40,382 nt of DNA from Cytophagaceae bacterium. GTDB lineage: Bacteria; Bacteroidota; Bacteroidia; Cytophagales; Cytophagaceae. The DNA lies in contig JALONM010000033.1 of NCBI GenBank assembly GCA_025454925.1, forward strand, positions 1 through 40,382, given 5' to 3'. Under the pieces are notes generated by a model, which was not told the DNA's origin, searched no databases, and saw only the letters and a list, made by a program, of their open reading frames with translations. Position 1 is the stretch's first letter. Each line of letters begins with the position of its first letter. The translations under genes were made by a program, and so were the position numbers. Shown here piece after piece: positions 1 to 40,382 of this stretch.

Positions 1-1000
1 AATAGGCCAGTAAAAAATACCGGACAAAACGTTGGCCTCTTCTGTACTGTAAAATGGCTGCGAAATAAACCAGTAAAATAGGTACTAAGAAGTAAATGGT
101 ATGCGCTTCCCGGATGGTGTCCGATACAGTTATCCAGGTAAATAAGCATAGGTAGGCCAAAACGGAACCTATGGTAAACCAAAAAAATTGACGTTGACGT
201 TCATACAAGTTTAAAAACAAGATGGAATACGTGACGAAGCTGAGCATCAACAACAGAAATGAAATTTCCTTGAAATAATAATTCATCCAAGGATTATTAG
301 GCCAAAAAAACTGAAATCCGATGCCATCTTCTCGAAACGTATGGAGCGCGCAGCTCAATACATAAAACACATAGAATAAATAAGCCCATTCACGAATTTT
401 CAGGAAAAGGAAAAAATTATAAATAGCCATGATGAGGATCACCCCATAATACAAGCCCAGGTAATAATATTCCTGATGGGCATAAGAAGAATAATACAAA
501 GGAGACTTTATTTTCATATGAAAACTTGCTCCCAAATCGGATTGCAGCCTTATGTAATATTCTTTTTCCCGCCCAGGCTTGATGTAATAACTTGGGTTTT
601 TATGCAGCAAACCTCTGTTTTCAAAATTTTCTAAATAACCTCCTGTACCTATCATGGAATCGCCTTCATACACTTGTATATGCCCTATATGCAAGTCTGG
701 GAATTCCAACAACCATAGTGGACACTCCGAATTATTGACCACTTTAAATCGAATCCAATAAGCTGAATGCAGGGATGCGCTGTTATTGGGTTTATCTTGG
801 GGACACTTAAAATCGATCTCAGATTGTAATCTTCGCACCTGATTTAACGTATAAGACAACGTATCGCGCCACACCTCCACCTGGGGGCCCAATAATTTTA
901 TTTCAGAGGATTGATTATTAAGAATGACCACTGGTATCGCCAAAAGCTCCTTTAAAGTAGCCAGCAACAATAAAATCCTCAAAAAGACGAAATAGTTCAT
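1..1000 (-). CDS. 7TMR-DISM sensor protein, C-terminus cut by window edge
   Basis: The minus strand is open from an ATG at 1000 to the left edge (about 333 codons). The N-terminus is a hydrophobic signal segment (NYFVFLRILLLLATLKELLA). It is followed by a roughly 140-residue extracellular domain with the WIRFKVVNNSE motif typical of 7TMR-DISMED2. Then come several hydrophobic helices beginning at YYGVILIMAIYNFFLFLKI, the signature first helix of the 7TMR-DISM seven-helix domain. In this family the missing C-terminus usually carries a histidine kinase, a diguanylate cyclase or a DNA-binding module. The output cannot be seen here. The ligand is often carbohydrate-like, and the gene is divergent from a secreted glucanase, but no functional link is shown. 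Confidence 0.8.
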   Translation of the reverse strand, partial: MNYFVFLRILLLLATLKELLAIPVVILNNQSSEIKLLGPQVEVWRDTLSYTLNQVRRLQSEIDFKCPQDKPNNSASLHSAYWIRFKVVNNSECPLWLLEFPDLHIGHIQVYEGDSMIGTGGYLENFENRGLLHKNPSYYIKPGREKEYYIRLQSDLGASFHMKIKSPLYYSSYAHQEYYYLGLYYGVILIMAIYNFFLFLKIREWAYLFYVFYVLSCALHTFREDGIGFQFFWPNNPWMNYYFKEISFLLLMLSFVTYSILFLNLYERQRQFFWFTIGSVLAYLCLFTWITVSDTIREAHTIYFLVPILLVYFAAILQYRRGQRFVRYFLLAY

Positions 1001-1240
1001 GAACTATCTTTTTACCTCTTGAACAATATACTAAAACAAAATTTAAATAACTTAAAAACAGTATATTAAAATAAAAAATCGAATACTTTGTTAATTTTTT
1101 AATCGTCCGTAAAGTATAATAATCAAGACAAAAACATATAACTTTAATGGTATTTTATTAAAATATTTTGACAATCCATATCCGATTCAAGTATGAAATG
1201 TGTATGCTTCGATTGCTAACCTTAAACATCGAAGGAAAAT

Positions 1241-3751
1241 ATGTTTACTACATTTCGAATCATCATTTATGTGTGTCTGGGTCTAAGCCTGGGTCTTTGG
1301 GCACAAAAGCCTTACACGGCAGGAGAAATTCAGTCGAGGAATAACACTCAATATGGGCGTTATGATTTCAGAATGTATTCAAGCCGGCACAGCGGTACCA
1401 CTTCAACGTTTTTTCTGTGGAAACAAGGTAGTACCGAAGCCAATGTCCGATGGAATGAAATCGACATTGAAACATTTGGCAAAGATGCCGCCTCCTGGCA
1501 ATCCAACCCTATTTGGGAATACAACGATGGCGATCAAAACACCAAACGCTGGGAAGCCACCCATGGTGGTACAGCCATAGCCCTTACCTGGGTAAATTTT
1601 GGACTGGAATGGACCCCGAACTACATTGCCTGGTTTGTAAACGGCACTGAAGTACGCAGGGTCAATAAAGGAGATAACGTTCCGGCCAACCATTTCCGTT
1701 ACAATAATGGAGACAGCCGCGATCCGGTTACTCATATCGCTGACCCTATGCGTATCGCCTTTAATCACTGGTCGGCATATTCTGTGGGCTGGTTGGGTGA
1801 ATTTTTCCCCAATACTCTGCCCTCCTATCAATTTGTAGACTGGATTACCTACCGTCCCTGGAATGGAACTGGATTTGGTGCGGTAAGCATCCGACATGAC
1901 TTTAACTCCATGGCAGAGGTTAATGAAAACTATTTTGTATCCAACCATACCTTCGACGATAACCGTTGTGACTTTTCGGGAAGAGCAGTAGGTGTAACCA
2001 ATGGCTACTTATGGTTGGGTATTTTTCAGGCTGGCCAGGAGCGTGCTCCCGCAGGAGCCGAACTTCCACGAGACAATAACCTGGCACCTTCCGTGCAACT
2101 TAGCTCACCTGCCAACAATACCGCTTATACAGCACCCGCCAGCATTTCAATGAGCGCCACTGCCACCGATGCCGATGGCACCATCAGCCGGGTAGAATTT
2201 TACAACGGTGCTACCTTGCTAGGTTCAGATGCCACTGCCCCTTACACATTCACCTGGACTAATGTGGCCACAGGCACCTATGCGCTTAGTGCCAGAGCCA
2301 TTGACAATGCTGGAGCTTCCACCCGATCTGCCGAAGCCACAGTTCGCGTAAATGCTTCTGCTCATATCATTCCGAAAAAAATTGAGGCAGAAGCCTACAG
2401 TGCTATGAATGGAATTGTGCTCGAAACTTCTACCGACGCCGGAGGAACCCAAAACCTGGGATACTTGGATGTTGGCGATTGGACAGATTATTTGATTCAG
2501 GTTCCAAGCGCTGGCACCTATCGCATGGAATGCAGGGTAGCAAGCGCCCTCACCACCGGTCGTTTTAGCTGGAACATAGGCACGCAAGTACTTGCTCAAT
2601 TTACCGTACCTAATACGGGAGGCTGGCAAACCTACACCACCCTGGGAGCCAACATTACTTTGCCTGCCGGTACGCATACCTTGCGCATGCAAGTCTCTGG
2701 AGGTGGTTATAACATCAACTTCTTTACCATTAATGCAACCGTATCGAACACAGCCCCCACAGTAACCTTAACAAGCCCGCTTGGAGGCAGCAGCTATACA
2801 ACACCTGCTTCGATTTTACTTAGCGCTGCGGCCAGCGATGCCGACGGCAGTATTGCCCGCGTAGAATTTTACCAAGGAACTACCTTGTTGGGCAGTGATG
2901 TGTCGGCACCCTATAGCATTACCTGGAATCAAAATGTAGCAGGTGAATATGCCATCCGTGCCAGAGCCATCGATAACTTAGGCGCCTCCACCAATAGCAG
3001 CATCAGTACCATCCGTGTAAATCCTGCCAATGAACTTTGCCAAACCCTGGCATTAGGAGCTACCGACTGGGCCTTGCGCAATACCTGGAGCGATGCCCAA
3101 ACGGGCTCTACCCTTGGCTCTATCAATAGCGCTTTAACCGTTACTCATCGTCAATGGGGGCAAGATTATTTCTGGCTGATCAGCACGCAACGTTATGCAC
3201 TGCAAGGGGGACTAACGTACCAACTGAAGTATACGATTTCGGGTAATTACAACATTGCGTCTACGGAAGTTGGGCTTGCCAGTGCTTACCAGTGGGACGG
3301 ACCTACCCTAAGCCAAACCAGCACTGTAGCAGCCGCTGGATATCCACTGAACCAAGCCACTGAAAAGACTATACAAATTCGTCCGGCAGCTTCTGGTTCT
3401 TATCATATCGCCATTCGAGTAAATTTACAAGGCCAACCGCCTTATCCGGCTGTGTTTTCTCTTTCAGGCGTTCAATATTGCGTGGGCACAGTGCTACGAA
3501 ATGCCCAAGGCATCCTCGAAAACGAATCGAATGCTATGGTAGTATTTCCGAATCCTTCCACCGATATGCTGCAACTAGAGTGCGATGGTGCTTATCAATT
3601 GGAGATCGTTAATGCACAAGGATTGAAAGTCGTTGAAACTACCATGGAAAATCATTGGCAATCTGAAATCAAAAACTGGAGCGCCGGCATGTATCAGATC
3701 CGACTTTGTAATGAAGCAGGTTGTAAAACCAAAACGTTCGTAAAACAATAA
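1241..3751 (+). CDS. Secreted multidomain beta-glucanase: circularly permuted GH16, Ig, CBM6, Ig, T9SS sorting domain
   Basis: An 836-residue exported enzyme, predicted to hydrolyse beta-1,3-1,4-glucan (lichenan). A signal peptide ends near residue 21 (LGLWA/Q). Residues 22-270 form a GH16 domain with the catalytic motif EIDIE (E73 nucleophile, D75, E77 acid/base) and the later FGLEWTPNYIAWFVNG segment. The block that normally opens GH16 (HDFNSM...TFDDNRCDFSG...NGYLWLGI) lies at about 219-262, after the catalytic half. This is the order known from the permuted Fibrobacter succinogenes glucanase. An Ig-like domain (283-370), a CBM6 (375-500, IEAEAY...GYLDVGDWTDY), a second Ig-like domain (504-592) and a beta-rich domain (about 597-745) follow. 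The last ~75 residues are a T9SS type A sorting domain (VFPNPSTDMLQLE). Expected location is secreted or cell-surface anchored. It appears monocistronic. Confidence 0.93.
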   Translation: MFTTFRIIIYVCLGLSLGLWAQKPYTAGEIQSRNNTQYGRYDFRMYSSRHSGTTSTFFLWKQGSTEANVRWNEIDIETFGKDAASWQSNPIWEYNDGDQNTKRWEATHGGTAIALTWVNFGLEWTPNYIAWFVNGTEVRRVNKGDNVPANHFRYNNGDSRDPVTHIADPMRIAFNHWSAYSVGWLGEFFPNTLPSYQFVDWITYRPWNGTGFGAVSIRHDFNSMAEVNENYFVSNHTFDDNRCDFSGRAVGVTNGYLWLGIFQAGQERAPAGAELPRDNNLAPSVQLSSPANNTAYTAPASISMSATATDADGTISRVEFYNGATLLGSDATAPYTFTWTNVATGTYALSARAIDNAGASTRSAEATVRVNASAHIIPKKIEAEAYSAMNGIVLETSTDAGGTQNLGYLDVGDWTDYLIQVPSAGTYRMECRVASALTTGRFSWNIGTQVLAQFTVPNTGGWQTYTTLGANITLPAGTHTLRMQVSGGGYNINFFTINATVSNTAPTVTLTSPLGGSSYTTPASILLSAAASDADGSIARVEFYQGTTLLGSDVSAPYSITWNQNVAGEYAIRARAIDNLGASTNSSISTIRVNPANELCQTLALGATDWALRNTWSDAQTGSTLGSINSALTVTHRQWGQDYFWLISTQRYALQGGLTYQLKYTISGNYNIASTEVGLASAYQWDGPTLSQTSTVAAAGYPLNQATEKTIQIRPAASGSYHIAIRVNLQGQPPYPAVFSLSGVQYCVGTVLRNAQGILENESNAMVVFPNPSTDMLQLECDGAYQLEIVNAQGLKVVETTMENHWQSEIKNWSAGMYQIRLCNEAGCKTKTFVKQ

Positions 3752-3827
3752 AACAAGTTCGTGAACCGGCATTCAACTTATTTATGGGTTGAATACCGTC
3801 TTGGTCCTTCTCTCACCTTCTCTGTTT

Positions 3828-3867
3828 AGCACGGTAAAAGTCATGGCTTTTATCGTGCTTTTTTTTC
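3828..3867 (+). terminator. Rho-independent terminator of the glucanase gene
   Basis: A 13-bp stem (AGCACGGTAAAAG pairing with CTTTTATCGTGCT, one G-T wobble) with a 6-nt loop is followed by a run of T. It lies 77 nt after the stop codon. Confidence 0.9.
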
Positions 3868-3963
3868 GTTAAACCCTAACGTCAAGAGGAGGCTGACGTT
3901 GGGATATGCAGCCACATCATTTTTCATTAACGGACTTTGCTTCCTAGTAAAAGGAATTATTTT

Positions 3964-4078
3964 GGGCGTGTCCCTTGTGGCGGGATGGCGCTACAAGCGC
4001 CACCCTTACTGCGGGCCGGGCTATCGCTGCAAGCCCTGGCGCCCTTAGCGCCAGGGCTTTACACTCTATCCCTCACGC
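3964..4078 (+). repeat. Dispersed 115-bp GC-rich structured repeat, copy A
   Basis: It starts GGGCGTGTCCC, has a central GGGCCGGGCTATCGCTGCAAG and ends CTATCCCTCACGC. The ends GCGTG and CACGC can pair. Two internal hairpins are visible (TGGCGC...GCGCCA and CCTGGCGC...GCGCCAGG). The same layout recurs at 15171-15296, 22791-22905 and 33704-33818. The open frames through it are by-products of its GC content. The rest of the 3868-4265 gap holds a diverged segment shared with copy C (GGGAATAGAGCCA near 4153) and no supportable gene. Confidence 0.85.
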
Positions 4079-4265
4079 AAAAACAGCCACGTATTTACAC
4101 GAAATTTCTTCCTAGAAATTCCATCCCTCGGAGTTTGAAAAAAAACCATTCAGGGAATAGAGCCAATCTTTTTTACGCTTATGCATTTCTATGTCGGAGA
4201 ACCCTGGAATTCGAATAATGCCATCCTAGAATAGAAAACAAGAAAAATGAGTGTTACAGACTAAC

Positions 4266-4910
4266 TTATAAACCCGGACGAGAAAATGTAATTTCTTTTC
4301 GGTTTTTTAAAATCTTCATCGATTCCTTGGAAGTACTGATTGCTCCTACATAAAAGTGATTGGAATTTGCAACGGCCTTGCTGCTTTCAAGCAATTCCTT
4401 CTTTACACCTTCCGCTTGATGATAATCGGAATGTATGAAATACGCATTCCCCTTTTCTATTGATAAAAATCCAATGTGATTGTCCAAGCCTAACAAATAC
4501 AGCCCATTCCGAAGGCCTGGAATGAAAGTAAGCAAACTATCGCGCCCCAACAGATGTTGATGCTCCGGGCAAAATTGTTTTACTTCATCGAAGGAATGTG
4601 CTTGAGCCATATGATACCGGTTCATATTAAATCCGGCATCGCGCAATACGGTTGACACAAAATAACCACAAGCAATATTCCCTTTTCCTGGCCGCTCACT
4701 TATACCGTAAAAATTCCATGGCGTTCCATACCAGGAAGGTATCAGGGAATCCACGACCAGTCTGGTCCAGGCTTCGGGCAATTGTGCTTCGGTAGACGTG
4801 GCTAGCAACTTGCGGCAACGTAAAACATGATTGGTATACGAAGAAGGTGATTGCGCCCACAAACTGAGCGGAAGGCACAGCATGATGCCTAATATCTTAA
4901 AAGCCGACAT
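4266..4910 (-). CDS. Exported papain-fold (NlpC/P60-like) cysteine hydrolase
   Basis: A 214-residue protein with a signal peptide (cleavage near LSLWA/Q, residue 19). The region GKGNIACGYFVSTVLRDAGF places a cysteine (C81) at the start of a helix, as in NlpC/P60 and CHAP hydrolases. H145 (LDNHIGFL) and H160 (YFIHSDYH) are the best candidates for the catalytic histidine and third polar residue. It lacks the classical DCSG motif, so the assignment is at fold level only. A periplasmic role in cleaving peptidoglycan peptides or amide bonds is inferred. The gene stands alone, with a ~96-bp gap from the DUF218 gene upstream on the same strand. Confidence 0.6.
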   Translation of the reverse strand: MSAFKILGIMLCLPLSLWAQSPSSYTNHVLRCRKLLATSTEAQLPEAWTRLVVDSLIPSWYGTPWNFYGISERPGKGNIACGYFVSTVLRDAGFNMNRYHMAQAHSFDEVKQFCPEHQHLLGRDSLLTFIPGLRNGLYLLGLDNHIGFLSIEKGNAYFIHSDYHQAEGVKKELLESSKAVANSNHFYVGAISTSKESMKILKNRKEITFSRPGL

Positions 4911-5006
4911 AGTTTTTTAGTTCCTAATGCAGGCATTCGTTAAAAGATACAAGCGCGCGGATATTTCAACTAAAAAAGCAAACAACAACTCAATCCCCGT
5001 CCCGAA

Positions 5007-5771
5007 TCAGGTGTATCCCATCAAGGCGTATATTGTTCTGCCTATCCATTCTTTGATCAGAATATGCCAAAGAAAAAATGATTTTTCAGAAGGTAAAAGC
5101 CAGGAATCCGGAGTCCATAAAATGGGATGATGATGAAAATCCACGGGAAAAGTTTCTAATAGAATTCCCGTTTTACGAAAACAAGCTTCTGCACGGGGCA
5201 TGTGAAAAGCCGAAGTAATAAGCAAGCATTCTTTTACACTCATGCTATCAAGCAGACGCTTGCTAAAAACAGCATTTTCGTGAGTATTGAAAGAGGCTGT
5301 TTCCAAAACTATGGCAGATTCTGGAATTTCGTGCAAGAGTAATGTTTTTTTCAGGGTGGCTGCTTCAGAGCCCGCTCCGGTAAACAATCGTCCGCTTCCT
5401 CCTGTAATCAGTATTTTTTTCACTTTACCCATTTTATACAGTTGCGCCGCGTGCAACACCCGGTCGGCACCTTGGCTGTAATAAACGCGGTCAGCGGGCT
5501 GTAGTTCCAGGTTCGCCACCCCGGATAAAACGACTCCAACTTCATACGTTTTCAGACTGGAAATGGGCTTGGGAAACGGTTCATACCAAGTCACCAGCCA
5601 ATGACTTAAAAAGGGATTAGTAAAGACCAGAAAAACAACCAGAAGAGCCGTCAGACACTGCCTTTTGCGAATGGGGTTCTTTAACCATAAAGAAGCTACT
5701 ATCAATATGGCCATCCAGGTAACCGGCATTAAAAACCAAAACAAGGTTTTGGAAAGAAACTGAAAAATCAT
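5007..5771 (-). CDS. DUF218/YdcF (ElyC-like) membrane protein
   Basis: A 254-residue protein. Two hydrophobic helices fill residues ~8-55, then a periplasmic alpha/beta DUF218 domain follows. Family motifs are visible: VVLSG at the first strand, ILITGGSG, ETASFNTHENA and LLITSAFHMPRA. Family members include ElyC (SanA/YdcF group), linked to envelope integrity and undecaprenyl-phosphate carrier use in enterobacteria. The enzymatic reaction remains unclear for most members. The length matches ElyC. The gene is divergent from the polyprenyl synthase gene, with ~96 bp between starts. Confidence 0.85.
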   Translation of the reverse strand: MIFQFLSKTLFWFLMPVTWMAILIVASLWLKNPIRKRQCLTALLVVFLVFTNPFLSHWLVTWYEPFPKPISSLKTYEVGVVLSGVANLELQPADRVYYSQGADRVLHAAQLYKMGKVKKILITGGSGRLFTGAGSEAATLKKTLLLHEIPESAIVLETASFNTHENAVFSKRLLDSMSVKECLLITSAFHMPRAEACFRKTGILLETFPVDFHHHPILWTPDSWLLPSEKSFFLWHILIKEWIGRTIYALMGYT

Positions 5772-5867
5772 ACCCTCAATCTAGTACTTTTCAAGAATAA
5801 ATACAGACCGGCAATCCCTAAAAGAGTACCTTGGTATTTGTACATTTTGCCTTATATTGCAGGCGCA

Positions 5868-6845
5868 ATGGCAAGCCTCATTCAGGAAATTCAATCTCCG
5901 ATTTCGGAAGATATAAAACACTTTGAAGCAAAGTTTCGGGAAAGCATGAAAAGCCGCGTCATGCTGCTCGATACGATCATGTCGTACATTGTAAAAAGGA
6001 AAGGCAAGCAATTACGACCCATGTTCGTGTTTCTTACGGCGCATTTGTGCGGGGGAGTCAACGAATCTACACACCGGGGAGCAGCCCTTATCGAATTGCT
6101 TCATACCGCCACGCTCGTTCACGATGATGTGGTTGACGATGCCAATTACCGCAGAGGATTTTTCTCCATCAACGCCTTATGGAAAAATAAAATTGCAGTC
6201 CTGGTTGGTGATTATTTATTATCGCGTGGTTTGCTTTTATCCATCAACCATGGCGACTTCGAAATGCTCCGCATCGTATCGGATGCCGTACGGGAAATGA
6301 GTGAAGGAGAATTATTGCAAATTGAAAAAGCCCGCAACCTCAATATCACCGAAGCCATTTATTATGAAATCATACGTCAGAAAACGGCCTCGCTGATTTC
6401 CTCGTGTTGTGGTGTAGGTGCGGCCTCCGCTTGCCAAGACGAGCAAGTGATTCAAAGGGCCCGCATTTTCGGGGAAAAAGTAGGCATGGCATTTCAAATT
6501 AAAGACGACTTATTCGATTATACCAGTGCCGATATTATCGGTAAGCCAGTAGGCATTGATATCAAAGAACGGAAAATGACCCTGCCGGTTATTTTTGCTT
6601 TGAACAAAGCCAGTCGCAGCGAAAAAGACCATATCATTAATATTATTAAAAACGAAAGCCACAAGCCTCGCAAAGTGGCCGAAGTAATTGATTTTGTAAA
6701 AGCTTCCGGCGGAATAGAATATTCGTTTACCGCCATGAATGGTTTTAGGGAAGAGGCCTTCGCCTTGTTATCGCAATTTCCTGCTTCGCCCTACCGCGAA
6801 GCCTTGGAAAAACTGGTTAACTACACCATTGAGCGTGAAAAATAA
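5868..6845 (+). CDS. Trans-polyprenyl diphosphate synthase (IspB-like)
   Basis: It condenses isopentenyl diphosphate onto an allylic primer to make the long isoprenoid chain, most likely the menaquinone side chain. GKQLRP lies near the N-terminus. The first aspartate-rich motif is LVHDDVVDDAN and the second is IKDDLFDYT; both bind Mg-diphosphate. I prefer the ATG at 5868 (MASLIQEIQ, 325 residues); an in-frame ATG at 5838 would add ten residues unlike the family. The stop overlaps the start of nuoH (TAATG), so the two are translationally coupled. The product length (C30-C45) cannot be read by eye. Confidence 0.92.
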   Translation: MASLIQEIQSPISEDIKHFEAKFRESMKSRVMLLDTIMSYIVKRKGKQLRPMFVFLTAHLCGGVNESTHRGAALIELLHTATLVHDDVVDDANYRRGFFSINALWKNKIAVLVGDYLLSRGLLLSINHGDFEMLRIVSDAVREMSEGELLQIEKARNLNITEAIYYEIIRQKTASLISSCCGVGAASACQDEQVIQRARIFGEKVGMAFQIKDDLFDYTSADIIGKPVGIDIKERKMTLPVIFALNKASRSEKDHIINIIKNESHKPRKVAEVIDFVKASGGIEYSFTAMNGFREEAFALLSQFPASPYREALEKLVNYTIEREK

Positions 6846-7918
6846 TGATTTCCTTTGCCCTCATATTATCCCTTATACTCAGTTACGCCATTCTGATATT
6901 ATGGACGGAGCGTAAGTTGGCAGCTTTTGCCCAAGACCGCTTAGGTCCGATGGAAGTAGGGAAATACGGCCTGATGCAAAGCTTTGCAGACCTCATTAAG
7001 TTATTTCAGAAAGAAGACATTGTACCCAATACTGCCGACAGACGAATGTTCATGGCAGCACCCATCGTCATTTTTGTTTCTATCTTCGCTGGTTTCGCAG
7101 CCCTTCCGCTATGGGGAGAAGCTGCTGCTTCAATTGACCTAGGATTATTTTATCTGATGACGATTGTGTCGCTGGAAGTATTGGGCTTGATAATGGCCGG
7201 ATGGGGCTCTGGTAGTAAATTCCCACTGTATGGTGCCATGCGGGCGGTCAGCCAGATGCTTTCATATGAAATTCCACTTACCTTATCCATCCTGTGTGTG
7301 GTGGTGTGTTGCGGATCATTCAATTTATATTCCATCGGAATGCAGCAAGGTGGATTTTCGACAGAACCTATTTACCTTTTAGGATTTGGTCCGGAAATAA
7401 GCCACTGGAGCGGATTTCTGGCTTGGAATATATTCCGGTCTCCGGCTTTGTTGCTGGCATTCATCGTATTCTTCATTTCTTCACTTGCGGAATGCAATAG
7501 AGCACCTTTCGATATTCCGGAAGCTGAATCGGAACTAGTGGGTGGATTTCACACGGAGTACTCCGGATTTCGTTTTGCCATACTTTTTCTGGGTGAATAT
7601 GCGATGATGCTCCTGATGGCATTTTTAGGAGCGATTTTATTCTTAGGAAGTTGGAATACTCCATTTCCAAATATTGGTCCGGGCTTGCTTGGACAATGGA
7701 CCAGTGGAAGTCCGGGTACCCTTGGTGGTATTGCCTGGGGAATCTTTTGGCTTGGTAGTAAAACTGCTTTTTTACTGTGTCTGCAAATACTTGCTCGTTG
7801 GACGTATCCTCGATTACGAGTAGACCAGTTGATGTACCTTTGCTGGAAGGTATTGCTTCCGTTTGGGTTATTGGCTTTATTCCTTAGCATTCTTACCAAA
7901 GCGTATTGCTTATTATAA
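6845..7918 (+). CDS. nuoH: NADH-quinone oxidoreductase subunit H
   Basis: A 357-residue membrane subunit of complex I that links the peripheral arm to the membrane arm and contributes to the quinone-binding chamber. It is hydrophobic throughout, with about eight helices. Conserved family segments are present: TERKLAAFAQDRLGP at the N-terminus, GLMQSFADLIKLFQKED, and AECNRAPFDIPEAESELVGG, the loop with conserved acidic residues near the quinone site. No other nuo gene is in the window, so nuoH is separated from the usual nuoA-N cluster or is an extra copy. It shares one base with the upstream polyprenyl synthase gene. Confidence 0.95.
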   Translation: MISFALILSLILSYAILILWTERKLAAFAQDRLGPMEVGKYGLMQSFADLIKLFQKEDIVPNTADRRMFMAAPIVIFVSIFAGFAALPLWGEAAASIDLGLFYLMTIVSLEVLGLIMAGWGSGSKFPLYGAMRAVSQMLSYEIPLTLSILCVVVCCGSFNLYSIGMQQGGFSTEPIYLLGFGPEISHWSGFLAWNIFRSPALLLAFIVFFISSLAECNRAPFDIPEAESELVGGFHTEYSGFRFAILFLGEYAMMLLMAFLGAILFLGSWNTPFPNIGPGLLGQWTSGSPGTLGGIAWGIFWLGSKTAFLLCLQILARWTYPRLRVDQLMYLCWKVLLPFGLLALFLSILTKAYCLL

Positions 7919-8107
7919 CCATATTTACTTGTAACTAATTTTACACGTAAAAATCTTTGAATCTGTTTTTTTAAAGGATTAAGCCCTTATTTTATTTATT
8001 GAATTCCCTATACTATCTGTTTTGTGGCAATGTAGGATCAAAAAATAACTTATTTTTTGAATTTTGGTATACCATTTGCGACTGGTTGTTCAATCAAACC
8101 AACCGCT

Positions 8108-9487
8108 ATGAAATATTATCATCTCCTATTGGGCTGCATTATTTATTGCAGCAGTTCTCTTTCTGCACAAGTCCCCAACAAAATTCCCAAACATGCTCCT
8201 GCTTCCATCGAAATTAAAATGGTACCTAAGGGCAAGCATGAAGCCTTGTGCAATGCCTACTACCTGCGCTTGCAAGGCAAAACGTTTCGGGGTAGAAAAC
8301 TCTTTTACTGGGCCGACAAAGACACCCAGAATATTTCGCTGAAAAAATTTTCCATTGAAGTGATAGGGCCTGGAGTGCTTTCCGAAAAAGGGCTCCTAAG
8401 TTTCAACCGTCAAGCGATACATGATACCAACGCCGTGATAGAGCTTCGCATTCTATCCCTGAAAAATCCAGCCTGCGGCGACACCCTGCGCCTGAATCTC
8501 CCCTATTTGATTGGTGTGGACGGAAGTAAACTGAGTGCAATACCTCAGGCGGCAGGTCAAATGATTTCTCTTTCTTCCTTACTACTGAAGTATAGTAATG
8601 GAAAATCGTTTCCCTATTCCATGGTTCCAGAGGTTGACAAAAAAAGTATCCGGTTAGAAAGCACTCAGGGAGAAACGTATTCCTCTCTCAAGATGCCAGA
8701 ATTTACAGACACACTGATTCTTCATTTTACTGCGTTGGTAAGCCTGGAAAACAACCACCAATACAAAGATACCTTGATGTTTCGATATGATTTTTCAAAA
8801 CCGATACGTATAGATGCTAACGGTTATGATGGACAGCAAGGGATGGGCCAATTTGCTCCCCAACAAAGGGCAAACTGTCAGTTGCAAGGAAGGGATGGTA
8901 ATCATGGAAATCCGGGAGGGCGAGGCGGCAAAGGTTTGCGTGTTGATGTATATCTTCAAGATTGCTTAGTTGAAGGAAAGCCCATGGCTATGGCGCGCGT
9001 GCGAAGAGATGGGGTGTTAATAGGGCCGTATTATTTTGACCCAAAGAAAGCAGGAATATTTATAGAATCGAACGGTGGCCGCGGAGGTAATGGAGTAAAC
9101 GGTACCCGTGGAGGAGATGGCTATTGCAGTGCCGATCGCAAAACCGCTGGTTCGGGAGGCAATGGTGGGAACGGCGGCAATGGTGGTCATGGAGGCGATG
9201 GAGGGGAAATCCATGTGCATGTTTTGAAAGGACAAGAATACTTAAAGAGTACCGTATCCATTTCCAACAAAGGAGGCATGGGTGGTGTAGGAGGAGAAGG
9301 TGGAAAAAAGGGCCAATCGGCTTATGTGGAAAACCCAAGCGGTCTGGACGCTCTTTTTTCACTACTAGGTTTATCCTCCGGATGCAACGGTACGGATGGG
9401 GACACTGGAATGCCCGGTGTAGCTGGTCCTCCTATTCAATATCATATCATCACTGAAGTTTCTGAATGGATAGGATTAATTCGCTGA
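8108..9487 (+). CDS. Secreted protein with collagen-like glycine-rich repeats
   Basis: The start at 8108 gives a clean signal peptide (MKYYHLLLGCIIYCSSSLSA/Q); an in-frame ATG at 8057 would bury it. The product is 459 residues. The first ~240 residues are unrecognised, beta-rich and lysine-rich. The C-terminal half has clusters of Gly-Gly-x and Gly-x-x triplets (GNHGNPGGRGGKG, GSGGNGGNGGNGGHGGDGG, GGMGGVGGEGGKKG, GTDGDTGMPGVAGPP) separated by short non-repetitive strands. Such arrays form extended polyglycine or collagen-like helices in surface proteins. There is no T9SS domain at the end. Function is unknown. A strong terminator follows. Confidence 0.85.
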   Translation: MKYYHLLLGCIIYCSSSLSAQVPNKIPKHAPASIEIKMVPKGKHEALCNAYYLRLQGKTFRGRKLFYWADKDTQNISLKKFSIEVIGPGVLSEKGLLSFNRQAIHDTNAVIELRILSLKNPACGDTLRLNLPYLIGVDGSKLSAIPQAAGQMISLSSLLLKYSNGKSFPYSMVPEVDKKSIRLESTQGETYSSLKMPEFTDTLILHFTALVSLENNHQYKDTLMFRYDFSKPIRIDANGYDGQQGMGQFAPQQRANCQLQGRDGNHGNPGGRGGKGLRVDVYLQDCLVEGKPMAMARVRRDGVLIGPYYFDPKKAGIFIESNGGRGGNGVNGTRGGDGYCSADRKTAGSGGNGGNGGNGGHGGDGGEIHVHVLKGQEYLKSTVSISNKGGMGGVGGEGGKKGQSAYVENPSGLDALFSLLGLSSGCNGTDGDTGMPGVAGPPIQYHIITEVSEWIGLIR

Positions 9488-9503
9488 CATTCCTATTCCA
9501 AGT

Positions 9504-9534
9504 AAAAAAGTCCCGCCTATAGCGGGACTTTTTT
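9504..9534. terminator. Bidirectional terminator between convergent genes
   Basis: A perfect 13-bp stem (AAAAAAGTCCCGC / GCGGGACTTTTTT) with a 5-nt loop has T tracts on both strands. It serves the glycine-rich protein gene (+) and the NUDIX gene (-). Confidence 0.93.
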
Positions 9535-9556
9535 ACTCCATGCGTGCTGAATCGTT

Positions 9557-10255
9557 TTATCCCAATTTGGTATTCAGAGGAGAAAGTGATTCGGTGAGAA
9601 AATATTGGTTCATGACTTCTTCAATGGAAGCATACGAGTTTTTAAGATTTTTAAGAGCTTCGTCCTTTTTGAGCCACTTCACATCTTCTATAAATTCTTC
9701 CAATTGTGGACGCATGTTGCTATCGTCGGTGCAATTCATGAGATACCAATCAGTTTTTTTCAGAATGCGCTTTTCTTTGCGGGTGTAAGTATGCCAGGTG
9801 GAGCAAATTTTTTCGCGCACATCTACCCGGATATTGCATTCTTCCTCTACCTCCCGTTTGGCGCCCTTAAGAGAGTCTTCCCCTTTCTTTAATTTTCCTT
9901 TTGGCAAATCCCATTTTTTCAAACGGTAAATCATCAGGATCTTTTCGCCTTTGCGCACTACACCACCCGAAGCTTTAATGACCTTGTACTGGTCTTTCAA
10001 GAAATCTTTATAGGTTTCATAGTCGGTAACAGAGAAAGTGATGGCTTTTAATTTTTTTAATTTTTTAACCTCCATCAAACGTAGCACCCGCTCCAGCTGT
10101 AGCGTAGAGGCATTCACAACGATCACATGTCCCACCAGTTTTTTAGAAGTTATTTCTTCAGCAGCCTGCACCACAGAATCGTAGCCCTCGGTATAGTTCC
10201 GGGATTCGTATTGAATCAGCTTAAGGGGCTTGTCGTTAATAAATATTTTCATCAA
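9557..10255 (-). CDS. NUDIX hydrolase with N-terminal extension
   Basis: A 232-residue protein. The first ~95 residues are a separate alpha/beta domain (MKIFINDKPLKLI...). The NUDIX fold begins at VIKASGGVVRKGEKILMIYR. The NUDIX box is GKLKKGEDSLKGAKREVEEE, with the REVEEE metal-binding glutamates intact. The glycine usually found near the box end is replaced (EECNI). The fold hydrolyses a nucleoside diphosphate linked to another group; the substrate cannot be read from sequence. The gene is divergent from pyrE, with ~115 bp between starts. Confidence 0.9.
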   Translation of the reverse strand: MMKIFINDKPLKLIQYESRNYTEGYDSVVQAAEEITSKKLVGHVIVVNASTLQLERVLRLMEVKKLKKLKAITFSVTDYETYKDFLKDQYKVIKASGGVVRKGEKILMIYRLKKWDLPKGKLKKGEDSLKGAKREVEEECNIRVDVREKICSTWHTYTRKEKRILKKTDWYLMNCTDDSNMRPQLEEFIEDVKWLKKDEALKNLKNSYASIEEVMNQYFLTESLSPLNTKLG

Positions 10256-10309
10256 GGAAACGTCTTAATTCCCGGAAATTTTGTTTGTTTGAATCTACAA
10301 ATTCATTAA

Positions 10310-10340
10310 AATAAATACAATTCTCCAAGTTGTATTTATT
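10310..10340. promoter_or_regulatory. 11-bp inverted repeat upstream of pyrE (operator candidate)
   Basis: Arms AATAAATACAA (10310-10320) and TTGTATTTATT (10330-10340) are perfect reverse complements with a 9-nt spacer. They sit 30 nt before pyrE in the divergent pyrE/NUDIX gap. No T tract follows, so it is not a terminator. A dimeric repressor site is the simplest reading; the regulator is unknown. Confidence 0.45.
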
Positions 10341-10370
10341 AACAGAATACTATAATTATCAAAAGAATCC

Positions 10371-11021
10371 ATGAGTTCAAAAATAATTACGGCAGAAACA
10401 GCGGTTGCTAAAAAGGTAGCGTCCTTGCTGTTGGAAGTGGAAGCGGTAAAACTGAGTCCACAAAAGCCATTTCGCTGGGCTTCCGGCTGGAATTCTCCTA
10501 TTTATTGCGATAATCGCTATACCCTATCCTTTCCTGCTGTTCGTGCCCAAATCCGAGATGGCCTCATAGAATTGGTGCGGAAGCATTTTCCTGCGGCGGA
10601 AGCCTTGGCAGGTGTTGCTACGGCCGGCGTTCCGCAAGGAGCCATCATGGCCGACCACATGAACCTTCCCTTCTTATACGTGCGCCCCAAGCCTAAAGAT
10701 CATGGCATGGAGAATCTAATTGAAGGAAAAGTAAGCAAAGGGCAGCGTGTGGTGTTGGTGGAAGACCTGATTTCTACCGGAGGAAGTTCGATTAAAGCAG
10801 CGGAGGCACTGCGTCAATCGGGTATTATCGTTGAAGGAATGGTAGCTATTTTCACCTATGGCTTTCCTGTGGCAGAAGAGAATTTCGCCAAGGCAGATGT
10901 TACCCTCGCAACCTTGAGCAATTATTCATTGCTGGTTGAAGAAGCGTTAAGTCAAAATTATGTTGCCCAGGAACAAATGGAGATCTTGAATGCCTGGCGC
11001 ACAGCTCCTGAGAAATTTTAA
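10371..11021 (+). CDS. pyrE: Orotate phosphoribosyltransferase
   Basis: It transfers phosphoribose from PRPP to orotate, giving OMP in pyrimidine synthesis. The 216-residue length is normal. The PRPP-binding motif VVLVEDLISTGGSS is at 127-140. The orotate/PRPP-contacting segments FRWASGWNSPIYCDNR (34-49) and the flexible-loop region RPKPKDHGMENLIEG are present. The gene stands alone; pyrC lies 15 kb away on the other strand, so the pathway is dispersed. The palindrome upstream may control it. Confidence 0.95.
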   Translation: MSSKIITAETAVAKKVASLLLEVEAVKLSPQKPFRWASGWNSPIYCDNRYTLSFPAVRAQIRDGLIELVRKHFPAAEALAGVATAGVPQGAIMADHMNLPFLYVRPKPKDHGMENLIEGKVSKGQRVVLVEDLISTGGSSIKAAEALRQSGIIVEGMVAIFTYGFPVAEENFAKADVTLATLSNYSLLVEEALSQNYVAQEQMEILNAWRTAPEKF

Positions 11022-11046
11022 TTCCATTTTTTTTGATTCGTACAAG

Positions 11047-11071
11047 CCTTATGCTTTTATAAAGCATAAGG
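11047..11071. repeat. 11-bp palindrome at the convergent pyrE/coaD ends
   Basis: CCTTATGCTTT and AAAGCATAAGG pair perfectly around a 3-nt loop and cover the last codons of coaD. The T tract expected of an intrinsic terminator is missing on both strands, so a termination role is only possible. Confidence 0.4.
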
Positions 11072-11509
11072 TAAAAAATCTTTTACGTCGGCACCATTCC
11101 GGTGCAACTCACGCACGATGGAAGAACTGATGTATGCCAGCTTAGGATCGGTAATCAAAAAAATAGTTTCCAATTCATTCCACTGATAGGTATTCACCTG
11201 CGCTATGGTGTTTTCGTATTCAAAGTCTGTGGTATTGCGCAAGCCTCGCACCAGGTAATGGGCGCCGATGCTTTTGGCATAGTTGGCCGTCAGAGTCTGA
11301 TACGTATCTACCCGCACTTGTGGGATATCACGAAAGGCTTCCTGAATTTTAGGGATCATGTATTCGATGGGAAAATAGCGTTGCTTGTTGGAATTGATTC
11401 CAATGGCAACCACGACTTCATCAAACAACCGGGCAGCACGCTCTACAACGTCAAAATGCCCTTTGGTGAATGGATCGAATGAGCCTGGAAATACCGCTAT
11501 TTTTTTCAT
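11057..11509 (-). CDS. coaD: Phosphopantetheine adenylyltransferase
   Basis: It adenylates 4'-phosphopantetheine to dephospho-CoA, the penultimate step of CoA synthesis. The start at 11509 (MKKIAVFPGSFDPFTKGHFD) gives 150 residues, close to the ~160 of the family; the frame stays open upstream but adds unrelated sequence overlapping the next gene. The nucleotidyltransferase T/HxGH motif is TKGH. The C-terminal ISSSIVRELHRNGADVKDFLP segment matches the family ISS(S/T)xVRE motif. Confidence 0.95.
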   Translation of the reverse strand: MKKIAVFPGSFDPFTKGHFDVVERAARLFDEVVVAIGINSNKQRYFPIEYMIPKIQEAFRDIPQVRVDTYQTLTANYAKSIGAHYLVRGLRNTTDFEYENTIAQVNTYQWNELETIFLITDPKLAYISSSIVRELHRNGADVKDFLPYAL

Positions 11510-11564
11510 ACTTAGATATTTTATAACCAATGCGAGCCCACGACAGCAGGTGCGCGATGACAAC

Positions 11565-12614
11565 TTAACGAATTCGAAGTCTTCTTCCAACCTTTAGCGT
11601 CGTATTGGAACGAATGCCGTTTAACTGACAGATTTTGGTGATGGATACACCGTATTTTTTACTGATTTTACCCAGCGAGTCGCCAGAGCGCACGGTATGA
11701 TAAAAAACTTTTCTTGCTTCCTTGAGGTAATTGAAATGCTCGGGCATTAAATAAAACACCCGGGTACGCAATGTATGATTGGTAAAGTCGAATACCTTTT
11801 CGGCATCGATGGCATTGCCTTCATAGCGAACCTCAAAGTGCAGGTGAGGGCCGCTGCTTCTGCCGGTGCTCCCTCCTTTTCCGATTACTTCGCCTGCTTT
11901 TACGTATTGTCCGGTTTTTACATTCACCGCACTCATATGACCGTATAAGGTTTCAAAACCATTGTAGTGCCGGATTACCACATAGCGGCCGTAGCCTTTG
12001 GCATCGTAGGAAACAATGCGCACAATTCCGTCGAAAGTACTTCGGATGGGGTCTCCGATAACCAATCCTAAATCGGTGCCATAATGCCAGCGTATTTTTC
12101 TAAACCCGAAATGCGAAGTAAGCCGCGAGTAATCCATGGGCATCGACCAACCGAAGCCGGAAGTAGAATCATACAAAGTTAAGCGAAGCGTATCTTTGAA
12201 GTCGGCTCCATCGATCTTGTAAGGATTAATCGTTCGTGAATCCCAGATGGCATAATATTGAGCGATGGTGATCCAGGTTGAATCCAGGTTTACCTGTTCA
12301 TTGACTTCCACCACACTGAGTTCGCCTTCTTCGTCATCAAAAAAAGCGGAATCTTCCCCCAAATCATCTTCCTCGGGCATAGCAGGAGTGCGTACCGGCC
12401 CTTCCTGCAATTCCTCTTTTACCGAAGAAGTATCTTTGGTTTCATCTTCAAAAAGAATATCGTTAGCATCGGGCACCTTGTATTCAATGGAAGGTGCTTT
12501 GATCTGATGAAAATCCTTTTTCTTTTTGGGATCAACGGGCGCTTGTGCCAACAGCGAACTGCCTGCTAAACCGAGCAGGCAAAATACCGGCAGCAAGTAT
12601 GAATAGACTGACAT
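11565..12614 (-). CDS. Exported M23 metallo-endopeptidase with C-terminal LysM
   Basis: A 349-residue envelope protein. The signal peptide ends near residue 23 (SSLLA/Q). A strongly acidic linker covers ~56-106. The M23 (LytM) domain spans ~165-275 with zinc and catalytic residues in place: H177-x3-D181 (HYGTD), H226 (LYGHM) and H257-x-H259 (GPHLHFE). All ligands are present, so it should be an active peptidoglycan peptide-crosslink hydrolase rather than a NlpD/EnvC-type activator. A LysM repeat (YHTVRSGDSLGKISKKYGVS) closes the protein at ~305-349. LysM is usually N-terminal or central in M23 proteins. Confidence 0.93.
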   Translation of the reverse strand: MSVYSYLLPVFCLLGLAGSSLLAQAPVDPKKKKDFHQIKAPSIEYKVPDANDILFEDETKDTSSVKEELQEGPVRTPAMPEEDDLGEDSAFFDDEEGELSVVEVNEQVNLDSTWITIAQYYAIWDSRTINPYKIDGADFKDTLRLTLYDSTSGFGWSMPMDYSRLTSHFGFRKIRWHYGTDLGLVIGDPIRSTFDGIVRIVSYDAKGYGRYVVIRHYNGFETLYGHMSAVNVKTGQYVKAGEVIGKGGSTGRSSGPHLHFEVRYEGNAIDAEKVFDFTNHTLRTRVFYLMPEHFNYLKEARKVFYHTVRSGDSLGKISKKYGVSITKICQLNGIRSNTTLKVGRRLRIR

Positions 12615-12623
12615 GAATGTTCG

Positions 12624-12686
12624 TTAAAAAAATTTCCAGTTTGGAAAAAAAGGTACAGTGTACACCTGAATTCCAAACTGGAAATT
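12624..12686 (-). terminator. Terminator of trxB with 16-bp stem
   Basis: Perfect 16-bp arms AATTTCCAGTTTGGAA (12631-12646) and TTCCAAACTGGAAATT (12671-12686) enclose a 24-nt spacer. Read on the minus strand the stem is followed by a T run (complement of 12624-12632), so it should end trxB transcription before the M23 gene. Confidence 0.75.
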
Positions 12687-12723
12687 AGCAAAAATATGTG
12701 GATGGCAGAAATTTTTACCTAAG

Positions 12724-13665
12724 TCAAACGGCCACTTCACGGGCTGCAAGGTATCTTTCGGCATCTAATGCGGCCATACATCCTGTACCGGCAGCCGTTA
12801 CCGCTTGTCTGTACACATGGTCCTGCACATCGCCGCAAGCGAATACACCTTCTACGTTGGTGCGGCTGGTTCCTGGTACCGTTTTTAAATATCCGTTTTC
12901 ATCCATATCCAAAATTCCCTGGAAAATATCCGAGTTTGGCTTATGTCCAATGGCTACAAAGAAGCCACTGATGGCCAGTTCGCGGGTAGCACCAGTGATG
13001 GAATTTTTAACACGAACCCCTTCTACTCCATTTTCACCAAAAATTTCGTCGGTTTCAGTACTCCAGAGTACTTCTATGTTGGGTGTGTTCAACACACGTT
13101 TCTGCATGATTTGAGAAGCACGCATTTCCTCGCGACGAACGATCATGTATACTTTCTTGCAAATTTTAGCGAGGTAAGAAGCTTCTTCACAAGCGGTATC
13201 GCCAGCTCCCACAATAGCTACTTCTTTGCCACGGTGGAAGAATCCATCGCATACAGCGCAAGCCGAAACACCGCTGTGCATGTATTTTTGTTCGGAGGGA
13301 ATACCTAACCACTTGGCCGAAGCGCCTGTTGCAATGATAACTGAGTCGGCCAGAATGCACTTGCCACTCTCATCCCAGGCTTTGTGCTGCGGACCTGTAA
13401 AGTCAACTTTAGTAATGGCTTCGTAGCGAATTACGGTGCCGAAACGCTCAGCTTGTTTGCGGAAGTCTTCCATCATCATAGGACCGTTGATGCCTTCTGG
13501 GTAACCTGGATAATTTTCCACATCGTTGGTGATGGTAAGCTGCCCTCCAGGAGTTTTTCCAGTATACATCAATGGTTTTAAGCCCGCTCTGGACGCGTAA
13601 ATGGCTGCCGTATACCCTGCAGGACCCGCCCCGATGATCAGACAATGTACTTTTTCTTCCGACAT
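12724..13665 (-). CDS. trxB: Thioredoxin-disulfide reductase
   Basis: A flavoprotein that passes electrons from NADPH to thioredoxin. The FAD-binding GAGPAG motif is at the N-terminus and a second dinucleotide motif (VGAGDTACEEA) marks the inserted NADPH domain. The redox pair is CAVC. The C-terminal FAD motif (VFACGDVQD) is present. I place the start at 13665 (MSEEKVHC); an ATG four codons upstream is equally possible. The length is normal. No thioredoxin gene is adjacent. Confidence 0.95.
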   Translation of the reverse strand: MSEEKVHCLIIGAGPAGYTAAIYASRAGLKPLMYTGKTPGGQLTITNDVENYPGYPEGINGPMMMEDFRKQAERFGTVIRYEAITKVDFTGPQHKAWDESGKCILADSVIIATGASAKWLGIPSEQKYMHSGVSACAVCDGFFHRGKEVAIVGAGDTACEEASYLAKICKKVYMIVRREEMRASQIMQKRVLNTPNIEVLWSTETDEIFGENGVEGVRVKNSITGATRELAISGFFVAIGHKPNSDIFQGILDMDENGYLKTVPGTSRTNVEGVFACGDVQDHVYRQAVTAAGTGCMAALDAERYLAAREVAV

Positions 13666-13777
13666 ATTTGATTTCAATTTATAGTTATATTTGTCCCTTA
13701 CGAGTCGTAAAAATACGAATGTTTTAGTACTCCTAAAACCCCAACGCCGGGTTTTGGGGATAACAAATTAGTATGCC

Positions 13778-14290
13778 ATGAGGTTCCGAGTTTTTTTAAG
13801 TCTTTTTTTCTCCCTGAACCTATTGATTCTTAGCGCTCAGGACTCCCTGCGTTTCCAGTCGGACACCCTTGTTCTGATTCCTGCGTCTCCCACCGACAGC
13901 ATGCTGGCCCTGGCCCGCAAGCACTTGGGCGCCCCTTATCGCCTGGGGGGGCATAGCCGCTCGGGCTTCGATTGTTCGGGATTTGTGCATTACTTGTACC
14001 AGCATTTTGACGTTGACCTGGCTTATTCCTGTCAGGGAATAGCGCAACATTGCGATAAAATAGAACGCAGTCAGGTGCAAAAAGGCGATCTTATCTTTTT
14101 TAAAGGCCGCAACATTAAAAGCAGAGCGCTGGGGCATGTGTCGGTAGTGAGTCGGGTAGACTCCTCTGGCATACAAATGATACATGCCACTCGACGCGGA
14201 GTTGTGCAAGATGAACTCTTCCGTTCTTCCTATTACAAACCTCGCTTATTATTTTACGCAAGACCCAGAAAGAATTTAGCCTTGCCCTGA
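13778..14290 (+). CDS. Exported NlpC/P60 endopeptidase
   Basis: A 170-residue protein. A hydrophobic signal segment covers residues 1-20 (LNLLILSA/Q). The NlpC/P60 domain fills the rest. The catalytic cysteine is C66 (FDCSGFVHYLY), the histidine is H120 (LGHVSVV) and the third polar residue is H136 (MIHAT). LGAPYRLGGHSRSGFDCSG is a classical family core. It should cleave the D-Glu/diamino-acid bond of peptidoglycan stem peptides in the periplasm. The gene is divergent from trxB and followed closely by the next gene on the same strand. Confidence 0.92.
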   Translation: MRFRVFLSLFFSLNLLILSAQDSLRFQSDTLVLIPASPTDSMLALARKHLGAPYRLGGHSRSGFDCSGFVHYLYQHFDVDLAYSCQGIAQHCDKIERSQVQKGDLIFFKGRNIKSRALGHVSVVSRVDSSGIQMIHATRRGVVQDELFRSSYYKPRLLFYARPRKNLALP

Positions 14291-14335
14291 AACGCCTGGC
14301 AAGCTGGCATCTATTTTGACTGAATAGGTGGATGA

Positions 14336-15103
14336 ATGTCGCTGTTCTACCGTCTGGCTCAGGCCTTTGACTTTACGTTTCGATTTCAGTTGTATATGCT
14401 TCGGACCCTTTTTTTTCTCATTCTATTTTCTCTGCTGCCTTTCTTCGAAGCCAAGGCTGGCGGTCCTCCGCGTAACTTGTTCCTGATAGGATTGCACAGC
14501 AATAATGGTCCGGTAGACGACAAGCTGTTTTCGATGGTAGCCGACAGCTTTCAGGTGAAAGTTGACTCTAGTTTTATCATCGATAGTTTTTTTACGGGAA
14601 AACAATTGCTGGAATTGCTAGAGCACCATTCTAAAGATGGTATCATTCAAACCCTTATCCTACTGGGGCATTCAGGCACTGCGGGGTATTTTGTAGAACA
14701 CAATTCCGGATTTTACATCAACTCCTTTAAAGAATACATTCCGGGTATTCCCTTGCAATTTACCAATAGCAGTCGTCGAATCAGCGATCTCAAAAAAATG
14801 GTTTCTTCCGGCGCCATTCAACTGGATAGTAGTTCCCTCATTATTGCGCTGGGCTGCAATACAGGAAACGGTCTGTTATCGTTTGCGGCCGAATGCAGCA
14901 GGGTAGTGCCTTGTGCAGTAATTGGGTCGACCCAACAGGTGGGCTATTACAAAAAAAATGAACTTGGAACCGGGATACAACCTACTACCTCTAAGGCTCC
15001 TTTCGTTATGTATAAAAATTCAAGCAAGGGTCTTTCTCAGGTAGTACTCACGTATAGGAGTCTGAAAGATTTGTATTTATTGAGTTCCAGGCCTATTCGG
15101 TAA
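14336..15103 (+). CDS. Exported protein of unknown function, possible caspase-like fold
   Basis: A 255-residue product from the first ATG; the ATG at 14396 (MLRTLFFLILFSLLPFFEAKA) gives a better signal peptide and may be the true start. I do not recognise a family with confidence. The mature part alternates beta-strands and helices. One strand ends in LLGHSG (H112) and a later one ends in LGCNTG (C174), followed by VIGSTQQVGYY. This His-Gly then Cys arrangement at the ends of neighbouring strands resembles the dyad of clan CD peptidases (caspase, CHAT, gingipain). It begins 46 bp after the NlpC/P60 gene and is likely co-transcribed. Confidence 0.6.
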   Translation: MSLFYRLAQAFDFTFRFQLYMLRTLFFLILFSLLPFFEAKAGGPPRNLFLIGLHSNNGPVDDKLFSMVADSFQVKVDSSFIIDSFFTGKQLLELLEHHSKDGIIQTLILLGHSGTAGYFVEHNSGFYINSFKEYIPGIPLQFTNSSRRISDLKKMVSSGAIQLDSSSLIIALGCNTGNGLLSFAAECSRVVPCAVIGSTQQVGYYKKNELGTGIQPTTSKAPFVMYKNSSKGLSQVVLTYRSLKDLYLLSSRPIR

Positions 15104-15170
15104 ATACTGCTACACGTTGCTTATGCCTGCGATCGTTGCCAAGCTTGGAGTGGGTAAAGGCTTTGCGGCC

Positions 15171-15296
15171 GCGTGAGGGACAGAGTGGAAAGCCCACAGT
15201 GGTGTGGCGACTATGGCGCCATACCACGAGGACTTGCAGCGATGGCCCGGCCCAAGCGGTGTGGCGCCCAAGGCGCCACACCGCAGGGACACGCCC
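15171..15296 (-). repeat. Dispersed GC-rich structured repeat, copy B (inverted)
   Basis: Read on the minus strand it begins GGGCGTGTCCCT, carries GGGCCGGGCCATCGCTGCAAG and ends CTCTGTCCCTCACGC. It is 126 bp, 11 longer than the other copies because its hairpins are longer (GGTGTGGCGCC...GGCGCCACACC). The rest of the 15104-15490 gap contains a segment (near 15428-15455) resembling, on the same strand as the repeat, a stretch downstream of copy C. I see no gene. Confidence 0.85.
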
Positions 15297-15490
15297 AACA
15301 TACAATCCTGAGTTCGGGACTTGGGAGTGAGAAGTACTAAAATCAAAGGAAACGAAAAGAATTATTCCACAATACCTTCTTTCCCTGCTTCGTTTTTAAA
15401 CAAGGATTTGACAACTGAAATTCGGAATTTTAATTCTTGGAGGCTTAACCCGCATTTCTCCATTGAAATTCTTCTTTAAAAAAAAGCCTG

Positions 15491-16219
15491 TTAAAATATA
15501 TGGACCTCATGCTTACTTTTTTCAGTAAGCACGGCGTAGGAATTGGGCTTAATACCGCGCAGGTAGGGAAACATGCGCAATACGGTATTTTTGATTTTTT
15601 GTAACAGATAACCTGATTTGTTTTTATAAATGCACTTTAACACTTCATCGTCGTATATATAATTTATATCCTTGAGAATGTTGAAATTTTCTGTTTTCAA
15701 CAAAAAACGGAAGAGTGCAGGTGTGTAAATATTGATGTGGCCATACCCTAGAAAGTGGTTGAACTTGCGATCCACATAAAATGAAAAATCAATGGGCACT
15801 TCAAATATCTGGTGTTGGGCAACCCTCTGTATCTCTCGAAGCAAGCTGCGTTCGTGCTCTACATGTTCCATGACATGGGAGCAAATGATAAGATCGAAAT
15901 AATTATCATCAAAAGGAATATGATACCCATCGAAATGAACAACGTCTTTGAGATGGGTAATTTTTTTTGATTTCACGATTTCAATTCCACTTTCTGAAAT
16001 GTCAATTCCATATAATTCGGTGGAGAAATTCCAATCGGACAACCATTTCAAAATAGATCCTTCGCCGCAACCCACTTCCAACACTTTGATGGGCTTGATG
16101 GATGAAGCCAACTGTACAATATTATTCGCTTTATGTTTGGCTGCGAGCGAACGCCATGCGGTGATGGCAGAGGTGTATTGTGCAGAGTAGGCTTGCTGTA
16201 AGGATTCTGAAACTTCCAT
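15491..16219 (-). CDS. Class I SAM-dependent methyltransferase
   Basis: A 242-residue protein with a Rossmann methyltransferase core. Motif I is VLEVGCGEGS, the acidic end of strand 2 is YGIDIS, and motif IV is LIICSHVMEHVEHERSLLREI (Methyltransf_11 type). A C-terminal extension of ~90 residues follows, with no recognisable domain. The substrate is not readable. Neighbours (a drug/metabolite exporter and a repeat) give no pathway hint. Its 3' end is AT-rich. Confidence 0.85.
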   Translation of the reverse strand: MEVSESLQQAYSAQYTSAITAWRSLAAKHKANNIVQLASSIKPIKVLEVGCGEGSILKWLSDWNFSTELYGIDISESGIEIVKSKKITHLKDVVHFDGYHIPFDDNYFDLIICSHVMEHVEHERSLLREIQRVAQHQIFEVPIDFSFYVDRKFNHFLGYGHINIYTPALFRFLLKTENFNILKDINYIYDDEVLKCIYKNKSGYLLQKIKNTVLRMFPYLRGIKPNSYAVLTEKSKHEVHIF

Positions 16220-16389
16220 GTGAAGGAGGGTTTATCGTTTGGGTATTACCAAGATATCGGTTTATTAGCGTTGGGGATAAAATTAAGGTATTCCCGTTAA
16301 AATCGCATGCACACGGTGGTAATAATTGATGTTTGAAGTAAATCGGCTGTACACGGGACTATGCGCAAGAAAGGCATCGGTGCCAGTGA

Positions 16390-17283
16390 TCAGCGTTCTG
16401 AAGGTATTTTCTTCTCTTTATTCACCAAATAAACGCCAACCAGAATGAGTATCATCAGCATTACTTTGGTGATACTGATGGAATCCATTTGCAGGGCCAT
16501 AGCCCCGGCAGTGGCCACCACAGGTTGCAGGTAAATATAACTGCCAGCCATGGAAGGATTGACGTACTTCATTACAGCCGCATTGAGGTAATACGAAATG
16601 AGCGTATTGAAAATTAAAATAAAAGCCAGGGCTGTCCAGGCCTGCCAGCTGAGCTGTTGCCAGGCGACAGCCTGAAGTTCATTCCAACCCAAGGGTAAAA
16701 CCACCACAAAACCCAGGGAAAACATAAGGTACATAATGGTAACGGGTTGATATTTTTTCATGAGCGGTTTTACGGTAATAAGAAAGCAAGCCCAGCTTAC
16801 CGCATTGATCAGCACGAGGAGATCTCCGAGCATCCAGCCATTAAAGCCCCCCTGGGCAGAGAGCAATAGCAGGCAGGCTGTTCCCGACATGCCCAGACTT
16901 ATCCCCACAATTTTTAACCAGGTAAGTTGTTCTTGTTTCAGCAACACGGCAACCAGCAAAACCATGATGGGCGTCATGATCATCATGAGGGAAGCATTGA
17001 TGGGGCTGGTTAAGCTTAATCCTTTATAAAAAAACAATTGATTGAGCACGATGCCGAACAAAGCGCAGAGCACGATGCGAGGCCAATCGTGGCGGTCGAT
17101 GCGCTCGCGCACCCAAAGGCGGTGCCAGGTGGTAAATACCAGAATGGAAATCATACCGCGCAAGGCAACCACAGCAAAGGGTTGTATATATGCGGGCACT
17201 ACAATTTTGGAAATACTGTAGTTGAGTGCCGCAATAATGGTAGTGGCAATAAGAATGGTATGTGCTTTTTTAGAATCCGACAT
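16390..17283 (-). CDS. EamA/DMT-family transporter
   Basis: A 297-residue membrane protein with about ten hydrophobic helices arranged as two EamA repeats. The first repeat includes PFAVVALRGMISILVFTTWH and NQLFFYKGLSLTSPINASLM; the second includes NAVSWACFLITVKPLM and YYLNAAVMKYVNPSMAGSYI. Members export or import small metabolites such as amino acids or nucleosides; the substrate cannot be inferred. It ends in a lysine-rich tail (VNKEKKIPSER). It lies 12 bp from the yjbQ-like gene on the same strand and is probably co-transcribed with it. Confidence 0.9.
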   Translation of the reverse strand: MSDSKKAHTILIATTIIAALNYSISKIVVPAYIQPFAVVALRGMISILVFTTWHRLWVRERIDRHDWPRIVLCALFGIVLNQLFFYKGLSLTSPINASLMMIMTPIMVLLVAVLLKQEQLTWLKIVGISLGMSGTACLLLLSAQGGFNGWMLGDLLVLINAVSWACFLITVKPLMKKYQPVTIMYLMFSLGFVVVLPLGWNELQAVAWQQLSWQAWTALAFILIFNTLISYYLNAAVMKYVNPSMAGSYIYLQPVVATAGAMALQMDSISITKVMLMILILVGVYLVNKEKKIPSER

Positions 17284-17295
17284 GAGGCAATGTTG

Positions 17296-17718
17296 TTAAA
17301 GTCCCCAGGCGGTAAGCACCAGATTCCTGCGCCCACCATCGTTGCGATGCTCGCAAAGATATATTCCTTGCCAGGTGCCCAGCAATAGGTTTCCATGTGC
17401 CACGGGAATCGTTACAGAAGCGCCCAGCAAAGACGCTTTTAAATGCGCAGGCATATCGTCGGGGCCTTCCATGGTATGCCGGTAGTACGATTGGTTTTCC
17501 GGGACCATTTTTGAAAAATGGCTTTCGAAATCTACACGTACCGTTGGGTCTGCATTTTCATTGATGGTAAGGGAGGCGGATGTATGCTGAATGAAAACCT
17601 GGAGCATTCCTTTCTGAAGTTCTTTCAGTTCAGGCATGGCGCGCAGCACCTGAGGTGTAATTAAATGAAAACCTCTGGGGAATGCAGGCAATCGTAATTC
17701 GGCTTGGTATAATTTCAT
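17296..17718 (-). CDS. YjbQ/UPF0047 family protein
   Basis: 140 residues from the ATG at 17718 (MKLYQAELRLPAFPRGFHL); the open frame upstream runs through the tRNA and is not coding. Family signatures are visible: FIQHTSASLTINENADPTV, and at the C-terminus GTWQGIYLCEHRNDGGRRN. YjbQ proteins are small trimeric enzymes; E. coli YjbQ has been reported to have secondary thiamine-phosphate synthase activity, but the physiological role is unsettled. The gene sits just downstream of tRNA-His, separated by a terminator. Confidence 0.92.
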   Translation of the reverse strand: MKLYQAELRLPAFPRGFHLITPQVLRAMPELKELQKGMLQVFIQHTSASLTINENADPTVRVDFESHFSKMVPENQSYYRHTMEGPDDMPAHLKASLLGASVTIPVAHGNLLLGTWQGIYLCEHRNDGGRRNLVLTAWGL

Positions 17719-17724
17719 ATAAAA

Positions 17725-17752
17725 GAAAAAAGGCCGTATCGCTACAGCCTTT
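17725..17752 (-). terminator. Terminator of tRNA-His
   Basis: On the minus strand, AAAGGCTGTA and TACGGCCTTT form a 10-bp stem (one wobble) with a GCGA loop, followed by T residues. It lies 7 nt after the tRNA 3' end. Confidence 0.85.
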
Positions 17753-17759
17753 GAAGAAG

Positions 17760-17834
17760 GGAAAGTGATGGGATTCGAACCCACGGCCTCCAGTGCCACA
17801 AACTGGCGCTCTAACCGACTGAGCTACACCTTCC
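17760..17834 (-). tRNA. tRNA-His (GTG)
   Basis: The cloverleaf is complete: acceptor GAAGGTG/CACTTTC, D-arm GCTC...GAGC, anticodon stem CCAGT/ACTGG with loop TTGTGGC (anticodon GTG) and T-loop GGTTCGAATCC. An encoded extra 5' G (position -1) faces C73, the identity pair of bacterial tRNA-His. CCA is not encoded. Confidence 0.97.
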
Positions 17835-17994
17835 GTTTAAGGACAGCAAAGGTAGTGTTTCGAATATTAAATTCCAAAATATTTTTTAAAACTCTAGGTG
17901 ACTTTCAATAGACTAATATTTAGTATATTGCAATACCCCATAAACAAAATACAACACTAGGATTCTGAAAGAATTCAAACACTGTTCATTACCC

Positions 17995-19002
17995 ATGTTA
18001 AAATATAAAAACCCAACCCTACTGATTTTATTTTTTTTGTTTTCAATTTCATTGCAAGCAAAACCCAAGTCTGTGAAAATTGGTATTCTCCTGGATGATT
18101 TTAATTCTGCCCGCTGGTATAAAGACAGCGCTTATATGGGAGAAAAAATCAGGGAGCTTGGCCATATCCCAGTATTTCGTGTATGCGACAGCGATACCAA
18201 TGTGCAAGTAGAGCAAGCCAAAGAATTGGTACAATTGGGTGTGAAAGCGCTCATAGTGGTGGCCGCCAACTCGCACGCCGCTGCCAAAGCCGTTAAAGTT
18301 GGTAAAGACGCTAACCTGCCTGTCATCTGCTACGACCGACTCATTTACAACTCCGATTTTGATTATTTTGTGGCCTATGATGGCGTGAAGATTGGAGAAA
18401 TGCAAGCACAATATGTGGTAGATAAACTAAAAGGAAGCGGCAAAATTATTTTACTCAACGGCCCCATGTCGGATGCGAATTCGGTATTTTTTAAACAAGG
18501 CCAAATGAATGTGCTGAAACCTTATATCGAACAGAAAAAAATTGAATTGCTGTACGACAAAGATATTTCGGAATGGACTGCCATGGAAGCCATGATGGAA
18601 GCGAGTAACTACCTGGCCACTTCGGATGCACACATCGACGCCATTATTGCTGCCAACGATGGTATAGCCGAAGGTGTTATTGATGCGTTGCAATCGTTTA
18701 GACCTACCGATACCATTATAGTTACCGGCCAGGACGGCACCTTTCAAAATTGTTTGCTGATAAAAAAAGGATCCCAAACCATGACCGTTTTCAAGCCTCT
18801 TTATCAGCTAGCGTATCGCGCTGCGGAAGTTGCGGTACACTGTGCCACGAAACCGAAGAAAAAAATCAAAACCAGCAAAACCGCCGACAATGGTTTTAAG
18901 AAAGCAGCATTTATTGAATTGGTGCCTTTGGTGATTGATCAAAAGAACGTGCAGAAAGTAGTTTTTGATTCCAACTACTACGACGAAACGGTACAACCTT
19001 AA
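17995..19002 (+). CDS. Sugar-binding periplasmic protein (Peripla_BP_4, XylF-like)
   Basis: A 335-residue exported protein with a signal peptide (LLILFFLFSISLQA/K). The mature part has the two-lobe periplasmic-binding fold of the xylose/ribose group: VKIGILLDD at the first strand, ARWYKDSAYMGEKI, VKALIVVAANSHAA, VICYDRLI (XylF-like), DAIIAANDGIAEGVI and IIVTGQDG. XylF normally feeds the XylGH ABC transporter, but no ATPase or permease gene is adjacent. It may serve a distant transporter or present sugar to a sensor. The 3' end overlaps the convergent cyclo-ligase gene by 4 bp. Confidence 0.85.
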   Translation: MLKYKNPTLLILFFLFSISLQAKPKSVKIGILLDDFNSARWYKDSAYMGEKIRELGHIPVFRVCDSDTNVQVEQAKELVQLGVKALIVVAANSHAAAKAVKVGKDANLPVICYDRLIYNSDFDYFVAYDGVKIGEMQAQYVVDKLKGSGKIILLNGPMSDANSVFFKQGQMNVLKPYIEQKKIELLYDKDISEWTAMEAMMEASNYLATSDAHIDAIIAANDGIAEGVIDALQSFRPTDTIIVTGQDGTFQNCLLIKKGSQTMTVFKPLYQLAYRAAEVAVHCATKPKKKIKTSKTADNGFKKAAFIELVPLVIDQKNVQKVVFDSNYYDETVQP

Positions 19003-19583
19003 ACGGGCCGATCGTAGATTTTTTGCGGCAAAAAAACGTTGTCGAGTGCCACATCAAAAGGCTCTTCTTCAAATTCCACCTTATCAAAAAACGAAAGTCC
19101 GATTTTCTGACAGCTTGGTTTGCATTGAAGCAGGTATCGGTCGTAGAATCCCTTTCCATAACCGATGCGATGCAAGCGCTGGTTGAAAGCCAGCAAGGGT
19201 ACGATTATTAAATCAAGAGAATCCGCAGGAATAATCGGAGCGCCCACCGGCTGAGAAATTCCAAATCGATCTGTTTGTAGCTTGGCATCGGGCTTAAGCC
19301 AAACACTATCCATGCGCTGGTGTTCCCAGTCTGTAACAGGCACCGTAATTTTTAATTCGGGCTTCGCTTCTGCGAGCGCATGAATGATAGACCAGGTGTC
19401 GGGTTCCCGGTGTCGAGGCATTGGCAGATATATATGTAAGGTACTGAAGGCTGAATGCTGCAATATCCAGGGCACCATCTGGTCCATCAGCTTTTGATTA
19501 AGGTCTTTAAACTCCTTTTCATGCAAGGCCTGGCGGCAGGCAAGAGCCTCCTTTCTAATGTGCGCTTTGGTTTTCACGGGCAA
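18999..19583 (-). CDS. 5-formyltetrahydrofolate cyclo-ligase
   Basis: A 194-residue enzyme converting 5-formyl-THF to 5,10-methenyl-THF with ATP. The family signature RIGYGKGFYDRYL is present, along with LDLIIVPLLAFNQRLHRIG just before it and the basic N-terminus KAHIRKEALACRQAL. It overlaps the end of bshC by 29 bp and is the last gene of the rhomboid-bshC-cyclo-ligase operon. Together with metF and purU in this window it adds to one-carbon folate metabolism. Confidence 0.93.
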   Translation of the reverse strand: MPVKTKAHIRKEALACRQALHEKEFKDLNQKLMDQMVPWILQHSAFSTLHIYLPMPRHREPDTWSIIHALAEAKPELKITVPVTDWEHQRMDSVWLKPDAKLQTDRFGISQPVGAPIIPADSLDLIIVPLLAFNQRLHRIGYGKGFYDRYLLQCKPSCQKIGLSFFDKVEFEEEPFDVALDNVFLPQKIYDRPV

Positions 19584-21123
19584 TTACAAAACTAAATTCC
19601 AGAGGGCGTATTCCTTCCATAAGTTCCGCCAATACGGTGGGGTGATGACTATAAAAGCTAAAATAATTCTCTACGCGTTCCTGAGCTACACCGCCTGGAA
19701 ATAATTTTTCTTTGATCGATTCCAATTGCTTCAGCTGCTGCTCATATTTACGCTCTTCCGCTTTTTTAACGCGCTTTTCCAGGTCTTGCAATTGTTTCAA
19801 GACCTTCGCTTCTTCCGCTTTCACCGTGGCTTTCAACGTAGGATCTACTTTTCCAACTTCCTCTTCCAGCAACTCAAAAGGTGGTTTTATTAATTCAACA
19901 ATATGCCCGATAGAGAAATTGTGTTCCGACTTTTGTTGAATCCAATGTTTTTTCAAATCGTTCCAAGGCAAAAAAAGTTCTTCCTCTTTCAGTCCCAATT
20001 TATCCATCTTGTGTTGCAAGGATGAAGAAAGCAGCAGTACAAAAGCCCGGGGAATGACGAGCGGGTAAGGAACTTTCCAGTAATCAAATACAGCCTTCAG
20101 TTGCAGCCAGTAAGCAACTTCGGCAGGTCCGCCGCAATAACATAGATTGGGCAAAATCATTTCCTGATACAAGGGTCGAAGCACTACGTTCGGACTAAAT
20201 CGTTCCGGATGCAGATTGGCTTCAGAAGATATTTCCTCCCATGTCCAGCGGCGGCTCCCATCGGCCGTCTCCACGCCATCGCCTTTACGTGTAAGTCGCT
20301 TACGACTGTGGCCATCGAGATAAAATAGATTTATATCGCGCGCATGTACTTGAGTAGAATATCCAAGGGACTCCAAGGTCTGATTGGTTTGCGCTACTAG
20401 TTTCTCCGTGGTAGAATTTTTTAACTCCTCCTGAATAAGCGGCACCAATGCACGCTTTAGTTCAGGATCATTGGCATCCATAACCAACAACGGATAGGAG
20501 GCAAATAATTGATGTACCAGGCGGCGGGTAGCCACCGACCAATTTGGAGCTTCGAGGTAACATTTTTTTACCAAGTCCGGAAGATCAGGTATGGCATTCA
20601 AAAATTCTTCCATGCCCTCCGTAGGCATTTGTCCTGAAGTTCCCTTCCAATCGGATGGATAGGTATAGGTTGTACCAAACAATGTCAGGTGGTTGATTTC
20701 TTCGATATCATGGTCTTCCGTTGCCATCCAGTACACTGGAATAAAATTCTTATCCGGATAGTGCATTTTCAGTTGTTCACACAACTTAACAATGGTGGCG
20801 ATTTTATAAATAAAATAAAGAGGACCGGTAGCCAGATTTAATTGATGCCCGGTGGTAATGGTATAGGTATTTGATTGGCTAAGCAAAGCAAGCGAGCGCT
20901 GCACTGATTCGGAAAGCAGGCCACTTTGTTCGTATTGTTTGGTGAAGGATTGCACCACCGCACTGCGCGACTGTTCCGGAAAATCAGGCCTGGCATGCAC
21001 CCAATCCTGCGAATGCAAGGCATGGGCATATACGTTTTTTAAAGAATCTTTTTGCTGGACATAATCCAGCAACAACGAACTGAATTGGTGAGTATCGGAA
21101 AGACGGAAATAGGAAAAAGTCAT
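19555..21123 (-). CDS. bshC: Putative cysteine ligase BshC (bacillithiol synthesis)
   Basis: A 522-residue protein of the BshC family, which adds cysteine to glucosaminyl-malate in the last step of bacillithiol synthesis. Family hallmarks include TYTITTGHQLNLATGPLYFIYK, PVYWMATEDHDIEEINHL, and the Rossmann-like part with NLCYCGGPAEVAYWLQLK. A charged coiled coil (about residues 405-475, ATVKAEEAKVLKQLQDLEK) precedes the C-terminus, as in the known structure. The start overlaps the rhomboid stop (ATGA). bshA and bshB are not in this window. Confidence 0.93.
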   Translation of the reverse strand: MTFSYFRLSDTHQFSSLLLDYVQQKDSLKNVYAHALHSQDWVHARPDFPEQSRSAVVQSFTKQYEQSGLLSESVQRSLALLSQSNTYTITTGHQLNLATGPLYFIYKIATIVKLCEQLKMHYPDKNFIPVYWMATEDHDIEEINHLTLFGTTYTYPSDWKGTSGQMPTEGMEEFLNAIPDLPDLVKKCYLEAPNWSVATRRLVHQLFASYPLLVMDANDPELKRALVPLIQEELKNSTTEKLVAQTNQTLESLGYSTQVHARDINLFYLDGHSRKRLTRKGDGVETADGSRRWTWEEISSEANLHPERFSPNVVLRPLYQEMILPNLCYCGGPAEVAYWLQLKAVFDYWKVPYPLVIPRAFVLLLSSSLQHKMDKLGLKEEELFLPWNDLKKHWIQQKSEHNFSIGHIVELIKPPFELLEEEVGKVDPTLKATVKAEEAKVLKQLQDLEKRVKKAEERKYEQQLKQLESIKEKLFPGGVAQERVENYFSFYSHHPTVLAELMEGIRPLEFSFVIARENQSAH

Positions 21124-22568
21124 GGAGTAAAGATAGTATAATTCAAACTGTCAATTTGTTTTTTGGTTTGTTCCAGCAAGCGGTATTCCCCCTCTCCTCC
21201 CGGACTTATGACTACTTTTAACAAATCGCAATAGGAAATGTTTTTTTGCAGAAATAGCCGCATGGAAAACCACGTTGATTTTTCCTTATCAGACAAATAT
21301 TCTACGGGTATAGTTCCCCAGCGGTCTAGTCCTTGCTGAAAGGCTTGTTTTTGATCTTCGGCCAATCCATAACGCTCATTCAGACTTTGCTTTGCATGAA
21401 GGGCTTGATATTGATTCAACAATACACGGCACTGCTGCTGTTGGGATTTCCATTGTGTCTGGAATGCCTTGCTGGCGGCTACTTCCTGGCGGATGCGCAG
21501 CACACGTTCCCGCACCTCAACAATCGAAAAATAAAGTAACAGAATCGCAATGGTCGTGAAACCAATCCTGTACACGACTTTATGGGGATTGGTTTTGGTT
21601 TTGTTCCAAAGCATCTCCGATAAGCCTGCCAGCAAGCCTATAGAAAAACCAGCCCAATGAGCTACCTGGTCTATGTCTTCATTCCATCCTGAAAGCAATG
21701 CAATTCCGATAAGAAAGACAGAAGAAAACAAATACGTACGTTTGCTGTCGTCTTCTAATTTTTTGGAAAGTAAAATAGTAATCCAGTATCCTAACCATAC
21801 AAAGAGGGCACCGCTGGCTCCAGCGCTAAGGGTATTATGCGCATGCATGCAAGCAGAGCTCAGATTGGCCAACATTCCTCCCAAAAGAAATAGAAACAAG
21901 GTTCGCGCTGCTCCGGCATATTTTTCTATCAAAGCTCCAATGACGAGTACATTTAACACATTTATGAGCAGATGAAAAATACTCAAGTGTAGAAACAACG
22001 CCGTACCGATGCGCCACCATTCGCCTTGCAAAGTATAGGCAGGAATGTTAGCGCCAGCCTCCACCGAAAATGGCAACCCATGAAAGCCTGCAATAAGACT
22101 CATGAACCAGAGCGAGTGTGCGAGTACGAACGTTGCCCAGTTGCTGCGAGACGGTAACAGAAGGGCTACCAACGTTTTCCAATGATAGCCTGGATCTTTG
22201 GTGAGGCGCTCGAGCCGTTGCCGGTATTGTTGGCAATACTCCTCTTCGAGGCCTGCTTCCAATTTTTCAGCATGCTGCTGAAAAGAATCTATAAAATGCT
22301 TGAGTACTTTGGCCGAAGATCCGAGGTCTGTGATAATTCCATTGAGTTTGCAAACGATGTGCAACTCTTGCTCCTGCCAGGCAATTTCAAGGGTATGGCC
22401 AGCACGAAGAAAAGAAGCGTTGTCGGCAATAATGGAGCGTTCCTCGAGCACATCAAACTCCCACTTGCCGGCCAGCAAAGCCGACCAGAGCGACGCCACA
22501 ACACGCTCCGTGCTTAAATGCTGAATGGAAATGCGTTGTTCCTCTGAAGGAATGAATCCGATGGCCAT
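21120..22568 (-). CDS. Rhomboid-family intramembrane serine protease with long flanking domains
   Basis: The ATG at 22568 (MAIGFIPSEEQRISIQ) gives 482 residues; an upstream in-frame ATG at 22667 adds sequence with no support. An N-terminal soluble domain (~1-140) is followed by the rhomboid core: GEWWRIGTALFLHLSIFHLL, the catalytic serine in AGASGALFVWLGYW, and the catalytic histidine in DQVAHWAGFSIGLLAGL. A soluble C-terminal region of ~130 residues, rich in Gln and charged residues, follows the last helix. Both dyad residues are intact, so it should be active. It is the first gene of the bshC operon. Confidence 0.9.
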   Translation of the reverse strand: MAIGFIPSEEQRISIQHLSTERVVASLWSALLAGKWEFDVLEERSIIADNASFLRAGHTLEIAWQEQELHIVCKLNGIITDLGSSAKVLKHFIDSFQQHAEKLEAGLEEEYCQQYRQRLERLTKDPGYHWKTLVALLLPSRSNWATFVLAHSLWFMSLIAGFHGLPFSVEAGANIPAYTLQGEWWRIGTALFLHLSIFHLLINVLNVLVIGALIEKYAGAARTLFLFLLGGMLANLSSACMHAHNTLSAGASGALFVWLGYWITILLSKKLEDDSKRTYLFSSVFLIGIALLSGWNEDIDQVAHWAGFSIGLLAGLSEMLWNKTKTNPHKVVYRIGFTTIAILLLYFSIVEVRERVLRIRQEVAASKAFQTQWKSQQQQCRVLLNQYQALHAKQSLNERYGLAEDQKQAFQQGLDRWGTIPVEYLSDKEKSTWFSMRLFLQKNISYCDLLKVVISPGGEGEYRLLEQTKKQIDSLNYTIFTP

Positions 22569-22790
22569 GAAAAAAAAATCAGATGAGTAAAAATAAACAA
22601 TAAAATACCGTATTGGTAGCTGCCTACCATTAATCTTTGACTCTAAATCCTGGAAGTTGATAGCCAAGAATTATCGAGCCAAATCTTAACCCAAAATTCA
22701 AGAAGTTGTAACGTTGGGTTATCTGGCTAAATTTCTCACCATTGCGTTGCCTTTATTGAGTATTCAAACTCAAGACTCCTTATATTTTTT

Positions 22791-22905
22791 GGGCGTGTCC
22801 CTGCGTGGCGCCTATGGCGCCGCTTGGGCCGGGCCATCGCTCCAAGTCCTTGGTGGCGCTTATAGCGCCACCACGCCACCCGCCTTTCCACTCTGTCCCT
22901 CACGC
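22791..22905 (+). repeat. Dispersed 115-bp GC-rich structured repeat, copy C
   Basis: It starts GGGCGTGTCCCTG, carries GGGCCGGGCCATCGCT and ends CTCTGTCCCTCACGC. The second hairpin is GGTGGCGC...GCGCCACC. It shares 3' flanking sequence with copy A (GGGAATAGAGCCAtTCTTTT near 23060). Apart from this repeat and the terminator at 23201, the gap 22569-23251 holds no gene I can support. Confidence 0.85.
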
Positions 22906-23200
22906 AGCCCATAGCATTGTGTAAGGCATATTGTTTTCTGCGGTATGCACACACATTTCCTTAGAAGTTCTTCTTTCAACCTCCAAGGATTAGAATTTCG
23001 TATTACAACTGTAGGGTAGTTATCGAATGCTTGTAAATTGGAAATAGAATAAACAAGCAGGGGAATAGAGCCATTCTTTTCGAAGCCCATGATTTTATAT
23101 GTCGGGATTACCGGCCATGGATCAGCGCTCCATGAACGTTCTCACGAGTGTACTTCACTTCTACTTAAAAAAGTCGGCTTAACCAGGATAAAAAGAGAAT

Positions 23201-23231
23201 AAAAAAATCCTGAGCCTGTAAGGCTCAGGAT
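23201..23231 (-). terminator. Terminator of the septoil-knot protein gene
   Basis: A perfect 10-bp stem (ATCCTGAGCC / GGCTCAGGAT) with a 5-nt loop is followed on the minus strand by seven T. It lies 21 nt after the stop codon. Confidence 0.93.
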
Positions 23232-23251
23232 CCATGTTGGATAGGCTACAC

Positions 23252-23569
23252 TTATTTGTAGCCAGCCTCACTTTTATAGGTAGATATATAAATGATAAGA
23301 TTGGCTTCGCTTTTATATTGCGTGTAGTACACTTTCCAATTGGCTTCGCTTTTATAGCTGGTCCAATACCATATACCACTGTCAGGTCTTGCTTCACTTT
23401 TGTATTTGGTTTCATAAACCACCATATCGGCTTCGCTTTTGTATTGAGTAACATACACAATTTTATCAGCTTCGCTTTTATAGGAGGTGCGATATACAAC
23501 TTGTGCATTTGCCTGATGTGCAAGCACGCCAAGTGTGAGGAGTGCTAAAATTGCAACGAATCGTTTCAT
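23252..23569 (-). CDS. Small exported YKSEA-repeat protein (7(1) septoil-knot/DUF6150-like)
   Basis: A 105-residue protein with a signal peptide (cleavage near ANA/Q, residue 22). The mature protein is six copies of a short beta unit ending in YKSEA: VVYRTSYKSEA, IVYVTQYKSEA, VVYETKYKSEA, IWYWTSYKSEA, KVYYTQYKSEA, IIYISTYKSEA. The fourth unit carries a 4-residue insertion. This pattern matches, from memory, the family named for a predicted 7(1) knot (DUF6150). No function is known. It has its own terminator and lies downstream of another terminator, so it is probably transcribed alone. Confidence 0.8.
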   Translation of the reverse strand: MKRFVAILALLTLGVLAHQANAQVVYRTSYKSEADKIVYVTQYKSEADMVVYETKYKSEARPDSGIWYWTSYKSEANWKVYYTQYKSEANLIIYISTYKSEAGYK

Positions 23570-23618
23570 ACGCTGTAGAGTTAGTATCTAAGGAATATAC
23601 AAATAATTTCAAGTAAAA

Positions 23619-23649
23619 CAAAAAAAACCTGGTATAAAACATACCAGGT
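23619..23649 (-). terminator. Terminator of the YbjN/CesT-like gene
   Basis: On the minus strand ACCTGGTAT and ATACCAGGT form a perfect 9-bp stem with a 5-nt loop, followed by a T run (complement of 23619-23627). Confidence 0.9.
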
Positions 23650-23715
23650 CCCCTTGTAATCAACCACGTGCCAAGGCCTTGACACGTATATCGGACATTG
23701 CGTGAAGCGTATCAG

Positions 23716-24144
23716 CTAAGCATTAGCCGCTACAAACTCACGCACTTTATCATCGAGTAAATCGGCGGCATAGCTTTGGCCGTCGATCATGGAGTGTACT
23801 TCTTGTGCATCCATACCTTGCATGTCTCTGGAAGAAACCAGGCATATCTGGTCATTAAATATCGTGAACCGCTCGTTTAATAATTTGTGATTTTCTTCCA
23901 GTAATTTCCGGAACAATACCTCTTGATTGCGGGCCGGAACACTGGCAATGGCGGTAAGAATTACCAGGATGTCCTTTACACCGTTGTATGCGTTAACGGT
24001 ATTGATCTTTACCAACACGGTGGCAGAGCCACGCTGCAAATACCACTCCCCGAATACTTGTCCGCGAATACTGGCAGGATCTACACCCAGCGATTGAATG
24101 CCCCCTTCCACAATGGGAATAAATTTTTCAAGTTGTTGTGACAT
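23716..24144 (-). CDS. YbjN / type III secretion chaperone (CesT)-like protein
   Basis: A 142-residue cytoplasmic protein without signal peptide or membrane segment. It shows the alternating helix/strand pattern of the YbjN/CesT chaperone fold: an N-terminal amphipathic helix (QQLEKFIPIVEGGIQSLG), a strand pair (GEWYLQRGSATVLVKIN), a helix after an Ala/Val-rich strand (ILVILTAIASVPARNQEVLFRKLLEENH) and a strand pair (ERFTIFNDQICLVSSR). The family includes stress-related YbjN and secretion chaperones; no secretion system of that kind is nearby. It follows the HolD-like gene with a 33-bp gap. Confidence 0.65.
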   Translation of the reverse strand: MSQQLEKFIPIVEGGIQSLGVDPASIRGQVFGEWYLQRGSATVLVKINTVNAYNGVKDILVILTAIASVPARNQEVLFRKLLEENHKLLNERFTIFNDQICLVSSRDMQGMDAQEVHSMIDGQSYAADLLDDKVREFVAANA

Positions 24145-24177
24145 AAGGTTTTTTAGTTAAAAAAGGTACTCGTATGG

Positions 24178-24729
24178 TTATTTCAAAAATTGCTGTTGCA
24201 AGGCCAACCAAAGTGCTTTTTTAAGGTCTACTTGCTGCGCAATGGATTCTAACGTGTCCACCAATAAAAAGGATGTCTCTTTTTTCATTGTTGTATATTT
24301 TTCCAAGCGCATACCAGGAATTTCCACTCCTAGTGCCACTACATAATCCGGTTTCCAAGCTTCGTAAGTAGCTGAGGTAATAAGCACCACTTCCTGTTCT
24401 TTTAAGGCTAGTGCTTTAGGATTGTAGAAAATATTTTTGAATAAGGTTTCATCACTGGCCGACATGGGCAAGGAAGGCAATAGCACCAATACCTTGCAGC
24501 GCTTGGGAGGTATGGGTTCCTGCTTGGGCGTTGGCTCAGGTTCGGGAATTGATTTTTCCTTTGGCGTCGGCGGTATAGGATCTATTGCTTCGGTGCGAAG
24601 GCTGGTGATCAGTTGCTCCGGTGGATTTTCCTGAACGACCGTTGGAATAAAATCGTTGGTAAGAAAAATCTCTTCGGTGATTATGTAAGGGAGCCAGGTA
24701 CGTACATCCATACGGGTAAAGTTAACCAT
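24178..24729 (-). CDS. Uncharacterised protein with proline-rich linker and HolD-like C-terminal domain
   Basis: A 183-residue protein (or 177 from the internal ATG at MDVRTWLPYI). A short N-terminal segment (WLPYIITEEIFL) is joined by a proline/glutamate-rich linker (~45-80, IPPTPKEKSIPEPEPTPKQE) to an alpha/beta domain starting KCKVLVLLPSLP-like (residues ~82-183; seen as CKVLVLLPSLPMSASDETLF). The order resembles DNA polymerase III psi (HolD): a short N-terminal peptide, then a strand ending in LP, a TD/SD turn and a helix, and a final hydrophobic helix (KKALWLALQQQFL). This is pattern-level inference only. If right, it is a clamp-loader accessory subunit. Confidence 0.5.
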   Translation of the reverse strand: MVNFTRMDVRTWLPYIITEEIFLTNDFIPTVVQENPPEQLITSLRTEAIDPIPPTPKEKSIPEPEPTPKQEPIPPKRCKVLVLLPSLPMSASDETLFKNIFYNPKALALKEQEVVLITSATYEAWKPDYVVALGVEIPGMRLEKYTTMKKETSFLLVDTLESIAQQVDLKKALWLALQQQFLK

Positions 24730-24894
24730 TATTCCATGCCTCAGGTTGCATCTGTCAGGGAAGAAATTAACATTTCACCCACATCCTCGGGGGCCAGGGG
24801 CATGCAAGCAGCTGAGTATTCTGTTTTAGCATGGCGCTAAGCACGCCAACCGGTAATTATGAAGATGGAATGGTGCTAGAATGCATAATTTGTC

Positions 24895-24902
24895 TAATTT
24901 TG
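24895..24902 (+). promoter_or_regulatory. Candidate Bacteroidota -7 promoter element
   Basis: TAATTTTG matches the Bacteroidota -7 consensus TAnnTTTG and lies 43 nt before the DHS-like start codon. The -33 TTTG box is poorly conserved (TGGTG about 19 nt upstream). Confidence 0.4.
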
Positions 24903-24945
24903 CGATTCAATTTTGAAAATGTTTTCAAGACTTTAATCTGGAAAA

Positions 24946-25917
24946 ATGAAAGGACCTGTTTCGCAATTTATTGAAAAGCACTTTTTGCATTTTAATGCGG
25001 CTGCGTTGGTAGATGCAGCCAAAGGCTACGAAGCCCAACTGGCCGATGGTGGTAAAATGATGGTGACACTTGCCGGTGCCATGAGCACCGCAGAACTTGG
25101 CAAATCGCTGGCCGAAATGATTCGTCAGGACAAAGTAACTATTATTTCATGCACTGGTGCTAACCTGGAAGAGGACATCATGAATCTGGTAGCTCACTCC
25201 CACTATAAAAGAGTGCCTAATTACAGAGACCTTAGTCCTCAGGAAGAATGGGATTTACTTGAAAATCATTACAACCGAGTAACTGATACTTGTATTCCGG
25301 AGGAAGAAGCCTTTCGCCGTTTACAAAAACATATTCATAAACTATGGAAAGAAGCCGATGACAAAGGTGAGCGCTATTTCCCTCATGAATACATGTATAA
25401 AATGCTGTTGAGCGGAGTGCTGGAGCAGTATTATGAAATCGATCCAAAAAATTCCTGGATGCTGGCTGCCGCTGAAAAAAATATTCCGATTGTAGTTCCA
25501 GGCTGGGAAGACTCTACCATGGGGAATATATTTGCCTCCTATTGCATCAAAGGAGAAATTAAACCTTCCACCATGAAATCAGGTATTGAATACATGACAT
25601 TCCTGGCCAAATGGTATACCGACAATTGCCAGGGGAAAGGTATTGGATTCTTCCAGATTGGTGGTGGCATTGCCGGTGACTTCCCTATCTGTGTAGTGCC
25701 TATGCTTTATCAGGACATGGAGATGCACGATGTTCCGTTCTGGAGCTATTTCTGCCAGATCTCCGATTCAACCACAAGTTATGGTTCGTACTCCGGAGCC
25801 GTGCCAAATGAAAAAATCACCTGGGGTAAATTAGATATCACGACCCCTAAGTTTATCGTTGAATCCGACGCCACTATTGTAGCGCCACTCATGTTTGCTT
25901 ACATACTGGGCTGGTAA
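24946..25917 (+). CDS. Deoxyhypusine synthase family protein
   Basis: A 323-residue NAD-dependent enzyme homologous to eukaryotic and archaeal deoxyhypusine synthase. Conserved parts include VTLAGAMSTAELGKSL near the N-terminus, TIISCTGANLEEDI, VPGWEDSTMGN, and the active-site region GAVPNEKITWGKLD with K295 matching the lysine that forms the enzyme-butylamine intermediate. Bacteria lack hypusinated eIF5A, so bacterial members are thought to work in polyamine metabolism, for example homospermidine-type transfer from spermidine. No polyamine gene is adjacent. It has a candidate promoter upstream and a terminator downstream. Confidence 0.9.
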   Translation: MKGPVSQFIEKHFLHFNAAALVDAAKGYEAQLADGGKMMVTLAGAMSTAELGKSLAEMIRQDKVTIISCTGANLEEDIMNLVAHSHYKRVPNYRDLSPQEEWDLLENHYNRVTDTCIPEEEAFRRLQKHIHKLWKEADDKGERYFPHEYMYKMLLSGVLEQYYEIDPKNSWMLAAAEKNIPIVVPGWEDSTMGNIFASYCIKGEIKPSTMKSGIEYMTFLAKWYTDNCQGKGIGFFQIGGGIAGDFPICVVPMLYQDMEMHDVPFWSYFCQISDSTTSYGSYSGAVPNEKITWGKLDITTPKFIVESDATIVAPLMFAYILGW

Positions 25918-25948
25918 AGCGGTTGGTAAGCACGAATTTTATAGTAAA

Positions 25949-25979
25949 GAAAAAGGAGTACACAGGTACTCCTTTTTTT
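25949..25979 (+). terminator. Terminator after the DHS-like gene
   Basis: A 12-bp stem (AAAAAGGAGTAC / GTACTCCTTTTT) with loop ACAG is followed by further T. It lies 32 nt after the stop codon. Confidence 0.93.
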
Positions 25980-26017
25980 GTATATTGTGCCTACTAAATG
26001 TGAATAAAATTTATTGT

Positions 26018-26335
26018 ATGGCTAACGAAAAACTGGAGAATCAAATTAATATAGAACTGACCGAAGACGTAGCGGAAGGCGTATACGCCAACCTGGCTAT
26101 GATCGCCCATTCTAATTCTGAATTTGTGATAGACTTCATACGCCTGATGCCTGGAGTACCCAAAGCCAAAGTAAAATCAAGAATTGTAGTTACACCAGAG
26201 CATGCCAAGCGCTTGCTGTTGGCGCTGCAAGACAATATTCGTAAATACGAAGAAAACTTTGGAACCATCAAACACCAGACGCAGGACGTACATCCATTCC
26301 CCATGAACTTTAGCGGTCCAATGGGCGAGGCATAG
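26018..26335 (+). CDS. DUF3467 protein
   Basis: 105 residues from the ATG at 26018 (MANEKLENQINIELTEDVAE); the frame is open upstream through the previous gene's terminator, which is not coding. The core INIELTEDVAEGVYANLAMIAHSNSEFVIDF, the central VTPEHAKRLLLALQDNIRKYE and the short acidic tail are typical of DUF3467, a small cytoplasmic protein widespread in Bacteroidota. Its role is unknown. The 3' end faces pyrC across a bidirectional terminator. Confidence 0.92.
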   Translation: MANEKLENQINIELTEDVAEGVYANLAMIAHSNSEFVIDFIRLMPGVPKAKVKSRIVVTPEHAKRLLLALQDNIRKYEENFGTIKHQTQDVHPFPMNFSGPMGEA

Positions 26336-26396
26336 GCCTCTTCCTTGCGTCAATTGCATATCCATTCTGCTATGTGTGTTACAAAACACCGCTAAA

Positions 26397-26438
26397 ACAA
26401 TAAGCTCCAACGCATGAACGCTGGAGCTTATTGTATTT
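26397..26438. terminator. Bidirectional terminator between DUF3467 gene and pyrC
   Basis: 13-bp perfect arms (ACAATAAGCTCCA 26397-26409 and TGGAGCTTATTGT 26422-26434) enclose a 12-nt loop, with T-rich tails on both strands. Confidence 0.85.
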
Positions 26439-26457
26439 TATCCTCGGTCGAAGACAA

Positions 26458-27798
26458 TCAGGGACGATTAAACATCAATCGCTCTCCCATTTTTTGTTCA
26501 TAAAAGACTCCATTTTGATACGCCAAATGCCCAGAAACGATGGTGGCAGCAATACGGTGCTGAAAGGATGTCCCTTCCAACGGAGACCAGCCACATTTAT
26601 AATGCAAGCCTTCCTTGCTTACTTGCCAGGGTGTACATTCTTCTACCAACACCAAATCGGCCCAGTAACCTTCGCGTATAAAGCCCCGTTTTTCCATTTG
26701 AAAGCAAATAGCAGGAGCGTGCGACATCTTTTCCACGACCTTTTCAATACTCCAGATTCCTTGTTTGCATAACTCCAGCATGGCCAGCAATGCATGTTGC
26801 ACCAGAGGCCCGCCCGAAGGCGCTTGCCAGTAGGGCTGCGATTTCTCTTCTAAGGTATGAGGAGCATGATCGGTAGCCACAATATCCAAACGATCGTCTA
26901 GCAAAGCCTTGCGCAAGGCTGCACGGTCCGCAGAAGACTTTACTGCTGGGTTCCACTTGATCAGATTTCCTTTGGAAACATAATCTTCCTCCGAAAACCA
27001 TAAGTGATGGATACAAACTTCAGAGGTAATCTTTTTATCCTTTAACGGAATGGTATTGTCAAACAATTCCAATTCTTTCTCTGTGGATATATGAAGAATA
27101 TGAAGTCGTCCACCGCATTTGCGTGCCAGCGATATCGCCAACGAGGACGAAAGGTAACAAGCTTCGGTATTGCGAATCTGAGGATGCAATACGGCCGTTG
27201 CTGAATCTCCATAGTGGGCTTTGAATCGCTCCGTATTAGCCCTTACGGTGGCTTCATCTTCACAATGCGTGGCAATGAGCATACCTGAATTACAAAATAC
27301 TTTTTCCAGTGTTTCAGGGTTGTCAACCAACATGTTTCCGGTGGAAGATCCCATGAAAATTTTTAAACCGCAGACTTCACGGGCATTCGTTTTCATTACC
27401 TCCTCGTAATTGTCGTTGGACACGCCCATAAAAAAAGAATAATTTGCCAGGGATTTGCGGGAAGCAATGGCGTATTTCTCTGCCAGCAAGTCCTGTGTAA
27501 GCGTATTCGGAACCGTATTGGGCATTTCCATAAATGATGTTATCCCGCCTGCCACAGCAGCTCTACTCTCGGTAAACAAATCGGCTTTGTGCATGAGCCC
27601 AGGTTCCCTGAAATGCACCTGATCGTCGATTACACCTGGCAATAACCAGGCACCCTTTGCATCTATGCAATGCATGTCAGGCTCTGCCGTTATAGAAGCA
27701 TCTATGCGCTGAATGATACCCTCGTGGATATATACATCGCAAACTTTTACTTGACCCTCGTTTACTATTCTTGCTTGTGTGATCAGAATTTTTTTCAT
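26458..27798 (-). CDS. pyrC: Dihydroorotase (class I)
   Basis: A 446-residue amidohydrolase closing carbamoyl-aspartate to dihydroorotate. The metal motif usually written DxHxHFREPG reads DDQVHFREPG here: Q60 replaces the first histidine and H62 is kept. Other ligands are present: the carboxylated lysine in GLKIFMGSSTGN, histidines in IATHCEDE and LHILHIST, and the aspartate in IVATDHAPHT. I recall the same Gln in other Bacteroidota enzymes, so it is probably a lineage trait and not a defect. Allantoinase or hydantoinase is less likely given the REPG and TDHAPH context. Confidence 0.9.
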   Translation of the reverse strand: MKKILITQARIVNEGQVKVCDVYIHEGIIQRIDASITAEPDMHCIDAKGAWLLPGVIDDQVHFREPGLMHKADLFTESRAAVAGGITSFMEMPNTVPNTLTQDLLAEKYAIASRKSLANYSFFMGVSNDNYEEVMKTNAREVCGLKIFMGSSTGNMLVDNPETLEKVFCNSGMLIATHCEDEATVRANTERFKAHYGDSATAVLHPQIRNTEACYLSSSLAISLARKCGGRLHILHISTEKELELFDNTIPLKDKKITSEVCIHHLWFSEEDYVSKGNLIKWNPAVKSSADRAALRKALLDDRLDIVATDHAPHTLEEKSQPYWQAPSGGPLVQHALLAMLELCKQGIWSIEKVVEKMSHAPAICFQMEKRGFIREGYWADLVLVEECTPWQVSKEGLHYKCGWSPLEGTSFQHRIAATIVSGHLAYQNGVFYEQKMGERLMFNRP

Positions 27799-28364
27799 AC
27801 TAAAAATTGTGCTTTGTTTAGGCTCATGCCATTCGACATAATGATGATTGGTATTCTCTTTCCAAAGTAAAGACCAAAAACTTGAAATAGAAAATTATTA
27901 GAATCTTATCCGGAATATAAAATTAAAACGCCGTGTACTTGTCTATTCCTGAAAACATCACTCATCTAAAACAAACAAAAACCTTTTTATTCATTTGAAT
28001 TCGCAATTTTATTTTCAGTCTGGCATCTTTCGCCTTTTACCCGCGTCAACCATATTCAAAAACTTGTGCAGACGGAAACAGGTAAAAGGATGATTTTAAA
28101 GTCGAAAAAAGACGCCAAAGAGAGTCCGAAAGGTATCCTTTTAAAGGAATTATGGTCACCCTAAAAATATAACTTTTTTAATGACCCGTTATATAATTCC
28201 GCTGAAATAAAAAAATGCTGAAAATTGACGAAAAGTTTTTTTGCCTGATAAAATACCATCCCTTGGATATAATCCCTTGGATAAACTCTGTTTATATTAG
28301 AAAAGTACAAATATTTAGAACTTTTCCACGCCCTTTGTTGAAATTACCCATTGCTTCTTTGCGT

Positions 28365-28475
28365 AAACTGAGGTATATTTAAATCCCTTTTGTAATTAAC
28401 CTCAATACACAATGTGGCATTTTGCTGTTGCCACTTGATCCACTACCACCTCCCACGAGGTGGTAGTTTTTTTTT
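28365..28475 (+). ncRNA. Candidate small RNA ending in an intrinsic terminator
   Basis: Three consecutive hairpins are visible: TGAGGT/ACCTCA (28369-28404), GTGGCA/TGCCAC (28414-28434) and the terminator stem. There is no plus-strand gene for 640 bp upstream, since pyrC runs the other way. The 5' end is a guess based on where the first hairpin begins; no convincing promoter was found. It could instead be a leader of metF. Confidence 0.35.
28442..28475 (+). terminator. Intrinsic terminator with no annotated upstream gene
   Basis: ACTACCACCTC and GAGGTGGTAGT form an 11-bp perfect stem with loop CCAC, followed by eight further T. This is one of the strongest terminators in the window. Confidence 0.9.
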
Positions 28476-28929
28476 GCACATCACTTAAAATAGTAATATT
28501 TAGAAAAGTGCTTTATTCATTTTTCTACTGGGTTGCACATCTCTTTTGTTTTCTCTTTCAAATCACTCTCCTCATCGATTTTCATTGACACCAATCCATC
28601 GACTCGCTTTTTTCTTGTTGAAATCCTTTGCAAGGCGTGTGGCTTGTATTGAAGTTGAATGTGGGAAAAGGGAAAGAGACTTCAAGCGTTTTGAAATGAG
28701 CACTCGCAAGCCCATCCGTTCCCTCCGCAGCCCGCAGGCAGCCAGGCCACCCGTGGGAACATGGCCAGGCACAACACCAACGGCCTTGGGTGACAACAGC
28801 GCTGAATAAGGTTGCCATCCGGATTTCGAATCCTTTGTATTCAGAATTTCAGCATGAATAATTCAAAAGTTCTGATACTTTGAATTACCTTTGTTTTCTT
28901 AGTTTAAGATTTATCCTAAAGTAAACAGA

Positions 28930-29883
28930 ATGAAAGTAGTTGATCACATCAAAAATGCCAAGGGTACACTTTTCTCTATCGAAATCTTGCCTCCATTAAA
29001 AGGACAAGACATAAAATCGATATTCGATGCCATTGAGCCATTGATGGAGTTTAAGCCTCCGTTTATTGATGTTACCTACCACCGTGAGGAATACCTATAC
29101 AAAAAGCGCGAAAACGGATACCTGGAAAAAGTGGCCACCCGCAAACGCCCAGGCACCGTAGGTATTTGCGCTGCCATTATGAACCGTTTCCAGGTAGACG
29201 CAGTACCTCATATCATTTGCGGAGGATTTTCGAAAGAAGAAACTGAAAATGCCTTGATTGATCTGAGCTTTTTAGGAGTCGACAATGTATTGGCACTTCG
29301 CGGAGATGCCATCAAATCAGAAGGCGTTTTCGTTCCGGAGAAAAACGGAAATAATTACGCCACCGATCTGATTGAACAAATCACCAACATGAACAAAGGG
29401 CGCTACCTCGACGATGAAGTAGAAAATGCCGCCCCCTCGAATTTTTGTATCGGTGTAGCCGGATATCCGGAAAAGCATTTTGAAGCTCCGAACATGAAAT
29501 CCGACATCAAATACCTGAAACAAAAGGTAGAAATGGGTGCCGAATATGTAGTAACTCAAATGTTTTTTGATAACAGCAAATACTTTGAATTCGTAGAAAC
29601 CTGCCGGAAAGAAGGAATTCAGGTTCCCATAATTCCAGGGTTGAAACCTCTCACCACCAAAAGCCAGATCGCTGCGCTTCCAAGAATTTTCAATATAGAT
29701 TTACCCAACGATTTTACCGATGCACTGGACAAATGCAAGGACAATGCTGCAGTAAAAGAGGTCGGTACCGAATGGTGCATTCAACAGTCTAAAGAGTTAA
29801 AAGCCGCCGGTGTGCCGGTGTTGCATTATTACTCTATGGGAAAATCGGACATTATTAAAACAATCGCCAGTGCCGTTTTCTGA
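28930..29883 (+). CDS. metF: Methylenetetrahydrofolate reductase
   Basis: It reduces 5,10-methylene-THF to 5-methyl-THF with a flavin cofactor, supplying methionine synthase. 317 residues, the normal bacterial length. Recognisable parts are LFSIEILPPLKG at the first strand (the catalytic Glu), FIDVTYHREE, PHIICGGFSKEE, NVLALRGDA, GVAGYPEKH, and EYVVTQMFFDN. It heads a tight plus-strand run with HMG-CoA lyase, a LutA-like gene and purU. Confidence 0.95.
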   Translation: MKVVDHIKNAKGTLFSIEILPPLKGQDIKSIFDAIEPLMEFKPPFIDVTYHREEYLYKKRENGYLEKVATRKRPGTVGICAAIMNRFQVDAVPHIICGGFSKEETENALIDLSFLGVDNVLALRGDAIKSEGVFVPEKNGNNYATDLIEQITNMNKGRYLDDEVENAAPSNFCIGVAGYPEKHFEAPNMKSDIKYLKQKVEMGAEYVVTQMFFDNSKYFEFVETCRKEGIQVPIIPGLKPLTTKSQIAALPRIFNIDLPNDFTDALDKCKDNAAVKEVGTEWCIQQSKELKAAGVPVLHYYSMGKSDIIKTIASAVF

Positions 29884-30742
29884 TGAACATGCCATACGGC
29901 TCACCGAGTGCCCTCGCGATGCCATGCAGGGCATACAAGCCTTTATTCCCACTGAAAAAAAAATAGAATACCTGCAGGCCCTGTTGCAGGTAGGGTTCGA
30001 CGTGCTGGACGCAGGAAGTTTTGTGTCCGCCAAAGCCATTCCACAAATGCAGGATACCAAAGAGGTGCTTTCTTCTTTATCCTGGCAGCACAGTGGCACC
30101 CGCCTGCTGGCGATCGTAGCCAATACTCGGGGTGCCGAAGAGGCTTTAATGCTTCCCGGAATCGCCATCCTTGGCTTCCCATTATCGCTTTCCGAAACGT
30201 TTCAGCAACGAAATACCAATCGTAGCATCGCAGAGGCATTCCTCACCATTAAAGAAATTCAAGAGCGTTGCCAGCATAGTGCCCGCGAATTGGTAGTGTA
30301 TCTATCCATGGGATTTGGCAATCCCTACGGAGATCCTTATGCTCCCGGACTGGTGTTGGAATTTGTGCAACGATTGAAAGAGCTGGGCGTCACTTCCGTG
30401 GCATTGGCCGATACCATCGGACTTTCTACTCCTCTGCAGGTGACAGAACTATGCCGCTTGCTGCATCAACATCTAAACGATATGTCCTGGGGGCTACACC
30501 TGCATGCCAGGCCCGGGGAAGCCAACGAAAAAATAATGGCCGCCTACCAGGCCGGTTGCACCCGCTTTGATTCCGCCATTGGCGGTATTGGTGGCTGCCC
30601 CATGGCTGGCGACCAATTGGTGGGAAATGTTGCTACCGAAACCTTATTGCAATGTTTTCCATACAAAGCCGATTTACTTAAATGGGATGCCCTGGCAGAA
30701 GCACAAGCAATTGCACGTCATATTTTTAATACCTACCACTAA
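29870..30742 (+). CDS. Hydroxymethylglutaryl-CoA lyase
   Basis: It cleaves HMG-CoA to acetoacetate and acetyl-CoA at the end of leucine breakdown. A TIM barrel begins at IRLTECPRDAMQGIQAFIPT. The metal site HLHARPGE and the signature FDSAIGGIGGCPMAGD with the catalytic cysteine are intact. The start is uncertain: GTG at 29870 overlaps metF by 14 bp and gives a family-like N-terminus; the ATG at 29810 would overlap metF by 74 bp. About 290 residues. It abuts the LutA-like gene with a 2-bp gap. No other leucine-catabolism gene is visible. Confidence 0.9.
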   Translation: MPFSDEHAIRLTECPRDAMQGIQAFIPTEKKIEYLQALLQVGFDVLDAGSFVSAKAIPQMQDTKEVLSSLSWQHSGTRLLAIVANTRGAEEALMLPGIAILGFPLSLSETFQQRNTNRSIAEAFLTIKEIQERCQHSARELVVYLSMGFGNPYGDPYAPGLVLEFVQRLKELGVTSVALADTIGLSTPLQVTELCRLLHQHLNDMSWGLHLHARPGEANEKIMAAYQAGCTRFDSAIGGIGGCPMAGDQLVGNVATETLLQCFPYKADLLKWDALAEAQAIARHIFNTYH

Positions 30743-30744
30743 GT

Positions 30745-31500
30745 ATGGAAGTAAAACACGAAATATCATTAAAAGAGGTAGAGCTTTTCGTTCCTTGTTT
30801 TATTGACCAGGTGTATCCTGAAACCGCCATCAATACCGTCAAATTGCTTCGGCATTTGGGGGTGCAGGTGATCTATAATCCGAATCAAACCTGTTGCGGA
30901 CAGCCTGCATTCAATGCCGGGTTCTTCGATGAGGCGGAAGAAGTGGCGTGTTATTTCAGTGAACAATTCAGCGGAAAAAAATACATTGTAGGCCCTAGCG
31001 CTTCCTGCGCCGGAATGGTGCGAAACGGCTATAAACATTTATTTAAAAATTCGACTTTATCCGCAAGCATACACCATGTAAGCGAACGAATTCTGGAAAT
31101 AAGTGAATTCATTGTCGATCACCTGAAAATAGACGCCATACCGGGCGCTGCCTTTCCCCACAAAGTAACCTACCACGATGCCTGTTCCGCCTGCCGCGAA
31201 TGTGGCATTCGCGACCAGCCCCGAACTCTGCTGAAGCATGTAAAAGGACTGGAATTGATTGAAATGAAAGAAAGCGATACCTGCTGTGGTTTCGGCGGTA
31301 CCTTTGCTGTAAAATTTGAACCTATTTCCGTAGGAATGGCCCAGCAAAAAGTCGATCATGCCCTGGCAACCGGCGCAGCGTACATCGTTTCTACCGATGC
31401 CTCCTGCCTCATGCACATGCAAGCCTACATCGACAAACACCAGCATCCGATTCAAACCATGCACCTGGTGGATTTGCTCTGCCAGGGATGGCAAGAATAA
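30745..31500 (+). CDS. CCG-domain (Fe-S)-binding protein, LutA/YkgE-like
   Basis: A 251-residue protein with two cysteine-rich CCG domains of the heterodisulfide-reductase/glycolate-oxidase type. Key motifs are VPCFIDQVYP, TCCGQPAFNAG, GPSASCAGM, then DACSACRECGI, TCCGFGGTF and STDASCLMH. LutA works with LutB and LutC in lactate oxidation, but neither partner is adjacent. It is placed 2 bp after HMG-CoA lyase and ~22 bp before purU, so it is operonic. It may act with a distant flavoprotein. Confidence 0.9.
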   Translation: MEVKHEISLKEVELFVPCFIDQVYPETAINTVKLLRHLGVQVIYNPNQTCCGQPAFNAGFFDEAEEVACYFSEQFSGKKYIVGPSASCAGMVRNGYKHLFKNSTLSASIHHVSERILEISEFIVDHLKIDAIPGAAFPHKVTYHDACSACRECGIRDQPRTLLKHVKGLELIEMKESDTCCGFGGTFAVKFEPISVGMAQQKVDHALATGAAYIVSTDASCLMHMQAYIDKHQHPIQTMHLVDLLCQGWQE

Positions 31501-31522
31501 GGGATCTCAGAATCATTTAGAA

Positions 31523-32359
31523 ATGGAAAATCACGTTCTCGTTATACATTGCCCCGATGCCAAGGGATTGATTGCACGTATTTCAGCAGTTGTGTTTCGC
31601 AACAACCTCAATATCCTGGCCATGAAAGAATTTGTGGAAGAAGAAACCAACACCTTCTTCATGCGTTCTGAATTGTCGGGCAATTTGCAGTCCGCTCTTT
31701 TACTTCAGGAGTTGCGCCAGGAATTAGGCAAGGAAGCCTATATCGTCATCAACCCCAAACAAAAAAAGGACATCGTAGTCTTATGTACCAAAGAACATCA
31801 TTGTCTGGCAGACTTGCTCACACGGCACCATTTTGGCAGCTTGCATGCCCGCATTCTGGCGGTGATTGGCAATTACGAATACCTTCAAGACATTACACAA
31901 CGCTTCGAAATCCCTTATTTGTACATCAGTCACGAGCACAAAGATAAATTTCAGTTTGAACAGGAATTGATACAAGCCATTCTTCCCTTCAAACCCGACT
32001 ACCTGGTGCTGGCCAAATTTATGCGCATCCTCTCGCCTGAATTTGTAGCCCGTTTCGAAAATAAAATCATCAACATACACCATTCTTTTTTACCCGCTTT
32101 CATTGGCGCAAATCCCTACAAACAAGCGTACGAGCGGGGCGTTAAATTAATAGGCGCTACGGCCCACATGGTAAACAACCAATTAGACGAAGGCCCCATT
32201 ATTACCCAACAGGTGCGCGCCGTCAATCACTCCATGAAACTGAAAGAGATGATTGATGCAGGACACGAAGTAGAAGTTTCAGTATTGTCTCATGCCCTGC
32301 AACTGGTACTTGAAGACCGGGTTTTCGTCAGCGGAAACAAGACCATCATTTTAGAATAA
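31523..32359 (+). CDS. purU: Formyltetrahydrofolate deformylase
   Basis: It hydrolyses 10-formyl-THF to formate and THF, balancing one-carbon pools. I take the ATG at 31523 (MENHVLVIHCPDAKGLIARI); the frame runs on upstream through the LutA-like gene. An N-terminal ACT domain (1-~80) has the ligand-sensing GLIARISAVVFRNN segment. The formyltransferase-like catalytic domain has IINIHHSFLPAFIGANPY and GATAHMVNNQLDEGPIITQ, with the Asn-His-Asp triad residues present. 278 residues, normal for PurU. Confidence 0.94.
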   Translation: MENHVLVIHCPDAKGLIARISAVVFRNNLNILAMKEFVEEETNTFFMRSELSGNLQSALLLQELRQELGKEAYIVINPKQKKDIVVLCTKEHHCLADLLTRHHFGSLHARILAVIGNYEYLQDITQRFEIPYLYISHEHKDKFQFEQELIQAILPFKPDYLVLAKFMRILSPEFVARFENKIINIHHSFLPAFIGANPYKQAYERGVKLIGATAHMVNNQLDEGPIITQQVRAVNHSMKLKEMIDAGHEVEVSVLSHALQLVLEDRVFVSGNKTIILE

Positions 32360-32450
32360 CCGAATTCATTTGCAAAAAAACGGATGCTGGTAAGGAATAT
32401 AAAGCCATGTTCTTTATATTGCATTAGTAGTACACCTAACCCTATTTTTT

Positions 32451-33584
32451 GTGAAGAAAGTTTTAGTCCTATGTCCGGAAGCTTCCATCCGGCTCCATTA
32501 CGGTACAGGTTTATACATCCACCAGTTGATGGATCTTCCCAACGAGAAAGTACAGTGTAACTTCCTTCACAAACCTGAGGAATCCCTTATTCAAACCCAG
32601 GCCGAAATTCCATCCCCACAATATAGCCAGGCAGCATCGGTAGTTCCCGGCCCTTACGCCTACCCTTCCTTGCAGGAGCACTACGAAGGTCCTACCAGTT
32701 GGCAAGGCGAATGGCAGGACAGCATGGTCTTGCTGCGTAAGAAAGCCGCTTCCATCGAATTCGATGTGATATATTGCCACGATTGGCCACTGCTTCCGCT
32801 TGCCTTGGAATTAAAGCAAACATATAAAAAGCCTTTGGTTTTTCATGTGCATTCCCTGGAATACGACCGTAGCCGGCAACCCAGCGAATGGCTGTCGCGC
32901 CTCGAACGCAAAGGGCTGGACGTGGCCGACAAAATTATTGTAGGCAGCCAGTACCATGCCGAAATTGTGCGCAAATATTATTTTATCTATCCCGGCAAAA
33001 TTGAAGTCATCTATCCTGGTGCCGACCATATACCGGCATTGCCCAAGCTCAAACCCGAATATCCATTGGTGGTGTTTATGGGTCGCCTGAGCGAACAAAA
33101 AGGCATCATGGATTTTATGCGGGCCTGCGAACTCGTTTTCTCCAGCCTGGAACTGGCGCGCGTGGCCATTGCCGGCGAAGGCGAGCTGGAGCACGAAGTA
33201 AGCCGCCACATACGCCTCAGCCCCAACCGCGATCGCTTTACTCAACTAGGCTTTTTAGAACACGAAGAAAAAATTGCCTTGTTGCGCTCCGCCACCTTAT
33301 TCTGCGCCCCTTCCCTTTCCGAACCCTTCGGACTATCTGCAATCGAAGCCGCTCGCTTAGGAGTACCCTCGGTACTGAGCGACCGATGTGGCGCCCTCGA
33401 AATTATTGGCTCTGCCCTGCATACCCCTCCCGGCGACCAAAGCGGCGTAGCCTTCTCCTTGCTAACACTACTCAACAATCCGCAACTGCAAAAAACCATG
33501 TCGGAACAAATACAACAGGAAGCTTCTACGCTCACCTGGGACAAAACCAAACAAGCCATCGTGCGCATTCTGCAAGACGCATAA
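32451..33584 (+). CDS. Glycosyltransferase family 4 protein
   Basis: A 377-residue GT-B enzyme. The start is GTG at 32451 (reading MKKVLVLCPEASIRLHYGTG). The N-lobe includes DVIYCHDWPLLPLA and PLVFHVHSLEYDRSRQ. The C-lobe includes VVFMGRLSEQKGIMDFMRA, IAGEGELEHEV and the nucleotide-sugar motif LSEPFGLSAIEAARLGVPSVL. The layout is close to bacterial glycogen/starch synthase-like and sucrose-synthase-like GT4 members. The acceptor is unknown. It begins 91 bp after purU and may be a separate unit. Confidence 0.9.
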   Translation: MKKVLVLCPEASIRLHYGTGLYIHQLMDLPNEKVQCNFLHKPEESLIQTQAEIPSPQYSQAASVVPGPYAYPSLQEHYEGPTSWQGEWQDSMVLLRKKAASIEFDVIYCHDWPLLPLALELKQTYKKPLVFHVHSLEYDRSRQPSEWLSRLERKGLDVADKIIVGSQYHAEIVRKYYFIYPGKIEVIYPGADHIPALPKLKPEYPLVVFMGRLSEQKGIMDFMRACELVFSSLELARVAIAGEGELEHEVSRHIRLSPNRDRFTQLGFLEHEEKIALLRSATLFCAPSLSEPFGLSAIEAARLGVPSVLSDRCGALEIIGSALHTPPGDQSGVAFSLLTLLNNPQLQKTMSEQIQQEASTLTWDKTKQAIVRILQDA

Positions 33585-33703
33585 GGCCATTGCCTAGCCA
33601 TGCCTTCGGCTGGATTTCTTTCTCAGGCACCTGGACAAGGAGAAATACATGCGAGTGCAATCATCCCATTGCATCCTCTGTTTACAATTCGTATTACACG
33701 CTT

Positions 33704-33818
33704 GGGCGTGCCCCCTTGCTGCCTAAAGGCTGCAAGGGGTCGGGCTATACGCTTGTACCCCTCGCGGCGGCGCCTACGGCGACACGCCACTTCAGGGTAC
33801 CGCTGCTATCCCTCACGC
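33704..33818 (+). repeat. Dispersed 115-bp GC-rich structured repeat, copy D
   Basis: The most diverged copy: GGGCGTGCCCCC at the start, GGGTCGGGCTATACGCTTGTA in the middle and GCTATCCCTCACGC at the end. The first hairpin is CCCCTTGC...GCAAGGGG, unlike the GGCGC hairpins of the other copies but in the same place. It is followed at once by a perfect hairpin TGCCGGCGC-gta-GCGCCGGCA (33820-33840). It occupies most of the 33585-33920 gap; I see no gene there. Confidence 0.8.
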
Positions 33819-33920
33819 ATGCCGGCGCGTAGCGCCGGCAAAAGCAGAAAAGAGCAAATGGTTTTACCGATCTATAGTTCTTTTATTTTTTTCGTATTTT
33901 GCACGTTCGAATAACAGAAC

Positions 33921-35186
33921 ATGAGTAGATTTTTATACGGAATTGATTTTGGTACCTCTAATTCCGCTTTGTCCATTTACGATCAAGAAAAGCAAGCACT
34001 ACTGACCACGATTTCTATTCCTTCGCTGCTTTATTTTCCCGACGATCAAGATCCTAAAAAAAAGACTCGATATTTTACCGGACAGGATGCCATAGAAGGG
34101 TATTTGCAAAGCGGCATGAAAGGTCGTTTTATGAAGTCTATCAAAAGAGTGTTGCCACGCAGTAGTTTTGTGGAAACTAAAATACATACCGAAATGTTCA
34201 ACGCTTCGGATTTAGTTACCCTATTGCTGAAAGAATTAAAAAAACGCGCCGATACGGTAACAGGAGTTGATGTAAAACGAGTGGTCATGGGAAGACCGGT
34301 AAACTTCGACGACTACAATAAAGCCATGGACGACCTGGCGCAACGCAGGCTGCTTAAAGCTGCTCAGAACGCAGGATTTGAAGAGATACGATTCCAATAT
34401 GAACCCATTGCCGCGGCGTTTACATACGAGCGCGTAGTACAAAAACCGGAACGTGTATTGGTAGCAGATTTTGGTGGTGGAACCACCGACTTCACCCTTG
34501 TAGAACTCAATCCTGAACGTCGCCATAGCAAAGATCGCCAAAAGGATATACGAGCCACCGGTGGCATATACATTGGAGGAGACAGTTTCGATGCAGCCTT
34601 TATGTGGGAAAAAGGAACCCCGTACTTTGGGCGAGGTGTAGAATACGAATCCATGCCCGGCAAAATTCTCACAGTACCTCGTGTGTTTTTTGATAATATC
34701 TGCTCATGGGAAAGTATGAACTTTTATAATAGCCAGAAAGCACAATTGGATTTGAAAAAATATTATTCCTATTCAAAAGAAAATCCGAAACTCAAAAATC
34801 TTATAACGCTAACAGAACATAATTTAGGATATTCTATTTTCCAATCTATTGAAAAAACGAAAATCGAATTGTCTACACAAAAAAATTCCATCTTTGAATT
34901 TTCTACACTTGACATTGCCTTGTCTGAGAACATTAGCTTGGAAGAATATCAGGCTATCATTTCCAAAGACGTAGCCAAAATTGATCGATACTTAACTACG
35001 TTTTTAGAAACCCATGGAATTAAACAAGGGGAGATTGATTCCCTGTTTCTGACAGGAGGAAGTTCGTTGGTTCGATCCATCCAAGACATATTCACCACAA
35101 AATTCCCAGGCATCCCGATTAAATCCGAGGATAACTTTATCAGTGTAGCCAAAGGACTTGCTTACAGCGGTTATTTGTTTGAATAA
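33921..35186 (+). CDS. Hsp70-family protein (YegD-like)
   Basis: A 421-residue actin-fold ATPase domain without the Hsp70 substrate-binding domain. Phosphate-1 motif is LYGIDFGTSNSALSIY, phosphate-2 is VLVADFGGGTTDFTLVEL and the adenosine motif is LFLTGGSSLVRSIQDIF. FQYEPIAAAFTYE matches the connector segment. The E. coli homologue YegD is of similar size and has an uncertain chaperone role. The 3' half is more AT-rich than the 5' half. It stands alone between repeat D and the convergent accessory genes. Confidence 0.9.
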   Translation: MSRFLYGIDFGTSNSALSIYDQEKQALLTTISIPSLLYFPDDQDPKKKTRYFTGQDAIEGYLQSGMKGRFMKSIKRVLPRSSFVETKIHTEMFNASDLVTLLLKELKKRADTVTGVDVKRVVMGRPVNFDDYNKAMDDLAQRRLLKAAQNAGFEEIRFQYEPIAAAFTYERVVQKPERVLVADFGGGTTDFTLVELNPERRHSKDRQKDIRATGGIYIGGDSFDAAFMWEKGTPYFGRGVEYESMPGKILTVPRVFFDNICSWESMNFYNSQKAQLDLKKYYSYSKENPKLKNLITLTEHNLGYSIFQSIEKTKIELSTQKNSIFEFSTLDIALSENISLEEYQAIISKDVAKIDRYLTTFLETHGIKQGEIDSLFLTGGSSLVRSIQDIFTTKFPGIPIKSEDNFISVAKGLAYSGYLFE

Positions 35187-35259
35187 GGCAATCTCCCACG
35201 ATCATAACTATCCTGCCTCTCCGTTTGCCTCTTTAGCTTGAGGCTGCGGATAGATTGTG

Positions 35260-35769
35260 CTAAACATCCATGTTTTGCACGGGTACTTTAACATCAGTAA
35301 CTTCAAAATATAATTCTCCCTTGATATCAATACAAGTGCCGCTAAATTCAATATTTATCTCATTGTTATGTACTTCACCAAACGAAATAGATTTAATAGT
35401 TGATCTTGAAGCATATCCTGGAAAATATAATGTAGACTCCTGAACAATTTTATCACTTAATTCAATATTCTCTAAATCGTTAACATTAGGTTTCAAGCTT
35501 AGGTTACCAATCGGAATGAGTTCTTCCGTATCAAAATTATATTCAGTATGATTTATTTCTAAATTCAAAACAATTATAGGATTATCATCCGTTTGAATAA
35601 TATTTGTTTCACTATATACATTTTGAATCATAGACGAAGGGACAGTGAAAATTAATTCAATATCAATGTTTTCATCTTTTAATGAAATCCAATTGGTTGA
35701 GTTCCCTTTCAAGAGTGGGAATTCGTAATCTTTGTTTTTATAAGTTACTCTAAGCATTTCGTTTTTCAT
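35260..35769 (-). CDS. Unrecognised small acidic protein
   Basis: 169 residues, no signal peptide and no membrane segment. It is rich in beta-prone stretches (MLRVTYKNKDYEFPLL, IDIELIFTVPSS, NPIIVLNLEINHTEY, NNEINIEFSGTCIDIKGELYFEVTDV) and in Asn, Ile, Glu and Asp. An ATG three codons downstream (MLRVTYKN) is also possible. I recognise no family. Its size, cytoplasmic beta-rich character and AT-rich composition would suit an immunity protein, but no toxin is directly upstream, so this is only a suggestion. Confidence 0.6.
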   Translation of the reverse strand: MKNEMLRVTYKNKDYEFPLLKGNSTNWISLKDENIDIELIFTVPSSMIQNVYSETNIIQTDDNPIIVLNLEINHTEYNFDTEELIPIGNLSLKPNVNDLENIELSDKIVQESTLYFPGYASRSTIKSISFGEVHNNEINIEFSGTCIDIKGELYFEVTDVKVPVQNMDV

Positions 35770-35806
35770 ATTAATTACTACTTACCGCCATCGGTTGTAG
35801 TCCTTA

Positions 35807-35845
35807 GCTGCCGCCAGCATCCGCTGGTGGCATAATTAAATTTAC
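35807..35845 (+). repeat. 39-bp palindromic direct repeat, left copy
   Basis: A REP-like hairpin (CCGCCAGC-atcc-GCTGGTGG) plus the tail GGCATAATTAAATTTAC. It is identical except for one base to 37391-37429 in the same orientation, and the two flank the OmpA-like gene. A second hairpin (CCGGC-aaa-GCCGG within GATG...CATC) follows at about 35857-35882. Confidence 0.75.
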
Positions 35846-35890
35846 TCTCACTCTCGGATGTTCCGGCAAAGCCGGGTCATCCCTGTGTAA

Positions 35891-37330
35891 TTATTTTAAA
35901 ACCTTTATATCCACCCTTCGCTTTTTTGGATCCTGAATAGTACCACCTTCCTCTACTATCGGGTTGGTATTCTTATATAGCTGCTTTGGCGATACTCCCT
36001 TTTCCAAAAGATATTTTTTAACCATCTCTGAACGACCGATCGAAAGTCTTTTGTTTAAATCTGCTTTCCCAGTAGGATCAGACCTGCCAGATAATATACA
36101 TTTCTTATGTGAGTACTTCAATAAATAAGCAGCCAATGAATCCAACTGAACTTTTGCTGTATCGGAGAGGCTGGAATCGTTCAAGGCAAAATAAATTGAA
36201 AAAGGTGTAAAAAAAGGAGTCGCTTCATTTTTTTGCTTTGCTGTCTTAGTAGTTTTTTCAGGAGTTTTTACTGGTTGTTTTATACTATTGGGAGTGGCAA
36301 ACACGCTATCCCAGTTCATCGTCATACTTAAATCCTTGTAAGGTATAAAGCCAGGCTGTAAAGAATCTTTGGTACTGGAAAAAGATTGTTGCTCCAAAAA
36401 AATTCCTGAGTCAAATATAGCATCTGCTACATCCCCAATTGCAATTTTTATGCGGTACTTTTTGTAGGGCTTCACATAACACCAGGCCTCCAAAGGCACA
36501 GTCAGCCCATCAAATTCTAAATTGTTGTATACAAGAGGATTCAACGTTTTTTTTAATTCTACCGATTTCTCTGTTTTGAATATATTCAACTTTCCAGAAA
36601 ATTTTACATATTTAGAAATAGGCCGAAATGTTAATCTATACCACAACCTTTTCATAAAAGAATTTTTAAAACTGAATTTACCTTGGAATTCACCATCCTT
36701 TATTGTTTTCCAGTAATCATTGTTTCTATAGTATTTTTTATTCTTAGTATGGTTCACGTTATTGATGGATACTATGGTCTTGTTGTCTGGAAGAAGCGCC
36801 ATATTGTAGTCTTTCAATCCATGGCCCGAAATAAAGAAACCGAACACATCGTTAAATGGTGACCCTACCCACTCCTGATATTCTTCTGAACCAAAAACAT
36901 ATTTAAAAGAAAGTCTGTTATGAAACGGAACAAAATCAAACTCAATTACCATTACATCCCTCGTTTTTTGTTTGGTAATTTTATTTAACGAATTGTCCAT
37001 TTTAGAATTCAAAATACTTGAAGTACCGTTGCTAATATTAGGCAGACTAATATCATTGACCATCCCTGTAGAAATTACAACTCCTTTGTTAAAGCCAACG
37101 ATATTGGTATCGGATTCAAAATATCCAATCGCATTGATATGCCCTTTTACTTTGATATTGCCTACACGCATACCATTTCCAATTAGAATTTTGTCTACCA
37201 ACTTCTCTAGGTTATTTGTGGTAGTAATCTTCAATAGCCCCTGCAAAGAATCGGTCTGCGCCTGTAACGAAAAAGTAAGAATATAGGATACTATAAAAAT
37301 AGTAATTGTTTTGGCCTTATAAGTGAGCAT
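35891..37330 (-). CDS. Exported choice-of-anchor-L / OmpA domain protein
   Basis: A 479-residue exported protein. The signal peptide covers ~1-24 (ILTFSLQA/Q). Residues ~30-320 form a choice-of-anchor L domain: GNGMRVGNIKVKGHINAIGYF, GVVISTGMVNDI, VIEFDFVPFHNRLSFKYVFG, SEEYQEWVGSPFNDVFGFFI and IAIGDVADAIFDSGIFLE. A Lys/Thr-rich linker (~350-370) leads to a C-terminal OmpA peptidoglycan-binding domain (FSIYFALNDSSLSDTAKVQL, GRSDPTGKADLNKRLSIGRSE). It probably anchors to peptidoglycan and faces the outer membrane. The anchor-L domain is usually found in large adhesins, so this is a short version. It is flanked by 39-bp direct repeats. Confidence 0.9.
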   Translation of the reverse strand: MLTYKAKTITIFIVSYILTFSLQAQTDSLQGLLKITTTNNLEKLVDKILIGNGMRVGNIKVKGHINAIGYFESDTNIVGFNKGVVISTGMVNDISLPNISNGTSSILNSKMDNSLNKITKQKTRDVMVIEFDFVPFHNRLSFKYVFGSEEYQEWVGSPFNDVFGFFISGHGLKDYNMALLPDNKTIVSINNVNHTKNKKYYRNNDYWKTIKDGEFQGKFSFKNSFMKRLWYRLTFRPISKYVKFSGKLNIFKTEKSVELKKTLNPLVYNNLEFDGLTVPLEAWCYVKPYKKYRIKIAIGDVADAIFDSGIFLEQQSFSSTKDSLQPGFIPYKDLSMTMNWDSVFATPNSIKQPVKTPEKTTKTAKQKNEATPFFTPFSIYFALNDSSLSDTAKVQLDSLAAYLLKYSHKKCILSGRSDPTGKADLNKRLSIGRSEMVKKYLLEKGVSPKQLYKNTNPIVEEGGTIQDPKKRRVDIKVLK

Positions 37331-37390
37331 AGTGGTTGAAAAAATGTAAGCTTTAATAAATATATGGAATTTATAGGAACATAACTCGTC

Positions 37391-37429
37391 GCTGCCGCCA
37401 GCATCCGCTGGTGGCGTAATTAAATTTAC
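37391..37429 (+). repeat. 39-bp palindromic direct repeat, right copy
   Basis: It matches 35807-35845 at 38 of 39 positions (G for A at one site). More small hairpins follow in the 37331-37819 gap: TAGCATGGAA / TTCCATGCTA (37450-37475) and ATCCGTAG / CTACGGAT (37646-37668). Confidence 0.75.
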
Positions 37430-37675
37430 CTAATATAAATTAAAAAATCTAGCATGGAATGTCCGTTCCATGCTACTTATCCATTAACTTCTGACATTGT
37501 TTTATCAATGCCAGTACAACACTTCTTTACTACAACATTCTATTGGATGATTATCTGGTTGCCAATACTGATATTTCTCGTTGCGTCTATTCTTTTCTCC
37601 AGCACTCTTATATTTATCGAGACTAAGTTTCATTTTTCATTATGCATCCGTAGTCTTAAACTACGGATAGATTAA

Positions 37676-37831
37676 GGGCGCCTCTTCTGTCCATGCGCCT
37701 GACGCCGCAAGAAAGACAATTATACACGGTGTGCTATTTAATAATGGATCCGAATCTTATATTCGAACCAGCTCCGGGCAGCTTCATAATATGTTTGGAC
37801 CAGCAAAGACAGGGGGAATTTATGACAGATA
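37676..37831 (+). other. Possible gene remnant next to the toxin locus
   Basis: A plus-strand frame without a start codon reads as plausible protein (HAPDAARKTIIHGVLFNNG, then SGQLHNMFGPAKTGGIYD) between two stops. Its composition is less AT-rich than its surroundings. It may be a scrap of a former coding sequence; chance cannot be excluded. Confidence 0.25.
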
Positions 37832-38515
37832 ATATTCCTCATAGGAAATTGGAGTAATTGAAACATCATTTATTCCTGCTGAAACAATTTTATCTTTAAG
37901 ATTTTTGGAAATTAAAAAATTAGATGAAAAGGGACCTGCCATTAAATCATAACTTTCATTTAATACAATTTTTTTGGGCAAAATTACTTTGCCAGAAAAT
38001 TCTATAGGTGTATTCATTTTTTTCTCACGATACTCTTCAATGTTTTTAACTTTAAATGTAACTCCGCCAGTCCTAACTTTTTCAATTCTTTTATCAAAAA
38101 TGAACTCAGATTTTTCAAAATTAATCAATTCTATATTTTCAATTATATTCATAAAATAGTATTTCAATTTTAAAGATTTCTGATATGCTGAAGCTTCAAA
38201 AAAAAACACCTTATATAACGTATTATTATTCTTAATTACTTCCATTAAATTTTCTGAAACAAACATTCCTGCTAAGTCCAAAAAACTGGAGTATAAAATA
38301 TTTGTTGGGAATGAATTATCATGCAACTTAAATTTATGTAAATCATACTGGTCAATTGGTAATTTTATTTTTGTGTTTGGTAATTGATATTTTTCGAATC
38401 TTTCTCTAGATGAGTTTTCAGAATCTACAAAATCATTTAATTGAGTTGATTTAAAAACTCCTGTAATTTTGGGATCTACCGAAGGACCTATTTTGAAATA
38501 TTCCAATTTATTCAT
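37820..38515 (-). CDS. Immunity protein (Imm11/DUF1629-like) of a decayed toxin
   Basis: A 231-residue cytoplasmic protein. The layout matches Imm11-type immunity proteins: a short N-terminal strand (MNKLEYFKI), a central helical DLAGMFVSENLMEVIKN segment, VFFFEASAYQKS..., INFEKSEFIFDK and a final FLISKNLKDKIVSAGINDVSI. The same order appears in the neighbouring immunity gene at 39285. Its ATG overlaps the stop of the upstream toxin frame (TAATG), the usual coupling of toxin and immunity genes. The gene is intact although the toxin is broken. The family assignment is inferred from layout, not from a search. Confidence 0.6.
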   Translation of the reverse strand: MNKLEYFKIGPSVDPKITGVFKSTQLNDFVDSENSSRERFEKYQLPNTKIKLPIDQYDLHKFKLHDNSFPTNILYSSFLDLAGMFVSENLMEVIKNNNTLYKVFFFEASAYQKSLKLKYYFMNIIENIELINFEKSEFIFDKRIEKVRTGGVTFKVKNIEEYREKKMNTPIEFSGKVILPKKIVLNESYDLMAGPFSSNFLISKNLKDKIVSAGINDVSITPISYEEYYLS

Positions 38516-39316
38516 TAAAGTAGCTCGTTTAATTTTACCGGTGTATCAGACTTGATATTTGCATCCACTATATCTCCAATATCACTTGCAATTTCATTCA
38601 TTTTTTTGACAATTTCCGATTTACTCATTTCAGTGATATCCAATTCCTTGAATCCATCTTTAATTAATTCGTTTACCTTTTTGCTGTATATTGAGGATGG
38701 CTTTTGGCTCCTTTTACAGAACCATTTTTCAAGCCTTTGTACATGAGTTTACCGTTCTTCACGGTATTGCGAGCCCCTCTTCGTCCAACGGCTGCCAATC
38801 GCTTGCCGTTTCGCATCAGCTGCTTGGCTTCTTTTTTAGCCGCATTCCGGGCCATTTTGGTAAGTCCGTAAGTCCTTTTACCCCGCCTTTCTGTGCCGTT
38901 TTGGCCACTCCCTTGGCCGCCTTCAGGAATCCTTTGCCTCCAAACAATAAGGCCATCACCAATTCAATAGCGCCTATGGCGAAAGCCCTTGCCAAACTGG
39001 CGGCTCCTTTGGCGATCTGTCCTACCCAGCTATCGCCCAAATACGAGCCCAGGTAGCCCATCACATTATACATGGCTTCAGCCGCAAAGTATACGCTGGC
39101 AATTTGCATGATGATCGGAACGGCCGCCATCACGGCACCTCCGGTCAGGATGTTGGCCAGGATTACTCCGGCAATAATGGCGATGAGCGCGGTGACAATA
39201 GCTAATTTGAGCTTAAGTGACTCATTTGGAATGTTTAGGAATTTCTGAAAGTCCAATTTTTCAGGACCGAATTTTACAAAAAAATCAGATCGTACGTTGG
39301 CTAAGATCAAATACAA
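38515..39316 (-). pseudogene. Displaced, decayed polymorphic-toxin C-terminus
   Basis: Three frames join into one old reading frame. The first (39316 to ~38876) is a toxin pre-domain: hydrophobic segments AIVTALIAIIAGVILANILT and AVMAAVPIIMQIASVYFAAE, then SWVGQIAKGAASLARAFAIG. An 8-bp tandem duplication (gtaagtcc twice, 38860-38875) shifts the frame; removing one copy gives KGLTKMARNAAKKEAKQ. The second frame reads on to GAKSHPQYTAK and stops at 38673 after a run of five A (38678-38682); one more A would continue as KKVNELIKDGFKELDIT to a stop at 38515. SHPQY is the tail of an AHH-type nuclease, but the AHH catalytic core that should precede it is missing. The N-terminal carrier is also absent. 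Confidence 0.8.
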
Positions 39317-39971
39317 ACTCTACCCCAGAATGCTGAATATTCATACCAGTAAACTTATTCTCATCAATAATTTGCTTGAATTTTTCTGACACGAAAATTA
39401 ATGGTTCTCCTGGGATTCTAATTATATCAAGTTCTTGAAGCATCACTATTTTTAATGGATAAACCACATGAAGCTTCATTGCCGCTTTTAAGCGATACTG
39501 ATCATAATCACTATAACTATCAAACTGCTTTGATTCGATCGTTTCCCCACCTAAAGAATCCTTTACAACAAATTCACTTCGAGTAAAATCAATGGAATTC
39601 CTGTTATCTTTTAGCAGAAAAAACGAGTATGGATACTCCCTTTTATTGTGTGTAACCAATGCGTCAAAGCATTTGTAGTTATCAAACTTCATTTCTGATA
39701 GTGCCATTCTCATACGTACACTAGCAATAATACCTGAATCATATGATAGATATGTGGTATCAATCATGTCTGTTACTTTAGCAGCACTATCAAGTAACAC
39801 TTCATTAAGTATTGGGATGTGTTCAGGGAAATCGTCTCTTTCCAGTAGTTGAGATAATTCTTCCCTAATTTTAATCGAAAGTCCTCCGGTTATTTTTTCT
39901 GTTACTTTGTTTGATTGCGGGATGGTTCCCACTACTTTTCTATCAATCGAATTTTTTAAAGAATAGTACAT
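39285..39971 (-). CDS. Immunity protein (Imm11/Imm43-like) for the AHH toxin
   Basis: A 228-residue cytoplasmic protein beginning MYYSLKNSIDRKVVG, a start typical of Imm11/Imm43-type immunity proteins. Other matching parts are LKDNRNSIDFTRSEFVVKD, LDIIRIPGEPLIFVSEKFKQ and a C-terminal GMNIQHSGVEFVF. It starts 6 bp after the AHH toxin stop, which fixes its likely partner. Its 3' end overlaps by ~30 bp the open frame of the displaced toxin fragment, marking the recombination junction. It presumably binds and neutralises the toxin tip in kin cells. Confidence 0.65.
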   Translation of the reverse strand: MYYSLKNSIDRKVVGTIPQSNKVTEKITGGLSIKIREELSQLLERDDFPEHIPILNEVLLDSAAKVTDMIDTTYLSYDSGIIASVRMRMALSEMKFDNYKCFDALVTHNKREYPYSFFLLKDNRNSIDFTRSEFVVKDSLGGETIESKQFDSYSDYDQYRLKAAMKLHVVYPLKIVMLQELDIIRIPGEPLIFVSEKFKQIIDENKFTGMNIQHSGVEFVFDLSQRTI

Positions 39972-39977
39972 TTGATA

Positions 39978-40382
39978 TTATTTAAGGATCGCCTCTAGAT
40001 TTACAGTAAACAAGTCATTTAATTTTATAGGATCCTTCCCTTGAGAAAGTAATTTTTCATTAACAGCGTGTAGGTCATCAATCTTTTTTCCGAGTTTTTG
40101 AGCATAGGACTCTAAAAATACTTTAGCATTTTCTTTAGCCATCCCTTTACTTAATCTATTTATTTCTTCGATAAGAAAGTCGTTATAAGCATCATGACTA
40201 GCATGAATACCGTCCGGCGATGCAATGACTTTACCTGTTTTGGGATTCACTCTTTTTACACTACTATACCTCCTTACCCAAGAACCATTTAAAATGCCAT
40301 TAAAATCGAAGCCTTGTTTAATCGCTTCCTGAACTATTGGACACTTTTCTATTGCTTCAACAGGTATTCTATGGTGAGCATT
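39978..40382 (-). CDS. AHH-family nuclease toxin, C-terminal part (cut by window edge)
   Basis: The minus frame is open from the right edge to 39978 (134 codons); no start belongs here, since this is the tip of a larger protein. The visible domain starts NAHHRIPVEAIEKCPIVQ, containing the A-H-H motif of the AHH branch of HNH/ENDO VII nucleases, followed by GFDFNGILNGSW and the second histidine cluster GIHASHDAYNDFLIEEI. The typical order AHH...GFD.N...NG...H..SH..Y is complete, so it should be an active DNase or RNase tip. The carrier domain and delivery route lie outside the window. Confidence 0.8.
   Translation of the reverse strand, partial: NAHHRIPVEAIEKCPIVQEAIKQGFDFNGILNGSWVRRYSSVKRVNPKTGKVIASPDGIHASHDAYNDFLIEEINRLSKGMAKENAKVFLESYAQKLGKKIDDLHAVNEKLLSQGKDPIKLNDLFTVNLEAILK

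Follow-up and report, generated by a model that had tools for sequence, protein, structure and literature searches.

A circularly permuted GH16 lichenase domain in a modular, putatively exported protein of a Cytophagaceae bacterium

Introduction

The 1,3-1,4-beta-D-glucanase of Fibrobacter succinogenes (PDB 1mve, 3axd, 3h0o), reportedly described by Tsai et al. in 2003, is the textbook example of an enzyme with a natural circular permutation. A preliminary description of the DNA studied here, a 40,382-nucleotide stretch of a Cytophagaceae contig (the window), had claimed that one of its open reading frames (ORFs) encodes a GH16 domain of this Fibrobacter type, built into a larger secreted protein, and had suggested its transfer between phyla. 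This raises the question of whether the catalytic half of the domain really precedes the strands that open ordinary lichenases, and of how such a domain came to a member of the Bacteroidota. We computed domain order, fold, motifs, architecture, distribution and tree shape, and we infer activity, substrate, export and regulation.

Results

Architecture and gene neighbourhood

The ORF (positions 1241..3751) is complete, starts with ATG and encodes 836 amino acids; all features of the protein lie on the forward strand. A hydrophobic stretch ending in LWA, read by eye from the sequence, suggests a signal peptide at residues 1-21 (1241..1303), and the permuted GH16 catalytic domain, delimited by the alignment to 3axd, profile A1 and the structural model, occupies residues 22-264 (1304..2032). 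It is followed by a tail with the motif PRDNNLAP (residues 265-284; 2033..2092), aligned with the Fibrobacter enzyme and in alignment A3. Pfam, with all matches above the cut-offs, placed GH16 at residues 19-178, a first Big_7 Ig-like domain at 283-351 (2087..2293), a CBM6 at 382-498 (2384..2734; 98.6 bits, with PDB CBM6 matches too), a second Big_7 domain at about 503-593 (2747..3019; PDB 9kvu matches 503-593) and a T9SS type A sorting domain (Por_Secre_tail) at 768-833 (3542..3739). The last was found by both PF18962 (35 bits, cut-off 27) and TIGR04183 (30.7 bits, cut-off 23), and together with the signal peptide read by eye it gives the protein both marks of a T9SS type A cargo.

An unassigned module of about 160 residues (597-760; 3029..3520), predicted to be mostly beta, separates the second Ig-like domain from the T9SS tail. 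It had no match in Pfam, NCBIfam or PDB sequence searches and no second copy in the source genome, and its single-sequence model (pLDDT 61) was too weak to classify it. The Ig-like, CBM6 and T9SS parts had been recognized correctly in the preliminary description, but its order Ig-CBM6-Ig-T9SS omits this module (X), and the tail behind the catalytic domain reads Big_7-CBM6-Big_7-X-T9SS.

On one side of the gene, a divergent gene on the reverse strand (2..1000), cut by the contig end, encodes a 7TMR-DISM sensor protein in which DISMED2 and 7TM parts are recognized (PF07696 and PF07695, above cut-off), a possible regulator; on the other side lie a DUF218 gene and others. A related permuted protein of an uncultured Cytophagales bacterium (L120, genome G396) is encoded between CBM6-bearing genes, one of them a GH26. 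Each of these has a T9SS-like tail, which in some scores below cut-off, and the L120 cluster (L195) also has a 7TMR-DISM gene on the divergent side. We rejected a conserved regulator and claim no synteny, because there are 15-16 DISMED2 genes per genome and the two 7TMR-DISM genes are not reciprocal best matches. The genes surrounding L120 (L195:2681-10316) encode several exported proteins that carry CBM6, Big_7 and T9SS-like tails, along with a GH26 and an expansin-like (DPBB) protein; this run looks like a plant cell-wall degradation cluster. Another GH16 gene of the source genome (L304, G000:C99:103000-111500) has a DISMED2 gene about 4 kb off.

Chain order, fold and active site

The catalytic motif EIDIE is found at residues 73-77 (1457..1471), and its E, D and E are invariant columns in alignments A1 and A3. 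The block that corresponds to the N-terminal strands of canonical lichenases follows at residues 217-264 (1889..2032), as identified by alignment with the C-terminal part of the Fibrobacter enzyme, so that one domain carries the catalytic half first and the canonical opening strands last. Both EIDIE and the block DFN...TFDDNRCDF...NGYLWLGI with PRDNNLAP stand where they had been reported. In a PDB sequence search, residues 22-283 were co-linear with residues 4-248 of 3axd in one local alignment (E 1.2e-32), and canonical lichenases (Bacillus and a mouse-hindgut enzyme) matched the protein only within residues 15-149; a best match to unpermuted GH16 over the full domain, which had been named beforehand as an outcome against permutation, did not occur, the match being confined to the first part. 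Profile A1 matched the domain over its full length with 252.6 bits.

The domain was modelled with AlphaFold2 from an alignment of 30 sequences (pLDDT 90.2, pTM 0.88). In the Foldseek results, rows 1-9 are chains of the Fibrobacter permuted glucanase and the next two are the Bacillus permutants made by engineering, 1cpm and 1cpn; the alignments to canonical lichenases span about 180 columns, with a TM of 0.6 of the target. The structural comparison with the Fibrobacter enzyme and Bacillus lichenase proposed in the preliminary description gave, by VIA-align, Z 33.6 and 1.5 A over 232 residues against 3axe (Fibrobacter enzyme), Z 27.6 against the engineered permutant 1cpn, and Z 16.9 over 158 residues against canonical 1mac and 1gbg. 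Model strands at 211-213, 223-225, 230-233 and 236-243, which lie within protein residues 231-263, have pLDDT 94-97 and belong to the sheet, and the superposition extends to model residue 259; the other outcome named as adverse, that residues 219-262 would not complete the jelly roll, was therefore not observed. The relocated strands are thus predicted to complete a nearly unchanged, closed jelly roll. The least confident interior block of the model (pLDDT 57) is a 17-residue loop insert that the Fibrobacter enzyme lacks (residues 146-162; 1676..1726; alignment A3). The single alignment to 3axd over residues 22-283 and the confident model superposing end to end confirm that the ORF carries a circularly permuted GH16 lichenase domain of the Fibrobacter type, in an order far beyond chance.

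In alignment A3, the window protein shares Phe58, Trp71, Glu73, Asp75, Glu77, Asn175, Trp177 and Trp184 with the domains from Fibrobacter, Sorangium and further permuted proteins, and E-x-D-x-E is retained in 90 of 91 permuted domains. Section 24 of the GH16 subfamily paper (PMC6827312) gives as features of GH16_21 the EXDXE motif, a -1 platform Phe instead of Trp (Phe92 in 1GBG), the +1 Trp192, Trp103, the aromatics Tyr24 and Tyr94, and a short domain of about 210 residues with short loops. With the 1GBG numbering checked on an alignment, the window protein has EIDIE at 73-77, Phe58 at the -1 platform by motif alignment, Trp184 as the +1 Trp and Trp71 before the motif. The Tyr94 place is taken by Trp60, still aromatic, and the Tyr24 place by His236, as in most clade-A permuted proteins shown; the domain is also longer, with about 243 residues including the loop insert. 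In the native Fibrobacter enzyme the residue at the Tyr24/His236 position is presumably Trp203, as mutant names indicate. We file the domain as GH16 lichenase-like and not as a proven GH16_21 member, because the aromatic residue at the Tyr24 place is missing; the NCBIfam model BGlucanaseBglS gave 71 bits on the protein (cut-off 300). The protein is most likely an exported endo-beta-1,3-1,4-glucanase, and the gene context of L120 and of the window protein makes a plant cell-wall glucan the likely substrate class.

Two other readings of the domain have to be weighed. If it were an ordinary, unpermuted GH16, the block at residues 219-262 would be an unrelated Ig-like or linker segment that resembles the missing strands by accident, as might be thought from the Pfam GH16 model spanning only residues 19-178 and from canonical GH16 structures aligning to the first part alone. 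The block, however, lies inside the same local alignment to the Fibrobacter enzyme and within the superposed fold up to model residue 259, with its strands at pLDDT 94-97, and nothing but the signal peptide precedes residue 22, which leaves the usual opening strands without any other source. We find this reading hardly credible and rejected it as already refuted by the model and the alignments. There is a minor but real chance that the fold is permuted and the protein is no lichenase, the specificity of the divergent window group having changed (for example to xyloglucan, laminarin or another beta-glucan). Such a change would agree with the loop insert, with His236 in place of an aromatic residue, with a replaced strand motif in the relocated block, with the long branch of the window group and with hemicellulose-type enzymes such as GH26 next to L120; it is opposed by Phe58 at -1, Trp71, EIDIE, the Gln/Asn after EIDIE, Asn175, Trp177 and Trp184, all as in the Fibrobacter enzyme, and by the frequent presence of His at the Tyr24 place in the other permuted clades as well.

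Distribution of permuted lichenase domains

With the window domain as query, the phylum sample gave matches in 43 of its 395 genomes, the class sample in 20 of 395 and the set of near relatives in 12 of 59. Among the latter, 9 of the 18 other genomes of the family had a full-length match, and none of the 40 other genomes of the same order had any. Matches of profile A1 either ran over the full length (about columns 1-227) or were partial (about columns 3-165). Counted among the matches listed, full-length ones occurred in 74 of 120 Fibrobacterota genomes, a count that includes one frame with a stop (G1090), in 25 of 247 Bacteroidota, in 1 of 235 Myxococcota and in 1 of 240 Verrucomicrobiota. 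The Fibrobacterota, Myxococcota and Verrucomicrobiota samples were each built around a centre genome picked for holding a permuted gene, and the single Myxococcota and Verrucomicrobiota hits are these centre genomes.

A contig scan with an alignment as query gave 409 matches, of which the best 80, nearest to F. succinogenes, were kept. These were mostly from Fibrobacter, with others from Sorangium, other Polyangiaceae, Cytophagales, Bacteroidales, and a Prevotellaceae, a Kiritimatiellae and a Verrucomicrobia MAG, where a single MAG contig can be misbinned. The same kind of scan with the window protein alone as query found no relative, and none was found on viral contigs; among plasmids, 143 records had weak matches, 2 of them covering at least 80%. 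Gut and rumen MAGs assigned to Kiritimatiellae, Verrucomicrobia, Prevotellaceae and Bacteroidales (L087, L101, L099, L118, L119) encode Fibrobacter-like permuted lichenases, which represent either recent transfer or misbinned contigs. Two adjacent permuted GH16 genes were seen in L111, L116, L117, L060 and L224, on Myxococcota-like and Fibrobacter contigs, the second copy of L111, L116 and L117 falling in a long-branched group, and a Fibrobacterota ORF (L292, G1064:C1:241000-245000) contains a full permuted GH16 and then a second, interrupted one (columns 5-147, with 151-224 in another frame).

The source genome has 10 GH16 places, two of them permuted, namely the window gene and G000:C72:14802-15470; 7 of the other 8 gave no permuted match (the eighth, on C52, was left out). 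The permuted form is much commoner than the preliminary description supposed, and it is widespread in Bacteroidota. The view of the domain as a Fibrobacter peculiarity acquired here does not hold, given this spread and the second, distantly related permuted copy in the same genome.

Phylogeny and transfer between phyla

For the phylogeny of permuted GH16 that had been proposed earlier, 210 permuted frames were reduced to 151 distinct sequences and to 91 at 85% identity, and canonical lichenases were rotated into the permuted order; with 8 canonical rows, the first tree had 99. For the 63-row tree, 36 of the 99 rows were dropped, including four canonical ones, two of which (the long-branched L289 and L290) had earlier fallen on the permuted side. 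For the 69-row tree, 6 rows were dropped from the 63-row set and 12 Fibrobacterota copies were added. With four canonical rows, permuted and canonical sequences were split at 98/94 in the 63-row and 99/94 in the 69-row tree. Clade B (31 rows at 100/99 and 40 rows at 100/100, respectively) contains, in both trees, every permuted sequence from outside Bacteroidota together with the window protein, and the groups outside it are all Bacteroidota. The clade with the window protein mixes Bacteroidota, Fibrobacterota and Myxococcota. The window protein joins L120 at 100/99 and 100/100, and L152, of its own family, at 97/97 and 100/98, again in the 63- and 69-row trees; the second copy of the source genome groups with the family's copies, apart from the window protein.

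AU tests were run on groups that were named after a tree was seen. Trees in which the window group was held together with the remaining permuted copies of its family were rejected (p 0.00056; 0.0345 on the larger set), as was a single clade of all Bacteroidota (p 6e-76 with the gut MAGs, 5.1e-5 without them, 0.0047 on the larger set). A tree with clade B as the sister of all remaining permuted sequences was not rejected (p 0.409; 0.187 on the larger set), nor were trees that put the window group, which is long-branched, with the other clade-B Bacteroidota (p 0.39) or outside B (p 0.089). The two rejections support transfer of the permuted domain between phyla. The earlier suggestion of such a transfer is thus supported in its general form, one that names neither donor nor direction. 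The trees do not show a single origin, because restoring L289 and L290 again breaks up the canonical side: when the full set of eight canonical rows is used, no branch separates them from the rest, and a single canonical clade is neither recovered nor rejected (p 0.465).

The PRD tail, offered earlier as a tie to the Fibrobacter enzyme, proved unspecific. Among dereplicated proteins it occurs in 4 of 51 from clade B, including the window protein, an F. succinogenes and a Sorangium protein, and in 0 of 40 others, and we rejected it as weak evidence of descent. Base composition gave no clear sign of a recent foreign insert, a possibility we also set aside: the gene has 48.6% G+C against 43.1% in the whole window, and 45.8% at third positions against 43.3% and 47.9% in two neighbours.

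How the permuted line came about allows several histories. Since the non-Bacteroidota permuted sequences of our sample are all in clade B and the groups branching outside B are all Bacteroidota, the permuted lichenase may have arisen once within Bacteroidota, the Fibrobacter enzyme deriving from an outgoing copy and the window gene being a later return of the line; we put this forward tentatively, as possible yet doubtful. It is unlikely that the permutation arose repeatedly at the same place, for example separately in L135, L136, L138 and L139, although with eight canonical rows two divergent Fibrobacterota canonical rows and the group of these four lie outside the other canonical rows. In the trees with four such rows, the permuted sequences are one side of the split (98/94 and 99/94), even the set with all eight does not reject a single canonical clade, the breakpoint is common to all, and L289 and L290 are very long-branched. 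Still less probable, in our judgement, is a history without inter-phylum transfer, in which an ancient permuted family was duplicated before the phyla split and then lost many times. Several genomes, the source genome included, do have two permuted copies, and the root among the permuted clades is not fixed (p 0.41; 0.187). However, many losses would be needed, as none of the 234 other Myxococcota, the 239 other Verrucomicrobiota or the 40 other same-order genomes has a full-length match, and rumen Bacteroidales, Kiritimatiellae and Verrucomicrobia copies lie among the Fibrobacter ones, some of these being MAG contigs that could be misbinned.

Discussion

We consider it highly probable that the product of the ORF is an exported glycoside hydrolase of modular build, that its catalytic domain is a naturally permuted version of the GH16 lichenase fold and that the lineage of this domain has moved between phyla. 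The chain starts directly behind the putative signal peptide, at the strand that bears 'KPYxxGE' in the family, passes the catalytic strand with EIDIE before it reaches the old C-terminus, crosses a short linker and ends with the strands that open a normal lichenase. As judged from the family, Glu73 (which we take to be the nucleophile) and Glu77 (presumably the acid/base) would hydrolyse, with retention, beta-1,4 bonds beside beta-1,3 bonds in mixed-linkage glucan. The CBM6 and Ig modules may hold the enzyme on the polysaccharide, and the C-terminal domain would direct it to the type IX secretion system for export, either to the surface or into the medium. The permuted domain belongs to a family across Bacteroidota and Fibrobacterota, within which, on this reading, the window lineage passed between phyla. 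In the permuted proteins a short linker bridges the former C- and N-termini, and the new start follows closely on the signal peptide, with at most 70 residues ahead of the domain in 79 of 91; duplication followed by trimming is the likely route to the permutation.

The predicted activity of the enzyme is ordinary; its chain order is unusual, real and well supported. One textbook example of permutation becomes a family with two or more deep clades in many genomes, and the occurrence of a canonical and a permuted lichenase in one Sorangium genome provides natural sister pairs, with which the origin of the permutation and its effect on folding and specificity can be tested. This wider family, with its canonical/permuted sister pairs, is more interesting than the single gene. 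In open-licence full text we found no description of such a permuted family, of which CAZy may list members, and the GH16 subfamily paper (PMC6827312) contains no word beginning with or containing 'permut'.

Comparison with known lichenases

The natural permuted lichenase type is already known from Fibrobacter, and the window protein adds a member. It shares with the Fibrobacter enzyme the permuted order, the breakpoint behind the signal peptide, the fold (Z 33.6), EXDXE, the cleft aromatics and a similar tail. The two are 34% identical in A3; the Fibrobacter enzyme is without the 17-residue loop insert and has Trp203 where the window protein has His236, and its C-terminus is replaced in the window protein by Big_7-CBM6-Big_7-X-T9SS. 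L120, with 66% identity, has the same order, part of the loop insert, a CBM6 and a T9SS-like tail, but is without the Big_7 domains and the 597-760 module, and its gene cluster includes CBM6-bearing genes and a GH26. The copy at G000:C72 (L010), in the same genome as the window gene, is also permuted (full-length profile match, 342.6 bits); it is 29% identical to the window protein, falls in another clade together with copies of the family, and has GH16 as its only Pfam domain.

The engineered Bacillus permutants 1cpm and 1cpn are permuted at nearly the same place as the window domain (2AYH site 59). They are laboratory-made, whereas the window domain is natural and more distant in sequence (25-26%). 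The canonical GH16_21 lichenases (Bacillus 1gbg and 1mac; Sorangium L288) share the jelly roll and the active-site motif with the window protein, but have the opening block at the front, and only 158 model residues align. Sorangium So0157-2 has a permuted gene (L104) and, elsewhere, the canonical-order lichenase L288, in which profile columns 168-226 come first and columns 1-163 directly behind, i.e., the opening block lies ahead of the catalytic part. For L288, the alignment to the Bacillus lichenase is a single stretch (15-226 to 8-210) and that to the Fibrobacter enzyme falls into two, a match pattern that is the mirror image of that of the window protein.
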